Below are positions 1 to 64,000 of a stretch of DNA of 64,000 nucleotides, one piece after another. The notes below the pieces were generated by a model, which was not told the DNA's origin, ran no database searches, and saw nothing but the letters and a program-made list of their open reading frames with translations. How positions within the stretch are numbered: position 1 is the stretch's first letter; each line of letters begins with the position of its first letter. Position numbers and translations under genes: made by a program. The DNA comes from an uncultured Opitutia bacterium (GTDB lineage: Bacteria; Verrucomicrobiota; Verrucomicrobiia; Opitutales; Opitutaceae), in NCBI GenBank assembly GCA_903896015.1, contig CAITWF010000025.1:62001-126000 (forward strand), in the 5' to 3' direction.

Positions 1-1477
1 CCTGCCGATCCGCCCGCAACCATTTGCGCGGCGGGTGGCCCTCGTGATCGCTCGTGCAGATCAGGCGCAGCTCCGGCATCCGGGCGTGCAGTCGCCGTGC
101 AAATTTTTCGCCGGTGCCGATCGCGTTGGCGATCAGCAGCCGCACCGTCCGACCGTCTCGCAACTCGCGTCCCGCCGCCTCGGGTGATTCGACGGCGAGC
201 ACCCGGTAGCCGTCGGCGCTCAACATGCCAGCAACCATCTTTCGCACGACCTCGTCGCGCTCCACGAGCAGCACGGACTCGGTGCCGCGCGTGACGGGCA
301 GGGCGGGCACGGCCGGCGCAGCCGCGGGCGTCTCCACCGGCGAACGCTCCACCGGCAGCAGAATCTCAAAAGTCGAGCCGACAAACAGCGAACTCTTCAC
401 CGTGATAAACCCGCCACTTTGCTGCACGACACCGTAGACAAGTGCGAGTCCGAGCCCCGTGCCCTCGGGCTTCGTGGTGAAAAACGGTTCGAACAAATGT
501 TTCTGCGTGTCCGCATCCATGCCGGCGCCGTTGTCGCTGACCGTGAGCGCCACGTAGCGGCCCGGCGGCGAATCCGTCGCACGCCGATGGAGCGCGCCCC
601 GCACTTCGCGATTCGCCGTCGCAATCGTCACGCGGCCGCGGGTGCGCAACGCATCACGGGCGTTGAGCACGAGATTGAGCAGCACCTGCTGAAACTGCGC
701 CGGATCGGTCCGCACATTCGCAAGATCGGCCCCGAGTTCGAACTCAAGGGTGCCCGCCTCGCCGACGAGCCGTGTGAGAATCCCGGCGTTTTCGCGCACG
801 AGATCGTTGAGATTAATCACGCACAGGTCGAAAGGCTGCCGGCGGCTGAATGCGAGCAGTTGCTGCGTGAGCGCGGCGGCCTTGCGCCCGGCGGCGTGGA
901 TCTCCGCGACCTCGCGCAACGCCTGCGGATTCGCCGCCACGTGCGCCGCAAGCATTTCGCAGTAGCCGTTGATCACTGAGAGGAGATTGTTGAAATCGTG
1001 CGCCACGCCGCCCGCAAGCCGACCGACCGCGTCGAGCCGATGCGCATGCACGAGCGCCTCCTGCCAGTGCCGCTTCTCCGTTTGATCACGGTAGGTCGCG
1101 ACGACGTGCGTCACGCGTCCGCGCGCATCGGCCAGCGAATCAAAGCACCACGCGACGCTCACCGTCGTGCCGTCGGCCCGCCGCACAAAGCCCTCGCCGA
1201 CCAGGGACTGGCCGGGCAGCGCCCGACGCAACCATGCGGACAGAGGCGCGAGCTCCGCCGGCTCGTCGTGCAACTCGCCAGGCGTGCGCCCGATCAACTC
1301 GCGCGCCGCCCGACCGGTAAGCGCGCAGAAGCCGTCGTTGACGAAAATAATCCTGAGTCCCTTCGGCCCCGGCCGGCGCTCGGCGAGCAGGACGCCCGCG
1401 CTCTGAGCGCGCAACGCCGCCGCGAGCAGCATCGGCGCCGCCGGCTTGGCGCGCCGAATCTTTTTTTTCGCGGTCAC
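1..1477 (-). CDS. PAS sensor histidine kinase with C-terminal degenerate receiver (3' end cut by window edge)
   Basis: Cytoplasmic two-component sensor kinase; no membrane segment is visible. In order: a PAS domain (about residues 20-135), a dimerisation/phosphoacceptor segment with H160 in [11 protein letters not shown], an HATPase domain with the N-box [11 protein letters not shown] and G-boxes around [17 protein letters not shown], then a receiver-like tail running off the window. The receiver lacks the usual phosphoacceptor aspartate: the beta-3 strand reads [10 protein letters not shown] where LLDxxMP is expected. The start is a GTG at 1477 whose GTGA overlaps the stop of pdxH, implying translational coupling; an in-frame ATG lies 15 codons later. 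The signal sensed is unknown. Confidence 0.88.
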
Positions 1478-2109
1478 GGCGCGAGGCGCTCGACCGCCCA
1501 ACCGTCGCCCGTGCGGCGGTAGCGCAGCCGATCGTGGAGCCGGCTGCGCCGGCCCTGCCAAAATTCCACTGTCTCCGGCGCCAGCCGCCAGCCGCCCCAA
1601 TGCGGCGGGAGCGGCACCGGCGCACCCGCGAATTTCTTCTCCATCGCCTTGAATCCATCCTCCAACTCCTTCCGCCCTGCGATCAGCGTGCTTTGTGCGG
1701 AAGCCCACGCCGCGAGCTGACTGGCCTGCGGTCGCGAGTGAAAATACGCCTCCGCCTCCTCGCGCGCGACCTTCGTGATCGTGCCCTCGACCGTCACCTG
1801 CCGCTCCAGCGCGATCCAGGGAAACACCAGCGTCGCGCGCGGGTTGGCCTCGAGCTCGCGGCCCTTGCGGCTGTCGTAGTTCGAATAAAACACGAAGCCG
1901 CGACCATCGAGCCCCTTAAGCAGCACCGTGCGCGCCGACGGCCGGCCGTCACGCGTCGCCGTCGCGAGCGTCATTGCATTCGGCTCGGTGAGCTTCGCCG
2001 CCTCCACCTCCTGAAACCATTTTTCGAACTGACGAAACGGATCCTTCGCGAGGTCCTTTTCCAGCAGCCCCGCGAGCGAGTAATCTTTCCTGAGATCGGC
2101 CAATGACAT
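1474..2109 (-). CDS. pdxH: Pyridoxamine 5'-phosphate oxidase
   Basis: FMN-dependent oxidase that makes pyridoxal 5'-phosphate from pyridoxine or pyridoxamine 5'-phosphate, the last step of vitamin B6 synthesis and salvage. Family features are visible along the whole length: the N-terminal LADLRKDY segment, the FMN-binding [20 protein letters not shown] block, [11 protein letters not shown], the ERQVTVEGT strand and the C-terminal [10 protein letters not shown]. The 211-aa product from the ATG at 2109 matches the usual length; an in-frame ATG at 2145 would add 12 residues that do not look like the family. The gene is divergent from the M20 peptidase (about 100 bp between starts) and its stop overlaps the downstream kinase start. 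Confidence 0.95.
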
Positions 2110-2210
2110 CCTGGCGAACGTGTCCGTCACCCCCGACGCTGTCAAAAGTCATCTCGCCAGAGACCCGCAACAGGTGCTTTTCCGCGCTTCCGTTTTGCCG
2201 GGTTTCCGCG

Positions 2211-3476
2211 ATGCTCTTCGATTACCGCTTTACCGTGACACCCGCCCTTTACATCGACCGCCACTCCGCCGAACTGATCCGCACCTTGCGGCACCTCGTC
2301 GGGATTTCCACCGTCAATCCGCCCGGCGAAAACTACACGCCCATCACGGCGTGGCTCACGCGCGAACTCGCCTCGCTCGGTCTGAAATCGAAACGCTTCA
2401 CGCTGCCCGCCTCACTCCTGAAAAAAGAACTCCCGCCCGCGCAGCACGGCTTTCCACGCTACAACGTCCTCGGCAAGCTCACCACGCCCGGCGCCAAAAA
2501 AACTGTCCACTTCAACGCCCACTACGACGTCGTACCCGTGTCCGGCCAGTGGAAGCACGGCAACCCGTTCAGCGGCGCGATCGAGGGCGGCTGGATTTAC
2601 GGCCGCGGCACCTCCGACATGAAAGGCTCGATCGCGAGCCTGCTGCTCGCGTTGCAGGCGCTGCGCGCGACGAAGACTGCCCCGCGGCTCAACGTCGAAG
2701 TCTCCTTCACCGCCGATGAGGAAACCGATTCCGCCCTCGGCACCGGCTGGCTCGTCGAGCACGCCCCGATCAATCCCGACTACGCCGTCGTGATGGAGGG
2801 CGGCGAGCTCAACCAAGTTTGCTGCGGCCACAACGGCTGCATCTGGATCGAAGTCACCGTCCACGGCCGCGCCGCCCACGGCTCACGCCCCGATCTCGGG
2901 ATCAACGCGCTCGAAAAGATGGCCGCGCTCGTCCGCGAACTCGAAACCTACCAGCGCACGCTCACCCGCACCCGCTGGCGCACGCCCAACGGCCGCATCG
3001 CCTCGCCCACGCTCAATGTCGGTGGTGTATTTAGTTGCGGCGACGGCGCCAAGATCAACACCGTGCCGGCCACCGCAAAGTTCACGCTCGACCGCCGCGT
3101 CCTCGCCATCGAGAGCCACGCCGGCGCGGAGCGCAACTTGCGCGCCTTTCTCGCTGCCGCCGCGCGCCGCATCCCGCAGTGCCGGATCACGGTCGCGAAG
3201 ATTTCGGAAAACTATTCCTGCTTCACGCCGCCCACGCATCCGTTCTTCGCCGCGATGGCCGACTGCGTCACAAGCGTGCGCGGCGAGCCAGCGGAGTTCA
3301 ACGTCTCAACCGGCTTCAACGACATGCACTTCTTCGCCAGCGTCGCCAAAATTCCGACCCTCGGCTACGGCCCCGGCGGCCGAAAGGAGCACGCCGTCGA
3401 CGAGGCGGCCAAGATCAGCGAGTTGCTCGCGAGCGCGAAAATCTACGCGGAGTTGATGACGAATTTCGCAGGGTAG
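2211..3476 (+). CDS. M20 family metallopeptidase (ArgE/DapE/carboxypeptidase-like)
   Basis: Zinc-dependent amidohydrolase or peptidase acting on N-acyl amino acids or small peptides. The M20 signatures are clear: metal ligand His in HYDVVPVSGQW, GRGTSDMKG with the bridging Asp, catalytic SFTADEETDS, and a dimerisation insert beginning near VHGRAAHGS. The early ISTVNPPGEN segment is also typical. The 421-aa length fits acetylornithine deacetylase/succinyl-diaminopimelate desuccinylase-type proteins. The ATG at 2211 (MLFDYRF) is preferred; the frame is open upstream but that part has no family similarity. The exact substrate cannot be read from sequence, and no arg or dap gene is adjacent. Confidence 0.88.
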   Translation: MLFDYRFTVTPALYIDRHSAELIRTLRHLVGISTVNPPGENYTPITAWLTRELASLGLKSKRFTLPASLLKKELPPAQHGFPRYNVLGKLTTPGAKKTVHFNAHYDVVPVSGQWKHGNPFSGAIEGGWIYGRGTSDMKGSIASLLLALQALRATKTAPRLNVEVSFTADEETDSALGTGWLVEHAPINPDYAVVMEGGELNQVCCGHNGCIWIEVTVHGRAAHGSRPDLGINALEKMAALVRELETYQRTLTRTRWRTPNGRIASPTLNVGGVFSCGDGAKINTVPATAKFTLDRRVLAIESHAGAERNLRAFLAAAARRIPQCRITVAKISENYSCFTPPTHPFFAAMADCVTSVRGEPAEFNVSTGFNDMHFFASVAKIPTLGYGPGGRKEHAVDEAAKISELLASAKIYAELMTNFAG

Positions 3477-3498
3477 GCGAGACCGCTGGGACCGCCGC

Positions 3499-3548
3499 AA
3501 ACGACTTATCACGCCCGCTTCGCTCGAAGGCGGCCCAACCGGTCGTTT
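3499..3548. terminator. Imperfect stem-loop between convergent genes
   Basis: The 73-bp gap between the convergent M20 peptidase and marC genes holds an inverted repeat: outer arms AAACGAC (3499-3505) and GTCGTTT (3542-3548), with an inner CCGC-TTCG/CGAAGGCGG stem. There is no good T-run, so a bidirectional terminator is only a suggestion from position and symmetry. Confidence 0.3.
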
Positions 3549-3549
3549 C

Positions 3550-4128
3550 TTACCCGCTGATTCCCCGTCGCACCATGCTGACCGCGATCGCGGCAAGTAG
3601 CATCGAGATGATCTTGGAGATCGCGCGCATGCCTGTCGCGCCGATGGCCCGCCCGATGCGCTCGCTGAAAGCAAACGCCAGCACCACGAGCACGAGGTTC
3701 GCCACAAGCCCGGCAAACGCCTGCGCCCAGCCGATCGTCTGCGCGAGCACAAGCAGTGTCGTGATGAGCGCTGGGCCGGCGATGAGCGGCATTCCGAGCG
3801 GCACGATGCCGAAATCATCGGAAATTTTTTCACCCTCCACCGCCGGCAGCACGAGATCGCGGCCCGCGAGCACAAACAGAATCAACCCGCCCGCGATTTG
3901 AAAATCGCCGGCCGAGATGCCGAGCGCGCGGAAGATATTTTGCCCGAGAAACAAAAACGCCAGCGCCACACCGCCGCCCGTAACCGTTGCCTGCCACGCG
4001 ATCCGCTGCCGCTGCGCCGCCGGCACGCCCTGCCCGAGTCCGAGAAACACCGCCGCCAGCCCAATCGGATCGATCGCAATGAAGAGCGGGATGAAGGCCT
4101 GGACGAACTGTTTCACGAGCACCGGCAT
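3550..4128 (-). CDS. MarC family integral membrane protein
   Basis: A 192-aa inner-membrane protein with about six hydrophobic segments and the MarC/UPF0056 pattern: an N-terminal AFIPLFIAIDPIGLAAVFLG segment, a central GGLILFVLAGRDLV helix, and PLGMPLIAGPALITTLLVL, the most conserved block of the family. The length is close to the usual 195-215 aa. MarC proteins have no settled biochemical function; the early link to multiple antibiotic resistance was not upheld. The gene is monocistronic by position, convergent with the M20 peptidase and divergent from the small membrane protein at 4209. Confidence 0.9.
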   Translation of the reverse strand: MPVLVKQFVQAFIPLFIAIDPIGLAAVFLGLGQGVPAAQRQRIAWQATVTGGGVALAFLFLGQNIFRALGISAGDFQIAGGLILFVLAGRDLVLPAVEGEKISDDFGIVPLGMPLIAGPALITTLLVLAQTIGWAQAFAGLVANLVLVVLAFAFSERIGRAIGATGMRAISKIISMLLAAIAVSMVRRGISG

Positions 4129-4208
4129 GACTCGAAACTGGCGCGGTAACGCGCCGCCGTCGAGCCTCCTCAGTTGCAGGAATCACCCTCCACGCTAGCG
4201 TTTCGCCC

Positions 4209-4619
4209 ATGAGTTTTATTCTGCGCTACCTGGAGATTGTGTTCACCGTGGCCGGCATCGCCGTGATTTTCGGCGTGACCGCGCTGTTCAGTTCACCGCA
4301 GACCAGTGTGTGGCAGGTCGCGGCGATTACCGCGATCGTGGTCGGGGTGATTCACGGCGTGCTTTTTTGGCTCGTGCGGCGACGTCAGCGCGTCGTGCGC
4401 GAAACCACCATTACCGAGCTGCAGGGCATGTTGAAGGACATCATCAACAACCAACTCACCGTCATCCAGGCGATGAACAATCTGCGCGAGGCCAAGCCCG
4501 AGGAGACCAAGCGCGCCTGCGACTACACGTCGCGCTCCGTCGTCGCGATCAGCGACGCGCTCCAGCATATCTCGGAGGACTCGCTGCGCTCGTGGAAGGC
4601 GAAATACGACCACCGCTGA
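4209..4619 (+). CDS. Small membrane protein with a histidine-kinase-like helical tail
   Basis: A 136-aa protein that I do not recognise by name. Two transmembrane helices (about residues 8-30 and 36-58) are followed by a basic RRRQR stretch and a cytoplasmic helical region. This region (ITELQGMLKDIINNQLTVI, then SRSVVAISDALQHISEDSL) resembles the two-helix dimerisation domain of sensor kinases, with asparagine in place of the phosphoacceptor histidine and no ATPase domain. It is convergent with the hybrid kinase at 4626-6647, leaving 6 bp between stops. A role as a dimerisation partner or signalling adaptor is speculative. Confidence 0.7.
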   Translation: MSFILRYLEIVFTVAGIAVIFGVTALFSSPQTSVWQVAAITAIVVGVIHGVLFWLVRRRQRVVRETTITELQGMLKDIINNQLTVIQAMNNLREAKPEETKRACDYTSRSVVAISDALQHISEDSLRSWKAKYDHR

Positions 4620-4625
4620 CGCGCT

Positions 4626-6647
4626 TCACGCGCCGCCGGCCAGCAAGTTTTTCAACGCCTCGCGCAGCGTGTCCATCTTCACCGGCTTCGCGAGCGCGAG
4701 ATCGAAACCGTGGGCGCGGTGATCGGCCATTGCGGAATCGTCGAGATAACCGCTGACCGCGATCGCCCGGACCGACGGATCAATTTCGCGCAGGCGCCGG
4801 ACGGTCTCCGCGCCACCGAGGCCGATCGCCACACGCAGGTCGAGCACGACGGCGTCGAACGGCCGCCCGCGTTCACGAGCGGCAGTGTATTTTTCCAGCA
4901 CCGCCCCGCCTTCCTCCGTCTCAGTCACCTCGTAGTCGAGCAGGCCCAGCATCAGCACCAGCGTCTCACGCATCGTCCGATCGTCGTCCATCAGCAGGAT
5001 GCGGCCGAGGGATTTTTTGGCCTGCGCCTTGGCAAATGGTGACGCGCTCGCCGAGACGCCCACCGCCGCCGGCAGCAAAATCTGAAAGGTCGTCCCACGG
5101 CCGACGGCGGATTCCACGCGAAGCTCGCCCCCGTGCTTTTTGATCACGGAGTAACTGGTCGCGAGGCCGAGGCCGGTGCCCTTGGGCTTCGTGGTGAAGA
5201 ACGGCTCGAAGATTTTCGCGAGGTGCTCGGGCGGGATGCCACTGCCGGTGTCGGACACCGTGATTTTGATCTGGCGGCTGTCGCGCAACGGCGAGCTGGA
5301 GTCTTCGTCGGGTGAAAAATTTTCCGCCGCGACGAGCAGGAGTCCGCCGTGCGGCATGGCCTGGACGGCGTTGACGGCGAGGTTGTTGATCACCTGCACG
5401 AGCTGGCTTTCATCCGCCTCGACCAGCCAGAGATCCGGCGCAATCTGCGTGCGCAGTTGCACGGCGGTGTTGACGACGGCGAAGCTCGCCGATTCGCGGA
5501 GGAGAACCTCGAGGGCGATGACCTTCTTTTCCGTCGTGCCGCCCTTGGCAAAAATCTTGAGCTGCTGCGTGACATCGCGGGCGCGCCACACCGCACGCTC
5601 CGCCTGATCGATCCGATCTTTGGCGGTCGGGGGCAGGGCGGGATCGAGTTGCGCAAGCTGGAGGTTCGCCACGATCGCGGTGAGCAGGTTGCCGAAATCG
5701 TGCGCGATACTGCCGGCCATCATCCCGAGCGACTCAAGTTTGCCAGCGCGCGCGACGTCGTCCGCCCGCCGGCGATCCCGCGTGATGTCGCGCAATGCGA
5801 CCACCGCGCCCGAGACCTGCCCGTCCCCGGTGCGGATGAGCGCCGCGCTTTCCGCGAGCACGCGCTCCTGACCCGCGGAATCGATCACCAGAAACGTGTC
5901 GGTGGCGCGCGCGCGACGGCGTTCGCGCAGAAGCGCCACCATGCCACTCTCGCGTGACTCGCGGGTCGTTTCGTCGTGTAGCGGCAGCACCTCGCTCAGC
6001 ATACGCCCGGCAGCCGACGCCTGCTTCACGCCGGCGAAGTGTTCCGCGATCGGATTCATCAACACGATGCGACCGTCGATGTCAGTTGTCACGACCGCGT
6101 CGCCGATGGATTGGAGCGTAACCTCGAGACGCTGGCGCTGCTCGTCGAGCTGGCGCTCGGATCGCCGCCGCTCGGTAATATCAGTAAAGACGCCAAAAAT
6201 TCCCGCGGGCTCGCCGCCCTCGCCGCGAATGACATCCGCCCGCACGAAGCAAGGAATCACACGCCCGTCCTTCGTGCGCACGTCGGTCTCGCCCGCCCAT
6301 GAGTAACCACCGCGAATTGCCGCATGGATCGCGGCGGCGACTACCTTGTCGTGAAACAGCACCGCGGGCTCGGGCACGGCGTTGAGTTCGTCCACCGTGT
6401 AGCCGAAGAGCGCGAGGTGTGCGCGATTATGGTAGAGCGAGGTGCCCTCCATGTCGCCGATACCGATGGCGTCGGAGGCGCTTTCGACCGCCTGACTGAT
6501 TCGCTGGAGCGTGCCCTCGGTGGCCTTGAGCGCGCGCTCGGTTTTTTCATGTGCGCGCAGCGCGAGTTCATAGCGCCGCCGTAGCCACCAGCCAAAGGCC
6601 AGTGCCAGCAGGAGCAGAACCCAGGGAACAACCAGCGCGACAGACAT
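4626..6647 (-). CDS. Hybrid sensor histidine kinase: TM-PAS-PAS-HisKA-HATPase-receiver
   Basis: A 673-aa hybrid kinase. It has one N-terminal hydrophobic helix (residues 3-22), a coiled-coil-like linker, two PAS domains (roughly 45-165 and 170-290), a phosphoacceptor H316 in [11 protein letters not shown], an HATPase domain with [12 protein letters not shown] and [19 protein letters not shown], and a complete receiver with DDD at its start and the phosphoacceptor D603 in [10 protein letters not shown]. With a single helix and no periplasmic domain it probably senses through the PAS domains. No cognate response regulator lies next to it. It is divergent from the GH88-like gene across a 155-bp spacer likely to hold both promoters. 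Confidence 0.93.
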
Positions 6648-6802
6648 CTTTGGCCAGTGAACCTTGCCAGTTTTGCGAGCGAAGCAAGGCGGGCGGCGAT
6701 CGTTGCCATCGGCATAAATCGCCCTCAGCCCAGCATTTTTTTCTCCCTTGTTTCACGCGGACGCGGCAGGCAACGTCGCGGTTTCTCCCGATCCGTTCCG
6801 CC

Positions 6803-8215
6803 ATGAAAATCAACGCCACGCTGACCCCGCAGAAGCTGACTAGAAAAACCGCCCGCGTGTTCGAGCTCGCCGGCCAGAAAATCCGCGCGCTCGACGCCGC
6901 ATGGGATCCCACCAACGGCACGCCCGTTTTCACAGTAAAAGGCCGCTACACCTCGCGCGGCTGGACTGAGTGGACGCAGGGTTTCCAGTTCGGGATGGGC
7001 TTCCTTCATTTCGACGCGACCGGCGACACGCGCTCATTCGCCCTCGCCCGCGAAAAGACCATCAAGTTCATGGCCTCGCACGTGTCGCACATCGGCGTGC
7101 ACGATCACGGTTTCAACAACGTCTCTACCTACGGCAATCTTCGCCGCCTCATCCTCGAGGGCCGCGCGCCCGGCAGCCCCGATGAGGTCAATTTCGCCGA
7201 GCTCGCGCTGAAAGTCTCCGGCGCCGTGCAGGCCGCGCGCCACGTTCCGACCGCGTATCGCACGCCCTGGTCGCCGATCGCCGGCGGCGCGGGCGTCGCG
7301 CCGAGCGGCTACGTCTATTCGTTCAACGGCCCGCAGTCGCTCTTCGCCGACACCATCCGCTCGATGCGCGCGCTCGTCGTCGCACATCAACTCGGCCACG
7401 TGCTGATGGGCGAGGGCGATAAACCGATCAATCTCCTCCACCGCGCGATCGAGCACGCTGCCACGACCGCACGCTTCAACGTCTTCTTCGGCCAAGGCCG
7501 CGACAGCTACGACGTGCGCGGCCGCGTCGCACACGAATCGGTCTTCAATCGCAACGACGGCCAGTTCCGCTGCCCGAGTTCGCAGCAGGGCTATTCGCCC
7601 TTCACGACGTGGACGCGCGGCGCCGCCTGGATCATCTGCGGCTACGCGGAGCAGCTTGAGTTTCTCGAAACGATCCGCGGCACGGAGCTCGACGCCGTCG
7701 GCGGCCGCCGCGCCGTGACCGATCTCTTCCTCGAGACTGCGCGCGCCACGAGCGACTACTACATCGACGGCTACTCCGCGAAGGACGGCGTGCCTTATTG
7801 GGATTCGATGGCGCTCAACAGCCACAAGCTCGGCGACACTACCAAGAAGGACGCCGATCCCTTCAACCCGCACGAACCGGTCGACAGCTCCGCCGCTGCG
7901 ATCGCCGCACAGGGCATGATCCGCCTCGGCACTTACCTTGCGGCGAAAGGTGAAAAAGCCGCCGGCAAAAAATATCTCCAAGCCGGCCTCACGATTGCCG
8001 ATACGCTCTTCGCCGAGCCGTATCTCTCGACCGACAAAAAGCATCAGGGCCTGCTCCTTCACAGCGTTTATCACCGGCCCAACGGCTGGGACTACATCCC
8101 GCCCGGCCGCAAGGTCCCCTGCGGCGAATCCTCCATGTGGGGCGACTATCACGCGCTGGAGCTCGCGCTCCTCGTGCAACGTCTCGCCGAGGAAAAATAC
8201 TACACCTTCTTTTGA
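6803..8215 (+). CDS. Glycoside hydrolase family 88-like unsaturated glucuronyl hydrolase
   Basis: A 470-aa protein with the alpha6/alpha6-barrel pattern of GH88, enzymes that hydrate and cleave unsaturated uronic acids left by polysaccharide lyases. The two acidic residues expected at the active site are present: D101 in HDHGF and D183 in FADTIRSM. Also typical are the TWTRGAAWIICGYAE motif, DSSAAAIAAQGM and the C-terminal WGDYHALELAL. It is longer than most GH88 enzymes (about 380 aa), with extra sequence in the middle. No signal peptide is visible, so the enzyme is probably cytoplasmic, acting on imported fragments. No lyase or transporter is adjacent. The ATG at 6803 follows a divergent promoter region. 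Confidence 0.82.
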   Translation: MKINATLTPQKLTRKTARVFELAGQKIRALDAAWDPTNGTPVFTVKGRYTSRGWTEWTQGFQFGMGFLHFDATGDTRSFALAREKTIKFMASHVSHIGVHDHGFNNVSTYGNLRRLILEGRAPGSPDEVNFAELALKVSGAVQAARHVPTAYRTPWSPIAGGAGVAPSGYVYSFNGPQSLFADTIRSMRALVVAHQLGHVLMGEGDKPINLLHRAIEHAATTARFNVFFGQGRDSYDVRGRVAHESVFNRNDGQFRCPSSQQGYSPFTTWTRGAAWIICGYAEQLEFLETIRGTELDAVGGRRAVTDLFLETARATSDYYIDGYSAKDGVPYWDSMALNSHKLGDTTKKDADPFNPHEPVDSSAAAIAAQGMIRLGTYLAAKGEKAAGKKYLQAGLTIADTLFAEPYLSTDKKHQGLLLHSVYHRPNGWDYIPPGRKVPCGESSMWGDYHALELALLVQRLAEEKYYTFF

Positions 8216-8241
8216 GCGATCACCCCGCGCTCGTCGCTCAC

Positions 8242-9063
8242 TTGTCCACGCCACTCCTCTACGAGTCCCACTGCCACACGCCGCTCTGCAAACACGCACA
8301 CGGTGAGCCCGTGGAGTATGCCGCCGCCGCGCTGGAGCGCGGCCTCCGCGGCATCATATTCACCTGCCATTGCCCCCTGCCAGATCGGATCTCGCATGCC
8401 GTGCGGATGGCGCCCGAGCAGTTCGATGCCTATGTTGCGTTGATCGCGGACGCCCGCGAAAGATTCGCCGGCCGCCTCGATGTCCGGCTCGGCCTCGAAA
8501 GCGACTACTATCCGGGCGTCGAGCCGTGGCTCGAAAAACTCCACGCGCGCGTCCCGTTGCACCACGTGCTGGGCTCAATCCATCCGCAGGTGCCAGATTA
8601 CCGCTCGTGGTATTTTCGTGGCGACTGGTTCGCTTACCAGCAGACCTATTTCGATCACCTCGCGCGCTCGGCCGAGAGCGGTCTCTTCGACACGCTCGCG
8701 CATCCCGACTTGATCAAAAACGAATCGCCGGCCGACTGGGATTTCACGCGCATCCTGCCGTTCATCGAGCGAGCGCTCGATCGCATCGCGAAGACCGGCA
8801 TCGCGATGGAGCTCAACACCAGCGGCGTGAACAAGGCCATCCGCGAGATCAACCCGAGCCCCACCATCCTTCGCCTGATGCACGCCCGCGGCATTCCGGT
8901 CGTCATCGGCGCGGATGCGCACCGCCCGACGCGCGTCGCCGACGGCTACGCCGACGCCCTGCGCACGCTCCACGACGCCGGCTACCGCGAAGTCAGCTTC
9001 TTCCTCGATCGCCGCCGCCAGAGCGTGCCAATCGCCGCGGCCCTCGCTTCACTCGCGGTTTGA
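8242..9063 (+). CDS. hisJ: PHP-domain histidinol phosphatase
   Basis: Metal-dependent phosphatase of the PHP superfamily, HisJ/HisK type, predicted to dephosphorylate L-histidinol phosphate in histidine synthesis. Metal-binding motifs are all present: ESHCHTPLCKHAHG near the N-terminus, GLESDYYPG, GSIHPQVPDYRSWYF, LAHPDLIK, ELNTSG and GADAHRP. No ATG is available at the right place. A TTG at 8242 gives 273 aa starting just before the first motif; another TTG at 8212 overlaps the stop of the GH88-like gene and would suggest translational coupling. No other his gene is in the window, so the substrate rests on family similarity. Confidence 0.83.
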   Translation: MSTPLLYESHCHTPLCKHAHGEPVEYAAAALERGLRGIIFTCHCPLPDRISHAVRMAPEQFDAYVALIADARERFAGRLDVRLGLESDYYPGVEPWLEKLHARVPLHHVLGSIHPQVPDYRSWYFRGDWFAYQQTYFDHLARSAESGLFDTLAHPDLIKNESPADWDFTRILPFIERALDRIAKTGIAMELNTSGVNKAIREINPSPTILRLMHARGIPVVIGADAHRPTRVADGYADALRTLHDAGYREVSFFLDRRRQSVPIAAALASLAV

Positions 9064-9080
9064 TTTCACTCCGCATGGCC

Positions 9081-9100
9081 GCGCGGGAAATTACCCGCGC
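9081..9100. terminator. GC-rich hairpin after hisJ
   Basis: Arms GCGCGGG (9081-9087) and CCCGCGC (9094-9100) with the loop AAATTA lie 18 bp after the hisJ stop. No T-run follows, so intrinsic termination is uncertain. Confidence 0.3.
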
Positions 9101-9193
9101 CTATTAGCCGCGCGTCTGCTTGCGCTGGGTCGCTTCCGTTCCGGCCGCACGGTGATATCATGCCCTCGTCAGTCACCCCAATACTCCAAAACC

Positions 9194-9201
9194 AAGGAGG
9201 T
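9194..9201 (+). promoter_or_regulatory. Strong Shine-Dalgarno sequence
   Basis: AAGGAGGT sits just before the ATG at 9205 with only three bases between them. It is the best ribosome-binding site I noticed in the window and fixes this start. Confidence 0.75.
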
Positions 9202-9204
9202 CCT

Positions 9205-9474
9205 ATGAACGGGATCACGATTCATCTGGAGGTCGCGGACCATGCGACCCTCCAACGTCATGCCGAAGCCCTCGGCGTCGGTTGCGAAGACATCGCCTAT
9301 GCGGCCTTGCAGCACTTCCTGCACGAACTCCACGAACACCCGCAGCAAATCGATCAGGAGATCATCCACATCCGCGACACGCGTCAGCATCACGGACCGA
9401 TCTGGGGCGCATCGGGCCACACCTCGCATCCGTTTGAGGAGGCCGACAACGACTACGCGGTGCCCGGACTGTAA
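9205..9474 (+). CDS. Small conserved-looking protein, possible ribbon-helix-helix fold
   Basis: An 89-aa acidic, His-rich protein of unknown function. Residues 1-40 (ITIHLEVADHATLQRHAEAL and following) show a beta strand then two helices, as in ribbon-helix-helix DNA-binding or antitoxin proteins. The tail (HHGPIWGASGHTSHPFEEA) is Gly/His-rich and probably disordered. Its strong Shine-Dalgarno sequence and a possible extended -10 (TGATATCAT near 9152) suggest it is expressed on its own. No toxin-like gene is adjacent, so an antitoxin role is not supported by context. Confidence 0.65.
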   Translation: MNGITIHLEVADHATLQRHAEALGVGCEDIAYAALQHFLHELHEHPQQIDQEIIHIRDTRQHHGPIWGASGHTSHPFEEADNDYAVPGL

Positions 9475-9549
9475 CTGACCGTCGCATCGATCACAACGAC
9501 GGAGGATTGCCGCCGGCCCCGCCCGCGGTAGCGTGGCATACATTTCCGT

Positions 9550-10644
9550 ATGTCCACCTCCGCCCGTCTCAATCTTTACGACCTCACCCGCGAGGACCTC
9601 CGCGCGCAGTTCGTGCGTTGGGATTTTTCGCCGGTGCATGCGGCGCGACTGTGGAACTACCTCTACCTCGCGCTCGCCGATTCCTTTTCCGCCGAAGCGA
9701 TGCCCGAGCTGCCGGAAAAAGTGCGCCGCCGTCTCGCCGCCGAGACGCGCCTCGGACTTCTGCCCACCGCGCGCGAAACCGACTCCAGCGACGGCTTCAC
9801 ACGCAAATACCTCATGACACTCGATGACGGCGAAGCGATCGAGACGGTGCTGATGCGTTTCACGGGCCGCGTGACCGCCTGCATCAGCTCGCAGGTCGGC
9901 TGCGCGATGGGCTGCGTGTTTTGCGCAACCGGCCAGATGGGTTTCACGCGCAACCTCACCGCCGGCGAAATCGTCGCGCAAGCCGTGCACGTTGCCCGGT
10001 CGCTCCACTCCTCAGCACCTCCCAAGCAAAGTAACCCATTGTGTTACTTTGCATCGGCCCATCGCCTGCGCAACATCGTGCTGATGGGCATGGGTGAGCC
10101 GCTGCACAACTACGACTCCGTGATGCACGCGATCGATATCCTGCGCGACGAGGCCGGCCTCGCCCTCGGCGCCGAGCGCATCACGCTGAGCACGGTCGGC
10201 GTCATCCCCGGCATCCTCCGCCTCGCCCGCGAGCAGCGCCCGATCAACCTCGCCGTCTCGCTCCACGCCGCCACGCAGGCCGGCCGCGGGGCGCTTGTGC
10301 CCGTCGCGAAAAGATGGCCGCTCGACGACCTCATGGCCGCCTGCCGCACCTACAGCGAAACGACCGGCCGTAAAATTTTCTACGAGTGGACGCTCATCGA
10401 GGGAAAAAACGATTCCGCCGCCGACGCCCGCGCCGTCGGCGAACTCCTCCGCGGCCTGCCCGCCCAGGTAAACCTGATCCCACTCAACCCGACCACCGGC
10501 TACGACGGCGCGCCCACTCACACGACCGCCGCGAAAGCTTTTCAGCGCATTCTCGCCGAAGAATTCAAACTCCCCAGCACCGTCCGCCAACGCCGCGGGA
10601 TCGATATTGCCGCGGGCTGCGGTCAGCTCGCCTTCGCTGGCTAA
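9550..10644 (+). CDS. rlmN: Dual-specificity 23S rRNA/tRNA (adenine-C2)-methyltransferase
   Basis: Radical-SAM enzyme that methylates C2 of A2503 in 23S rRNA and A37 in some tRNAs. The 4Fe-4S ligands are C118, C122 and C125 (GCAMGCVFC), and the two catalytic cysteines are C111 and C357 (IDIAAGCGQL). GMGEPLHNYDSV and the SLHAATQAGR block are also standard. The 364-aa product carries about 16 extra residues (SAPPKQSNPLCYFASA) just before HRLRNIVLMGMGEP, encoded by a locally AT-rich palindrome; see the separate repeat. The stop overlaps the stop of the convergent DAHP synthase gene. Confidence 0.96.
   Translation: MSTSARLNLYDLTREDLRAQFVRWDFSPVHAARLWNYLYLALADSFSAEAMPELPEKVRRRLAAETRLGLLPTARETDSSDGFTRKYLMTLDDGEAIETVLMRFTGRVTACISSQVGCAMGCVFCATGQMGFTRNLTAGEIVAQAVHVARSLHSSAPPKQSNPLCYFASAHRLRNIVLMGMGEPLHNYDSVMHAIDILRDEAGLALGAERITLSTVGVIPGILRLAREQRPINLAVSLHAATQAGRGALVPVAKRWPLDDLMAACRTYSETTGRKIFYEWTLIEGKNDSAADARAVGELLRGLPAQVNLIPLNPTTGYDGAPTHTTAAKAFQRILAEEFKLPSTVRQRRGIDIAAGCGQLAFAG
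10026..10052. repeat. Perfect inverted repeat inside rlmN
   Basis: Arms GCAAAGTAAC (10026-10035) and GTTACTTTGC (10043-10052) are separated by CCATTGT. The element is clearly more AT-rich than the surrounding gene and coincides with extra residues not usual in RlmN. It keeps the reading frame open. Confidence 0.8.
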
Positions 10645-11699
10645 TTGTTTTTCCGCCGCGCTTTCACGCCATCGGCAAACGTCGCCAGCACCGGCAGCGT
10701 CTGCTCCCACGACAGGCAGGCATCCGTAACGCTCCGGCCGTAAACCAACGGCCGCGTCTGAAAATCCTGCGCGCCGCCCAGCAGGTTGCTCTCGATCATC
10801 ACCGCCGCGATCGCGCGATCGCCGCCGGCGATTTGCGCGGCGATCTCCGCGGCGACGATCGGCTGGCGCGCCGGGTCTTTGCCGCTGTTGGCGTGCGAGC
10901 AATCGATCATCACATGTGCCGGCAGCGAGTTCTTCTTCAACAGCTCCACCGCCGCGCGCACGTCGGCCGCCGAAAAATTCGGCCCGCGTGTGCCGCCGCG
11001 AAGCACGAGGTGCCCGTGCTCGTTGCCCGACGTGCCGAAAATCGCCGGTGCGCCTTCGTGGGTCAGCGACGGAAACCAGTGCGGGTGCCGCGCCGACCGA
11101 ATCGCATCGACCGCCACCTGCACGTCGCCATCGGTGCGATTCTTGAAACCAACCGGCATCGACAGTCCCGACGCGAGTTCGCGGTGCACCTGACTCTCGA
11201 CCGTCCGCGCGCCGATCGCAGCCCAGGCGACGAGGTCGGCGAAGTATTGGCCGAGCGTCGTGTCTAAAAACTCCGTCGCGATCGGCAACCCGCGCGCCGT
11301 CACGTCGAGCATCAACCGCCGCGCCCGCCGCAGCCCGTCGTTGATCTGAAACGTGCTGTCGAGCCCGGGATCGTTGATGAAGCCTTTCCAGCCGACGACC
11401 GTGCGCGGTTTTTCAAAATACACGCGCATTGCCACGAGCAACTCGCCCGAGTGCAGTTTCGCCGCCTCGCGCAACTGGTCCGCATACTCGACCGCCGCCT
11501 CCGGATCGTGGATCGAGCACGGCCCGACCACCACGAGCAGCCGGTCGTCCGCGCCGGTGATGATATGCGCGATGTCGCGCCGCGCCTGCGCCACCGAATC
11601 CGCGCCGGCATCCGGCAGCGGCAACTCCGCCTCAAGCGTCGCGGGCGCAACGAGCGGCTTTTGCGAACGAATGCGCAGATCGGAAATCGGTGCGTGCAT
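10641..11699 (-). CDS. aroG: 3-Deoxy-7-phosphoheptulonate (DAHP) synthase, class I
   Basis: Condenses phosphoenolpyruvate and erythrose 4-phosphate, the first step of the shikimate pathway. The class I alpha pattern is clear: VVVGPCSIHDPEAA, MRVYFEKPRTVVGWKGFIND, ATEFLDTTLGQYF, GARTVESQVHRELASG, GFKNRTDG, IDCSHANSGKDP and GRSVTDACL. About 352 aa from the ATG at 11699 (MHAPISDLRI); an upstream in-frame start at 11738 would add 13 residues. Which aromatic amino acid inhibits it (AroF, AroG or AroH) cannot be read with confidence, so the symbol is approximate. Other aro genes are not nearby. Confidence 0.93.
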   Translation of the reverse strand: MHAPISDLRIRSQKPLVAPATLEAELPLPDAGADSVAQARRDIAHIITGADDRLLVVVGPCSIHDPEAAVEYADQLREAAKLHSGELLVAMRVYFEKPRTVVGWKGFINDPGLDSTFQINDGLRRARRLMLDVTARGLPIATEFLDTTLGQYFADLVAWAAIGARTVESQVHRELASGLSMPVGFKNRTDGDVQVAVDAIRSARHPHWFPSLTHEGAPAIFGTSGNEHGHLVLRGGTRGPNFSAADVRAAVELLKKNSLPAHVMIDCSHANSGKDPARQPIVAAEIAAQIAGGDRAIAAVMIESNLLGGAQDFQTRPLVYGRSVTDACLSWEQTLPVLATFADGVKARRKNN

Positions 11700-11753
11700 G
11701 AAAGCCGCCAACGTGGCCGGCACGACGGCCGATGGCAAGGGAACGGCGGTCGC

Positions 11754-12596
11754 TCAGCGGCGATCCGCTTCGCGCAGGAACGCCTCAAGCAGCGCCGGGT
11801 GATCGGTGTTGATGAGATCGACGCCGGCGGAAAACTGCTCGCTCCAGCACGCAGGCGAATCGGGCGCCGCCCAAAACCGCAGCCAGCGGCCCTGCGCATG
11901 CGCCTTCGCAACCAGCGCTCGCAACTTTGCCTGCTCGGCGGCGGGCATCGCGCCGGCACCTTTCCACGAAAACACGTTGCCCCAGCTCTCGCTCACCAGC
12001 GGCACGAGCGACACCGGCGGATTTTTTTCGAGCTCTTCAAGCCGGCCGTCGAGCGCCATGCACCGATCGGAATCGGCTTCGACAGCCGCGCGCGGCCGAT
12101 CACCCGACAACAGCACCGTGATCGCTCCCTGAATCATTTTTCCGTCGCGCCAGCGGGTGAGCAGCGGCGCGTAGGGCTGAAGTTCGCGGAGCAACTCGCG
12201 ATGCACCGCCGCAGGATCGGCCTTGATGTCGATGAGCAGAATCAGCGTCGCCGCGTCCGGATAGACGCGACCGCCCCGCGCTTCGCAGCGCGTCCGCAGC
12301 GGATCGAGGTAGAGTCGACGCAACGTGCGCTCAAGCGACACCGCCTCCCGCGCATGCGCCACGAGCAGATCGCCGCCGATGAAAAACACATCGGCTTCTA
12401 TGCTGCCCATCCGGTGATCGAGTGCCTCGAACAACGGCCGGGCCTGCGCGTAATCGTTGTGCGAGTGCGAGCGAAACGCCGCGGGCGCAAGCGTGGGCTC
12501 CCCCGCAACTGCTGGGGCGCCCGCCAGCACGCTCCACGCGGCGATCCTGCAGCACGCGCGCGCGGCGATCCTGCAGCACGCGCGCGCGAGGGTCAT
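11754..12596 (-). CDS. Secreted PLC-like phosphodiesterase (Aim6/GDPD-like)
   Basis: A 280-aa exported protein of the PI-PLC/glycerophosphodiester phosphodiesterase-like TIM-barrel superfamily. Diagnostic motifs are RSHSHNDYAQARPLFEAL (catalytic His region), SIEADVF and LLVAHAREAV, with the strand IDIKAD further on and a closing GVDLINTDHPALL. These fit the Aim6-like branch. The N-terminus (MTLARACC...LAGAPAVAGEP) acts as a signal peptide but contains an 8-residue perfect tandem duplication. The start ATG overlaps the stop of the upstream gene (ATGA), indicating coupling. The substrate is unknown; phosphodiesters or inositol phosphates are candidates. Confidence 0.8.
   Translation of the reverse strand: MTLARACCRIAARACCRIAAWSVLAGAPAVAGEPTLAPAAFRSHSHNDYAQARPLFEALDHRMGSIEADVFFIGGDLLVAHAREAVSLERTLRRLYLDPLRTRCEARGGRVYPDAATLILLIDIKADPAAVHRELLRELQPYAPLLTRWRDGKMIQGAITVLLSGDRPRAAVEADSDRCMALDGRLEELEKNPPVSLVPLVSESWGNVFSWKGAGAMPAAEQAKLRALVAKAHAQGRWLRFWAAPDSPACWSEQFSAGVDLINTDHPALLEAFLREADRR
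12541..12588. repeat. 24-bp perfect tandem duplication in the signal peptide region
   Basis: Two exact adjacent 24-bp copies (12541-12564 and 12565-12588), each containing a PstI-like CTGCAG core and a CG run. On the minus strand they encode an 8-residue unit, RACCRIAA, twice, within the N-terminal region of the Aim6-like phosphodiesterase. Confidence 0.9.
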
Positions 12597-13936
12597 GGCG
12601 CGAGGATCTGCTTCGCCTCCGCCACAAGGGGTGAAGCGCAGAGCGTCACACCGGTCGGTCCGTTCACACCCAATTTCGCGAGCCGAGCGGAAAGCGACAA
12701 ATAGGCCAGCGACGACGCCTCGGCTGCCGCCGCACCCGCCGCCGCCGTGGCGAGCAGCGCATCCGATGCCGCGATCGTTTCTTTCGGCAGAATGTTTTTC
12801 TCGACGAGAAACGTGCCGAGCGAAGCGCCGAGCGTGTCGAGCCACGCGCGCGGTTGCGCCGGCGCCGCATACGCGAGCCCCGCGCCCGCGGGTTTCCATT
12901 CCATGAATGTGCGAATCAACTCGTGCAGTTTGGCGAGTTCGGCGTCGGCCGTCGCGCGCGTCCATTTGGCGGAAAATGCTTTTCGCTCCTTCAACTTTTT
13001 TACCTCCCAGACCCGCAGGATAATTTCGAACTCGTCTCCCATCGCCCGCAGCGCGCCGGTGAAAACGTAGTCGAGCCCTTCGCTCGTCTCGACGAGCTGG
13101 CTCAGATTTTCCGCCGACCACTCCGCCCCGAAAATCATCGGCTGCGCCGCGAGCCCCGGCCGGTTCATCACGCCGAGTGCCGCGACCGGCGCGTAGGCCG
13201 ACGAAAAATAAAACGTTTCCGCCAGCCACGCCGGCAGCGCACGCGACAACCGCGCGAGTTCATCCTCCGGCTGCGCCATCGCCGCGTTCACGTTCGCGTA
13301 TGCCCCGGGCAACGCGAGCTGCGCAAACGCCACGCGCCGCAGGCGCCCTTCCTTCGGCGGAAGGATTTTTTCCGCGAGCGGTTCGAGGCCGTAAAACCAG
13401 ATCGGTTTGCTGATCGTGATCAGTCCGACCTTCGGCACTTCCGCGATTTGCGCAACGGCACCCGGATCGAGCGGCGCGTGTCGCTCGTGGATCATTTCCG
13501 CGATGGCGTTGGAGAAACCGTGGAGCCGCTCTTCGAGTTCGGGCCGATTCAGCGCGAACAAAATGTCGAGCACGTGCTGCGCGGCATCGGCATTACGCGT
13601 CACAAGATAAGCCTGGAGCAAATTGATGCCGGTGGCCGGACCGTGGCGCTCTGCGTCGTAACGCGGTGCCACCAACTCGATGATTTGCCCCACGTGGCCG
13701 CGCGCGCCGAGATCGCCCGAGATGCCGACGAGCACGTCGGCGCGTTCGCCTGCGACCGCGAGCAACTCTTCATAGATCACGAGTGCGCCGGGCAGATCCA
13801 GCGCCTCAAGCTTCGCGCGCGCAGCGGCGAGTCGCGCACCGACCTCGGCGGCAGGCTGGATCGGCGCGGCGGGCGCAGCAATTTCTCGCAGCGGGGGCGT
13901 CATTTTCTTTCCGGACAGGCGATCGAAAAATCCCAT
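12593..13936 (-). CDS. Hypothetical protein with helical repeat-like N-terminal half
   Basis: A 447-aa protein that I do not recognise. Residues about 30-130 form regular helices (LAAARAKLEALDLPGALVIY, then a loss-and-gain of paired helices), in the manner of TPR proteins. The central part (SKPIWFYGLEPLAEKILPPK, FYFSSAYAPVAALGVM) is a globular domain repeated in tone but without a catalytic motif. The C-terminus is Ala-rich. No signal peptide or membrane segment is visible, so it is probably cytoplasmic. It overlaps the start of the secreted phosphodiesterase by ATGA, so the two are likely cotranscribed. Confidence 0.75.
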   Translation of the reverse strand: MGFFDRLSGKKMTPPLREIAAPAAPIQPAAEVGARLAAARAKLEALDLPGALVIYEELLAVAGERADVLVGISGDLGARGHVGQIIELVAPRYDAERHGPATGINLLQAYLVTRNADAAQHVLDILFALNRPELEERLHGFSNAIAEMIHERHAPLDPGAVAQIAEVPKVGLITISKPIWFYGLEPLAEKILPPKEGRLRRVAFAQLALPGAYANVNAAMAQPEDELARLSRALPAWLAETFYFSSAYAPVAALGVMNRPGLAAQPMIFGAEWSAENLSQLVETSEGLDYVFTGALRAMGDEFEIILRVWEVKKLKERKAFSAKWTRATADAELAKLHELIRTFMEWKPAGAGLAYAAPAQPRAWLDTLGASLGTFLVEKNILPKETIAASDALLATAAAGAAAAEASSLAYLSLSARLAKLGVNGPTGVTLCASPLVAEAKQILAP

Positions 13937-13991
13937 GTTCCGATCAAACCGCCGCGGACCGCGCTGGCGAACAGAAATGCCGACTCGCGCC

Positions 13992-14990
13992 CTACTCAGT
14001 GCGCGGCGCGGAAATTCTTTCCGGCGCGATGCCCGCCCGTTCGCTCACGAGGGCCAACACCTTGGGCACATACATGCGCGTCTCTGCGGGCAAAGCGCCC
14101 GCGATGCCCGCAAAGTCCCGGGCGTGGCGGTCGGCCAGCTCGCGCGCGACGCGGCCTTCACCGGCATTGTAGGCGGCGAGCGCCAGCGGCCAGCTCCCGA
14201 ACCGGCTGTGCAGCGCCTTCAAATACCGCGCCGCCGCGTGCGCCGATTTTTCCGGATCGCTGCGGTCGTCGGGGAGAAAGGTGCTGAGCCCGAGCCCCTT
14301 CGCCGTGTCAGGCATGAATTGAAACAGCCCCTTTGCACCCGCCGGACTGCGTGCGGCCGGATTGAGCGACGACTCCGCCTCGGCGATCCACGCGAGCTCC
14401 GGCGGCGCGCCTTCCGCCGAAAACGCCGCCCGCAGGCGTGGCATCAGCGCCGCTGCGCCCACCGGCAGCGGGCGTGATTTCACCCGGGCGCGCCACAGCT
14501 CGTAGTAAGGCACCGCACTGAGCGGCGGCTTCGGAAGCGGTTTGACGGTCGGGCCTGGCGGCGCCGTCACTTCGCGCGCCACGGAAATTTCATCGAGCCG
14601 CTGCTCCAACCAGTCCGCGTAATCCTCATAGCCCTGGATCGTCCGGAGCGCCGTCAGCGCCGCGCGCCCCTCGTCCACATAGCCTGCGAGCGCCGACAAA
14701 TCTTCGCTCTCGAGCGCGTGTTGGAGCCGCGCTGCAAACGCGTCCCACTGCTCCTTAGAGGGAAAGTCATATTGCGCCTTGATCTCGTCCGGCGCGAGTT
14801 GATCGAAAAGTTGTTTGCCGATCCGAAAGAGATCGTCGGGGTCAGCCGGTGGCGGGGTGGGGAAAGTCGGGGTTTGCGCGACAAGCGGCAATGCGACGAA
14901 ACAGACGAGCAGGGTCCTACCGTATTTGTAGGCCCGGCCGCTGGGGGGGCAACCCGCCCACCGGCCGGGCCTGCAACGGAAATTTTTCAT
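13992..14990 (-). CDS. Lytic transglycosylase, SLT domain (MltD-like)
   Basis: Exported peptidoglycan-cleaving enzyme of 332 aa. The C-terminal SLT domain (about 190-320) has the catalytic Glu in WIAEAESSLNP, followed by SPAGAKGLFQFMPDTAKGLGL and the LALAAYNAGEGRV motif. The hydrophobic signal core is RTLLVCFVALPLVAQT, but it starts only at about residue 25: the preceding residues (about 6-22) are encoded by a GC-rich palindrome and look like an insertion. No LysM repeats are visible, unlike classical MltD. It is followed upstream on the same strand, 3 bp away, by the metallophosphatase gene. Confidence 0.88.
   Translation of the reverse strand: MKNFRCRPGRWAGCPPSGRAYKYGRTLLVCFVALPLVAQTPTFPTPPPADPDDLFRIGKQLFDQLAPDEIKAQYDFPSKEQWDAFAARLQHALESEDLSALAGYVDEGRAALTALRTIQGYEDYADWLEQRLDEISVAREVTAPPGPTVKPLPKPPLSAVPYYELWRARVKSRPLPVGAAALMPRLRAAFSAEGAPPELAWIAEAESSLNPAARSPAGAKGLFQFMPDTAKGLGLSTFLPDDRSDPEKSAHAAARYLKALHSRFGSWPLALAAYNAGEGRVARELADRHARDFAGIAGALPAETRMYVPKVLALVSERAGIAPERISAPRTE
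14931..14971. repeat. REP-like palindrome inside the lytic transglycosylase N-terminus
   Basis: Arms GGCCCGGCCG (14931-14940) and CGGCCGGGCC (14962-14971) enclose a 21-base G/C-rich loop that can itself fold (GGGG..CCC). Flanks resemble GTA/TGC, as in bacterial interspersed palindromes. The element lies within the first 22 codons of the lytic transglycosylase reading frame. Confidence 0.75.
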
Positions 14991-14993
14991 GCG

Positions 14994-16343
14994 TTATCTG
15001 GCCGGTTGCAGCGCGCGAATCACTGCGGCCTTCAGTTTCACGTCCGGGCGTTCGACAAAGGTCGCGGGCGCGCCTTCGCCGAAATATTTTATCGCATCCT
15101 TCGCCCCCCAGTCTGTGACCGCGAGGTGGTAGCGTTTCGCCGGATCAATGGTGGCCGGGGCGGCGACGATGAGGTTTTCACCCATACGCTCGGCAAACGG
15201 CGTGTCGGGCCCTTGATTGGCGTGCGCCAGGATGAATTTCAACTGTGCGCCGGTCAGCTCGCCGACAAAAAGCGAACTATCGAACCGCACGCACGCATCC
15301 AACGCGATCCGCGGCACATCGCCCGCAGGTAACCCGGCGCCAAACGTCGTTCCGCCAATCGCCGCAGCGTCCACGCCTGCAGCAGCGCGCGCGGCCTCAA
15401 CGGCAAAGGCCGCTGCATCGGTCGGCCCGAGCGCTTGCGGATTCCGGCCGACGACGGCGGTTTCCTCCGCCGTGAGATGCTTCGCGAGCGTCGCGCGAAT
15501 TAGCGCCGCGAGCTTTTCGTCCGCCGGATCATCCGGTGAAATGCGCACCTGCTCAATCTCCCAGGTCAAACCGGCGGCCGATTTCTGTAGCCGCGCGATC
15601 GACATGAATTCCGTCCAGCTCCCCGAGTGAAAATAGACCGTCCGCCCTTCGCGATGGACGAAGCGCAGGTGATCGTGGGCGCCGGCGAAGAGCGTGCCCT
15701 CCGGCAGCAGCGGCAAAATCGCACGGTCCGCCTGCACGCCGACGTGTGTAATCATGATCGGCAGCGTGGCGCCCTGCAGAAGCGCGGGCACGTTGGCCTT
15801 CGCCCAGACCACCGGATCAGAAACGTCGAGCGAAGGCCGCACCGCCAATCGATAGGCCGCGAGATGATCGGTGATGGCGCCCACGACCACAGCTTCGCGT
15901 GCGCCGAGTTTCACGCGCACGGAGGGCGAAGCGAACACTTCGCCGGTGGACCGATCGCGAATGTTGGCGCCGATCACCTGGACGCCGGCCGCGCGCACGC
16001 GAGCGACGACATCCGCCATTCCGAAAAATTCCGGCTCATGGTTGCCGAGGTTGAGCACCGTCGGCGCCCGCTGCGCGAGCGCCGCGAAGAGGGCAAACTC
16101 CACCGCGCCCTCGCTGCGCCGCGCGACCGCATTGCCGAATTCAAAGGTGTCCCCATCGATCAAAATCCCGAGCGGCACGCCGGGATTTTCCGCCTTTACG
16201 CGATCGATCCGGGCGACAAACTGAGCGGTGCGATCGTAGGCCGAGTGCATGTCGCCCGTGACCAGCACGATGGCCTCGGGTACGGCGGCCCAGGCGAGCG
16301 ACGAAGACCAGACCACGAGGAGAAAAAAGATTCGGCTTCTCAT
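14994..16343 (-). CDS. Secreted metallophosphatase/5'-nucleotidase-like protein
   Basis: A 449-aa exported protein with a signal peptide (RIFFLLVVWSSSLAWA) and the two-domain 5'-nucleotidase/UDP-sugar hydrolase layout. The N-terminal calcineurin-like domain has metal motifs GDMHSAYDR, IDGDTFEFGN, LGNHEPEF, THVGVQADR and AGAHDHLR. The C-terminal domain (about 290-440) matches the 5_nucleotid_C fold, with FVGELTGAQLKFIL. Note the first motif is GDMHS where GDxH is normal, so the site appears intact. It probably releases phosphate from nucleotides in the periplasm. It is divergent from miaB and shares a strand with the lytic transglycosylase, likely as one transcript. Confidence 0.85.
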   Translation of the reverse strand: MRSRIFFLLVVWSSSLAWAAVPEAIVLVTGDMHSAYDRTAQFVARIDRVKAENPGVPLGILIDGDTFEFGNAVARRSEGAVEFALFAALAQRAPTVLNLGNHEPEFFGMADVVARVRAAGVQVIGANIRDRSTGEVFASPSVRVKLGAREAVVVGAITDHLAAYRLAVRPSLDVSDPVVWAKANVPALLQGATLPIMITHVGVQADRAILPLLPEGTLFAGAHDHLRFVHREGRTVYFHSGSWTEFMSIARLQKSAAGLTWEIEQVRISPDDPADEKLAALIRATLAKHLTAEETAVVGRNPQALGPTDAAAFAVEAARAAAGVDAAAIGGTTFGAGLPAGDVPRIALDACVRFDSSLFVGELTGAQLKFILAHANQGPDTPFAERMGENLIVAAPATIDPAKRYHLAVTDWGAKDAIKYFGEGAPATFVERPDVKLKAAVIRALQPAR

Positions 16344-16447
16344 GCCGGCAGCGTGGCGCGGCCCGCCCGTCTCGCAAGCCCGCGCGGCGCGCCGGTTTCC
16401 CGCGTTGACCCTCCAGGCCCACGCGCTAACGAAGACCCTTCACGAGC

Positions 16448-17821
16448 GTGAACCGCGTCCACATCAAAACCTACGGGTGCCAAATGAACGAGCGCGACAG
16501 CGAGGCTGTCGCGGCGATGTTGCGCGCCCGTGGCTACCGGATCGTGCCGGACGAAAACGACTGCGACGTCCTTCTGCTCAATACCTGCAGCGTGCGCGAC
16601 GCCGCCGAGCAAAAGGCGATCGGCAAGGCGGCCAACATCCAGCACCGAAAAAAGAAACGGCCCGACTTCGTGCTCGGGATCCTCGGCTGCATGGCGCAGA
16701 ACCGCGGCGCCGCGCTCCTCGATCAGCTGCCCGACGTCGATCTGATCGTCGGCACGCAGAAATTTCACCAGGTGCCCGGCTACCTCGACAACCTTCGCGC
16801 CGCCCGCGAAGCCGGCTCTCCGATCGGCGAGACCATTGTCGACATCGGCGAAGAGGCCGGCTCGCAAAACACGATCAAGGATCACGTCGCACCCGAGGCG
16901 GACGAAGCGAAACAAGTCAGCGCCTTCGTCTCGATCCAGCAGGGCTGCAACATGGACTGCGCGTTCTGCATCGTGCCGAAAACCCGCGGCGACGAACGCT
17001 CGCGTCCCATGGACGAGATCGTCGCCGAGTGCCGTGCGCTCGCCGAACGCGGCGTGCGCGAGATTTCGCTGCTCGGCCAGATCGTGACGAGCTACGGTCG
17101 CCGCGACTATGCGCACACCGACGGGGTGACGCCGTTCGTGCAGTTGCTCGAGCGCGTTCACGCGATCGAGGGCATCGCGCGCATCCGGTTCACCTCACCG
17201 CACCCGCGCGGGTTCAAGGACGATCTCGTGGCGGCCTATGGCCGCCTAGAGAAGCTCTGCGGCTACGTTCATCTCCCCATGCAAAGCGGCAGCGATCGCA
17301 TCCTCCGCGCGATGAACCGCCCCTACACCCACGATCGTTACCGGGAGATTGTCGACGCGCTGCGCGCCGTGCGGCCCGAAATGTATTTCTCGACCGACGT
17401 GATCGTCGGGTTTCCCGGTGAGACCGAGGAAGATTTTGAGCAGACGCACGCGCTCTTTAAGGCGTGTGACTTCGACATGGCCTACGTCTTCAAGTATTCG
17501 ATCCGCACCGGCACGCCCGCGGCAACGATGGCCGACCAGGTGCCCGAGGACGTCAAAGAGCGCCGCAACCAGTTACTCCTCGCCGTGCTCGAAAAAAATT
17601 CCCTCCGCCGCACGGCGAAACTCGTCGGCACAATCGAAGAAGTGCTCGTCGACGGCACCGATAAAACCGGCGCGCGCTTCACGGGCCGCACGCGCGGCAA
17701 CCGCGTGTGCATCTTCGACGCCGATCCGCGCCTCATCGGTCAGCTCGTGCCTCTGCGGATCGAGCGCGCGAGCGTGAGCACGCTCTACGGCCAGCTCGCG
17801 CTCGCCGGAGTGGAAGGCTGA
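16448..17821 (+). CDS. miaB: tRNA-2-methylthio-N6-dimethylallyladenosine synthase
   Basis: Radical-SAM methylthiotransferase acting on i6A37 of tRNAs that read UNN codons. It has the UPF0004 domain with its three cluster cysteines (KTYGCQMNE, LNTCSVRD, LGCMAQ), the radical-SAM CxxxCxxC (GCNMDCAFC) and a C-terminal TRAM domain (about 385-455). Its 457 aa is the normal length. The start is a GTG at 16448 giving MNRVHIKTYGCQMNE; no ATG is available upstream. The divergent spacer to the metallophosphatase is about 100 bp. Confidence 0.96.
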   Translation: MNRVHIKTYGCQMNERDSEAVAAMLRARGYRIVPDENDCDVLLLNTCSVRDAAEQKAIGKAANIQHRKKKRPDFVLGILGCMAQNRGAALLDQLPDVDLIVGTQKFHQVPGYLDNLRAAREAGSPIGETIVDIGEEAGSQNTIKDHVAPEADEAKQVSAFVSIQQGCNMDCAFCIVPKTRGDERSRPMDEIVAECRALAERGVREISLLGQIVTSYGRRDYAHTDGVTPFVQLLERVHAIEGIARIRFTSPHPRGFKDDLVAAYGRLEKLCGYVHLPMQSGSDRILRAMNRPYTHDRYREIVDALRAVRPEMYFSTDVIVGFPGETEEDFEQTHALFKACDFDMAYVFKYSIRTGTPAATMADQVPEDVKERRNQLLLAVLEKNSLRRTAKLVGTIEEVLVDGTDKTGARFTGRTRGNRVCIFDADPRLIGQLVPLRIERASVSTLYGQLALAGVEG

Positions 17822-17861
17822 AGGGCGAACGTTGCATGACCGGCTTTCGCAAAAAGTATTT

Positions 17862-17893
17862 CTTTCAACTTTCACCCTTCATCTTTCAACTTC
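17862..17893. repeat. CTTTCAACTTTC-type phrase repeat
   Basis: The short gap before the ATG at 17900 is built of a degenerate CTTTCAAC/CTTTCACC/CTTCATC phrase. The last bases of miaB (GGAAGGCTGAAGGG, 17812-17825) look like the same kind of phrase on the other strand, so the region can fold back on itself. Confidence 0.5.
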
Positions 17894-17899
17894 GTCTGA

Positions 17900-18436
17900 A
17901 TGTCCCTGACTCTCGCCACGCTCATTCCCGGCCTGCTGCTCCTCGCGCTCGGCCTGCCCTTGGTGCTGAACCACTCGGGTTATGCGGCGGCGCTGAAGGC
18001 CTTTCCACGCTCGACGACGGCGGCCTACGTCTGCTTCGGCGCGGGCGCGGTGTGGTTTCTCAACGCGATCTGGCATCTCTCGCCCGCAGATTTCGGCGAC
18101 TACCATGTGCTGCTCTTTGTCGGATTCGCGGCGGTCGCAGTGCTGTCTTTCAAGAGCGTGCCTGACTTCCTCGCGGTGCGCGGGCTCTGCGTGCTCGTGC
18201 TGATGGGCGCGATGCCACTGCTCGACGCCGCCTACATGGAAGCTCCGCAACAGCGGAAGCTCATGGTCGCTGCGGTTTATGTCGCGATCGCGCTGGCAAT
18301 CTGGCTCGGCGCGCAGCCCTATCGAATGCGCGACTTCAACGGCTGGCTGTTCGCCCGACCCGGTCGCGCGCGCGCAGTCGGCAGCGTGCTGGCCGGTTAC
18401 GGATTGCTGCTCTGCGGCGTGGCCTTCACCTACTGA
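17900..18436 (+). CDS. Hypothetical five-helix membrane protein
   Basis: A 178-aa inner-membrane protein that I do not recognise. About five transmembrane helices can be seen (near 5-25, 40-60, 68-88, 92-108, 122-138 and a final one at 158-176). Short charged loops separate them (KAFPRSTTA, EAPQQRKL, PYRMRDFN). No catalytic or transport motif is apparent. It lies between miaB and gmk, 4 bp before the gmk start, and probably belongs to the same transcript. Confidence 0.75.
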   Translation: MSLTLATLIPGLLLLALGLPLVLNHSGYAAALKAFPRSTTAAYVCFGAGAVWFLNAIWHLSPADFGDYHVLLFVGFAAVAVLSFKSVPDFLAVRGLCVLVLMGAMPLLDAAYMEAPQQRKLMVAAVYVAIALAIWLGAQPYRMRDFNGWLFARPGRARAVGSVLAGYGLLLCGVAFTY

Positions 18437-18440
18437 GCCG

Positions 18441-19046
18441 ATGCCACCGCCCTCCGTGCTGCTCGTGATCGCCGGCCCCGCCGGCTCCGGAAAAAGCACG
18501 CTGTGTGATCGGCTCGTCGCGGAAGTGCCCGCATTTTCGCGCGTCGTCACCACGACCACACGTCCGCCCCGCGACGGCGAAATCAACGGCGTGCACTACC
18601 ACTTTTTTTCGCCGGAGGAATTCAAACGCAAAGCCGCCGCCGCCGAATTTCTCGAATGGGCGCAGGTGCACGGCAACAACCCCGACCGCCTTTACGGCAC
18701 ACTGAAATCCAGCGTGCTCGATCCGCTCGCCGCCGGCTCGAGCCTCGTGATCAGTGTCGATGTCCAAGGCGTGGAGAGTTTCCGCCGCGCCGCCGGGGAA
18801 CTTCCCGCACTCTCGCGCGCCATGACGACCGTCTTCATCGTGGTCGATCGTGAGCGCCTGATCGCCCGGATGCGCGCCCGCGCCAAGGATAACGAAAACG
18901 AGATCGCCGGCCGGATGAAAACCGCCGAGCGCGAACTCCGAGAGGCACACAAGTTCGACTTTCAAATCGAGAGCCGGACGCGCGACGAGGATTTTGCAGT
19001 GTTGCTCGACATCGTGGAAAAAGCGCGGGCGCGAGCCGCCCGGTAG
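18441..19046 (+). CDS. gmk: Guanylate kinase
   Basis: Phosphorylates GMP to GDP using ATP, essential for GTP pools. The P-loop GPAGSGKST is at residues 11-19, followed by the GMP-binding TTTTRPPRDGEINGVHYHF, FLEWAQVHGNN, YGT and the DVQG motif. The LID region (ARAKDNENEIAGRM) and the C-terminal DFAVLLDIV are present. The 201-aa length is normal. The ATG at 18441 is chosen because it starts 10 residues before the P-loop; the frame is open further upstream but overlaps the membrane-protein gene. Confidence 0.96.
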   Translation: MPPPSVLLVIAGPAGSGKSTLCDRLVAEVPAFSRVVTTTTRPPRDGEINGVHYHFFSPEEFKRKAAAAEFLEWAQVHGNNPDRLYGTLKSSVLDPLAAGSSLVISVDVQGVESFRRAAGELPALSRAMTTVFIVVDRERLIARMRARAKDNENEIAGRMKTAERELREAHKFDFQIESRTRDEDFAVLLDIVEKARARAAR

Positions 19047-19047
19047 G

Positions 19048-19066
19048 GACGCCTCGCCGAGGCGTC
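19048..19066. repeat. Palindrome between convergent gmk and nadB
   Basis: A perfect palindrome, GACGCCTCG-C-CGAGGCGTC, flanked by GGTAGG and GGGG, stands just after the gmk stop. It could act as a terminator, or be one copy of a REP-type interspersed element like those near 14931 and 60585. Confidence 0.55.
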
Positions 19067-19126
19067 TGGGGTTCGAGCGTCATTTCCCGGATCAAACTCA
19101 GGACGGCTCGGGAAAGCCATCCCCAC

Positions 19127-20683
19127 CTACGCTTCTTCCACCACGTAATGGCAGCCCTTGCTGCGGGGATTGAGCGACGCAGCGTGGACCACCAAGAGCG
19201 CGGTCTGGATCGCATTGCGCAGTTCGACGAGTTCGCGCGTCACGCGGCAGCCGCGATAAAAACTGTGAATCTCCTCGAGCAGTTCGAGCAGGATGCGCCG
19301 GGCGCGGGTGAGACGCTTCGGCGAACGCACGATGCCGGCATAATTCCACATCGTGCTCTGGAGCAGTTGCAGATCCTGACGAATGAGCGTCGGATCGGCA
19401 TCGCGCGTCTGACCCACCCAAGGCCGTGGCACCGGGAGGTGAAAAGCGCCGTCAGCGATCTCGGTGGCATCCGCGCGTGCGGTGAACTTTGCGCTGACGA
19501 GGCACTCCAGCAATGAGGTGCTCGCAAGCCGGTTCGCGCCATGCAGGCCCGTGCAGCCGGTTTCACCAACGGCGTTCAGGTGGCGGACGTTGGTTCGGCC
19601 TGCGAGATCCGTATGCACCCCGCCGCAGGAAAAATGCGCTGCCGGCACGATCGGAATCGGCTCGCGCGTGACGTCGACCCCGTGCTCCGCGCAGCGCGCC
19701 ACCACCGTCGGAAAATGATCCCGAATAAACGCCGGCTTCATCGCCGACAGATCAAGGTAGGCGCAGGCCTCGCCGGTCGAGGCGAGTTCCTGATGGATCG
19801 CGCGGGCGACTATGTCGCGCGAGGCCAGCGAGCCGCGCGGATCGATCCGGTCCATGAAGCGCTCGCCGCGAGCGTTGACGATCACGCCGCCTTCGCCGCG
19901 CAACGCCTCCGTCACGAGAAACCGCGGAGCATTTTTCTTGAAGAACGCCGTCGGGTGAAACTGGACGTATTCGAGATCGATCAGGCGTGCTCCCACACGA
20001 TACGCCATCGCGACGCCGTGGCCCACGCTGCCGGGCTGGTTCGTCGAGTGCAGGAAAATCTGCCCAAGTCCGCCGGTCGCCAGGATCGTTTTCTTCGCGA
20101 CGATCGCAGAAACTTCGCCGCTCGCAGTATCGAGCACATAGGCGCCAAAACACGTGAGCGGCGCGTAATGATCGGCGAGGTTGTCCGTGCTGTGCGATAG
20201 CGTCAGGAGATCGACCACCACCCAACCGCTCCGACGTGCGATGCGGGGCGTGGCATCGACGCGCTTCGCCACCGACGACAGAATCGCGTGACCCGTCAAA
20301 TCCTTCGCGTGGATAATCCGGCGCGCGCTGTGGCCGCCTTCGCGCGTAAATTCGAGCCCGCCGGCCGAATCGCGATCGAAGGCGATACCGAGTTCGTCGA
20401 GCAGCAGCCCTTTGACCGCGAGCGGTCCTTCGTGCACGAGCTGATCGACGGCGGCCGGATTCGAGGTGTGGTCGCTGGCTTCGACAATGTCGCGCGCAAG
20501 TAACGCCGGATCGGGCGCGGTATCATAGATGATGCCGCCCTGCGCCCAGTCGCTGTTCGCGACGAGCGGCCCTTCGAGCGAAAGCAACTCGACCGCCAAG
20601 TCCGCCTTCGCCGCATGCAGCGCATACGCCGAGCCGGCGAGGCCCGCGCCGATGACGAGGCAATCGGTGTGGAGAGTTTTCAC
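19127..20683 (-). CDS. nadB: L-aspartate oxidase
   Basis: FAD-dependent oxidase that makes iminoaspartate from aspartate, the first step of de novo NAD synthesis. It shows the FAD-binding IGAGLAGSAYALHAA at the N-terminus, NSDWAQGGI, EGGHSARRIIHAKDLTGHAI, and the substrate-site block HFSCGGVHTDLAGRTN continuing into ETGCTGLHGANRLASTS. The 518 aa are typical. The start is a GTG at 20683 whose GTGA overlaps the nadC stop. It is the last gene of a nadA-nadC-nadB operon, and convergent with gmk. Confidence 0.96.
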   Translation of the reverse strand: MKTLHTDCLVIGAGLAGSAYALHAAKADLAVELLSLEGPLVANSDWAQGGIIYDTAPDPALLARDIVEASDHTSNPAAVDQLVHEGPLAVKGLLLDELGIAFDRDSAGGLEFTREGGHSARRIIHAKDLTGHAILSSVAKRVDATPRIARRSGWVVVDLLTLSHSTDNLADHYAPLTCFGAYVLDTASGEVSAIVAKKTILATGGLGQIFLHSTNQPGSVGHGVAMAYRVGARLIDLEYVQFHPTAFFKKNAPRFLVTEALRGEGGVIVNARGERFMDRIDPRGSLASRDIVARAIHQELASTGEACAYLDLSAMKPAFIRDHFPTVVARCAEHGVDVTREPIPIVPAAHFSCGGVHTDLAGRTNVRHLNAVGETGCTGLHGANRLASTSLLECLVSAKFTARADATEIADGAFHLPVPRPWVGQTRDADPTLIRQDLQLLQSTMWNYAGIVRSPKRLTRARRILLELLEEIHSFYRGCRVTRELVELRNAIQTALLVVHAASLNPRSKGCHYVVEEA

Positions 20684-21528
20684 TTCGCGCGGCGCAACGG
20701 CAAAATCGTGAGGCTCAAATCGACGGCGATCGCAGAGTGCGTAAGCGCACCAATGCTGATCACATCGACCCCCGGCAACGCGAACTCGCGCAGCGTTTCG
20801 AAGCGCACGCCCCCAGAAACTTCGACGATGGCCGAACCGGCGATAACCGCGACGGCGGCGCGGATTTCTGCGGGCGTCATGTTGTCGAGCAGGATGACCT
20901 CGGCGTGGGCGCGCAGCGCTTCGCGCACTTCGGCGAGCGTCGTCGCCTCGACTTCGATCTTGGCGGAGTGCGGCGCGGCGGCGCGGCCGAGGTGCACGGC
21001 CTTCGCGAGCGAACCGGCGGCAGCGATGTGGTTATCCTTGATGAGCACGTGTTCGCCGAGAGACGCACGATGGTTCGCGCAGCCACCGCAGCGCACGGCG
21101 TATTTTTCGAGCGCACGCCAACCCGGGGTGGTTTTGCGGGTGTCGGCGATGCGCACGCCCGTGCCAGCCACGGCGTCTGCAAACGCGCGTGATTTCGTTG
21201 CAATCCCGGAGAGCCGCTGGAGAAAATTCAGCGCGGTGCGCTCGGCAGTGAGGAGCGACGCGGTGGGGCCGGAAAGCGTCATCACCCGCGCGCCGCGCTT
21301 CACTCGTGCGCCATCGCGCACGAGCGGTGCGGCTTTGATCCGCGGATCAACTTTGGCGAACACTCGCGCAGCGACCTCAAGCCCGCAAATAACGAGATCT
21401 TGCTTCGCGTCGATGAAACCGCGCGACCGGTCTTTTTCTGAAAAAATCGCGCGGCTGGTGACGTCGCCAAGCCCGGCGTCTTCGTCGAGCGCAAGATCGA
21501 TCAGGTGGTCGGTGCGGGGCGTGAGCAT
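20680..21528 (-). CDS. nadC: Nicotinate-nucleotide pyrophosphorylase (quinolinate phosphoribosyltransferase)
   Basis: Converts quinolinate and PRPP to nicotinate mononucleotide, third step of de novo NAD synthesis. Motifs seen: LDEDAGLGDVTSRAIF at the N-terminus, ERTALNFLQRLSGIAT, ADTRKTTPGWRALEKYAVRCGG, HVLIKDNHIAAAG, IEVEATTLAE, LLDNMTPAEIR and VEVSGGV, all in the expected order. The 282 aa match the family. It overlaps nadB by 4 bp and follows nadA after 55 bp. Confidence 0.96.
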   Translation of the reverse strand: MLTPRTDHLIDLALDEDAGLGDVTSRAIFSEKDRSRGFIDAKQDLVICGLEVAARVFAKVDPRIKAAPLVRDGARVKRGARVMTLSGPTASLLTAERTALNFLQRLSGIATKSRAFADAVAGTGVRIADTRKTTPGWRALEKYAVRCGGCANHRASLGEHVLIKDNHIAAAGSLAKAVHLGRAAAPHSAKIEVEATTLAEVREALRAHAEVILLDNMTPAEIRAAVAVIAGSAIVEVSGGVRFETLREFALPGVDVISIGALTHSAIAVDLSLTILPLRRAK

Positions 21529-21583
21529 GAAAATTAGGCCAGACTCAATTGTCGCGTAATACGTGGCAAACGGGAGGAGGTGG

Positions 21584-22630
21584 TTAAGTGGTCGCGGGGG
21601 TGAGTTCGAACATCTTGTCGATGCAGCGAGCAGCGCGGAGGCGGAGATTTTCGTCGAGCGTCACGATTTGATCGGCGCGTGGGGCGGCGAGGGCGTCGCG
21701 GATTTTTTCGAGCGAGTTGAATTTCATGTAAGGGCAGAGCCGGCAGCCGCCAATGAAGTTTTTTTCGGGCGCCTCGACTTCGAGCCGGCCAACCAGGCCA
21801 CACTCGGTGAGCATGAGAAAATATGGCGCGGGCGTGGTCTTCACGTATTTCATCATCGCACCCGTGCTGCCGACAAAATCCGCGACCGCGGCGACCTCGG
21901 GCGTGCACTCGGGATGCGCAACGACCTTGAGTCCCGGAAACTGCGCACGCGCTTCGGCGACCTGTCCGGCGGTGAACTCGTCGTGCACCATACACGTGCC
22001 ATCGGAAGAAATGATTTCCTTGTCGACGCCGCGTCGCGCCAGCTCGCTGCGCAGATTCTGCGCCATCAGACGATCGGGCACAAACAGCACGCGGCGCGTC
22101 GGCAGGTTGGCGACGATGTCGTAGACGTTGCCAGAGGTCACACACACGTCGCACTCGGCCTTTACCTCAGCGGTGGAGTTGATGTAGCAGACAATGGTGG
22201 CATCGGGGTAGAGCGCTTTCAGTTTCCGCACCCCATCGCCATCAATCGAGTCAGCGAGCGAGCAACCAGATCCGCGATCGGGAACGACAACGAGCGCGTC
22301 GGGTGAAAGAATTTTCGCCGTCTCGGCCATGAATACGACCCCGGCAAACACGATCACCTTCGCCTGTGATTTCTTCGCGGCGAGGCTGAGGTAATAAGAG
22401 TCGCCGCTGAAATCACCGACGCCGTAAACGATCTCGGGCTCTACGTAGGAGTGCGCGAGAATGACGGCGTTCTTTTCCTTTTTCAGACGGTTGATCTCGA
22501 GCGTGAGAGGGGCAATCGCGCGGCAGGTCTCGAGATTCCACTTTCGCCCGCGAGGATCGCACTCGACGTGCAAGAGTGCGCGCAGCAAGCGTTCCGTTTC
22601 GGCTTCGATAGCGTGATCCGAGGCGAGCAT
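21584..22630 (-). CDS. nadA: Quinolinate synthase
   Basis: Iron-sulfur enzyme condensing iminoaspartate with dihydroxyacetone phosphate to quinolinate, second step of de novo NAD synthesis. The 4Fe-4S ligands fit the NadA pattern: a Cys in INSTAEVKAECDVCVTSGN, one in HPECTPEV and one in GGCRLCPYM. NAVILAHSYVEPEI and YYLSLAAKKS are also characteristic. The ATG at 22630 gives 348 aa; a TTG at 22669 would add 13 residues. It is the promoter-proximal gene of the nad operon. Confidence 0.95.
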   Translation of the reverse strand: MLASDHAIEAETERLLRALLHVECDPRGRKWNLETCRAIAPLTLEINRLKKEKNAVILAHSYVEPEIVYGVGDFSGDSYYLSLAAKKSQAKVIVFAGVVFMAETAKILSPDALVVVPDRGSGCSLADSIDGDGVRKLKALYPDATIVCYINSTAEVKAECDVCVTSGNVYDIVANLPTRRVLFVPDRLMAQNLRSELARRGVDKEIISSDGTCMVHDEFTAGQVAEARAQFPGLKVVAHPECTPEVAAVADFVGSTGAMMKYVKTTPAPYFLMLTECGLVGRLEVEAPEKNFIGGCRLCPYMKFNSLEKIRDALAAPRADQIVTLDENLRLRAARCIDKMFELTPATT

Positions 22631-22744
22631 CAGGAAGAGCACCGTCGCCGCACCCGGCGGCTTTTTCAAGTCACCGCGCTGTCATGCCAATTTTCGCTGA
22701 ATACTGTCGCTTCGGAGCAGCCAGCGTGCGCCCCTTTTTAAAAA

Positions 22745-24139
22745 TCACGAGGCAACCGCGAACGGGTTGAGGGGAAACGTGTGCATCTTCCCGGGATTCA
22801 TCAGGCCGCGGGGATCGACATCATGCTTGAGCGCGTGGCGGGCGGCCGTGCCTTCGGGTGTGGTCGCGGTGAGATGATATGTGTGGGTGTTGCCGACGTA
22901 GACATTGATCGAGCGGGCGTAGGCGAGGATCTCGTCGAAGCGCCCGGCCGTCGTGTAGCGGATGAGCGGGATGCCACCGACGCCGATCGCGTCGGGCGAA
23001 GCATTCGGCCCGACCGCGCGGTCGGGATCGCGCGCACCCCATTCGAGATGGATGAGCACTTCCCCAGGATAACGCGTCATGAGATCGGTGATCTGGGCGC
23101 GGAAGTTGTCGCCGAAACCGGCCTGCACGTAAGTAAATGCGGGATCGGTCTTCATCGCCCAGAGCGTGGTGTGGTTGTAAGTGAAGTCGGAGAGGAACGG
23201 TGGCTTCGGCGGATCGGAAAGCGGACGGTTGTAGGAAACGATGAGGCCGGCGGCTTCAGCCGAGGCCACGACGGCTGCAGTCTCGGAGCGTTCCGGCATG
23301 AGGAAACTCACGTGCTCGTTTTCGCGGATGTGTTTTTTCAGCGGCTTGAAGAAGGACGGGATCGGCCACTGGAACTGGGAGGCGACGCGCTTGCGCCATG
23401 CGCCGTTACGCATCGCAGCGTCCGTCCAGTCGAGGAGCTTGTCCCAATCGGGCGAGCTGAACGCGACTTGATCATAGTCGAGCTTAGGCGCGAGCCGCAT
23501 CTCGATCTCGATCATGATGCCGGTTGTGCCGAAGGTGCGAAGCGGGGCCGAAAGGGCGGCGCCCTCGTAGCGGAGCGTGCGCGGCTCGGCCTCGCAGGTG
23601 AGGAGCGTGATCGATTTGACGGTGTCGCCGGAGGCGATGCCGCCCCAGCGCACGCCGCCAATGCCACCGGCGCCGCCGCCGAAAAATCCGCCGAGCGTGG
23701 CCTTCACCCAGGTTGAAGGATAGCAACGCAATTCCCAGCCGGCTGCCCGCGCGACCGTCTCGATCGTAATGAGACGGGCGCCGGGCTCAGCGCGCACGAC
23801 GCCGCCTTCGACCGAGTGAATGCGATCGAGGCGCGAGCAATCGACGACGACCCCGCCGTAAATCGGCATGCACTGGCCGTAGTTGCCCGTGCCACCGCCG
23901 CGCGGCGTGACGGCAACGCCTGCCTTGAAGCACGCCGCAAGGAGCGCGCGCAGTTCATCGACGGCGCCGGGCTTGGCGACGACATCCGCACGTTTGTCGT
24001 CAAGCTGCGGACGGAGCGCCGGAGAATACCAGTAGTAATCCTTGGAGAGGGTCGCGAGGGTCTCGCCGCCTTCGATGAGGTTTTCGGCGCCAAGCAAGGC
24101 GCGCAGTTCGCTGCGGAGAGATTCGGGAAACGAGGGCAT
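22745..24139 (-). CDS. FAD-binding oxidase (GlcD/FAD_binding_4 type)
   Basis: A 464-aa flavoprotein of the vanillyl-alcohol-oxidase/GlcD superfamily. The N-terminal FAD-binding domain shows VVAKPGAVDELRALLAACF, TPRGGGTGNYGQCMPI, VRAEPGARLITIE and the glycine-rich TLGGFFGGGAGGIGGVRWG loop. The C-terminal half has no recognisable Fe-S or haem motif. Substrate unknown; a 2-hydroxy acid or aldehyde is likely from the family. The ATG at 24139 starts MPSFPESLRSEL. It lies downstream of gnd on the same strand but is separated from it by a strong terminator, so it is probably transcribed separately. Confidence 0.87.
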   Translation of the reverse strand: MPSFPESLRSELRALLGAENLIEGGETLATLSKDYYWYSPALRPQLDDKRADVVAKPGAVDELRALLAACFKAGVAVTPRGGGTGNYGQCMPIYGGVVVDCSRLDRIHSVEGGVVRAEPGARLITIETVARAAGWELRCYPSTWVKATLGGFFGGGAGGIGGVRWGGIASGDTVKSITLLTCEAEPRTLRYEGAALSAPLRTFGTTGIMIEIEMRLAPKLDYDQVAFSSPDWDKLLDWTDAAMRNGAWRKRVASQFQWPIPSFFKPLKKHIRENEHVSFLMPERSETAAVVASAEAAGLIVSYNRPLSDPPKPPFLSDFTYNHTTLWAMKTDPAFTYVQAGFGDNFRAQITDLMTRYPGEVLIHLEWGARDPDRAVGPNASPDAIGVGGIPLIRYTTAGRFDEILAYARSINVYVGNTHTYHLTATTPEGTAARHALKHDVDPRGLMNPGKMHTFPLNPFAVAS

Positions 24140-24294
24140 GGGAAAAAGAGGCGAAGCGGTCTTCGGGCTGGACGTTTGCCGGATGAATCCGTCAAGCGCC
24201 GTTAAGCAAGAGAGCCGGTTTGATTTTTCCAAAGCACGGAGCGCGCCACGGGTGGTGGCGGTTTGAGTCTGGCTCGCCGGCGAAACGGAAAATA

Positions 24295-24325
24295 AAAAGC
24301 CCCTCCTGAAATTTTCAGGAGGGGC
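24295..24325 (-). terminator. Rho-independent terminator of gnd
   Basis: An almost perfect palindrome, arms GCCCCTCCTGAAA and TTTCAGGAGGGGC (24299-24325) around one base, is followed on the minus strand by TTTTT. It starts 22 bp after the gnd stop codon and is the clearest intrinsic terminator in the window. Confidence 0.93.
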
Positions 24326-24347
24326 AAAATCCAACGTCGCCGCAGGC

Positions 24348-25850
24348 TCAGCTCGCAATCTGGGGGCGATTTTTTTCGGGCCAATCGATGTGGAAAAACT
24401 TTCCACGCGGTTGATCCGTGCGCTCGTAAGTGTGCGCACCGAAGAAGTCGCGCTGGCCTTGGAGCAGGTTGGCCGGCAGGCGCGCGCTGCGGTAGCTGTC
24501 GTAGTAGGCGAGGGCGGAGCTGAACGTCGGCGCGGGCACACCGCACTCGGCGGCGAGGGCGACGACCTTGCGCCAGTTTTCCTGCGCCTTCTTCACGGTC
24601 TTGTTGAAATATGGATCGAGGAGGAGGTTCGCGAGGGTCGGATTGGTCGCGTAGGCTTCGGTGATCTTTTGGAGGAAGGTCGCGCGGATGATACAACCGC
24701 CGCGCCAGATCTGGGCGATCTCGCCGAAGTTGAGCTTCCACTTGTATTCCTTCTGCGCCTCACGCATGAGCTGGAAGCCCTGCGCGTAGGAGCAAATTTT
24801 CGAGCAGTAAAGCGCGTCGTGGATCGCTTCGATGAGCGCCTTCTTCGAGCCTTTGTATTTTTTCTTCGGGCCCTTGAGGATTTTCGAGGCGGCGACGCGC
24901 TCTTCCTTCACCGCGCTGATGCAGCGCGCGAACACGGACTCCGCGATCGTCGGGGCCGGCACGCCCATGTCGAGGGCGTTGACCGAAGTCCACTTGCCGG
25001 TGCCTTTCTGACCGGCGGTGTCGAGGACGATATCGACGAAGGGTTTCTTCGTGACGGGGTCTTTTTGTTTGAGGATGTCGGCGGTGATTTCGATCAGGAA
25101 GCTGCCGAGCATGCCGGAATTCCACTCGGTGAAAATCGCGCCCATCTCGGCGGGTTTGAGGCCGAGCAGACCTTTCATGAGGGCGTAGGCCTCACAAATC
25201 ATCTGCATGTCGCCATATTCGATCCCGTTGTGGACCATCTTCACATAGTGGCCGGCGCCGTTTTCGCCGATGTAGGTGGCGCAGGGCACGCCGCCGATGA
25301 TCGGCTTGCCGGGCGCGGCGCCGGTCAGCGGCACGCCGGTCTTAGCGTCGACCTTGGCCGCGATGGCATTCCAGATCGGCTCGAGTTCCTTGTAGGCGGC
25401 GCGATCGCCACCGGGCATGAGGGCGGGGCCGAAGCGGGCACCTTCCTCGCCACCGGACACGCCGGAGCCGATGAAGCGAAGGCCTTTTTCTTTCAGCGCC
25501 TTTTCGCGGCGAATCGTGTCGGTCCAGAGCGCATTGCCGCCATCGATCACGATGTCGTTTTGATCGAGGAGCGGGACGAGCGAATCGATCACGGCGTCGG
25601 TGCCTTTGCCAGCTTGGACAAGGATGACGATCTTGCGGGGCTTCGCGAGGGAGGCGACGAACTCCTCCAACGTTTTCGTGCCGACGACGCCGCCAGGAGT
25701 GTTCGGATTTTCCGCGACGAACTTGTCCGTCTTTTCCGTGGTGCGGTTGTAAACCGAAATCTGGAAGCCGTGGTCGGCGATGTTGAGGGCGAGGTTTTGA
25801 CCCATTACGGCAAGTCCGATGAGTCCGATGTCAGAGTGAGGTTTAGCCAT
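24348..25850 (-). CDS. gnd: 6-Phosphogluconate dehydrogenase (decarboxylating)
   Basis: Oxidises and decarboxylates 6-phosphogluconate to ribulose 5-phosphate with reduction of NADP, in the oxidative pentose phosphate pathway. Clear features: the N-terminal [20 protein letters not shown] Rossmann motif, [10 protein letters not shown], the [20 protein letters not shown] block, catalytic [16 protein letters not shown] with Lys and Asn, and the C-terminal [14 protein letters not shown]. The 500-aa length is that of the long homodimeric form. The ATG at 25850 gives [12 protein letters not shown]. No zwf or pgl gene is adjacent. Confidence 0.96.
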
Positions 25851-25935
25851 AGCGGACACCAGTTCTACCCGCGTTTGCCGAGCAAAACCAACCCATTTTT
25901 GTCCTGAGGCGCAAAAACAGCGCGCCGACTGCACC

Positions 25936-26271
25936 TCATTCGCGTTTTTGCGCCAAATTTGAACCCGGCTTTTTCGGCGGCGGGCCCTTCGTGGGGAACC
26001 AACCGGCGAGAAAGCCCACGAACGGCGTCGCCCAAGCGGGCTCGTCCCGCTCGTAGATCCAGTTGAAGCCCACCACGGTCACGACAATAAACGTCACGAC
26101 GGTGAGCACGACCTTGTTCATCTTGGCGACTTTGCGCAGGAAAAACACCAGCGCGATGATCGCGACCACCGCTACGCCCAAGCGCAGCCAAAACTCCGGC
26201 GGAACCGCCTTCAGCCGATCCAACGTCGTGGCGGGAACGGTGGGCGCTGCGAGGGCCGCAAGGAAGTTCAT
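25936..26271 (-). CDS. Small two-helix membrane protein
   Basis: A 111-aa protein of unknown function. Two transmembrane helices (about 30-50 and 57-75, [17 protein letters not shown] and [16 protein letters not shown]) are joined by a short basic loop KVAKMNK. The C-terminal tail is Pro/Lys-rich ([11 protein letters not shown]). The ATG at 26271 is preferred; another at 26307 would add 12 residues. It lies between gnd and moaE, same strand. Confidence 0.65.
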
Positions 26272-26368
26272 GAGATTTTTCAGGCTGCGTGCGCCGCGAG
26301 GCGACACGAGGGCAAACTCGCCACAACCACCGTTTTGGCAAATTTTTTAACCCTTCCTCTCAATCGCT

Positions 26369-26815
26369 CTACGTCCGCTTCTCCCCTGCATGATCGCCGC
26401 GTGTGGCGCAGTTGATCCAAGCTGTCGCGCCGCTGGCATAGTGCTCTTTTTTCCAAATCGGCACGCGTGCCTTCGCTTCGTCGATGATGTAACGGCAGGC
26501 GTCAAACGCCGCGCCGCGGTGCTCCGCGGTCACGCCGACCCAAACGGCGAGTTCACCCAGCGCGAGATGGCCGGTGCGGTGAATGCATTCCGCCGAGTTC
26601 ACGGAAAATTTCTCGCAGGCCTCGGCGATAATCCGCGCGCCTTCCTTCTCGGCGAGCAGCGAATAGGCCTCGTAGTCGAGCGCGAAGACGGGCTGCCCCT
26701 CGTTGCGATTGCGCACCCAACCCTCGAAGGTCACGCAGGCCCCCGCGCGCACATCGGCGAGCGAGCGCTGGAGCGCGCCGGAATCGATCGGATTTGGGGA
26801 GAGGCGAAACGGCAT
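26369..26815 (-). CDS. moaE: Molybdopterin synthase catalytic subunit
   Basis: Large subunit of molybdopterin synthase, which adds two dithiolene sulfurs to precursor Z using MoaD thiocarboxylate. The MoaE pattern is present: GACVTFEGWVRNRNEGQPV, LDYEAYSLLAEKEGARI, HRTGHLALGELAVWVGV, HRGAAFDACRYIIDEAKARV and PIWKKEHYASG with the catalytic lysines. The 148 aa are normal. It lies 20 bp downstream of moaD in a moeA-moaC-moaD-moaE operon. Confidence 0.95.
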   Translation of the reverse strand: MPFRLSPNPIDSGALQRSLADVRAGACVTFEGWVRNRNEGQPVFALDYEAYSLLAEKEGARIIAEACEKFSVNSAECIHRTGHLALGELAVWVGVTAEHRGAAFDACRYIIDEAKARVPIWKKEHYASGATAWINCATRGDHAGEKRT

Positions 26816-26835
26816 GGCACAAAGAAAATAAAAAC

Positions 26836-27078
26836 TCAGCCGCCAGCCACCGGCGGAATAAACACCACCCGATCGCCATCGCGCAGCGTCGCGGTAGCGG
26901 AGACAAACTCGTCGTTCACCGCCGCACGCACGCGATCAGCGGGCAGGGTGAAGCCGTGCCGCGCGCGCAATTCCTCGTAGAGCGCGGCGGGTGTCGTCGC
27001 CGCCGTCGAGAGTTTTTCCTGCGCGAGCCCGCGCTGCTCGCGGAGGATCGCAAAGTATTGCACGGTGAGGGTGGTCAT
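26836..27078 (-). CDS. moaD: Molybdopterin synthase sulfur carrier subunit
   Basis: An 80-aa ubiquitin-fold carrier. The C-terminal tail FIPPVAGG ends in the required Gly-Gly that becomes a thiocarboxylate. The pattern TVQYFAILREQRGLAQEKL and AVNDEFVSATATLRDGDRVV are characteristic. The ATG at 27078 is chosen over 27111, which would add an implausible N-terminus. It is 10 bp downstream of moaC. Confidence 0.93.
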   Translation of the reverse strand: MTTLTVQYFAILREQRGLAQEKLSTAATTPAALYEELRARHGFTLPADRVRAAVNDEFVSATATLRDGDRVVFIPPVAGG

Positions 27079-27088
27079 CACGGTGCGT

Positions 27089-27565
27089 TCAGGATGTGGC
27101 GCGATAGTCACGTTTACCGCCGGTTTTTTCGAGGAGCCGCACTTGCTTGATCACCATCGCGGGTGAAACGGCCTTCGCCATATCGTAGAGCGTCAGCGCC
27201 GCCACGCTCGCGCCGGTCAGCGCCTCCATTTCCACGCCCGTCTTTGCGTGGGTCTGCACGCGGCAGTGAATTTCGATCTCCGCGCGCTCACGGTCGGGAA
27301 TAATTTCGATCTGGCAGTCGTCGAGCGCGAGGGGATGGCACAGCGGGATGAGTTCGCTGGTTTTTTTCGCGCCCATCACGCCCGCGAGCACGGCCGCGTG
27401 AAAAATCGGGCCTTTTTTCGTCGTAATTTCGCCGTCGCGGAGCAGCACCGCCAGTTCCGGCGGCAGCGAGATGACGGCGACCGCATGGGCGGTTCGCTTG
27501 GTCACGGCTTTGTCACCGACGTTGACCATCGCCGGCCGGTTCTGCGCGTCGAGATGCGAAAACAT
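27089..27565 (-). CDS. moaC: Cyclic pyranopterin monophosphate synthase
   Basis: Works with MoaA to convert GTP-derived 3',8-cyclo-GTP into cyclic pyranopterin monophosphate. Conserved residues include the block KKGPIFHAAVLAGVMGAKKT, LIPLCHPLALDDCQIEI, and the THAKTGVEMEALTGASVAAL run with GVEMEAL, plus DMAKAVSPAMVI. The 158 aa from the ATG at 27565 (MFSHLDAQN) match the family. A start at 27616 would overlap moeA by 10 bp and cannot be excluded. Confidence 0.95.
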   Translation of the reverse strand: MFSHLDAQNRPAMVNVGDKAVTKRTAHAVAVISLPPELAVLLRDGEITTKKGPIFHAAVLAGVMGAKKTSELIPLCHPLALDDCQIEIIPDRERAEIEIHCRVQTHAKTGVEMEALTGASVAALTLYDMAKAVSPAMVIKQVRLLEKTGGKRDYRATS

Positions 27566-27606
27566 GCCCGCACTCTCGGCCGTTCCATCGCAACTCTCAA
27601 CTCCGA

Positions 27607-28815
27607 TCACGCCCACGGGTAAAACGGCACCGGCGTCCCCGCGGCGAATTCCGCCGGCCCGACCGGAAGCTCAACAAACCCGTCCGAACCCACGAGCCCC
27701 GCGAAATCACCTGATGTATTGCTAGGATCGGGCGTGGCGAGCGATTCACCGCGCGGACCGGTAGCCAGTTTCACCGGCATCAGGTAGGCGAGCGGCGCCT
27801 TGAACACCACGGGCGCTGAGAGGGCCACGTTCGGTCGCGGGCCTGCCGTCAGACCCGCCGCGTGCGCCAGCGCTGGCAGCACGTAGCGATGGAGGCACGT
27901 GTAGGACGAGACAGGATTGCCCGGCAGCGCAAAGACCGGCGTGTTCCGCGAGCTCAGGCCAAACCAAAACGGTTTGCCCGGCCGCTGCGCGACGCCCTGG
28001 AAAATCTTTTTCACTTTCTGCCGCTCCAGCTCGGCAGGAAGAAAATCAAATTTCCCTTTCGAGATGCCGCCAGTCACCAGCACGACATCAAACTCAGCCA
28101 GGACGTGCCAGAGCATGTGCTCGATTTCGTGCGGCACGTCGCGCAGGTGAAATCGCTCCACGAGCGGCCAGCCAGCAAGCGCGAGGGCCGCTCGCAGCCC
28201 ATAGTCGTTGCTCCGCCGCACCTGATGCGCCGCGACCGGCGCACCGACATCGACGAGTTCGTCGCCCGTCGCCACAATCGCAATCTTGGGTTGCTGACTG
28301 ACGGTGACGGTCGCGTAGCCGCACGCTGCTGCGACCGCGACTTCGCGTCCGCCCAGCCGCACCCCTGCGCGCACGATGACACCGCCCGCCGGCTGATCGG
28401 TGCCACGCCGGTGGATCGCGTTGCCGGCGGCAAATTTCTGACCGGCGGCCGCGACAACAACGAACTCGCCCTCGCGCGCCGTCTCCTCGTAGGGCACCAC
28501 GCAATCTGTTCCCGCGGGCAAGACGGCGCCGGTCATAATCTCGATGCACGTAACCGCTTTCGCGGAAAGTTGAAACGGTCGCATCCCCGCCGCCTGCACA
28601 CCCTCGATGCGGAATTTTTTTTCGCCCGCCGCCAGCTCCGCCGCCCGCAACGCGTAGCCATCCATCGTCACGCGATCGAAGGGTGGCAGATCGCGATCGG
28701 CGCAGAGGTTCGTGCGCACCACGCGGCCGTGAGCGCCTGCGAGCGGACAATCCTCGCGGGGAAACGGCGCTAAGCTCTCAAGGATGAGTTTTTCGGCCTC
28801 GGCAGGGGTAAGCAT
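27607..28815 (-). CDS. moeA: Molybdopterin molybdenumtransferase
   Basis: Inserts molybdate into adenylylated molybdopterin to give active cofactor. Features: DLPPFDRVTMDGYALRA near the N-terminus, VEIM-like CIEIMTGAVLPAGTDCVVPYEE, the MoCF_biosynth core IVATGDELVDVG, RSNDYGLRAAL, VLVTGGISKGKFDFL, and VFALPGNPVSS. The 402 aa are normal. The start ATG at 28815 lies next to an interspersed palindromic phrase repeat that separates it from the divergent moaA. Confidence 0.95.
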   Translation of the reverse strand: MLTPAEAEKLILESLAPFPREDCPLAGAHGRVVRTNLCADRDLPPFDRVTMDGYALRAAELAAGEKKFRIEGVQAAGMRPFQLSAKAVTCIEIMTGAVLPAGTDCVVPYEETAREGEFVVVAAAGQKFAAGNAIHRRGTDQPAGGVIVRAGVRLGGREVAVAAACGYATVTVSQQPKIAIVATGDELVDVGAPVAAHQVRRSNDYGLRAALALAGWPLVERFHLRDVPHEIEHMLWHVLAEFDVVLVTGGISKGKFDFLPAELERQKVKKIFQGVAQRPGKPFWFGLSSRNTPVFALPGNPVSSYTCLHRYVLPALAHAAGLTAGPRPNVALSAPVVFKAPLAYLMPVKLATGPRGESLATPDPSNTSGDFAGLVGSDGFVELPVGPAEFAAGTPVPFYPWA

Positions 28816-28830
28816 TTCGTTTGACCCAGA

Positions 28831-28920
28831 AAACACCGCGAAAACACGGAGCGCACGGAGAAACTGGCAAAAATCGTTTTTCTCTGTGTCCTCTGTGCTT
28901 CCTCCGTGACCCTTGTGTCC
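28831..28920. repeat. CTCTGTG/CACGGAG phrase repeat forming a long imperfect hairpin
   Basis: The left side carries CACGGAGCGCACGGAGAAA and the right side TTTTTCTCTGTGTCC-type repeats ending in TCCTCCGTGACC, which are near-complementary with a short AT-rich loop. The element fills the divergent moeA-moaA spacer and contains the GTG start of moaA. I know similar phrases from intergenic DNA of Planctomycetes and Verrucomicrobia, but have not searched. Confidence 0.7.
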
Positions 28921-29946
28921 CAACTCTCACCCACGCCCGTCCGCGATCAATATCATCGCACGCTGCACGACCTGCGGATCTCGGTCACCGACCGCTGCAA
29001 TTTCCGCTGCCCATATTGCATGCCGCGGGAGGTCTTCGGACCTGGTTATCCATTTTTGCACGACCCGCAGCTGATGACGCTCGACGAACTCACGCGCATC
29101 GTCGCGGCGTTTCGCGCGCTGGGCGTCGAGAAAGTCCGCATCACGGGCGGCGAGCCGCTGCTCCGCGCCGATGTGCCCGAGCTGATCCGCCGCCTGAAAA
29201 ATGATCTCGGCGTGCGCGACGTCGCGCTCACGACCAACGGCTGGCTCCTTGAAAAACACGCGCCCGCGCTCCGCGCCGCTGGACTCGATCGGCTCAACGT
29301 CTCCGTCGATTCGCTCGACGATGCCACGGCCGGCAAACTCAATGGCCTCGGCTTCAGCGTCACCCGCGTGCTACGCGGTATCGACGCCGCGGCCGCGCTC
29401 GGCTTTCCGATCAAAATCAACTGCGTCGTCCAGCGCGGCGTAAACGATCACGAGCTGACCACGCTCGCCGAGTATTTCCGCGCGCGCGGCCACGCGCTGC
29501 GGTTCATTGAGTTCATGGATGTCGGCAACACCAACCATTGGTCCGCCGATCGGGTCGTGCCCGCGAAGGAGATCGTCGAACGGATCGCGGGGCGGTGGCC
29601 GCTCGAACCGATCGGTCCGGCATATCGCGGCGAAGTCGCGTCACGCTACCGCTACCGCGACGGCCGCGGCGAGATTGGCCTGATCAGTTCCGTGACGGAG
29701 CCCTTTTGCCGCGACTGTCACCGCGCGCGGCTTTCCGCGGATGGCAAACTTTACACGTGTCTCTTCGCCTCACTCGGCTGGGATGTGCTAGGTGCGGTGC
29801 GCGCCGGCACCGACGGGATCGAATTGGAAAGATTTCTCACGCGCATCTGGCACGGCCGCCTCGATCGCTACAGCGACGAGCGGGCCGAGTTGCTTGCCCG
29901 CGGTGAATCCCGCGCAAAAGTCGAGATGAGCTACATCGGCGGCTAA
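28906..29946 (+). CDS. moaA: GTP 3',8-cyclase
   Basis: Radical-SAM enzyme that rearranges GTP, the first step of molybdenum cofactor synthesis. The first cluster is CNFRCPYC (residues in SVTDRCNFRCPYCMP); the second cluster cysteines lie in EPFCRDCHRARL and TCLF. ITGGEPLLRADVPEL, NVSVDSLDD and the C-terminal SYIGG end (the last two glycines are required) are present. Start: no ATG; a GTG at 28906 or 28915, both inside the palindromic phrase repeat, gives the expected N-terminus. It is divergent from moeA. Confidence 0.95.
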   Translation: MTLVSQLSPTPVRDQYHRTLHDLRISVTDRCNFRCPYCMPREVFGPGYPFLHDPQLMTLDELTRIVAAFRALGVEKVRITGGEPLLRADVPELIRRLKNDLGVRDVALTTNGWLLEKHAPALRAAGLDRLNVSVDSLDDATAGKLNGLGFSVTRVLRGIDAAAALGFPIKINCVVQRGVNDHELTTLAEYFRARGHALRFIEFMDVGNTNHWSADRVVPAKEIVERIAGRWPLEPIGPAYRGEVASRYRYRDGRGEIGLISSVTEPFCRDCHRARLSADGKLYTCLFASLGWDVLGAVRAGTDGIELERFLTRIWHGRLDRYSDERAELLARGESRAKVEMSYIGG

Positions 29947-29964
29947 TTTCGCCGCCGTGTTTTT

Positions 29965-30843
29965 TCACTCATACCGCGCCGCGCGGCCAAGGTAGTTCAG
30001 CATCCAAATTTCCTTCCATACGCGGTAGCGGCCCTCGTGCGTGATCTTGCCGAGGTCCTCGCGTTCATGATGCGGGTGAAGGAAGCCGAGCTCGGTGTTG
30101 AGGCGATCGAGTTCGTGCTGGGCGTTGTTGAGATCGGCCAGCGGCTCGACGGCGAACGGCGCGGGGCTCACGCCCGCATGCCCGAGTCGGGCGCGATGGC
30201 GCGCGATCAGGCGCGGTAGCGAACGGCGCCACGGGGCGCGCTCGACGAACCAGTTTTCCGGGAAAAATCCGCCGAAGGGAATGTAGAGATTGTCGGTCAC
30301 GTAGCGCGCACCGTCGGCCGTGATGGACGAGACCACAAAGCACACCGCGATCGCACCGTGCGACTGGGGAATGAAGACGATCTGCACGCGGACGGTCGCG
30401 AGTGCATCCTGGTAAATCGACACGCGCAGGTAAATACCGCCGCCAATTTCCGCCTTGAGCGCCTGCGTCTGGCGGAAGCCCTGCCCGCGGAGCCATTCGC
30501 GCATGGGCATGAAGCGGGGCTGCATCGGCCACTCCTCGCCGCTGGTGTTAATCGCATAGCGCGGAAACAGCGGGAGCGGGCTCACGCTGAGCGCGGAAAT
30601 TGCCAGCCAGTTGTAGAGCGTCTCACCCATGAACCAGACGAGAAAAAATCCTGCCGCCAGCACCCAAAACGGCCGGTCGATCCACTGGAAATCGCGGCAC
30701 ATCTGCGCGGCCCCGAACGCGAAGACAAACCAGCGCAGCCACCGATCCGCTATCGCGAGCATCGGCGAGGCGCGCCGCGCGTTGATTTGCATCAAGGCGA
30801 GCGAAACGACGATCGCGGCGAGGATGAGATACGGCGTTTCCAA
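29965..30843 (-). CDS. Hypothetical membrane protein
   Basis: A 292-aa protein that I do not recognise. Three or so N-terminal hydrophobic segments (YLILAAIVVSLAL, WFVFAFGAAQMC, WVLAAGFFLVWFMGETLYNWLAI) precede a large soluble domain (about 100-290) with many aromatic and charged residues. The domain shows no catalytic motif. The start appears to be a TTG at 30843 (METPYLIL), or an ATG 17 codons later. It lies 7 bp downstream of dnaN on the same strand, so the two are probably cotranscribed. Confidence 0.7.
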   Translation of the reverse strand: METPYLILAAIVVSLALMQINARRASPMLAIADRWLRWFVFAFGAAQMCRDFQWIDRPFWVLAAGFFLVWFMGETLYNWLAISALSVSPLPLFPRYAINTSGEEWPMQPRFMPMREWLRGQGFRQTQALKAEIGGGIYLRVSIYQDALATVRVQIVFIPQSHGAIAVCFVVSSITADGARYVTDNLYIPFGGFFPENWFVERAPWRRSLPRLIARHRARLGHAGVSPAPFAVEPLADLNNAQHELDRLNTELGFLHPHHEREDLGKITHEGRYRVWKEIWMLNYLGRAARYE

Positions 30844-30850
30844 AAAAGTA

Positions 30851-31975
30851 TCAGCTCAGGCGCACCGGCATGATGACGCAGACGAAGTTTTCGAGCGTCT
30901 TGAAGACGCCGGGGCTGACCTCGTCCTTCACCTCGAAGAACACCTCGTCCTTCGCAAGCGCACGGAGCGGATCCATGATGAAAGTCGGATTAAACGCAAC
31001 TTGGAGATCGGGGCCGCTGTAGCCGATCGCCATCGACTCGTGGGCTTCGCCGAAGTCGGGACTCTGCGCGGTGATTTCCAACAGATTCGAGGAGAGTTTA
31101 ATTTTGACGGAGTTCGATTTCTCCGAGCAGACGAGTGCGGCGCGGTGCACGCACTGGAGGAGAAGTTCGCGCTCGAGCTTGATGCGCTGGTGCGTCTCCT
31201 TCGGGATGACCTGCTGGTAGTTCGGGTAGTTGCCCTCGACGACTTTTGAGTAGAGGTAAACGTGATCGATGAGGCCGCTGGTGTCCTTGTCCGTCGCGAT
31301 CTGAAACGCTGCGCGGCGGTCATTGAAGTTGATTTTTACCTTAGCGCCCTTGTCGAGGAGGCGGGTGAGTTCGCCGACCGTCTTGGCCGGCAGGATAATC
31401 GCGCCGCTGCCATCCGCCGGGATTTCCATTTCCTTGGCGATGAGGGCCAGGCGGCGGCCGTCGGTGGCGACGAGCGAGAGCTTGCCGTCCTTGAAGTTGA
31501 AATAAACGCCGTTGAGGATGTAACGCGTCTCGTCGCTCGATTGGGCGTAGGCGACGCTCTTGAGCATCGTCGCCAGCTCCGACTGTTCGAGAGCGTGGGC
31601 TTTCTCGTCGCCAAACTCGGGGAGCGGGGGAAATTCTTCCTTGCCGATGCCCATGATGCGGAAGGTCGAGCCGCCGGAAGTAAGTTTAACCTGATGATTT
31701 GGCGCCGCATCGAGCGTGACATCGACATTGGGCAGCTCGCGGACGATGCCGGCGAGGCGCTTGACGGGGAGCGTGACCGATCCGGTCTCCTTCACCTCAG
31801 CCTTGATTTTGCAACGGATGCCAAGATCGAGGTTGGTGGTGGTGAGTGAAATCTGATCCTTTTCGGCCTCGATGAGGACGTTGCTGAGGATCGGCATCGT
31901 GGCTTTCGATCCAACGACGTTCAGGACCTGGGCGAGGCCGTTGGCGAAATGGTCACGGTTGATTTTAAATTTCAT
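30851..31975 (-). CDS. dnaN: DNA polymerase III subunit beta (sliding clamp)
   Basis: Ring-shaped processivity clamp of the replicase, also the platform for many repair proteins. The 374-aa product shows the three-fold repeated clamp fold: [31 protein letters not shown] at the N-terminus, the [15 protein letters not shown] block and [11 protein letters not shown], and the C-terminal [19 protein letters not shown] and CVIMPVRLS. The ATG at 31975 starts the canonical N-terminus. dnaA is not adjacent in this window; the neighbours are pssA and a membrane protein. An AT-rich promoter stretch lies directly upstream. Confidence 0.97.
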
Positions 31976-32043
31976 GAGGGGGTCGGCGCGATCGCGCTTT
32001 GAAGAAACTAACAAAGTCTAAAAGAATACAGGTTCAATAAGGA

Positions 32044-32072
32044 ATTATATCCGTATCAGTATACGTTGCGAA
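32044..32072 (-). promoter_or_regulatory. Candidate sigma-70-type promoter of dnaN
   Basis: On the minus strand a TTCGCA (-35 like, 32067-32072) is separated by 17 bases from a perfect TATAAT (-10, 32044-32049). The region is sharply AT-richer than the genome around it. It would give a leader of about 65 nt before the dnaN ATG. The rest of the 255-bp gap (about 32073-32230) shows nothing recognisable. Confidence 0.5.
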
Positions 32073-32230
32073 CAACCGCAGTAACTCGCGTTTTTCCCTC
32101 GTGGCAGAGGCGGTTTTTCGCGGTGGAAAACATTCGGGTGGAGGCGGACAAGTGCGGGGTTATTCGGATCGGAAAAGTTGTTCGGCAGGAATGCGCAGGT
32201 TGCTCACACGCTGTTCGGAGTCGTGGGGCC

Positions 32231-33118
32231 CTACTTCGGTTTCTGCGGAAAACGCGGCCGGCGCCAGTGACGGATCAGTCCGAAAAAAATGTAGCCGAGA
32301 AAAGCGACGAGCACCGCGATTTCCTTGTAGAGCGAAAGCAGCCCAATGAAGACGAGAAAAGCGACGAACGTCTGCAGCCGTGTCTGCGTCTGCAGATCGA
32401 CGTTTTTGCCGCTGGGATAGCGCACTGTGCTCATCATTAGAAACGCGATGAGCAGCATCAAAAACGGCAGCGCGAGCGCCCATGATTTCAGCGATTTGTC
32501 GGAATCGGCTAGGTTGAGCAGGAAGAGCACGAGCGACGCGACGGTTCCGGCCGCCGCCGGCACGGGGAGACCAATGAAATCCTTGCTCGACTCCTTTTTG
32601 CCGCGGTAGAGCAGCGGATTGGTGATGACGTTGAAGCGCGCGAGCCGCATCGCTGCGCAGAGCAGGTAAACGAATCCCACGAACCACCCAATGTTCCGGA
32701 ACCACAGGATGCCCTGGGTGGGCGAGAGAATCAGGTAAAACATCAGCAGCGCCGGGGCGACGCCGAACGACACGACGTCCGCAAGCGAATCGAACTCCGC
32801 ACCGAACAGCGACTCTCGTCCGCCCATCCGGGCCAGCCGCCCGTCAAGGGTATCAAACGCCGCCGCGCCAAAGATGAACCACACCGCATAGCGATAGTGG
32901 TCAGCCTGGGTGGCGCCGTTGTATTCGCCGTTGGCCGCAGTCTCGGCCAAGCGCGCCTGGATGCAGTTTACGATCGCGATGAAGCCGCAGAACAGATTGC
33001 CCGCCGTCATCAGATTCGGCAGGAAATAGATGCGGCTGGCGTTGGTGACGTTGTAGGGATCTTCGCGCGCGGCGAGATCGTCAGAACGCTCGGCGCGGCG
33101 GCGGAGGCGGAAATTCAT
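32231..33118 (-). CDS. pssA: CDP-diacylglycerol-serine O-phosphatidyltransferase
   Basis: Membrane enzyme that makes phosphatidylserine, precursor of phosphatidylethanolamine. The CDP-alcohol phosphatidyltransferase signature is intact: DTLDGRLARMGGRESLFGAEFDSLAD (D-G-x2-A-R-x8-G-x3-D-x3-D). About eight hydrophobic segments are seen. The 295 aa are normal for the class II (membrane) enzyme. The start ATG overlaps the stop of the upstream RelE-like gene (ATGA), so pssA is translationally coupled to it. Confidence 0.94.
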   Translation of the reverse strand: MNFRLRRRAERSDDLAAREDPYNVTNASRIYFLPNLMTAGNLFCGFIAIVNCIQARLAETAANGEYNGATQADHYRYAVWFIFGAAAFDTLDGRLARMGGRESLFGAEFDSLADVVSFGVAPALLMFYLILSPTQGILWFRNIGWFVGFVYLLCAAMRLARFNVITNPLLYRGKKESSKDFIGLPVPAAAGTVASLVLFLLNLADSDKSLKSWALALPFLMLLIAFLMMSTVRYPSGKNVDLQTQTRLQTFVAFLVFIGLLSLYKEIAVLVAFLGYIFFGLIRHWRRPRFPQKPK

Positions 33119-33465
33119 TTCGTCAGGCTCTCGAGGTATTTCCAGAACTTGGAGTGCTGTTCGACCAGTTGCTGCTCGGAGACCGGCAGCTTGTTGCGCA
33201 GCAGGAAATCTTCGAGGGAATTTTTGTGCAGGATGTAGTCGACGTGGAGCGTGTCGCCGCGCACGTCGAAGTAGAACCGGAAATCACCCGCCCGCAGCCG
33301 GTAAAACTCCTTCTCGCCGCGCCGAAACTTGCCCAGAGGCTCCCGCGGATGCGCCAGCTGCTCCGGCCGCAACCCGCTGATCGGATCGATCGCGTCGAGC
33401 TGGGAGAGGGTGTCGAGCTGGTTTAGCTCGCGCATCGCCTGTTCGGAAAAGGTGACTTGATACAT
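33115..33465 (-). CDS. RelE/ParE-superfamily-like protein (stand-alone)
   Basis: A 116-aa protein. The core FYRLRAGDFRFYFDVRGDTL with a flanking MYQVTFSEQAMRELNQL start matches the RelE/ParE toxin superfamily, the C-terminal helix extension (EDFLLRNKLPVSEQQLVEQH) being extra. Catalytic arginines of mRNA-cleaving RelE (usually near the YR/R motifs) are partly present. No antitoxin-like gene lies upstream, and its stop overlaps the pssA start. It may be a regulator or a housekeeping RelE-fold protein rather than a toxin; this is inference. Confidence 0.7.
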   Translation of the reverse strand: MYQVTFSEQAMRELNQLDTLSQLDAIDPISGLRPEQLAHPREPLGKFRRGEKEFYRLRAGDFRFYFDVRGDTLHVDYILHKNSLEDFLLRNKLPVSEQQLVEQHSKFWKYLESLTK

Positions 33466-33556
33466 GGCGGTCCCTCAGCTGCGGGCGTAACCGGCCCGGC
33501 CTGCGTGCGTCATGCCCGCAGTCTGCCGGCCCCGCGAATTTGCCGTCGTATCACCC

Positions 33557-34432
33557 ATGAACCGCGTAGTCCAAACCCCGCTTCTCCTCTCGGCAACGCT
33601 ATTCCTTGCCACGGGGCTCCGCGCCACGGATGCGCCCAAGACTACGCCCGCGCCCGCTGGAGCGCCCGCCATGTCCATGACCATGCGTGCGGACGAGCTG
33701 CTTAAGCGCTTCGATACGAACCACGACGGCAAGCTCGACGAGGACGAAGTCGCCGTCGCCCACGAGACGCTGCTCAAGGAGCAAATCGCGAAGCAAGCCG
33801 CCGTCGCCGCAGCGCCCGGCGGCGAGCTCTTTCGGCAGAAGATGCTCACGATGTTCGACAAGAACCACGACGGCCGGCTCGACGATGACGAACGCGCAGA
33901 AATGCGCCTGTATTTTGCCGACCACGGCCTCAACGCCGAAGGCGAAGTCCGCGCGGACCTGCTGAAGCGCTTCGACCTCAATGCCGACGGCAAACTCGAT
34001 GACACCGAGCGCGCCGCGATGGAAAAGTTTCTCCAGGAGCGGCGCGCGCAGGCCGCCACGATGCGCGAATTCCTCCTCCGCCAGTTCGATCGCAACGGCA
34101 ACGGCCGGATCGATGACAACGAGCTGCCTGAATTTGAGAATGCCGTCCGCGAACGCATCGCGTCCAATCCCGCGCAGCTCGCCCGCTACGATCACAACGC
34201 CGACGGCAAGCTCGACGACGCCGAGTGGGCCGAGGCGCGCGAACAAATCCTCCGGCTCGTGAACAACCCGCCGTTCCCCGCGCCTGTGCTCGAGCCCGCC
34301 GCCCCCACCGCCGAAAAAGCGAAACTCGAAGCAATCGCGGCCGAAGTGGCGCGCCGCAAGGCTGAGCGCGAAAAACGCGCGCAGGAAACCGCCGGCACCG
34401 CTGCGGTCACCACGCCGGCACTGAAGCCTTGA
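33557..34432 (+). CDS. Secreted EF-hand calcium-binding protein
   Basis: A 291-aa exported protein. It has a signal peptide (PLLLSATLFLATGLRA) and five canonical 12-residue EF-hand loops: DTNHDGKLDEDE, DKNHDGRLDDDE, DLNADGKLDDTE, DRNGNGRIDDNE and DHNADGKLDDAE. All have Asp at position 1, a gly at 6 and Glu at 12. The C-terminal part is Ala/Lys-rich. It probably binds calcium in the periplasm or outside the cell; the partner is unknown. It lies alone, divergent from the RelE-pssA pair. Confidence 0.85.
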   Translation: MNRVVQTPLLLSATLFLATGLRATDAPKTTPAPAGAPAMSMTMRADELLKRFDTNHDGKLDEDEVAVAHETLLKEQIAKQAAVAAAPGGELFRQKMLTMFDKNHDGRLDDDERAEMRLYFADHGLNAEGEVRADLLKRFDLNADGKLDDTERAAMEKFLQERRAQAATMREFLLRQFDRNGNGRIDDNELPEFENAVRERIASNPAQLARYDHNADGKLDDAEWAEAREQILRLVNNPPFPAPVLEPAAPTAEKAKLEAIAAEVARRKAEREKRAQETAGTAAVTTPALKP

Positions 34433-34444
34433 CGACCGCGCTCG

Positions 34445-34464
34445 CTTTCAGCCTTCAGTCTTTT
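34445..34464. repeat. CTTTCAGCCTTCAGTC phrase
   Basis: A CTTTCAGCCTTCAGTC-type phrase in the 55-bp gap before ilvA, similar to the repeat at 17862. Short and degenerate. Confidence 0.4.
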
Positions 34465-34487
34465 CGCAGTTAGGGATTGGCTGGGGC

Positions 34488-35702
34488 ATGGCCGTTACCC
34501 TTGCCGACATCCGCGCGGCGCACCGCCGCATCGCGCGCGGCATTGTCGAAACCCCGTGCCCCGAATCGATACCGTTGAGCGAAATCACCGGCGCGCGAGT
34601 CTTCTGCAAACTCGACAACTTTCAACGCACCGGATCGTTCAAGGAGCGCGGTGCGCGCAATGCGCTCCTACAGCTCACGCCTGTCCAAAAAAAGCGCGGC
34701 GTGATCGCGGCGAGCGCCGGCAACCACGCGCTCGGCCTCGCGTATCACGGCAAACTTTTGCGCATCCCGGTCACGGTCGTGATGCCGGACTACGCGCCGC
34801 TGATCAAAATCACGACGTGCCAGAAACTCGGCGCGCGCGTGATCCTCCACGGGCGGGATTTCGCCGAAGCGCGCGCCCGGGCCGACGCCCTCGTCGCGAG
34901 CGACGGCCTCACCTACATTCACGGCTTCGATGCGCCCGCGATCATCGCGGGGCAGGGCACGCTTGGCTTGGAAATTCTCCGGCAAGTCCGCGAGCTCGAT
35001 GCGATCGTTTGTCCCATCGGCGGAGGGGGTTTGATCGCGGGGATCGCCATCGCGGTAAAGGCGCTGCGGCCCAAAATCAAAATCATCGGCGTCGAGAGCA
35101 CGCACACGGGAAATTTCGCTGCGGCGCTGCGCGCGGGCAAACCGGTAACCGTTGCGCGCCGCGCGACGCTCGCCGACGGCTTGGCGACGCTCTCAGTCGG
35201 CGCCAATGCCTTTGCGCTCGCCCGCCTGCGCGTCGATGAAGTTGTGAGCGTGTCCGAGGATTGGATCGCGCTCGCGATTTTACGGATGGTCGAGCTGGAG
35301 AAGACGGTCGTCGAGGGCGCCGCGGCTGCGCCGCTCGCGGCATTGATGGCGGGAAAGCTGCCGCAGTTGAAGGGCAAGAGGGTCGCGCTCGTGGTCTGCG
35401 GCGGCAATATCGATCCGGCGATTTTGAGCCGCGTGATCGAAAAGGGTTTGGTGCACGATGGGCGGCTCACGCGCTTCACGGCACGCATCAGCGATCGGCC
35501 GGGCGGACTCGCAACGCTCGCGCGCGTGATCGCGGACGCGGGCGCGAGCATCAAGGACATCGCGCACGATCGCGCGTTCAGCGGCGCGGACGTGAGCGCC
35601 GTCAACGCGGTATGCACCGTCGAGACGCGCGATCGCGCGCATGTGGCGATTTTGCTTCGCGCGCTCAAACGGAGCGGTTTTCCCGTCAGCGTGGCGAAGT
35701 GA
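34488..35702 (+). CDS. ilvA: Threonine ammonia-lyase with C-terminal ACT domain
   Basis: PLP enzyme converting threonine to 2-oxobutanoate. The PLP lysine is in FQRTGSFKERGARNAL, with ASAGNHALGLAYHGK, the glycine loop PIGGGGLIAGIA, and the C-terminal ACT domain (about 325-404, TARISDRPGGLATLARVI). The 404-aa length corresponds to the ilvA/tdcB-like short form with one ACT domain. It may be biosynthetic (isoleucine) or catabolic; no ilv neighbours are present. The ATG at 34488 starts MAVTLADIRAA. Confidence 0.9.
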   Translation: MAVTLADIRAAHRRIARGIVETPCPESIPLSEITGARVFCKLDNFQRTGSFKERGARNALLQLTPVQKKRGVIAASAGNHALGLAYHGKLLRIPVTVVMPDYAPLIKITTCQKLGARVILHGRDFAEARARADALVASDGLTYIHGFDAPAIIAGQGTLGLEILRQVRELDAIVCPIGGGGLIAGIAIAVKALRPKIKIIGVESTHTGNFAAALRAGKPVTVARRATLADGLATLSVGANAFALARLRVDEVVSVSEDWIALAILRMVELEKTVVEGAAAAPLAALMAGKLPQLKGKRVALVVCGGNIDPAILSRVIEKGLVHDGRLTRFTARISDRPGGLATLARVIADAGASIKDIAHDRAFSGADVSAVNAVCTVETRDRAHVAILLRALKRSGFPVSVAK

Positions 35703-35778
35703 AATGAAACAATGGCGGGCTTGAGCTTGACGCCAAAAGTCCCAGCTTCGGGCGATCACCCCGGCAAACAATTTAACG

Positions 35779-38700
35779 ATGACGGAGACCGCGACTCTAC
35801 GGCCCTGGCCCATATGGGTGCGATTGGTGGTGTTAGCCGCAGCCTATTTTTGCTGCGCGACGGCGTCACTTAAATTGACGGTGGATCCGGAAATGGAGGC
35901 GAGTTTTTGGCTGCCGGGTGGGTTGGCTCTCGGCGCGCTGCTCGTGTTCGATCGCCGCGATTGGTGGATGGTGATCGCGGCGGTTTTTCTAGGGGATGCG
36001 CTCTACAATTTTTTTGGCGCAGCGTGGCCGTGGACGGCTTGGTTTGTCGTCACCGTGGGAAATGCGCTTTCCGCGCTGGTGGGCGCGGGGTTGTTTCGAC
36101 GGTTTGTGGCGCCACGCGCGACGCTGGCGAGCGTGGGCGAGCTGGGCGGATTGCTGGCGTGCAGTGGGATCAGTCTGATGTTAACGTCTACGATCGGTGC
36201 TTGGACGATCCAGCGGCTGGCGGGCGGCCAGGCCTTCGGGGAGATTTGGCTGTCGTGGTATGCGAGCGATCTGCTCGGGGTGATTCTCGTGACGCCGCTG
36301 ATCATCGCATGGAAAGAGCCTTGGTGGAAAACAGATCCGGAGCGCTGGTCGGTACGGCTGGTCGAGTTGCTGGTAATTGTGGCGCTGGTGGGGGCTGGCG
36401 TCACGTTTGCCATCGATCACCCGTGGCTGCAAAATCCGTCCGCACGGTTCTTCGTGGTGCCGTGCGTGATTTGGTCGGCGATTCGGGTGGGGGCGCGCGG
36501 GGTCAGCCTTTTGAGCGTGGTGGTGGCGCTCCTGGCGGGTTGGTATGCGCTGAGGTTTTTCGCCGGCACGCCGCTCAGCCAGGCTTCCTCGCATGTGCGA
36601 AACGCGACGTTGCAGGTGGACTTGCTGCTGATGGCGTTTTTCGGCCTCGTGCCGGCGATCGCGATCGATGCGCAACGGCGGGCTGGGGCGGAGTTGCGGG
36701 CGCAAAAGAATTTTCTCCAGGCCATCTTCGACAACGAACTCGACTGCATCAAAATCATCGCGGCGGACGGGGCACTGGTGGACATGAACCGGGCGGGTCT
36801 GGCGCTGATTGAAGCGGAATCGGTGGAGGACGCCCGCGCCCACGGTTTGCTCAGTTTCGTCCGACCGGAATTTCGCGCGCGCTTCACGGAACTGACCCGC
36901 CGTGTCCTGACGGGAGAAACCGGCTCGCTGCACTATCCGATTCAGGGTAAGCGCGGGGCGGCTCGCTGGCTGGAAGCGCTCGCTTCGCCCTTGCGCGATG
37001 GCGAAGGCCGGGTGCATGCGCTGCTCGTGGTCTCGCGCGATGGGACGGCTGCGCGCCGGGCTGAGGAGGCGCTGCGGCTGGCGAGGTTCACCGTGGATCA
37101 CGCGTCGCTCGCGATGCTTTGGGTGCGCGAGGATGCGGCCATCCTGGATGCGAACGCGGCGGCGGCCCGAATGCTCGGCTACGAGGTGGATGAGTTGCGG
37201 CGACTGCGGGTGGCAGACGTGGATCCGGAGTTTTCCCGGGAGCGCTGGCCGCACCACTGGGCCGAGCTGAAGCAGGCCCGGTCGATCCGTTTTCCGAGTC
37301 GCCAGCGGCGCAAGGACGGGGTCGAGCTCGACGTGATTGTCAGCACGCACTTCTTGGACTTGGGAGAGCGGGAGATAAGCTGCGCGTTTGTCCAGGATGT
37401 CACCGAGCAGAAGCGCGCCAACGACGCCCTGCGGAAGCACGAGAACGAGCTGCAACTCCTCTTCAGCGCGGTGGCCGACGGGATCGTGGTCAAGGATCAC
37501 ACGCTCGCGATCGTGCGTTGGAATGCCGCCGCCGAGCGGATCCTCGGTTTGTCCGCGGCGGAAATATCGGGCCGCACTTCGTTCGATCCGCGGTGGCGTG
37601 CGGTGCGGGAGGACGGCAGCGCCTTTCCCGCCGAGGAGCAGCCGGCCGCGGTGGCCCTGCGCAAGAAGCAATCGGTGCGCGCGGCGGTCATGGGTGTGCA
37701 CAAGCCCAACGGGGCGCTGGTATGGATCTCGGTGAACGCGGAGCCGATGCCCGACGCGCTGACGGGCAGCACGATGGTGGTGAGCAGTTTCTCGGACATC
37801 ACCGCGAGCCGTGCGCTGCAAGAGCAGATCCGGCAGGCGCAGAAGACGCACGTCGTCGGGCAACTCGCCGGAGGAATGGCGCACGATTTCAACAACATCC
37901 TCACCGCCATGATGCTCAACCTCGGGCTGATCAAGGCGGATGCTCAGTTGGCGGAACGTCTGCGACCGCCGCTGGAAGACGTTGAGGAAATGACGCGCCG
38001 GGCCGCGCGGCTGACTGAGCAGCTGCTGTTGTTTTCCCGGCGGCGCGTGATGCAGACCGAGTCGCTGGATCTCAACACCACGGTCGGTCAGGTCGTCGGT
38101 CTGCTCCGCCGGGTCCTGGGTGAACCCATCCGGATTGACCTGGAGCTGGAGCCGCAAGCGCTCTGGATCAAGGCCGATCCCAGCCTCCTTGATCAGGTGG
38201 TCATGAATCTCTGCGTCAACGCCCGGGATGCCATGCCCGCAGGCGGCACGCTTACGCTCCGCACGACCCGGGCAGAGTTTGCGACGTCCTCCGCCGAGCA
38301 CCCGGCGGCACGCATGGGACAATTTGCCTGCCTACGCATCACCGACACCGGGATAGGCATGAACGCCGAGGTGATGTCCCATCTCTTCGAGCCGTTTTTC
38401 ACGACCAAGGAAGTCGGACGGGGAACCGGTCTCGGCCTCGCCACCGTGCATGGCATCGTGCACCAACATGAAGGCTGGGTGGAAGTTCAGAGTGCACCGG
38501 GCAAAGGCAGCACGTTTCTGATTTATGTGCCCGCCGCCGAGCGGACGTTGCCGCCGCCGGTGGAAGCACCGGTTGCGAGTGTCCGCGGTGGGGGTGAGAC
38601 GATTTTGATTGCCGAGGACGAGGCGCCGGTGCGATTGGCCGTGAGCATCATGCTGCGGCGTTTGGGCTACCGTGTGTTCGAGGCACCCAATGCCAGCGAG

Positions 38701-38970
38701 GCGCTGGCGCTGTGGGACCAACACCACCACACCGTGGCACTCCTGCTCACAGACATGGTCATGCCCGGCAGCATGACCGGCCTCGAACTTAGCGAAACAC
38801 TGCGGCGCATGAAACCCTCGCTCGGGGTGATCATCATGAGCGGCTACACCGATCAGATTCTTAAGGGCGGCGAGCTGCGGGCCGCGGGCACGGTCTTTCT
38901 CGCCAAGCCCTTTGAGCCTGCCCAGCTCGCCAGCGCGGTGCGGCATCAGCTCGATGCGGTGACCGGCTAA
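35779..38970 (+). CDS. MASE1-PAS hybrid sensor histidine kinase
   Basis: A 1063-aa membrane hybrid kinase. A MASE1 domain of about eight to nine helices (residues 10-310) is followed by three PAS domains (about 315-435, 440-560 and 560-685), a phosphoacceptor H702 in GGMAHDFNNIL, an HATPase domain with [20 protein letters not shown], and a complete receiver with IAEDEAP and the phosphoacceptor D992 in LLLTDMVMPGS. The MASE1 domain implies an integral-membrane sensor. No cognate response regulator is adjacent. It lies upstream of the GT-C gene, same strand. Confidence 0.93.
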   Translation: MTETATLRPWPIWVRLVVLAAAYFCCATASLKLTVDPEMEASFWLPGGLALGALLVFDRRDWWMVIAAVFLGDALYNFFGAAWPWTAWFVVTVGNALSALVGAGLFRRFVAPRATLASVGELGGLLACSGISLMLTSTIGAWTIQRLAGGQAFGEIWLSWYASDLLGVILVTPLIIAWKEPWWKTDPERWSVRLVELLVIVALVGAGVTFAIDHPWLQNPSARFFVVPCVIWSAIRVGARGVSLLSVVVALLAGWYALRFFAGTPLSQASSHVRNATLQVDLLLMAFFGLVPAIAIDAQRRAGAELRAQKNFLQAIFDNELDCIKIIAADGALVDMNRAGLALIEAESVEDARAHGLLSFVRPEFRARFTELTRRVLTGETGSLHYPIQGKRGAARWLEALASPLRDGEGRVHALLVVSRDGTAARRAEEALRLARFTVDHASLAMLWVREDAAILDANAAAARMLGYEVDELRRLRVADVDPEFSRERWPHHWAELKQARSIRFPSRQRRKDGVELDVIVSTHFLDLGEREISCAFVQDVTEQKRANDALRKHENELQLLFSAVADGIVVKDHTLAIVRWNAAAERILGLSAAEISGRTSFDPRWRAVREDGSAFPAEEQPAAVALRKKQSVRAAVMGVHKPNGALVWISVNAEPMPDALTGSTMVVSSFSDITASRALQEQIRQAQKTHVVGQLAGGMAHDFNNILTAMMLNLGLIKADAQLAERLRPPLEDVEEMTRRAARLTEQLLLFSRRRVMQTESLDLNTTVGQVVGLLRRVLGEPIRIDLELEPQALWIKADPSLLDQVVMNLCVNARDAMPAGGTLTLRTTRAEFATSSAEHPAARMGQFACLRITDTGIGMNAEVMSHLFEPFFTTKEVGRGTGLGLATVHGIVHQHEGWVEVQSAPGKGSTFLIYVPAAERTLPPPVEAPVASVRGGGETILIAEDEAPVRLAVSIMLRRLGYRVFEAPNASEALALWDQHHHTVALLLTDMVMPGSMTGLELSETLRRMKPSLGVIIMSGYTDQILKGGELRAAGTVFLAKPFEPAQLASAVRHQLDAVTG

Positions 38971-38988
38971 TGCGCTCCGCCGACGCTT

Positions 38989-41070
38989 GTGTCTGGCATC
39001 AGCCCCCCTCCCGCCGTGCCCGACTTATCTGCCGAAACCACCGTGCGCCACCGCGCGTGGATTGCGGTGGCGGTGCTGCTTGTACTCTATGCGGTGCAGG
39101 CGCTGTGGTTTTCGCGCGTGAAGGGCTCGTCGTTCGACGAGGGCGAGGAGCTTTTCACCGGTTACAACATCTGGCTGCGCGGCGATTTTCGGATGGAGGG
39201 GGCCAATGGCGATTTCGTGAAACGCTGGGCCACGCTCCCACTGCTTGTCACGCGGCCACACATGGTGAGCACCGCCGACCCGGCGTGGCGGGCGGGCGAC
39301 CCGTATTGGGCAGGGTTTAGGTTTTTGTTTGAGAGCGGCAACGATGCCGACGCGATCCTGCTGCAGGGGCGCTGCATGATTGTGCTGCTCGGGATGGCGA
39401 CGGGACTGCTCGTGTTTTGGGGCGCGCGAGAGCTGTTTGGCTGGGGCGGCGGCGTGTTTGCGCTTGGGGTGTTTGTGTTCAGCCCGAACATGCTCGCGTT
39501 CGGCGGGCTCGTCTCGACCGAGATGTCGCTGTGCCTCGCGATGCTCGGCGCCCTGCAGTGCATTTGGCGGCTGCTGCACCGGATCACGTGGGGCCGGATT
39601 GCGGCGAGCCTGGCGTTTTTCGCGCTGCTCGTGTTGTCGAAGCCAACCGCCGTGCTCATGCTGCCGGCGACGGCGCTGGTGTTCGCGGTGAGATTTTTCG
39701 GCGGACGCCCGCTGGTGATCGCGTTGGGAAAGGTGGATCGCACGATCCCGGCGAGGCGCGCGCAGGTGAAATGGTTTTTGCTGCTCACGCTGGCGCACGC
39801 CGCCGTGGGCTACACAGCGATTTGGGCGCACTACGATTTCCGCTTCGCCGCGAGCCCCAATCCGAACGACGCGGGGATCTCCTATATCGTAAACCCGCAG
39901 CGCGATCCCATCGCGCCGGAGGCGTTGGTGGTGCTGCGCGCGGCGCAGGACCACCACGTGCTGCCGGAGAGTTTCATCCGCGGCGTGCGCTATCTCCTCG
40001 GGCACGACGAGTCACGCCACGCGTTTCTGGCAGGGGAGTGGACCTATGGCGGCTGGCACGGATTTTTTCTAAGGGCGGCGATCGCGAAGACCCGGCCGGC
40101 ATTGCTCGCGTTCATCGTGATTGGGATCGGCTGGTGGGTTGGCCGGAGTTGGCGCGCGCGGAGGCGGGTCGTGGCCGACGCCCCGCTGCCCGCCTTCTAC
40201 GCCCTCACACCTTACCTGAGCCTGTTCGCGGTCTACGTTCCGGCGGCGGTATTGCAGGAGCTCAACATCGGTCACCGCCACATCCTGCCGCTCTATCCAT
40301 TGGGTTACCTACTGACGGGGGTGAATGCGCGGGTGTGGCAAGCGGGCGGGCGGTGGACACGCTCACTCATTTCGGCACTCTGCGCGTGGCTTATCGTTGA
40401 GACGCTGGCGATTGCGCCGCACTACCTCGCGTATTTTAGTCCTCTGGTCGGCGGCCCGCGAAAAGGCTACACACAGCTCGTCGACAGCTCGCTCGACTGG
40501 GGCGGTAATCTCCCCAGCCTCAAGCGCTGGCTAGACCGAAACAACCCGAATGGACGCGAGCCGGTTTACCTCGCGTATTTCGGCACCGACAGCCCGGCCT
40601 ATCGCGGCATCGCGGCGCACCGGCTGCCCGGCTTTTTCGACTGGGGCCGCGGCGAGCAGTTCCCGCTCGAGCCTGGCCTCTACGCCATCAGCGCCACGCT
40701 GCTCCAGACGGTTTACACGCGAACTTTTGGCCCATGGAACAAGGTTTACGAACACGACTATCAGGAATTGCTCAAACAGGTCGCGGTCTTCGAAAAAACC
40801 GCCCGCGATCCCGCCGCGCGCCAGGCGCTCATCGGGGAGTTTTCCGCGGAGGCGTGGGTGCGAGCCTACGAGTCGTTCGAGAATCTCCGCTTCGGCCGGC
40901 TCTGTGCCTGGCTTCGCCACCACGGTGAACCGACGGACAACGTCGGCTATGCGATTCTGATCTGGCGGCTTGATGCGGCGCAAATTCAAGACGCGCTTTA
41001 CGGCCCCCCGCCGAGCTCGCCGAGGAACCCGTGCGGCCATAGTCCGCCGCCCGCCCGCCGATTTTTGTAA
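38989..41070 (+). CDS. GT-C fold membrane glycosyltransferase (GT39/ArnT-like)
   Basis: A 693-aa integral-membrane protein with about eleven or twelve hydrophobic segments. The early acidic motif SSFDEGEELFTGYNIWL fits the GT-C superfamily (PMT/ArnT), in which lipid-linked sugar is transferred to protein or lipid, and the loop FDEGEE holds the expected catalytic acidic residue. Its large C-terminal soluble part (about 500-693) has no known motif. The start is a GTG at 38989. The substrate and donor are not evident; it is followed 52 bp later by an ABC operon. Confidence 0.72.
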   Translation: MSGISPPPAVPDLSAETTVRHRAWIAVAVLLVLYAVQALWFSRVKGSSFDEGEELFTGYNIWLRGDFRMEGANGDFVKRWATLPLLVTRPHMVSTADPAWRAGDPYWAGFRFLFESGNDADAILLQGRCMIVLLGMATGLLVFWGARELFGWGGGVFALGVFVFSPNMLAFGGLVSTEMSLCLAMLGALQCIWRLLHRITWGRIAASLAFFALLVLSKPTAVLMLPATALVFAVRFFGGRPLVIALGKVDRTIPARRAQVKWFLLLTLAHAAVGYTAIWAHYDFRFAASPNPNDAGISYIVNPQRDPIAPEALVVLRAAQDHHVLPESFIRGVRYLLGHDESRHAFLAGEWTYGGWHGFFLRAAIAKTRPALLAFIVIGIGWWVGRSWRARRRVVADAPLPAFYALTPYLSLFAVYVPAAVLQELNIGHRHILPLYPLGYLLTGVNARVWQAGGRWTRSLISALCAWLIVETLAIAPHYLAYFSPLVGGPRKGYTQLVDSSLDWGGNLPSLKRWLDRNNPNGREPVYLAYFGTDSPAYRGIAAHRLPGFFDWGRGEQFPLEPGLYAISATLLQTVYTRTFGPWNKVYEHDYQELLKQVAVFEKTARDPAARQALIGEFSAEAWVRAYESFENLRFGRLCAWLRHHGEPTDNVGYAILIWRLDAAQIQDALYGPPPSSPRNPCGHSPPPARRFL

Positions 41071-41122
41071 CTTCTGGCGGCGACTTCGTGTAAGACGTGG
41101 ACCAGCCCCGCTTCTTTCCGCC

Positions 41123-42097
41123 TTGAACGCCACTGCTTCCGCTCCGTCGCCGGCCGCGCCCGTCCGCCGCACGCCCGATCAATTTATCATTGAGGCGGTG
41201 GGCCTCGGCAAAACCTACGGCGCGCAGCGCGCGTTGCGCGATGTCACCGTGCAGGTGCCGCCCGGCACAATCGGATTGCTCGGGCCGAACGGCGCCGGCA
41301 AGAGCACGTTCATCAAGTGCCTGCTCAATCTCGAATCGCCCACGACCGGCTCGGCAAAAGTGCTCGGCGTCGATATCCGCGCGAGCAACCGCGCCTCGCG
41401 CGAACGCGTCGGCTACAGCCCCGAACAGGATTGCCAGATCGCGGGCATGGCCGGCTGCGAATACGTCACCTACTGCGGCCAGCTTGCCGGCATGCCGTTT
41501 CGCACCGCGCGCCAGCGCACGCACGAAATCCTCGATCTCGTCGGGATGGGGCAGGAACGCTACCGGCTCGTCGACACTTACTCGACCGGCATGAAGCAGC
41601 GCGTGAAACTCGCGCAGGCGCTCGTCCACGATCCCGAAGTGGTGTTTCTCGACGAGCCGACGAACGGCCTCGATCCCTCCGGTCGCGAGCACATCCTGAA
41701 ACTCGTCGGCTCGCTCTGGCGCGATCTCGGGATTAGCGTCGTGATGTGCTCCCATCTGCTGCGCGACATCGAGCGCGTCTGCGATCGGGTAATGATTATC
41801 GGACACGGCCGGCTGCTTGAGCACGACAGCATCGCGGGCCTGAAGGCGCGGCACCGCCGGATCGTCGAGATCGCGCCCGCGAGCGAAGCGGAGCGCTTTC
41901 AGTCGGTGCTGACGGAAGCGGGCCTCGCGGTCGTGAAACTCTCCAGCGGCAAACTCCGCGTCGAGTCGGCGAGCGACTCGATCGAGTGGGTGCTTGAGCT
42001 GATGCGCGCGCATCACCTTCCGCCCGCCGAAATCGTGTCGAACCCGGACGCGTTGCACGAGCTGTTCATCAAATCGATCGCCGCTGACCATGGATAA
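41123..42097 (+). CDS. ABC transporter ATP-binding protein 1
   Basis: A 324-aa ATPase. Walker A GPNGAGKST, Q-loop region, signature YSTGMKQRVKLAQ, Walker B VVFLDEPTNGLD and H-loop CSH are all intact. The C-terminal extension (about 235-324) is typical of ABC-2 exporter ATPases. The best start is a TTG at 41123 (MNATASAPSP); no ATG stands near. Its end overlaps the start of the first permease by 8 bp. First gene of a two-module ABC operon. Confidence 0.9.
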   Translation: MNATASAPSPAAPVRRTPDQFIIEAVGLGKTYGAQRALRDVTVQVPPGTIGLLGPNGAGKSTFIKCLLNLESPTTGSAKVLGVDIRASNRASRERVGYSPEQDCQIAGMAGCEYVTYCGQLAGMPFRTARQRTHEILDLVGMGQERYRLVDTYSTGMKQRVKLAQALVHDPEVVFLDEPTNGLDPSGREHILKLVGSLWRDLGISVVMCSHLLRDIERVCDRVMIIGHGRLLEHDSIAGLKARHRRIVEIAPASEAERFQSVLTEAGLAVVKLSSGKLRVESASDSIEWVLELMRAHHLPPAEIVSNPDALHELFIKSIAADHG

Positions 42098-43091
42098 CGC
42101 GAGCGCCCAAAGTCTCGATCTCAGCCGCTGGCGCGAGGCGCCGCGGGGTATCGGCTATCGTCGGTGGAGCATCGTCGCAACCGGCCTGCGGCAGTTGCTG
42201 CGCACGCGCTTCTTCAAGTTTGTCCTCAGCGTGGCGTGGAGCGCGGGCCTGATGATCGCTGTGGCGGGATTTGTGTTCAGCCAGTCCGTCGCGGACGGCG
42301 GATGGCTGCAGGATATCGCGGTGCGGTTTGGGCCGCGGACCGAGGCACTGTTCAAGGTGCTGTCTGGGCTGGTCGCGATGTTTCCCGATGTCGTGGTGCA
42401 CGGCGTCTTCACGCTGATCTTTTGGGCGCACTCGTTTCTCGGCCTCTGGCTTAGCCTGCTGGTGCTGACCGTATTGGTGCCGCAGCTCATCACGCGTGAT
42501 CGCGGCAGCAACGCGCTCATCATGTATCTCGCGCGCCCGCTGACGACGGCGGACTATCTGCTCGGCAAACTCGGCATCATTGTGGGCGTCATCGGGCTCG
42601 TGTGGACGGGTCCGCTGCTCGCCGGCTGGCTCGTGAGCATGCTGTTCGCGACCGATCGCGATTTCATCGTCTACTCGTTCGCGCCGCTGCTGCGCGCGCT
42701 GGTTTTCAACGGCGTTTCCCTGGTCGCGCTCGCCGCGATTGCACTCGGCGTGTCGGCGCTCGGTCGCCACGAACGCACCACGACCGTGGTGTGGATGGGA
42801 TTGTGGCTGCTGCTGGGCATCATCGCGGCGCCGCCGCCCGCGCCGGATTGGTTCAAGCGCGCAAGCTTCACCCACGATCTCAGCGAGGTGCGGCAGGAGG
42901 TGTTCAAGCTCGACGCCGTGCTCACCGACGCGAGCGCCCAGCTCCCGCTGCTCGATCGGCGATTTGCGACCAATCTCGCGGCGGCTGGAAAAAAAGCCGA
43001 GCCGGCCGATTTCAACGGCGCGCTCGTGAGCCTCGGTGTTTTCGTGGTCGCGTCGTCATTTGTGTTTTTCCGCAAGCTTCGCCCCGAATGA
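42090..43091 (+). CDS. ABC transporter permease 1
   Basis: A 333-aa integral-membrane protein with about six helices, matching the ABC-2 permease type. Hydrophobic segments lie near 42-65, 115-145, 172-195, 205-235 and 310-326. A long soluble loop (about 255-300) precedes the last helix. It overlaps both flanking ATPase genes (8 bp and ATGA), so all are translationally coupled. Confidence 0.85.
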   Translation: MDNASAQSLDLSRWREAPRGIGYRRWSIVATGLRQLLRTRFFKFVLSVAWSAGLMIAVAGFVFSQSVADGGWLQDIAVRFGPRTEALFKVLSGLVAMFPDVVVHGVFTLIFWAHSFLGLWLSLLVLTVLVPQLITRDRGSNALIMYLARPLTTADYLLGKLGIIVGVIGLVWTGPLLAGWLVSMLFATDRDFIVYSFAPLLRALVFNGVSLVALAAIALGVSALGRHERTTTVVWMGLWLLLGIIAAPPPAPDWFKRASFTHDLSEVRQEVFKLDAVLTDASAQLPLLDRRFATNLAAAGKKAEPADFNGALVSLGVFVVASSFVFFRKLRPE

Positions 43092-44017
43092 ACGCCGTCG
43101 CGCAAGCCAGCAGCCTCAGCCGCTTCTACGGGATGATTCTCGGGTTGAACAACGTTTCCTTCACGATCCGCCCGGGCATCACTGGCATCGTCGGGCCCAA
43201 CGGCGCGGGCAAGACCACACTCTTTCGTCTGCTGCTCGGCCAGATTCAACCGAGCTCCGGTGAACTGACGGTCTTTGGCGAGCGCCCGTGGAATAATCCC
43301 GCGGTGCAGGCGCGGCTCGCGTATTGCCCCGAGAGCGAAGCGATGCCCGCGGGCCTGCGCCCGCTCGAGTGGCTCACCGGCCTCGGCATGATCTCGGGTT
43401 TGTCGGCTCGCGACGCTGACTCCCGCGCCCGCGCCGCTCTCATCCGCGTGAAACTCGGCGCCGAGCATTGGCGCAAGCGCGTCACCGCCTATTCAAAGGG
43501 CATGAAGCAGCGCGTGAAACTTGCGCAATGCCTCCTGCACGAGCCGCAGCTCATCATCCTCGACGAGCCGATGAACGGCCTCGATCCGATGGGCCGCGAG
43601 GACATCGGGGTGATTCTCCGGCAGCTCGCCGACGACGGCGTGAGCGTGCTTATTTCGAGTCACATCCTCCACGATCTCGAAACGCTGTGCGCGGATTTCA
43701 TCTTGCTGCGCTGGGGTCGCATCCCCCGCTCGCTCAACGAAGCCGCGTCGACGGACGCGCGCACCCGTTGGCCGGACGCGACGACGTTTCGCTGCGACGC
43801 GCCGGAAAAACTCGCGCGCTTTCTCTTCGACCGCGATCTCCTCCGCGGCTGCGATATCGCGGCCGCAGTCGGGACGCTGCACGCGCGCTGGCGCGATCCG
43901 GAAAAGTTTTTTGGCGCATATCATCAACTGCTGCTGGAGAGCGGCGTGCGCATCTTCGAGGTGCAGGACACGGAGTCGTTCCTCGAAAAAGCGATCGATC
44001 CCACCGTGCATTCATGA
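43088..44017 (+). CDS. ABC transporter ATP-binding protein 2
   Basis: A 309-aa ATPase, paralogous to the first. Walker A GPNGAGKTT, signature YSKGMKQRVKLAQ, Walker B LIILDEPMNGLD and the H-loop SSHILHDLETL are intact. Its ATG overlaps the stop of permease 1, and its TGA overlaps the start of permease 2. The two ATPases share the MKQRVKLAQ signature but differ in the C-terminal extension. Confidence 0.9.
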   Translation: MNAVAQASSLSRFYGMILGLNNVSFTIRPGITGIVGPNGAGKTTLFRLLLGQIQPSSGELTVFGERPWNNPAVQARLAYCPESEAMPAGLRPLEWLTGLGMISGLSARDADSRARAALIRVKLGAEHWRKRVTAYSKGMKQRVKLAQCLLHEPQLIILDEPMNGLDPMGREDIGVILRQLADDGVSVLISSHILHDLETLCADFILLRWGRIPRSLNEAASTDARTRWPDATTFRCDAPEKLARFLFDRDLLRGCDIAAAVGTLHARWRDPEKFFGAYHQLLLESGVRIFEVQDTESFLEKAIDPTVHS

Positions 44018-44805
44018 GCTCAGCCACTGTCGAATCTTTTCTCCCGCCGCGTGTCGCGCCGAATCTCGCCCGCGCATGGGGTGGCCTCTGGCGGCTTACG
44101 TTTCGCCGGCTTCTTCTGCCCGGCCACTGGCTGCTGCTTGCGATCGGGCTGGCGGTGCTGACGGCGCTGTTCGCTGGCGGATCGCGGGCCGGCGGGTCGG
44201 ACCATTTCATCGATTGGACCACGAACTTTTACGTCACGTTTCTCGTGCCGGTGCTTTCATTCATGGCGGCGGGAGGCGTCATGCGCGACGAGATGAAATC
44301 AGGCACGGTCGACTACGTGCTAACCCGGCCCATCCCGAGACCTGCCGTTCTCGCCTTCAAATACGCCGCCCATGTGATTTGCACGCAGATCGATTTCCTC
44401 ATCGCGTTCGGCGTGGTGGTCGGATTCGCCGCAGCGCATGATGTGCCCGGCCTCGCCTCGGTCGCAGCCAAATTTTTCTTCGGCCAAGTGCTGATGATCA
44501 CGGCGTTCAGCGCGTTTGGTTTTCTCTGCGCCACGATCACTTCGCGTTACATTGTCATCGGCCTTGCCTACGGCGGCATTATCGAGGCGGGTGTCGGCCA
44601 GATTCCGACGCAACTCAGCCGGCTTTCGATGACGCACCAGATGCGCGAGCTGCTCGCCGTCTGGCTCGGGCGCGTCGAGGCGCACGCCGCTTCGCCGGGC
44701 GTGTGGAGCACGGCGGCGATCGTGCTGGCGTTCGTCGTGGTAGTGCTGACCGCGGCGGCGGTGATTTTCTCGCTGCGCGAACTCTCGGGTCCGGCCGACG
44801 CGTAA
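44014..44805 (+). CDS. ABC transporter permease 2
   Basis: A 263-aa ABC-2 type permease with about six helices (near 37-55, 75-95, 122-142, 152-175, 180-195 and 235-258). The loop DEMKSGTVDYVLTRPIPR is typical of ABC-2 permeases. It completes a two-ATPase, two-permease operon; export is likely from the ABC-2 type, but the substrate is unknown. Confidence 0.87.
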   Translation: MSSATVESFLPPRVAPNLARAWGGLWRLTFRRLLLPGHWLLLAIGLAVLTALFAGGSRAGGSDHFIDWTTNFYVTFLVPVLSFMAAGGVMRDEMKSGTVDYVLTRPIPRPAVLAFKYAAHVICTQIDFLIAFGVVVGFAAAHDVPGLASVAAKFFFGQVLMITAFSAFGFLCATITSRYIVIGLAYGGIIEAGVGQIPTQLSRLSMTHQMRELLAVWLGRVEAHAASPGVWSTAAIVLAFVVVVLTAAAVIFSLRELSGPADA

Positions 44806-44869
44806 ACTCGCCGTAACCAATCCGCCGCCGCCCGTGTAGTAACGGACAACCCGCCCTCGTTTTCCGATT

Positions 44870-46279
44870 ATGAAAAAACTTTTCCTCTCCCTTGCCGCGC
44901 TCGCGTTGCCGTTCGCTTCTCCCGCCGCCGTCGACCCCGCGATCGTTTCGGCCGACGCGCGCTGGCTCGTCCACGCCGATCTCAACGCTCTCCGCTCCGG
45001 TGCGCTCGGCAAGGAACTCATCGCGATCATTGAGACCACAAAAAGCGAATACGAGGCCACCCGACCCGCCAGCGACGGCAAGTTCGGCCTCGATGGACAA
45101 AAAATCCTCGCGACGATCGGCAGCGTCACCGCCTACGGCGTCAACATCTCCAAAGACCCCAAGGATATCGACGGCACGCTACTCGTGCAGGGCACGGCCG
45201 ATCTCCGGAAGATCGCCGAGAGCCTATTGATCCAAGCCAATCTCGCGCACCCGGCCGACGTGGTCGAAATCACTGATCTGCCCTTTCCGGCGTATGGCGT
45301 GAAGGGTCCGAAGTCCGGCAAAGGAGACCCGACCGAGGTGGTGATCGCGTTTCCGCCGGAGCCGGTGATCATCGTCAGCAAGTCGAAGCCGCAGATCCTC
45401 AAGGCGCGCGACGTGTTTCGCGGCGCGGCGCCGTCGCTCGCGAACAGCGCGGACTCGCCGCTCAAGAAATTCCTCAGCAGCTCCGATGGCACCTACGCGT
45501 TCGTCGCGAGCGCGGTGCCCGCGGAAAAATTCTTCCCGGACGACGGCCCGCAGGCCCGCGTGCTGAAGATGACGAGCGCCGGCGCGATCGCGCTCGGCGA
45601 GCGTGGCGCCAACACGTTTTTGCACGCCGACCTCGTCGCGAGCTCCGGCGCAATGGCGGACAAGCTGATGAAAATTCTCCAGGGCATGACCGCGATGATG
45701 TCGCTGGCCGAGACGAACGACAAACAACTCGCCGACTTCCTGAATTCCGCCACTGTCAACCGTGATGGCGACGTCGTCTCGCTCGATCTCTCCTACGCCA
45801 GTGTCCGGCTCGCGCAGATGGTCAAGAATCTCAAGACGCCGGCCTCATCGCCGGATCGCAACGCGCGGGCCGCAGTGCCGATGGTCAACGGCCGCGCGCT
45901 CGCCGAGTGGACGGCCGAGCCCGGTCCGGCGCCGACGGATGGCGGTCCGCTTCCGCTCACGACCCGTGCGATCGAAAACGTCGCCCTCAAAAACGGTGCG
46001 CTCCTCACGCTCGCCCGGCAAAACAACGGTGGCAAAAGCGTCCGCTTCGACCGCGTGGAGATTGTCGCGGCTGAGGGCGGCGCGCCGCTCGTGTTCCGCG
46101 CCGGCTACATGCGCGTCGCCGGCCCGCGCGGCAACTGGCAGCAGTTTGAGTTCCCCGGCGCCGAAGGCACTTACACCGTGAAAGTCGTCTACACGAACGA
46201 TCCCGACGGCAAGGCGACGTTTGCCGTAAGTGCGAAGGATCCGAAGACGCCCGCGCCCGACACCGAAGCGAAGAAGTAA
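44870..46279 (+). CDS. Secreted protein of unknown function
   Basis: A 469-aa protein with a clear signal peptide (KKLFLSLAALALPFASPAA). The N-terminal domain (about 20-310) looks like a globular domain with repeated beta-alpha segments (WLVHADLNALR, LLVQGTADLRKIAESL, VIIVSKSKPQILKARDVF); I do not recognise a catalytic motif. The C-terminal part (about 365-455) is beta-rich. It follows the ABC operon after 64 bp and sits just ahead of the sigma/anti-sigma pair, which may control or respond to it. Confidence 0.75.
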   Translation: MKKLFLSLAALALPFASPAAVDPAIVSADARWLVHADLNALRSGALGKELIAIIETTKSEYEATRPASDGKFGLDGQKILATIGSVTAYGVNISKDPKDIDGTLLVQGTADLRKIAESLLIQANLAHPADVVEITDLPFPAYGVKGPKSGKGDPTEVVIAFPPEPVIIVSKSKPQILKARDVFRGAAPSLANSADSPLKKFLSSSDGTYAFVASAVPAEKFFPDDGPQARVLKMTSAGAIALGERGANTFLHADLVASSGAMADKLMKILQGMTAMMSLAETNDKQLADFLNSATVNRDGDVVSLDLSYASVRLAQMVKNLKTPASSPDRNARAAVPMVNGRALAEWTAEPGPAPTDGGPLPLTTRAIENVALKNGALLTLARQNNGGKSVRFDRVEIVAAEGGAPLVFRAGYMRVAGPRGNWQQFEFPGAEGTYTVKVVYTNDPDGKATFAVSAKDPKTPAPDTEAKK

Positions 46280-46280
46280 A

Positions 46281-46868
46281 ATGATGACGCTTGCCCCCGA
46301 GTCGCGCGCCAACGAACCCGCGTCGGGTTCGTTGGCGGCGCTCGGCGACGAGGGGGCGCTGATCCGCGCGGCCGCAGGCGGCGACACCGGCGCCTTCGGA
46401 GAACTCGTCCACACGCATCATCGTCGCGTGTTTAATTTCCTCCGCCACATGACGCGGCACCACCAGGACGCCGAGGACCTCACGCAGCAGACCTTCATCA
46501 AGGCGTTTCACCACCTCGCGAGTTTCGATCTGCGGCGCCCGCTCCTCAACTGGCTCTTCACCATCGCCCGCAACACCGCGCTCAACCACTTCCGCGACGT
46601 GAAAAAATGAGACGAACTTGCGCACGAGCCCGCCGGAGCCGAACCCACGCCCGCGCGGCAGGCGGAGGATCGGGAGCAGTCCGATCATCTCTGGGCGCGC
46701 GCGAAGGAGCTGCTCTCGCCGCGGGAGTTTGAAGTGTTGTGGCTCCGTTTTGCCGAGGAACTTTCCACGCGCGAGACCGCGCAAGTCGTCGGTTTGACGG
46801 AGACGCACGTCAAAGTCGTCGTGTTCCGCGCGCGCCTAGTACTGATGAAAGGAGTGAAGCTCGTATGA
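46281..46868 (+). pseudogene. ECF RNA polymerase sigma factor interrupted by an in-frame TGA
   Basis: Codons 1-109 encode region sigma2 (FGELVHTHHRRVFNFLRHM, QDAEDLTQQTFIKAF, WLFTIARNTALNHF). A TGA at 46608-46610 then interrupts the frame. The same frame continues without a shift through a linker into region sigma4 (LWARAKELLSPREFEVLWLR, STRETAQVVGLTETHVKVVV, FRARLVL) and ends at a TGA whose ATGA overlaps the anti-sigma start. The stop lies in the linker, so one base change would restore a 195-aa sigma factor. It may be a recent nonsense mutation, a sequencing error, or a programmed readthrough; sequence alone cannot tell. No good start exists for sigma4 alone. Confidence 0.85.
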
Positions 46869-47431
46869 AAAAATTCCCGTCCGATTCCCCTCGATTCACC
46901 TGCCGCGTTGCGCGCGGCTGCTTCGCCCTCTTCGGCGACACCACGGGTGGCGCACCCCGCGGACCGGGCTCGGTTCACGCCGCCGCCTGCGCCGACTGCC
47001 ACGTTTATTTCTCCGCGTGCACCGAACTCGATGCCGCGCTCGCGCGGGGCGCCGTGCACGCGTGGCAGGAGGCGCCCTCGCGGCTGGAGCAGGACATCAT
47101 GCGGGCGGTCCGCCAGTCCGTGCCCGCGCCGCGCGAATCGCCCCGCACCGGGTTCGCCGTCGTCGGCATCGCGGCGGCGGTTCTGGCGATCGTGGTTTTT
47201 CAACGGCAGTTTTTTGTCACGCCACCGCCAGTTCCCACTGTGTCCGGGGCACTCGCGGGCGGAAGCGTTTCGCCGCAGCAACTTTGGACTTCGCTTCAGC
47301 CCTCGGCCAACGCCGTGATCGACGGCGACCCGTTGAACCAAGAGGTCGAGGCCGTCGTCGCCGACGCGCGCACCGCCGTGCAGTTTCTCGCGTTAAATTT
47401 TTTGCCGACGACAGCGGCTGACGGTGAATAA
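46865..47431 (+). CDS. Putative zinc-binding anti-sigma factor
   Basis: A 188-aa protein with an N-terminal H38-x3-C42-x2-C45 motif (HAAACADC), the core of the ZAS zinc-binding anti-sigma domain, and one transmembrane helix (about 97-112, FAVVGIAAAVLAIVVF). The C-terminal part is presumably periplasmic. Its ATG overlaps the stop of the sigma gene, so it is coupled to it: the standard ECF sigma/anti-sigma arrangement. It is convergent with the S9 peptidase gene. Confidence 0.75.
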   Translation: MKKFPSDSPRFTCRVARGCFALFGDTTGGAPRGPGSVHAAACADCHVYFSACTELDAALARGAVHAWQEAPSRLEQDIMRAVRQSVPAPRESPRTGFAVVGIAAAVLAIVVFQRQFFVTPPPVPTVSGALAGGSVSPQQLWTSLQPSANAVIDGDPLNQEVEAVVADARTAVQFLALNFLPTTAADGE

Positions 47432-47457
47432 TCGGCGCCGGCGGGTGTCGCAGCGCG

Positions 47458-50400
47458 TCAGTCCAAATCCGCCGCGGCCTTCTTAAACGCTTCCTTCTCC
47501 TCGTCTTTTTCGAGGTAGGGGATGCCCTTCATCATCCATTCGGGAGCGGGGGCGTCCTTGAGAAAGTGGTCGAAGAACTGGTGCATCCGCAGCGCGTAGT
47601 CGCGCTGATCGGCGCGGCGGCGCAGGCCGTGGAATTCACCGTTGTAGCTGAAGAGCCACGCAGGCTTGTCGTAGTGGCGCAGTGCGAGGAAATACTCGAT
47701 CCCTTGGTAAAAGGGCACGGCGTCGTCGTTGTCGTTCGAGAGAATCAGCACGGGCGTGTGCACGTTCTGGATGTGAAAAATGGCAGAATTTTCGAGGTAG
47801 AGTTCGGGCGCTGCTTGGAGCGTTTGGCCGATGCGGCTTTGCCCCTGCTCGTATTGGATCTGCCGCACCTGCCCACTTCCCCAGCGGATGCCGGAGTAGG
47901 CGCTGGTCATGTTGCCAACCGGCGCGCCGGCCTCGGCTGCGACAAACCGACCCGTGCGCGTGAGCATGTAGGCGATCTGGTAGCCGCCCCAGGAGTGGCC
48001 TTGAATGCCGATCGCCTTTTCATTCACGAATCCGCGCTGCACGACGGCGTCGAGCGCCGGCAGCACGCACTTCAGCGCGCTCTCGCCGGGAAGACCGATC
48101 GTGTAAACGATATCGGGCGTAAGCACGCAGTAGCCGTTGCTCGTGTAGAGCGCGAAGTTGAGGTTGTGACCCGGCGCGGGGTTTACGAACGTGTTCACGT
48201 TCTGCGACAGCCGCTCGTAGAGATAAACGATCAGCGGATATTTTTTCTTCGGATCGAAATTCGCGGGCTTGTAAAGCGCCGCTTGGAGCGCGACGCCGTC
48301 GGCGTTTTTGAAGGGCACGAGTTCGCTGCTGCCCCACAAAAACGCGGCCTGCTGCGCGGCACCGTCGGTGACTTTCACCGGCACCGCAAAGGACGCGTTC
48401 GTCGTGTAAACGTCCGGAAATGTGTCGAAGCGCGACGCCGTGACGAGCAGCACGTCCGCCTCCAATGCGCGGCCGGCGTAGCGGAAATTTTTGTCGCCCC
48501 ACAAAAGTTTTTCGGGCGCGCCGCCCGCTGTGAAAGTTGTGCGGAAAAATCCCGTCGCGCGGGTCTCCTCGCTCTCGCCGCGCAGCACGAGGGGCTTCGC
48601 GCGATCGATCCCGCGCTCCTCGTCGTCTTCCTCGATCGGCTCGGTGCGCTGCACGCGGAGGGCGATTTTGTTTTTCGCGCCGAAGCCGGTGGTGAGGTTT
48701 TTTGCGGCGGTTTCAGTCAGGGAAAGCGACCACACATCGAACCGATCGTAGGCGAGGAAGGCGGTGCTGTCCTTGGTCCACCCGGCCTGGCCGTAGGCGG
48801 AGGGCGGCTCGGGGCGATCGTCGTCGGCGTTCCAGAATTGGGTGGGAACGTTCGCGGTGAGGCTGAGCTCCTTGCCGGTGGCGGTGTTGAGCGCGTGCCA
48901 ATGCTTGTCCTGGAAATAGGCGGCCCATTTGCCATCGGGCGACCATTGCACGGGGCCGCCGGGGCCGGCGGTTTCGTTGCGCAGCTTTTTCAAGACGAGC
49001 TTCCGTGCGCCGCTCGCAGGATCGATGAGGTAGTAATCGGCGAACCGGCCTGCGAAATCGCTCTTTTGCCGGTAGGCGCGATCGTCGAGGCCGAGCGCGC
49101 GCGTGCCGTCATCGCCGAGGGAAACCTGCGGCAGCGCCGGATCGGCGAGCTGGGTGAGTCGCCGCGTCGCGAGATCGAATTCGGCGCGGTAGGTGCGGTT
49201 GCGCTCGGCGGTGGCGCGGACTTTCTGCATCGGCTGCACGGTGTCGTCGTTCCAGCGCCAGAGATCGGCGGAGACTTTGTCTTCGTCGGCGGGCGCGGCG
49301 CTGGCGGGGCGCACGGTTTTGGGCGGCGGCGCGGTCGGGATGTAGAGCTTTTTTCCGTCGCGGGAGAACGCGAGCAGGCCCTTGTCGCTCGGGATGAGAT
49401 TGCCGATCGGTCCGACTGATTCAGTGGAGACCACGGGTGCAGCGACCGCGCTGCCGCGTGCCCAGAGGTAGGGTTTGAACTTCGGCGTGCGCGCCGCGGC
49501 GTCATCGCGATCGCTCACGAAGGCGAGTTGGGTCTGATCGCGATTCCACGTGAGTTTGGAGTATTTGCCTTTGCCGACTAGCAGCGCGAGCGGCGCGGCG
49601 GAGTCGCCGGGCGCGATCGCATAGAGGCCGTTGTCCGCTTCGGTTTTGGCGGCGACGGTGACGAGGAGTGTCTTGCCATCGCGCGCGAAGGTGTAGTCGA
49701 GCGCATTGGGCAGCACGCGCTCCGTGCCCGCCGCGAGGTCGCGGAGGACGAGATCCGTGCCGTAAACTTTTCCGCCGGCCGAGGTAGCCGACCCGCGGGC
49801 ACCGCGCGCCTGATCGAATTCGTCGGCTGCATTTTCTTCCGCTGAAACATCGCCGGGCTCGGCGGATTTTTCCTCGGGTTTCGCGTCGGTGGGCTTTTTT
49901 TCCTCGGGCTTGGCTTCCTTCACATACGCGAGCCACGCGCCGCCTTTGGCGGGCACGGAGAAACTTTTCACATCGGCGATGCGCGTAGTTTCACCCGTGG
50001 CGAGGTTAATGATCGCAAGTCCGTCCTTCGGCATTTCCGCGGGCGTTTTCTTGGCCTTACGGGCCGCGAGGACATCGGCCTTGGGCGGGTGCGTGTTGGC
50101 GATGACGAAACGACTGTCACTGGTGAGCACAATGCGGATAGTGCGTGGGGTCGGAGGGGCTTCGGGGTTGGCGTTTTCCTCGGCGGGCACGATAGGCGGG
50201 GGCGGGAGAGTGCCGAGTGGGATCCTTCGCTCTCCGCCGGTGGCGAGTTCGCGGATGACGAGATCGCCATCGGCGTCGAGCGGCATGAACGAGTAGGCCA
50301 GCCAGCGGCCGTCGCGCGAAAGAAGCGGGGTGCCGATCGTGCGCCACTGATCGAAGTCGGCATGCTTGAGCGGACGGGGTGCTTCCTGGGCGGCGAGCGG

Positions 50401-50460
50401 GAGCGTGAAGATCAAGGCGGCGGCGAGCGCGCGGGCGGGGCGGAGGATGCGCAGGTGCAT
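47458..50460 (-). CDS. Secreted S9 family prolyl oligopeptidase-like peptidase
   Basis: A 1000-aa exported serine peptidase, with signal peptide (ALAAALIFTLPLAAQ), an N-terminal beta-propeller and a C-terminal alpha/beta hydrolase domain. The catalytic residues are visible: Ser in GIQGHSWGGYQ, Asp in LSNDNDDAVPFYQG, and His in NGEFHGLRRR. It is much longer than the usual S9 enzymes (about 650-750 aa), partly through a Lys/Pro/Glu-rich insert (KPEEKKPTDAKPEEKSAEP) in the propeller. Probably degrades peptides in the periplasm. The ATG at 50460 is chosen because the signal peptide begins there. Confidence 0.92.
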   Translation of the reverse strand: MHLRILRPARALAAALIFTLPLAAQEAPRPLKHADFDQWRTIGTPLLSRDGRWLAYSFMPLDADGDLVIRELATGGERRIPLGTLPPPPIVPAEENANPEAPPTPRTIRIVLTSDSRFVIANTHPPKADVLAARKAKKTPAEMPKDGLAIINLATGETTRIADVKSFSVPAKGGAWLAYVKEAKPEEKKPTDAKPEEKSAEPGDVSAEENAADEFDQARGARGSATSAGGKVYGTDLVLRDLAAGTERVLPNALDYTFARDGKTLLVTVAAKTEADNGLYAIAPGDSAAPLALLVGKGKYSKLTWNRDQTQLAFVSDRDDAAARTPKFKPYLWARGSAVAAPVVSTESVGPIGNLIPSDKGLLAFSRDGKKLYIPTAPPPKTVRPASAAPADEDKVSADLWRWNDDTVQPMQKVRATAERNRTYRAEFDLATRRLTQLADPALPQVSLGDDGTRALGLDDRAYRQKSDFAGRFADYYLIDPASGARKLVLKKLRNETAGPGGPVQWSPDGKWAAYFQDKHWHALNTATGKELSLTANVPTQFWNADDDRPEPPSAYGQAGWTKDSTAFLAYDRFDVWSLSLTETAAKNLTTGFGAKNKIALRVQRTEPIEEDDEERGIDRAKPLVLRGESEETRATGFFRTTFTAGGAPEKLLWGDKNFRYAGRALEADVLLVTASRFDTFPDVYTTNASFAVPVKVTDGAAQQAAFLWGSSELVPFKNADGVALQAALYKPANFDPKKKYPLIVYLYERLSQNVNTFVNPAPGHNLNFALYTSNGYCVLTPDIVYTIGLPGESALKCVLPALDAVVQRGFVNEKAIGIQGHSWGGYQIAYMLTRTGRFVAAEAGAPVGNMTSAYSGIRWGSGQVRQIQYEQGQSRIGQTLQAAPELYLENSAIFHIQNVHTPVLILSNDNDDAVPFYQGIEYFLALRHYDKPAWLFSYNGEFHGLRRRADQRDYALRMHQFFDHFLKDAPAPEWMMKGIPYLEKDEEKEAFKKAAADLD

Positions 50461-50474
50461 GCCGGATGTGTTAA

Positions 50475-50503
50475 GCACGGATTTCTCGGATGAACACGGA
50501 TAA
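50475..50503. repeat. CACGGATTT/GAACACGGAT phrase repeat
   Basis: A CACGGATTTCTCGGATGAACACGGATAA phrase in the divergent spacer between the S9 peptidase and the esterase. It repeats CACGGAT and CGGATGAA. I associate such phrases with intergenic repeats of Planctomycetes and Verrucomicrobia, without a search to confirm. Confidence 0.55.
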
Positions 50504-50576
50504 AATCCCCGACGGGCGACGCGATGCGGGTGAATTTTTTTGGCGATTTGCCTGCGCTGGTGCATCGTGCGCGGCG

Positions 50577-51305
50577 ATGAAACCCGCATTTACGCTGCGC
50601 TCACCTGAGACCGGCACCGACTACTGGATTTATCTCGAGACACCGCTGGCGACCGAGCCGGGGCCGCATGCCGCCGTGCTGTTCATGGATGGCGACGATC
50701 AATTCAAGTTCGCGGTTGAAGCGCAGCGGGAGTTGCGCGCGGTGGGCGCGGTGACCCCACTCGTGCTCGTCGGGGTCGGCTACGGCGCGAGCTACATGAA
50801 GCCGGCGAACAAGCGGCTGCGCGACTACACCGCGACTGCGATGGCGACAGAGGAGGGGAGCGGCGGAGCGGACGCGTTTCTAAAATTTCTCACTGCGACG
50901 CTCTGGCCCGAGCTCGCGCAACGCTTCCCGCTGCGTGACGATGTGCGCGGCATCGCGGGCCACTCGCTCGGCTCACTCGCGGCGATCGAGGCGCTGTTTC
51001 GGCGGCAGCCGTTTTTCAACCGGGTGCTCGCGAGCGCGCCGTCGCTCTGGTGGGACAACCGCGCGCCCATCTGCGCCGCGCAACAACTCCAGCGCACGGG
51101 CGTCGCGTTGCCCGCGAAACTTTTTCTCACCGTCGGCGAGGACGATTCGCCCTCGATGACTGGCGATCTCACGATTTTGGAGGACCAACTCGCCGCGCAG
51201 CCGTTTCCGCAGCTTGATGTGATCTCGCGCCGATTCGCGGGTCTCGATCACTATAACGTGCTGCCGGAGGCGTTTCGCGCGGGGCTCGCGGCCCTGTTCG
51301 GCTGA
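50577..51305 (+). CDS. Alpha/beta hydrolase esterase (Fes/IroE-like)
   Basis: A 242-aa serine hydrolase, apparently cytoplasmic. The nucleophile elbow is GIAGHSLGSLAAIEALF, the acidic part lies in FLTVGEDDSPSMTG and the His in RRFAGLDHYNVLPEAF. The overall fold fits esterase D/ferri-siderophore esterase-type proteins. Substrate unknown. The ATG at 50577 (MKPAFTLRSPETG) follows a phrase repeat. Confidence 0.8.
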   Translation: MKPAFTLRSPETGTDYWIYLETPLATEPGPHAAVLFMDGDDQFKFAVEAQRELRAVGAVTPLVLVGVGYGASYMKPANKRLRDYTATAMATEEGSGGADAFLKFLTATLWPELAQRFPLRDDVRGIAGHSLGSLAAIEALFRRQPFFNRVLASAPSLWWDNRAPICAAQQLQRTGVALPAKLFLTVGEDDSPSMTGDLTILEDQLAAQPFPQLDVISRRFAGLDHYNVLPEAFRAGLAALFG

Positions 51306-51306
51306 T

Positions 51307-51537
51307 CTACGAGGCCGCCGGATCGGCGCCGGCTGTTTCGGCGGCGGCGATTACGCGGCGCGCGACGTCAGCGTCTTCGTCCTCCACCTGCAGCCGGATG
51401 CCTTGCGAAAACAAAAGCTGCGGCGCGGCGTTGGCGGTGAGTTTCTCCGGCAGGTAAGCCTTGAGGCCGGAGGCTTCGAGCAGCGACTTGAGTAGTTCCG
51501 CCTCCGCGATGTTCGAGCAGGTGGTGAGCGTCGTCAT
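51307..51537 (-). CDS. DUF2007 domain protein
   Basis: A 76-aa protein matching the small DUF2007 family: MTTLTTCSNIAEAELLKSLLE continuing into ASGLKAYL, and IRLQVEDEDADVARRVI at the end. The family has been described as a putative signal transducer (GlnB-like fold), with no proven function. It is convergent with the esterase gene, leaving one base between stops. Confidence 0.8.
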   Translation of the reverse strand: MTTLTTCSNIAEAELLKSLLEASGLKAYLPEKLTANAAPQLLFSQGIRLQVEDEDADVARRVIAAAETAGADPAAS

Positions 51538-51614
51538 GGCGGCACGCTAAACGCGGTTCGGTCTTGCTGCAACCCCGCAGGCGCGACCAAGTGATCGCCA
51601 GTTACCCCAACCCC

Positions 51615-52718
51615 ATGAAACTGCTGTTGTGTTTGTTTCTGCTCGCGGGTGCCGCGCTGGCCGCCGCGGAGTTGAAGACGCGTCACGTTGTGCTCGTCAC
51701 GATTGACGGCGTGCGCTGGCAGGACGTTTTTCGCGGCGCCGACGAGGCGCTGATCGACAAGACGGTCGGCGGCGTGCCTGCCAACACGCTCGCGGCGTTG
51801 CGTCAGGATTTTCTGGGCGCCACGCCCGATGAACGCCGCCGCCAGCTCATGCCGTTTTTTTGGACGACCGTCGCGGCGCAGGGCACGGTGTTTGGAAACC
51901 GTGATCGCGCGAGCCCGGCGAGCGTGCTCAACACCGCGTGGTCGTCCTACCCCGGCTACAACGAACTTCTCACTGGCCGGCCCGATCCGCTGATCACGGG
52001 CAACACCCCCAATCCGAATCCCAACGTCACGGTGCTCGAATGGCTCAACGGTCGGCCCGCGTTCACCGGCCGCGTGGCCGTGAGCGCCGCGTGGAATACG
52101 TTTGCCGCCATCCTCGACGTCGGGCGCAGCCGGCTTCCGCTCTTCGTGACGCCGCAGCACTCGGCGCCTGGCAGCGTCACGCCGCGGATATCTGAGCTGG
52201 AGCGGTGGATGGACGATCTGCCGCCCATTACGGCCGAAGAGCATTTCGACGTGTTCGCCTACCACGCAGCAGTCGATCAAGTCGACACGCTGCGGCCGCG
52301 CGTGCTGTTGTTCGCGCTCGGCGAACCCGACGAGTGGGCCCACGCGCGCCGCTACGATCGCTATCTTTACTCGCTGCAACGCTGCGATCGGTTCGTGCGC
52401 CAGCTCTGGGAAAAACTTCAGGCGCTGCCCGACTATCGCGGCACGACGACGCTCATCCTTTCACCCGATCACGGACGCGGCGCGACCGCCGAAGACTGGA
52501 CGAGCCACGGCAAGAAGACGCCGCGATCGGACGAGACGTGGCTGGCGGCCCTTGGACCTGACACGCCACCGCTGGGTGAGTGCCACGACACGCCCGCCGT
52601 CCATCAGGCGCAAATCGCGGCGACGGTGGCCGCCTTGCTCGGCGAGGATTTTCGCGCCGCGTTTCCTGACGCCGCGCCGCCCGTGCCGGAATTTATCGCG
52701 GGTCGGGCGCGCCGCTGA
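51615..52718 (+). CDS. Secreted alkaline-phosphatase-superfamily protein
   Basis: A 367-aa exported metalloenzyme-like protein. A signal peptide (KLLLCLFLLAGAALAAA) is followed by the metal-binding VTIDGVRWQDVF, a nucleophile region SSYPGYNELLTG, FALGEPDEWAHARRYDRYL and LSPDHGRGAT. These match the alkaline phosphatase superfamily, closest in layout to the phosphodiesterase/phosphoglyceromutase-like branch rather than sulfatases (no CxPSR motif). Substrate unknown. Confidence 0.8.
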   Translation: MKLLLCLFLLAGAALAAAELKTRHVVLVTIDGVRWQDVFRGADEALIDKTVGGVPANTLAALRQDFLGATPDERRRQLMPFFWTTVAAQGTVFGNRDRASPASVLNTAWSSYPGYNELLTGRPDPLITGNTPNPNPNVTVLEWLNGRPAFTGRVAVSAAWNTFAAILDVGRSRLPLFVTPQHSAPGSVTPRISELERWMDDLPPITAEEHFDVFAYHAAVDQVDTLRPRVLLFALGEPDEWAHARRYDRYLYSLQRCDRFVRQLWEKLQALPDYRGTTTLILSPDHGRGATAEDWTSHGKKTPRSDETWLAALGPDTPPLGECHDTPAVHQAQIAATVAALLGEDFRAAFPDAAPPVPEFIAGRARR

Positions 52719-52724
52719 CGCTGC

Positions 52725-53279
52725 TCACTTTACCTTCGCGCACACGATGCAGTCGCGCGGCTCGGGGCCGAGCGTTGGGCTCATGTGCCAGCGGCGCAGC
52801 ACGCCCTCGCGCACGAGGCCGGCCTTTTCCATCACGCGCTGCGACGCCGGATTTTCCACGTCGCAAAACGCCCACGCCCGGAAAATCTCCGGCTGCGCCA
52901 GCGACCAGTCCACGAGAAACGTGAGCGCCTCCGTCGTGAAACCGTGCCCCCAAAATTTTTTCGCGAGCACGTAGCCGAACATCGCCTTGCCGCCCTCGAT
53001 CGTCACCCCGATCGATCCGATCGGGGTGGTCGTGCCCTTGAGGCAGAGCAGCCACGCGAACGGCCCCGCGCCCTTCTCCCAATTCGCCGCGCACTCTTGC
53101 AAAAACGTCGCGAGCGGCGGCACCCGCTCGTAGGCGCGCCACGAAAGATAGCGCGTCACCTCCGGATCGCTCGCGTAGGCGGCGAACACCGCCGGCGCGT
53201 CGTCGGCGGCGGGCGGGCGGGCGACGAGCCGCGCGGTGGCAAACGTCTGCGGCGGACGCAGTGACGGGCGCGCGTTCAT
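52725..53279 (-). CDS. GNAT family N-acetyltransferase (RimJ/RimL-like)
   Basis: A 184-aa acetyltransferase. The RimJ/RimL-type pattern is present: TARLVARPPAADDAPAVF, the CoA-binding FGYVLAKKFWGHGFTTEAL, and the late DVENPASQRVMEKAGL and REGVLRRW. Could acetylate a ribosomal protein, other protein or small molecule. The ATG at 53279 overlaps the stop of the haem-binding protein (ATGA). Confidence 0.85.
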   Translation of the reverse strand: MNARPSLRPPQTFATARLVARPPAADDAPAVFAAYASDPEVTRYLSWRAYERVPPLATFLQECAANWEKGAGPFAWLLCLKGTTTPIGSIGVTIEGGKAMFGYVLAKKFWGHGFTTEALTFLVDWSLAQPEIFRAWAFCDVENPASQRVMEKAGLVREGVLRRWHMSPTLGPEPRDCIVCAKVK

Positions 53280-53737
53280 GGGGCGGGCTCGATTTTCTCC
53301 GCGAGCGAATCGGCCCAGTCGGCGAGCATCTTGATCTGCGGCTCGCTGAAAATCGCGTCGCGATGGATCCACGTGTAGGACTTCAGCGGCATCGAGTGCT
53401 CGGTGACTTCATCGGAGATCGCCTGAAGTTTTTTCGCCTGCCGGTGCGCGGTGTAGCTGCCGAATTCAGAAAAATTCAACGCCCCCTTGCCGTCGTTGAT
53501 GTGGCGGGCGAGCCACCAGCCGGTCGGCTGCACCTGGGCATACCACGGATAACGCGTATGGTTCGAGTGGCAGTCGTAGCAGGCGGTCTCGAGCATCCGC
53601 TTTACCTCGGGCGGCGGCGGAAATTTCACCGCCAGATCGTCGGGGCCGGCCGGCGCGTCGTTCTTCGCCGGCCGGATGAACTGGATCGCTGCGAACACGA
53701 TCAGTCCTCCGAGGAAAATTCGTTGGACGATTCGCAT
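53276..53737 (-). CDS. Haem-binding domain protein
   Basis: A 153-aa exported protein with a single N-terminal hydrophobic anchor (RIFLGGLIVFAAIQFI). It has the CxxCH haem motif (CYDCHSNHTRYPWY), then VQPTGWWLARHINDGKGAL and LNFSEFGSY. This is the haem-binding domain pattern (PF14376-like). It is likely a periplasmic c-type haem protein. It is translationally coupled with the GNAT gene. Confidence 0.87.
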   Translation of the reverse strand: MRIVQRIFLGGLIVFAAIQFIRPAKNDAPAGPDDLAVKFPPPPEVKRMLETACYDCHSNHTRYPWYAQVQPTGWWLARHINDGKGALNFSEFGSYTAHRQAKKLQAISDEVTEHSMPLKSYTWIHRDAIFSEPQIKMLADWADSLAEKIEPAP

Positions 53738-53798
53738 GGGTGCGCAGTATGACGCTTGGGCGGTCGCGAGGCGACACCGTTGCGGAAATTTTTTTGTG

Positions 53799-54377
53799 TC
53801 AGCCGAGCGCTTCGCGCACCAGCGCGGCGATCACCGGCGGCAGGGCGAGACCCAACGCGGCTGATTGCGCCGCCGGGCTCATCTTGCGCCACGTCTTGCG
53901 CAGGATCTCGATGAACTTGTCGCGCGGATAGTCCGCATGCTGCGCGGCGAACGTATGGATCTCGTTTTCCAGAAACACTAGGCAGGCCGCGTCCTCCAGC
54001 GCTTGGGAGCCGGCGTTTTTTTTTAGATCGGTTTTCGAGACCCACGTCGCGACCTCGGCGGCTTCGTCCGGGCTGACCCCGGCCTCGAGCAACAGCGCAC
54101 GGGCGCGCTCAGCTTGTTTCGTATAGAGCGAACGGCGCCACGCGAGGTAGGCGGGCTTGCCGACGGGAAAACTTGCGCGCGGCACGAGCCAGCGTTCGAG
54201 GTGCTGGCAGCGCGCCGCGAGCCGCAGGTGCGCGGGCGCCTCCGGCAGGAGCCGCACGATCCAGGCCTCGACGCGTTCGCCGTAGACGAGCTCGGCCGCA
54301 CGGCCATCCGCCGCCCGCGCCGGATCGGCGGAGTGGGCGGCATCAACCAGCGAACGGGCGCGCGCGTAGGCATCCAT
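53799..54377 (-). CDS. DUF4202 domain protein
   Basis: A 192-aa all-helical soluble protein matching DUF4202: LRLAARCQHLERWLVPRASF, GKPAYLAWRRSLYTKQAERA, SQALEDAACLVFLENEI, and the C-terminal RDKFIEILRKTWRKMSP. Function unknown; the conserved RCQH...R and the E residues look like a metal or nucleotide site, in the manner of HD-type domains, which is inference. The ATG at 54377 starts MDAYARARSL. Confidence 0.85.
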   Translation of the reverse strand: MDAYARARSLVDAAHSADPARAADGRAAELVYGERVEAWIVRLLPEAPAHLRLAARCQHLERWLVPRASFPVGKPAYLAWRRSLYTKQAERARALLLEAGVSPDEAAEVATWVSKTDLKKNAGSQALEDAACLVFLENEIHTFAAQHADYPRDKFIEILRKTWRKMSPAAQSAALGLALPPVIAALVREALG

Positions 54378-54498
54378 GCGCGGGATCGAAATGAGGCGCG
54401 CGTGCGGTTGCAAGCGGCGGCGCCGACCCTTCTGCTGTGGATTGCGCAAAAAACTCCCCTTGGTCGCAGGGGGAATGTGCTACAGTCGGCCCATTGCC

Positions 54499-54939
54499 AT
54501 GAATGTCCCGTCGCTCCCGCAACTCGTCCCGATCCTCCAACTCGCTATCGGCCCGGTGATTTTGATCTCGGGCGTGGGCTTGCTCCAGCTTTCGCTGACC
54601 AATCGACTTGGCCGTCTGATCGATCGGGCGCGGCTGCTGAGCCGCGAGCGCACGGCGTCGGCCGGCGACACCGCACGGCTCGACGCGCAGATCGCGATCA
54701 TTGATCGGCGGGCGCACATTTTGCAGCGCGCGATCACGCTCGGCGCAACGACCGTGTTGCTCGTGAGCGTGTTGATCCTGGTGCTGTTTGTGTCGGCGTT
54801 GCTGGCGCTCGACTCCGCGCTGATCGTCATCGCGCTGTTTTGCACGGCACTGCTGACATTGATCGGATCGACGCTCTTCTTTTTGCAGGAGATGCGGCTT
54901 GCGCTCGAAGCACTTCATCTGGAGACCCGGCGCGAATGA
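54499..54939 (+). CDS. DUF2721 family membrane protein
   Basis: A 146-aa protein of the DUF2721 type. Helices lie at about 8-31 (LQLAIGPVILISGVGLLQLS), 78-105 and 107-128, with the highly conserved NRLGRLIDRAR motif after the first helix. Function unknown. The stop overlaps the start of the DUF3592 gene (ATGA), suggesting a two-gene operon. Confidence 0.85.
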   Translation: MNVPSLPQLVPILQLAIGPVILISGVGLLQLSLTNRLGRLIDRARLLSRERTASAGDTARLDAQIAIIDRRAHILQRAITLGATTVLLVSVLILVLFVSALLALDSALIVIALFCTALLTLIGSTLFFLQEMRLALEALHLETRRE

Positions 54940-55739
54940 GCCCCGAGCCGCCCAGCCCCGATCGCGCGAGTCAGGTCGCCGCGTTGCTCGCAGCGCCGCT
55001 GCCGCGCAGCGTACCCGCGGAGCTACGGCGCGCGGCGTTGCGGCGGGGTGCTCCGGTGAAGCTGGCGGTCATCGGTAGCGGGTTCGTCCTGATGGGCGCA
55101 TTCTTCGTCTGGATGTTTTTTCCGTGGAGTTTTTATCGCGAGCATCGGCTGGCCGCAGTGGACGCCGCGACCGTGACAGGGCGCGTGGTCGCCACGGCGA
55201 CGACCAACCTGCACGTCAACAAGACCCCGGTGGTCCGCTACCAGTTTGAGTTTCAGATTCCGGGGGCCGGCCGCGGGAGTGGTGAGTGCTACACGACTGG
55301 CTTGCGGTGGCAGGCAGGCAGTCCGGTGGCGGTGCGTTACCGGCCCGAGGAGCCTGGGGTATGTTGCATCCAAGGCGCGCGGTTGAGTCAGTCGGGGGGA
55401 GCAGCGGCCCCCGTTTTCGTGTTTCCGCTCGTCGGAGTGGTTTTGGTCGGATGGGTGATTATGGCGCGACGCCGCATGGCATGGCTGCTCGAAAATGGTC
55501 TCTTGGCCGAAGCGCTCGTGGCGAGCGTCGAGCCTACGTTGATTCGCGTGAACAATCGTGTCGTGCATCGAATCACGTTGCAGCGCACGGATTCGCCGGA
55601 CGGAGGGACGTTCACCTTGAAGCAAACCGCACCCGAGGTGATCGCGTTTGCGAATGAGCGGATGGCCGCGAACCAACCCGTCTACGTCGTTTACGACGGG
55701 GCGAGACCGAATCGCGCAATCCTGCCGGAAACGCTCTAG
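54936..55739 (+). CDS. DUF3592 domain membrane protein
   Basis: A 267-aa membrane protein with two helices (about 42-63 and 165-183) and a beta-rich soluble part, including TVTGRVVATATTNLHVNKTP and WQAGSPVAVRYRPEEPGV, typical of DUF3592. Function unknown. Its TAG stop and that of the convergent nucleoside-hydrolase-like gene share the CTAG at 55736-55739. Confidence 0.78.
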   Translation: MSPEPPSPDRASQVAALLAAPLPRSVPAELRRAALRRGAPVKLAVIGSGFVLMGAFFVWMFFPWSFYREHRLAAVDAATVTGRVVATATTNLHVNKTPVVRYQFEFQIPGAGRGSGECYTTGLRWQAGSPVAVRYRPEEPGVCCIQGARLSQSGGAAAPVFVFPLVGVVLVGWVIMARRRMAWLLENGLLAEALVASVEPTLIRVNNRVVHRITLQRTDSPDGGTFTLKQTAPEVIAFANERMAANQPVYVVYDGARPNRAILPETL

Positions 55740-56851
55740 CGCCGCGTTAGGAGCTCCACGAACATCGTCTCGAGCCGCGGCACGTCGACGGTGCGGACGA
55801 CGGTCACGTCGGGCTCGCCCAGACCCGGGCCATGACTGGCCAACCAGCTCAGTGTCGCGCCATACGTTGCGCCATGATCGATCACGATGTCCATCGCGAG
55901 CGTCATCGTGTCTTTTGCGATTGGGGGATCGAGGAAGACGGCGGCGGCCACCTCGTCCCAAAGCGGAAACGGATCGCCGGGGAAACGGGCAAAATATTTG
56001 GCGACAGGCGAATCGCCGGCGCTGACGCGCTTGGCCATTTCCGGTTTGAGCTTGGTGTTGACGCTGGCGTCGGTCGGCACGGCGGTGATTTTTTTCCAGC
56101 CCGCGTGCAGCATGATCTTTGAAGCTTCGGGGTCCCAGCGGCTGTTGAACTCGACGCGCGGGTTGTGGAGAAACTGGAGCGAGAACTCGTCGACGTGCGA
56201 TGAGTCGGGGTTGAACGCGCCGCCCATGAAGATGAGTTCCTTCGCGTTGGCCGCGAAATGATCGTCGAGCTTTGCGGCGAGCGCGAGATTGGTGAACGGC
56301 CCCATCGCAAGGATCGACACTTCGCCGGGAAACTCGCGGACTTTGCGCACGAGAAATTCCGCGGCGGTTTCGGCGAGCGGCTTCGTGGTGGGTTCGCCTT
56401 CGGTCAGCGGCGGCACGACGTCGGCCGCGTGATAGCGCGTGCGGTTGAGGGTGTTGGAGTCGGGCCAGACTTCCGTCCAGGCACCTTTGTAGGCGAGCGG
56501 GCCGTAGAGTTTTTCCCAACGTTTCGTTTCTTCTTGGGAGTTGAGCAGCGGGTTCGTGGCGCCAGCGGCGACGGGCACGTCCGTGCGGCCGATGAGCTCG
56601 AGCATGCGGAGCGTGTGGGCGGTGTTTTCCTTCTGCCAGCCGTCGCCGCTGACCGTCGTGATGCCGAGCACCTCGACGTCGGGCGCCTGCAACACCATGA
56701 GGATCGGTTGGAGGTTCGGGCCACCGGGGCCAAAGGCATCCTGATCGATGATGACTTTCCGTTTGGGGGCGGCGACAAGCAAGGCCGCGCCGCCGCACAG
56801 GCACGCGAAAAAAACGAGGGGACGCACGAGGCGAGCGAGAGCAGTCGTCAT
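55736..56851 (-). CDS. Secreted nucleoside-hydrolase-fold protein lacking catalytic residues
   Basis: A 371-aa exported protein (signal: LVFFACLCGGAALLVAA) with the inosine/uridine-preferring nucleoside hydrolase fold: VEVLGITTVSGDGWQKEN, ILAMGPFTNLALAAK, ELIFMGGAFN, VEFNSRWDPEASKIML. However, the calcium/catalytic DxDxxxDD motif reads D36-Q-D38-AFGPGG: the two final Asp are absent (Pro42, Gly43). The usual catalytic His of the HD motif is W298-D299. So the normal ribohydrolase reaction is doubtful; a different hydrolase or a sugar-binding protein is possible. Confidence 0.8.
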   Translation of the reverse strand: MTTALARLVRPLVFFACLCGGAALLVAAPKRKVIIDQDAFGPGGPNLQPILMVLQAPDVEVLGITTVSGDGWQKENTAHTLRMLELIGRTDVPVAAGATNPLLNSQEETKRWEKLYGPLAYKGAWTEVWPDSNTLNRTRYHAADVVPPLTEGEPTTKPLAETAAEFLVRKVREFPGEVSILAMGPFTNLALAAKLDDHFAANAKELIFMGGAFNPDSSHVDEFSLQFLHNPRVEFNSRWDPEASKIMLHAGWKKITAVPTDASVNTKLKPEMAKRVSAGDSPVAKYFARFPGDPFPLWDEVAAAVFLDPPIAKDTMTLAMDIVIDHGATYGATLSWLASHGPGLGEPDVTVVRTVDVPRLETMFVELLTRR

Positions 56852-56883
56852 GCCGTCTGCTCTGATGCAACCCGGCGGCCCGC

Positions 56884-59800
56884 TCAAGCAAGGATCCGGC
56901 GCAGGCTGTCGAGGTCGAGGACCTTGGCGAGCGACTCTTCCTGCACCACGGCGGCCGCAAGAGCGGATTTCTCCTGTTGGAGCGCGCGGATTTTTTGTTC
57001 GACCGTGTTGGCGGCGAGCAGGCGGTAGGCAATGACGGGGCGCGTCTGGCCGATGCGGTGCGTGCGATCAATCGCCTGCGCCTCGACGGCGGGATTCCAC
57101 CACGGGTCGTAGAGGATCACGTAGCTGGCGGCGGTGAGGTTGAGGCCGAAGCCGGCGGCTTTCAGCGAGAGGAGGAAAACGGTTTTGGTTTTGTCGCGCT
57201 GAAATTCTTCGACGAGTTCAGCGCGATTCTCCGTCTGGCCGGTCAGCATGAGGTGGCCGATGCCGGCGGCGATTAGCCGAGCGCGGATGATTTCCAGCAT
57301 CTCGACGAACTGGCTGAACACCAAGACTTGGTGGCCTTCCTCGTGCAGCTCCTCCACGCGTTCGAGGAGCGCGTCGAGTTTTGCGCTCGGGAGTTCGGCA
57401 TGCGCTGGATCGATGAGGGCGGGGTGGCAGCAGATTTGGCGGAGGCGCAGGAGGCTCGCGAGAATGTTGAAGCGCACTTTGTCGAGGGCGCGCGCGGTTT
57501 CGATGCCGAGGAGCTGGGCGCGGGCGCGCTTGAGTTCGGCATCGTAGAGTTTGCGCTGGGCGGGTTCGAGCTCGACGACGAGTTCGTCCTCCGTGCGCGG
57601 CGGAAGATCGGGCGCGGCCTGGGCCTTTGTGCGGCGGAGGAGAAAATGATGCACGCGGCGGTGGAGGCGGGCGAGCGCGGCGGGTTCCTTCTCGTCGTAT
57701 TGGCGGCGAAAAGCGGTCTGCGACCCGAGCAGGCCGGGCTGCGCAAAGGCAAAGAGGCTCCACAAATCGGTGAGGCGGTTTTCGACCGGCGTGCCGGTGA
57801 GGACGAGGCGGTGGCGTGTGGGCAACGCCCGCGCGGCGGCGGCGGCCTGGCTGTTGGGATTCTTAATGAACTGGCCTTCGTCGAGGACGACGGCATCCCA
57901 GGCGCCGGATCCGAACCAGGCGGCGTTGAGGCGGAGCTGGGTGTAGTTGGCGACGAGGAGTTGAGATGCAAAATTTGAACTTTGAGACGCGGCCAGTGCA
58001 GGCGTGAATTCGGCCACGGCGAGCGAGGGCGCGAAGCGCGCGGTCTCGGCGAGCCAGCCGTGGACGACGCTTTTCGGGCAGATGACGAGCGCGCGGAAAT
58101 TTCCGGCGCCGTCACGGGGCGCGTCACGGAGATGCAGCAGCCACGCTAGGGTCTGCACGGTTTTGCCGAGGCCCATGTCGTCGGCCAGCACGCCCCCGAA
58201 GCCTTGCGCGGAGAGATGCGCGAGAAAGTGAAAGCCTTCCACCTGATATGGGCGCAGGGTTGCGGTGAGCCCGGCGGGCAGGGGCGGCGGCGGGAGTGCG
58301 GCGAGCTCAGCGATGCGGGTGCGCAACGCGGCGGCGAGTTTCGCGTCGCGCGATTCGAGGGCGGCGGCTTCGCTTGCGAGTTGGAGCGCGTGAAGGCGGT
58401 GCGTGGCGGGTTTGCCGGAGGCGAACACATCCTCGGCGGTGAGCCCGAGCCGATCGAGGGCGGCGGCGGCGGGCGTGCCGGTTTCGGCGCCGGCGAGTTC
58501 GAGGCGGTGCCAACCGCCCTGTGGGAGCCGCACCCACTTGCCGCGGGCCTTCAGGAGCAGGGCGATCTCGTCTGGGGTGAGCGTGGTGTCCTCGACGCGC
58601 AGCGCCACGGTGAGATCGAACCAGTCGTGGCCGGAGTCGGCGGGAATCGCGGAAAAATCCATCGTCGCGCGCAGCGGCGCAGCGAAAAATCCGGCGAGTT
58701 CGGGCGAGGCGTCGATGTCGAGGCCGGCGGGCAGCGTCGCGTGCCACGCAACGAATTCCTCCGGGAAATTCTTTCCAACGGCGCGCGTCCACGCTCCTGC
58801 CCAATCATGCCAGCCGAAGCGAAAATCGGCGAAGCGTGCGCCTACGGCGTTGGCGGCGGTGAGATCGAATTCAAGGATCGGATCATTGGGGCGGCGGTTG
58901 GGCGGGGCTCCGTCCTTCGCCCACTGCCAGCCGCCGTTGCCGCGCCACTCTTGCACGCACCGCGGATCGTCGGCGCGCGCCAACAGCTGGGCCTGAAACT
59001 GCGGGGCAGCGGTGAAGCCGAAGTTGCTTTCGGACTCGACCACCCAGCATTTGAGCATCGGGCGCAACGCAACCTGCCGCACTTTCGCCTCAAGTGAGGC
59101 CGGCAGCCGCACACCGCTGGCGCGCAGATGGGCCATGATGTCCGTGTCGGCGAGCGCGGCGGTGGGTAACGGTGCGGCCGGCAGCGGCGGCGGGCCGCGC
59201 CAGATGCGGCTGTCGTGCAAATAGAGCGGCGCGGGCGTGACGGTGATGAGGCGGGCGCCAGTCGCGGGAATGCCGTCGGGCGCGACGAGCCGCACGTCGA
59301 GGCGGTCACGTGTCGTGGTGGATGGCACCGCCTCGGGCACGAGGGGCCTGGCCTCGATGACAAACGGGTTGCCGTTGGGCAGCACGATCGCGGGATGCGT
59401 CGCGCGATTGGCAAGGATGGCGGCGGCGGTGTCAGGCGGGAGCGCGTGTCTCAACGCGACGCCAGACAAAGCGTAGCGGTTGGCGAGGACGAGCGTAAGG
59501 GCGAGGGCAGCTTCGGCGGGCGCAAGCGATTCAAAATCGGCGGCTTGGGCGCGGGCGAGTGCACCCACCCACTTCATGGGCGGCGGTCTCCACGGTTTGT
59601 CGGCGGCGGTCCGGGCTTCGATGAACAGCCGGCCGTCGACTGCGAGGCGCGCCCGCAGGCCCACGAGGCCCTCGCGCAAGGCCCCCGCCGGCAGGACCGT
59701 TTCCGACGTGGTGCCGCGTGCCGGCACATGGAGTGCGGTGCGCCAGGCGTGGAGTTGTTGTTGCACGAGCAACGCATCGAGTGCGGCATGGACGCGCCCG

Positions 59801-60552
59801 GTGTCGGTGAGCGGTCGAAACACCTCCGGGATCGGCCGGCCGTGCAACTCGAGGTTATAGGCGAGATATTGCCAGAGTTCCCAGGGATCGGCGGGCGCTG
59901 TGGCAGGTGTCCACCAACCGCGGAAGAGCGGTTCCCACTGATGCGAGCCGGGCGGAAGGGCATCGGCAAAGCCGTGGCGACGGAGCGTAAGCTCGTGGAG
60001 TAAAAAGTGAGCCTGGACGAAATCGGTGAACAGCGCGGAGAGCTGGCCGAGTTGGCGACCTTCGGCCTCGGTGAGCGGGCGGCCGAGCTTTTCCGCCAGC
60101 ACGGGCGTCCACTCTTCGCGAAACGAAACTTTTTTCGCGACGGGCTTCAGCGCCGGCGCAGGAACGATCGGGAGATCGTCGTCTTCGGCGACCACGGCGG
60201 CAGCGGTCTGAATCTTATCCTCCGTTTCGAAGTCCGCCCCGCGGCTCGCGACCCATGCGACACCTGCCGCGACCGCGTGTTTGCAATTGGCCGACATCGG
60301 ACAGGAACATTGTGAGGTCCATTTGCCGCGGGTGAGAAAGATCGTGACCTCGTAAAGCTCCTGCCCGGCGACCTCGGCCTGCACAAAGTGATCGGCGTCG
60401 GCCCACTCCGCGCGCACGCGGCCCTTTTCATAGTAGGACCGACCGCGGTGGCGCGTCGCGGAGTCGCACGCGGCGATCCACCGTTCGAGCGCGGCGAGCG
60501 CCTCGGGCGTGCGAACCATCGCGACCACCGGAGGCTTGGATTTGGCACACAT
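56884..60552 (-). CDS. SWIM zinc-finger SNF2-type helicase/ATPase
   Basis: A 1222-aa DNA-dependent ATPase of the SNF2 family. An N-terminal SWIM zinc finger has C82, C84, C90 and H92 (CSCPMSANCKH). A long middle part is little conserved. The helicase core is C-terminal: motif I DDMGLGKTVQTLAWLL (near residue 797), DEGQ box, GTPVENRLTDLWSLF, VLVFSQFVEML and VI EAQAIDRTHRIGQTRPV. Such bacterial proteins are linked to transcription recycling or DNA repair (RapA/HepA-like roles), which is inference. An in-frame ATG at 60519 is an alternative start. The gene upstream of it on this strand is glyS. Confidence 0.93.
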   Translation of the reverse strand: MCAKSKPPVVAMVRTPEALAALERWIAACDSATRHRGRSYYEKGRVRAEWADADHFVQAEVAGQELYEVTIFLTRGKWTSQCSCPMSANCKHAVAAGVAWVASRGADFETEDKIQTAAAVVAEDDDLPIVPAPALKPVAKKVSFREEWTPVLAEKLGRPLTEAEGRQLGQLSALFTDFVQAHFLLHELTLRRHGFADALPPGSHQWEPLFRGWWTPATAPADPWELWQYLAYNLELHGRPIPEVFRPLTDTGRVHAALDALLVQQQLHAWRTALHVPARGTTSETVLPAGALREGLVGLRARLAVDGRLFIEARTAADKPWRPPPMKWVGALARAQAADFESLAPAEAALALTLVLANRYALSGVALRHALPPDTAAAILANRATHPAIVLPNGNPFVIEARPLVPEAVPSTTTRDRLDVRLVAPDGIPATGARLITVTPAPLYLHDSRIWRGPPPLPAAPLPTAALADTDIMAHLRASGVRLPASLEAKVRQVALRPMLKCWVVESESNFGFTAAPQFQAQLLARADDPRCVQEWRGNGGWQWAKDGAPPNRRPNDPILEFDLTAANAVGARFADFRFGWHDWAGAWTRAVGKNFPEEFVAWHATLPAGLDIDASPELAGFFAAPLRATMDFSAIPADSGHDWFDLTVALRVEDTTLTPDEIALLLKARGKWVRLPQGGWHRLELAGAETGTPAAAALDRLGLTAEDVFASGKPATHRLHALQLASEAAALESRDAKLAAALRTRIAELAALPPPPLPAGLTATLRPYQVEGFHFLAHLSAQGFGGVLADDMGLGKTVQTLAWLLHLRDAPRDGAGNFRALVICPKSVVHGWLAETARFAPSLAVAEFTPALAASQSSNFASQLLVANYTQLRLNAAWFGSGAWDAVVLDEGQFIKNPNSQAAAAARALPTRHRLVLTGTPVENRLTDLWSLFAFAQPGLLGSQTAFRRQYDEKEPAALARLHRRVHHFLLRRTKAQAAPDLPPRTEDELVVELEPAQRKLYDAELKRARAQLLGIETARALDKVRFNILASLLRLRQICCHPALIDPAHAELPSAKLDALLERVEELHEEGHQVLVFSQFVEMLEIIRARLIAAGIGHLMLTGQTENRAELVEEFQRDKTKTVFLLSLKAAGFGLNLTAASYVILYDPWWNPAVEAQAIDRTHRIGQTRPVIAYRLLAANTVEQKIRALQQEKSALAAAVVQEESLAKVLDLDSLRRILA

Positions 60553-60584
60553 GGTAGCGCGAGCGGAGTCGTGGTGTTTGAGTT

Positions 60585-60657
60585 GGTCGTCTCGGCTTCA
60601 GCCGGTCCGGGTTCCGGCTGACGCCGGGCCGACCAGCTCGGGCCGTGCTACGGCACG
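60585..60657. repeat. Nested palindromes after glyS (REP-like)
   Basis: The spacer between glyS and the SNF2 gene holds a nested hairpin: outer GGTCG (60585-60589)/CGACC (60630-60634), inner CAGCCGG (60599-60605)/CCGGCTG (60614-60620). A second small hairpin CGTGC/GCACG (60644-60657) lies 3 bp from the glyS stop. Could terminate glyS, but no T-run is present; resembles an interspersed palindromic element. Confidence 0.55.
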
Positions 60658-60659
60658 AC

Positions 60660-62189
60660 TCAATACACGTGCTCCTCAAGCAACGCGAAGAGCTCCGCCT
60701 CGGTGATCCGGCGCTGGGCCATCGAGTCGCGCTCGCGAAGCGTAAACGTGTCGCCCGGCTTCTCGACTGTCTCGAAGTCGATCGTCACGCACCACGGTGT
60801 GCCGATCTCGTCCTGGCGACGGTAGCGTTTGCCGATGTTGCCGCCGTCGTCGTAAAACACGGCGTAGCGGCGCTGCAGCTTCTTGTAGAGATCATGGGCG
60901 CGCTTCGTGAGCGCCTCTTTGTTTTTCAGGAGCGGGAGCACGGCGACCTTCACTGGCGCGATGCGCGGGGAGAGCCGGAGCACGGTGCGTTTCTCGACGT
61001 TGCCCTTCTCGTCCTTCACGTCCTCCTCCGCGTAACCGGCGCAGAGCACGGCGAGCAGGATGCGATCGACGCCCACAGCGGGCTCGATCACGTGCGGCAC
61101 AAATTTCTTTTTCGAGGCCTCGTCGAACACGTCCTGCGGCTTGCCGGACGCCTGCGCATGCTGGCCGAGATCGTAGTTGCCGCGCGCGGCGATGCCCCAG
61201 AGTTCCTGCACGCCGAACGGATAGGCGAACATGATGTCCACGGTGCCCTTCGAGTAGAACGCGAGCTTCTCCTTCGGGTGCGCGTAGAGCGAGAGGTGAG
61301 ACTCGGGCAGTCCAACCGAGATGAGCCACTGGCGGCACCACTCGATCCATTCCTTGTGGCACTTGTCCCAATCGGCGTCCTCGTGGATGAAATATTCCAT
61401 CTCCATCTGCTCGAACTCGCGCGAGCGGAAGATGAAGTTGCGGGGCGTGATCTCGTTGCGAAACGATTTGCCGATTTGCGCGATGCCGAACGGCAGCTTC
61501 ACACGGCCGGTGTCCCAGATATTTTTGAAATCAACGAACATGCCCTGTGCGGTCTCGGGACGGAGGTAGGCGACGGACGAGCCATCGGTCATCGCGCCCA
61601 CATTCGTCTGAAACATCATGTTGAACGCACGCGCCTCGGTGAGGCTGCCCGGCTCGCCGGTAGCGGGCGAGGGGATGAGCGGGATTTCCTCGGGCTTGGC
61701 CTCGGTGAAATCGCGGGCGGCGACCGGCGCGAGCGAGCCGACAATTGCTTTCTTGCGCTTAAAGATTTCAGCGGCGGCCTGGAGATCGGCGACGGTCTTT
61801 TCGGACTCGAGCGCGCTGACGTAGCCGACGGTTTTTCCATCCACGACGACTGGCGAGAAGAACAATTGATCCGCGCGGAACCGCTGCTTCGACACTTTGC
61901 AGTCCACCAGCGGATCGCTGAACCCGGCGACGTGGCCCGACGCTTCCCACACCTTCGGGTGCATGATGATCGACGACTCGAGGCCGACGATGTCGTCGCG
62001 GCGGCGCACCATGTCGTTCCACCAGCAGTCACGGATGTTCTTCTTCAGCTCGGACCCGAGGGGACCGTAGTCGAAGAAGCCGTTGAACCCGCCGTAGATT
62101 TCAGACGACTGGAAAATGAAACCGCGGCGCTTCGCGAGCGACACGATGGCATCCATGGACACGGCGGGAGTGGCGGTTTCGGCGGACAT
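60660..62189 (-). CDS. glyQS: Glycyl-tRNA synthetase, homodimeric type
   Basis: Charges tRNA-Gly. The class II motifs are clear: [20 protein letters not shown] at the N-terminus, [20 protein letters not shown], motif 2 [20 protein letters not shown], then [20 protein letters not shown] (motif 3 region) and the C-terminal anticodon-binding domain. The 509-aa length is that of the eukaryote/Thermus-like alpha2 form rather than the alpha2beta2 form. The ATG at 62189 gives [11 protein letters not shown]. Confidence 0.97.
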
Positions 62190-62565
62190 AAGACGCGAGA
62201 GTTAGCCGGGCACGGTGCTCGCGGTCAATTCCGGGGTTGGCCGGTCTTTGGGGCGAAGCATTGGCCCATGAGGCGCTCGCCCCCTTCCGGGTGTCCGCAA
62301 ATCAAAATCTTTCGGCCGAATAGAAAAATACGCAGGTCTGCGACGCTCTGGAGGCAGCCTGTGATGAAATGCGCTCCGTCCTTACGCTCGATCGGTAGAA
62401 AAAGCTCCACGATAGGTGGAGCCTATGCTGCGTGCGCGCCATCGGCCTTTTGCGTTTCTTCCGGGCGTGCTCACCGTTTCCTCTGCGGAACCTCGCGCCG
62501 CAGGAAAAGTCAGAGCGCCCATCGCTCGTTCCACGCTTTAACCTTAAACTAATCCCGTCCTCTCC
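62190..62565. other. 376-bp non-coding spacer between glyQS and degQ
   Basis: No supported gene lies here. It holds the divergent regulatory region of glyQS and degQ. A bulged hairpin at 62477-62507 (TTTCC-CTGCGG/CCGCAGGAAA) and a minus-strand terminator-like hairpin at 62399-62422 are visible. An AT-rich stretch at 62538-62551 (TTTAACCTTAAACT) may be part of the degQ promoter. Confidence 0.6.
62399..62422 (-). terminator. Terminator-like hairpin on the minus strand in the glyQS-degQ spacer
   Basis: On the minus strand GCTCCAC-CTATC-GTGGAGC is followed by TTTTTC: a 7-bp GC-rich stem, 5-base loop and T-run, a good match to an intrinsic terminator. No annotated gene on this strand ends here, so it might end a small RNA starting within 62423-62565. 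Confidence 0.6.
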
Positions 62566-64000
62566 ATGAATCGCTCCTCGCTCCTTCGCTCCGCCCTGCT
62601 CACGGCCGCTGCCGTGACCGGTCTCGCCCTCTGGGCCGCCGACAAAACCGAATCGCGCCCCGCGCCGAAATTCACGCTCGACGCCAAGCCGATCAACCGC
62701 GACGCCGCCGAGCGCGTGAGTTACGCCGGCGTCGTGAAAAAGACCGCGCCGAGCGTCGTCTACGTTTTCACCTCGAAAAAAGTCCGTGCGCAAAACACCA
62801 ACCCATTCTTCGAAGATCCGACGATGCGCCGCTTCTTCGGCATTCCGGACGACGAATCCGGCGGCGGCGGCAACGGTAATGGCAACGGTCGCCGCAACCG
62901 CAGCCGCGGCTCCGAGCAGGTCCAGACCGGCCTTGGCTCCGGCATCATCGTCACCGCTGATGGCTACATTCTCACCAACAACCACGTCGTCGATGGCGCC
63001 GACGAAGTGAAGGTAAGGTTCGGCGACCCAATCAAGGAATACAAAGCCGCCGTCGTCGGCCGCGATTCCAAAGCCGACGTCGCCGTCATCAAGATCGAAG
63101 CGACCGGCCTTTCCGCCGCCATCCTCGGCGACAGCGACCAACTCGAAATCGGCGACGTCGTCCTCGCGATCGGCAATCCGTTCGGCGTCGGCCAATCCGT
63201 CAGCCGCGGCATCGTCAGCGCCCTCGGCCGCAACGGCCTCGGCATCGAGACCTATGAGGACTTCATCCAGACCGACGCCGCGATCAACCCCGGCAACTCT
63301 GGCGGCGCGCTTTTCGACACCGACGGCCGCGTCGTCGGCATCAATACCGCGATCCTCAGCCGCACCGGCGGCTTTAACGGCATCGGTTTCGCGATTCCGA
63401 TCAACCAGGTGCGCGGCCTCGCCGAGCAGATCGTCACGAAGGGGAAGGTCGAGCGCGCCTATCTCGGCGTCGAGACGCAGGCACTCGACTCCGATCTGTC
63501 CGAGATGCTCAAGGCCAAGCAGGGCGCGTTGATCAACGTCGTCCACCCCGGCACGCCCGCGGAAAAAGCCGGCCTGAAAAACGGCGACGTCATCACAAAG
63601 GTGGACAACACCGAGGTGAAGGACAACCGCCAGTTGCAGCTTTTGATTACGCGGATCGCGCCCGGCACCGAGGTAAAGATCACCTATCTGCGCGACGACA
63701 AGACCGCGACCACGACCGCGAAGCTCGGCACGCTCAACGACAAACTGATTGCCGGCGGTGACGATCGCAGCATCGGCGGCAGCAGCGATGGCGTGCTCGA
63801 CGACGTCTCGATTGGCGAACTCACGCCGGAAATCCGCCAGGAGATCGGCGCGCCCAAACGCATCGAGGGCGTGGTCGTCACCGGCGTCGAACCCGGCGGC
63901 ACCGCCGCGCGTGCCGGCCTGCGCGAAAACGACATCATCCTCTCGCTCGATCGGAAGCCGACGCCCGACGTCGAAGCGGCTGTGAAACTCAGCGAAGAGA
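62566..64000 (+). CDS. degQ: Do-family periplasmic serine protease, DegQ/HtrA (3' end cut by window edge)
   Basis: Exported quality-control protease. A signal peptide (SLLRSALLTAAAVTGLALW) is followed by a trypsin-like domain with the catalytic triad: His in ILTNNHVVDGA, Asp in KADVAVIKI and Ser in NPGNSGGALFD. Two PDZ domains follow (first about 290-380, with YLGVETQ and VVHPGTPAEKAGLKNGD; second beginning near residue 425, VTGVEPGGTAARAGLREND), the second running off the window. A Gly/Asn/Arg-rich insert (about 103-122) in the LA loop is longer than usual. The ATG at 62566 is the only sensible start. Confidence 0.95.
   Translation, partial: MNRSSLLRSALLTAAAVTGLALWAADKTESRPAPKFTLDAKPINRDAAERVSYAGVVKKTAPSVVYVFTSKKVRAQNTNPFFEDPTMRRFFGIPDDESGGGGNGNGNGRRNRSRGSEQVQTGLGSGIIVTADGYILTNNHVVDGADEVKVRFGDPIKEYKAAVVGRDSKADVAVIKIEATGLSAAILGDSDQLEIGDVVLAIGNPFGVGQSVSRGIVSALGRNGLGIETYEDFIQTDAAINPGNSGGALFDTDGRVVGINTAILSRTGGFNGIGFAIPINQVRGLAEQIVTKGKVERAYLGVETQALDSDLSEMLKAKQGALINVVHPGTPAEKAGLKNGDVITKVDNTEVKDNRQLQLLITRIAPGTEVKITYLRDDKTATTTAKLGTLNDKLIAGGDDRSIGGSSDGVLDDVSIGELTPEIRQEIGAPKRIEGVVVTGVEPGGTAARAGLRENDIILSLDRKPTPDVEAAVKLSEE

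Follow-up and report, generated by a model that had tools for sequence, protein, structure and literature searches.

An in-frame TGA at a tryptophan codon of close relatives separates sigma2 from sigma4 in an ECF sigma factor gene of an uncultured Opitutaceae-like bacterium

The window, a 64,000-nucleotide stretch of DNA from an uncultured Opitutia bacterium, carries an ECF sigma factor gene on its forward strand (46281-46868) whose reading frame is open on either side of an in-frame TGA at 46608-46610. The sigma2 half begins at ATG 46281 and runs for 109 codons to position 46607, with a match to Pfam Sigma70_r2 (E 4.1e-19); the other half, from 46611 to 46865 on the same strand, holds the linker and sigma4, with a match to Sigma70_r4_2 (E 1.5e-9), and is followed by the normal stop of the sigma frame, also a TGA (46866-46868). 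Both matches exceed their curated Pfam cut-offs, in the separate halves as well as in the read-through frame, and the read-through protein has no other domains. In that protein, the Sigma70_r2 match ends at residue 107 and the Sigma70_r4_2 match begins at residue 140, leaving a linker of fewer than 50 residues with the TGA, as codon 110, at its start; read with the standard code, the gene therefore does not yield a single chain that contains both sigma2 and sigma4. A preliminary description of this DNA had drawn the same picture of two same-frame domains parted by a linker TGA, and the domain searches confirm it. Because the read-through frame matches its orthologs over nearly its whole length, with identities of up to 75%, the split frame is more than a chance arrangement. 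A structure model of the protein was poor (mean pLDDT of 49.8), and no conclusion is based on it.

The sigma4 half has no evident means of starting on its own. In agreement with the preliminary description, no ATG, GTG or TTG lies in frame within 40 codons 3′ of the TGA, and the first in-frame start, GTG 46734, falls inside the first part of sigma4; an ATG at 46607 overlaps the TGA, and it lies in another frame.

Immediately downstream, an intact putative anti-sigma gene (46865-47431, forward strand) begins at ATG 46865, so that its start overlaps the sigma stop in an ATGA, as had been described. This overlapping frame is conserved in three homologous loci, where it likewise carries HxxxCxxC. 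In the window, the protein contains an H38-x3-C42-x2-C45 motif, which we take to resemble the zinc-binding motif of anti-sigma factors, and whose H38, C42 and C45 are invariant in four homologs. Its match to the NCBIfam 'anti-sigma factor' family is weak (E 0.0022; 18 bits, where the cut-off is 100), and no Pfam family exceeds its cut-off in this protein. Just upstream of the sigma gene, a conserved gene on the same strand (44870-46279) encodes 469 residues with no Pfam or NCBIfam match at E 0.1, and is kept in three homologous loci. Overall, the gene order is two ABC ATPase genes, each followed by a gene that we take for a permease, then the 44870-46279 gene, the sigma gene and the putative anti-sigma gene. 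The same order is found at two homologous loci, L052 and L053, and also at L054 as far as that locus reaches; for the first ABC gene, the evidence at L052 and L053 is that the second ABC protein matches at both loci, and in the window it is a domain search. Between 44700 and 47600, there was no sigma-70-type promoter match.

The comparison with orthologs, which the preliminary description had proposed, found intact genes in the relatives. Among 57 genomes, the organism's own included, the read-through protein matches best, apart from its own genome, in G001 (same genus, 75% identity), G024, G007, G005 and G034, all of which have no stop and carry TGG at the position of the TGA. Across the 40 other orthologs examined, that codon is TGG in 22, including all 18 of the closest (at least 52% identity), and encodes Phe, Thr, Ile, Asn or Met in the remaining 18; none of the 40 has a stop at this exact codon, and the one stop nearby, in G227, occupies the preceding codon. 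The replaced codon was thus most plausibly a tryptophan codon, and not the TCA or CGA that had been offered as examples. In a search of 252 genomes of the family that scored at most 12 candidates per genome, 51, counting the organism's own (G000), gave a match with an E of at most 1e-24; 49 of these orthologs have no internal stop, with one each in G000 and G227. A contig scan, which may leave out the window's own species, found the loci of G001 and G024 and one further homologous locus, L054 (Verrucomicrobia), together with three distant loci. A TAA inside a sigma match on contig C89 of G001 was also considered as an interruption and rejected; it lies near the beginning of the match, upstream of the sigma2 part. 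No spare copy of the sigma gene was seen in the organism's own genome, where the best other matches are distant (E 4e-16 and weaker).

The second linker stop belongs to a distant ortholog from another genus (38% identity; locus L145, G227:C297:1248-1709, minus strand), where an in-frame TGA lies one codon upstream of the window's position. Five compared members of that genus have Arg, Gln, His, Lys and Lys there, and an in-frame ATG four codons 3′ of the G227 TGA could restart sigma4. Under a random distribution of stops over the codons accessible to them, the chance that a second stop lies no more than about one codon from the first would be 3-7%, and the chance that it lies in the linker 11-26%. 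Most simply, the G227 TGA is an independent event, and its nearness to the window's TGA is possibly due to chance, a curiosity and no evidence for a system. In an order-wide pattern search for linker TGA codons, only the organism's own genome, of 372, appeared among the matches listed; judged by reading, the G227 sequence would fit the pattern, yet it is absent among those matches.

The split appears isolated in the sampled part of its own genome. A hexamer model applied to 464 kb (the window plus 20 other stretches, each 20 kb long) found 59 stops with same-frame coding sequence on both sides. In 58 of them, an in-frame start follows within 40 codons, as expected for neighbouring genes, and the TGA at 46608 alone has none; the scan is blind to frameshifts and to lesions that happen to precede a start codon. 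Seven other splits whose first start is more than 20 codons away do not, by eye, resemble one gene cut in two. Moreover, across the whole genome, no stop was found inside any of 37 sigma4 or 70 ABC domain matches.

The decoding machinery that was found is of the ordinary kind. ARAGORN, run on 44 tRNA places, shows one tRNA-Trp with a CCA anticodon and no UCA anticodon, in a set that is incomplete (tRNA-Ile GAT was unseen, and the model specific to tRNA-Sec was left out). RF2 is present above its cut-off, and the genome has no match to the SelB domain, for which an E. coli control was positive. Together with the isolation of the split within 464 kb, these results lend no support to the genome-wide suppressor that had been raised as an alternative. 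The organism's tRNA-Trp has a G-U pair at 27-43 and keeps G24, the position at which the Hirsh change is reportedly to A24. In a comparison of 30 tRNA-Trp(CCA) loci (L151-L180), drawn from 37 genomes with a match, G-U pairs at both 27-43 and 10-25 occur in 20, the organism's own included; the other ten, three of which also belong to the family, have Watson-Crick pairs at 27-43. Carriers of the G-U pair at 27-43 are nearly all of the same family, and include G001, G024, G007, G005 and G014, whose sigma orthologs are free of stops. Further, RNA folding around and after the TGA resembles that of shuffled sequence (z of -0.75, +1.0 and +0.5), and the three Rfam matches near the stop are all far below their gathering scores. 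Frame shifting at an A6 run before the stop was also considered; it would be of no help, as the halves already share a frame.

Codon models in which the branch to G000 has an omega of its own point in most tests to purifying selection on sigma4 for most of that branch; silent sites are near saturation, and the LRT values are uncorrected for multiple testing. In particular, for four taxa analysed gene by gene, three trees give the sigma4 half an omega of 0.115, 0.116 and 0.107, near the background of 0.13, and all three reject neutrality (LRT of 16.7, 16.0 and 10.4); for sigma2, it is not rejected (LRT of 0.6-1.3). When the halves are fitted separately with six taxa, linker plus sigma4 gives an LRT against neutrality of 9.3 and sigma4 by itself one of 12.0, while the sigma2 omega is unstable at its upper bound (relaxation LRT of 6.9); for the whole gene, omega is 0.28 on the organism's own branch and neutrality is not rejected (LRT of 1.2). 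However, when branch lengths are shared between the halves, the sigma4 omega becomes 0.26, 0.27 and 0.40 on the three trees against a background of 0.09, with relaxation LRTs of 4.6, 5.7 and 5.3; two trees reject neutrality (LRT of 5.9 and 6.0) and the third does not (0.8). Under the same model, the sigma2 omega is 0.18-0.20, with LRTs against neutrality of 8.0, 8.6 and 1.5. Since most tests have sigma4 kept under selection along the lineage, the TGA would be either recent or a consensus error, whereas the signal of relaxation varies with model and tree. The earlier statement that any decay must be very recent accordingly holds for most tests, and is weakened by the joint model, where some relaxation appears and one of three trees retains neutrality.

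The neighbouring genes hint at a recent relaxation in the sigma/anti-sigma module, though not firmly. The anti-sigma gene has an omega of 0.34-0.40 against 0.11-0.13, with relaxation LRTs of 5.7, 5.7 and 2.5 on the three trees; such a raised value on the organism's own branch would fit loss of the switch, again not firmly. The upstream gene (44870-46279) has an omega of 0.18 against 0.10 (relaxation LRTs of 5.3, 5.4 and 2.9), the neighbour at 42108 is shifted the opposite way (0.05 against 0.09-0.10; LRT of 2.8-4.3), and omega is not significantly shifted in either the ATPase gene at 43088 or the one at 44026.

We consider that the TGA probably arose by a recent single-base change, which turned a conserved tryptophan codon of an otherwise intact sigma gene into an opal nonsense codon. 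The relatives are intact and the gene differs from them by one disabling change, as is expected of a pseudogene. Ribosomes would stop just past sigma2 and release a fragment of 109 residues, presumably inactive, that lacks the domain for contact with the -35 element. Translation of the anti-sigma gene would probably be lowered as well, as its start overlaps the sigma stop and coupling would be lost. Because of the truncation and the lost coupling, the sigma/anti-sigma switch is most likely off in cells that bear the TGA. Counting against this reading are the relaxation in the joint model, which would fit an older lesion (with one tree keeping neutrality), the whole-gene omega of 0.28 with neutrality retained, and the anti-sigma frame, which is still open. 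In addition, readthrough of the stop would predict purifying selection on sigma4 just as well. Overall, unless proteins prove to be made through the stop, we regard the finding as ordinary: it marks either a sigma/anti-sigma switch lately lost from a single Opitutaceae-like lineage, or a base to be corrected in one assembly.

The latter outcome would stem from an error in the consensus or in base calling, or from a variant of a minority strain in the assembly, with the organism's gene intact and tryptophan at the TGA site. It is consistent with the one-base difference between the TGA and the TGG of the closest relatives, with the openness of the rest of the gene, and with a genome assembled in 123 contigs. 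Substitution errors are rare in polished assemblies, and the 464 kb sample holds no other start-less same-frame split (frameshifts being outside that test), so that such errors are not common in this genome; we judge the base to be real with better than even confidence, and an error to be a good deal less probable, if still a serious contender. The least probable account is that UGA is recoded, as selenocysteine here or as tryptophan genome-wide. The TGA itself speaks for it and nothing beyond; the missing SelB match, the lack of a UCA anticodon among the 44 tRNA places examined, RF2 above its cut-off, the TGA that also ends the same gene, and the stop-free sigma4 and ABC domain matches all speak against it. 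Scarcely more credible are two separately translated halves that act together in the manner of SigO-RsoA: the cut does lie near the domain border, and SigO-RsoA shows that a two-part sigma factor can work (PMC8103513, in the portion available). The preliminary description had listed separate halves as an option and had doubted them for want of a start codon; they are indeed unlikely, because sigma4 has no usable one.

A leaky UGA, at which the near-cognate tRNA-Trp(CCA) inserts tryptophan and thereby supplies the ancestral sigma factor in small amounts, is improbable, although several features are compatible with it. As the site is tryptophan in the closest relatives, this tRNA would restore the ancestral residue; most tests suggest that the sigma4 half has been kept; and the organism's tRNA-Trp has a weak G-U pair at 27-43, where breaking the pair in E. 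coli raised UGA readthrough by about 2.5-fold under overexpression, as far as the available part of that source states (PMC13092985). Against it, the G-U is still a pair and is common to two thirds of the tRNA-Trp compared, including genomes with stop-free sigma genes, and G24 is kept. Moreover, all 40 other orthologs have a sense codon at the site, the only other ortholog stop is that of G227, one codon away, and neither RNA structure nor any other feature marks the site as programmed; a UGA-reading tRNA was not found in the incomplete set, nor was selenocysteine machinery. Its more elaborate version, a tolerated TGA that yields mostly free sigma2 and a trickle of ancestral sigma, so that leakiness sets the dose of the ECF switch, is more doubtful still. 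If it were true, the linker TGA and ATG of G227 would be a second solution to the same split, and readthrough would provide a bacterial sigma factor dosed by UGA leakiness.

A limited search of the literature on split or broken sigma factors, rpoS amber alleles, UGA readthrough and verrucomicrobial ECF factors recognised no identical case. Judging from the accessible portion of its source, the E. coli rpoS amber allele (Gln33 to amber) is the nearest example of a sigma gene with a single nonsense codon; it is also found in other isolates, some strains carry supE44, and a truncated, partly active protein is made from a downstream start (PMC2763269). There, the amber codon lies close to the N terminus, an internal start works, and activity remains through restart or suppression, whereas the present codon is opal, has no restart site and is accompanied by no suppressor tRNA that was found. 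SigO and RsoA similarly place sigma2 and sigma4 on separate polypeptides, according to the portion of that report available (PMC8103513), but they are two separate proteins, while here one ancestral gene has been divided and its sigma4 lacks a start. The E. coli tRNA-Trp 27-43 system shares, in the part of its description at hand, a UGA at a tryptophan site and a tRNA-Trp as its possible reader (PMC13092985); in contrast, the pair is kept here as G-U, in common with relatives whose sigma genes are intact.
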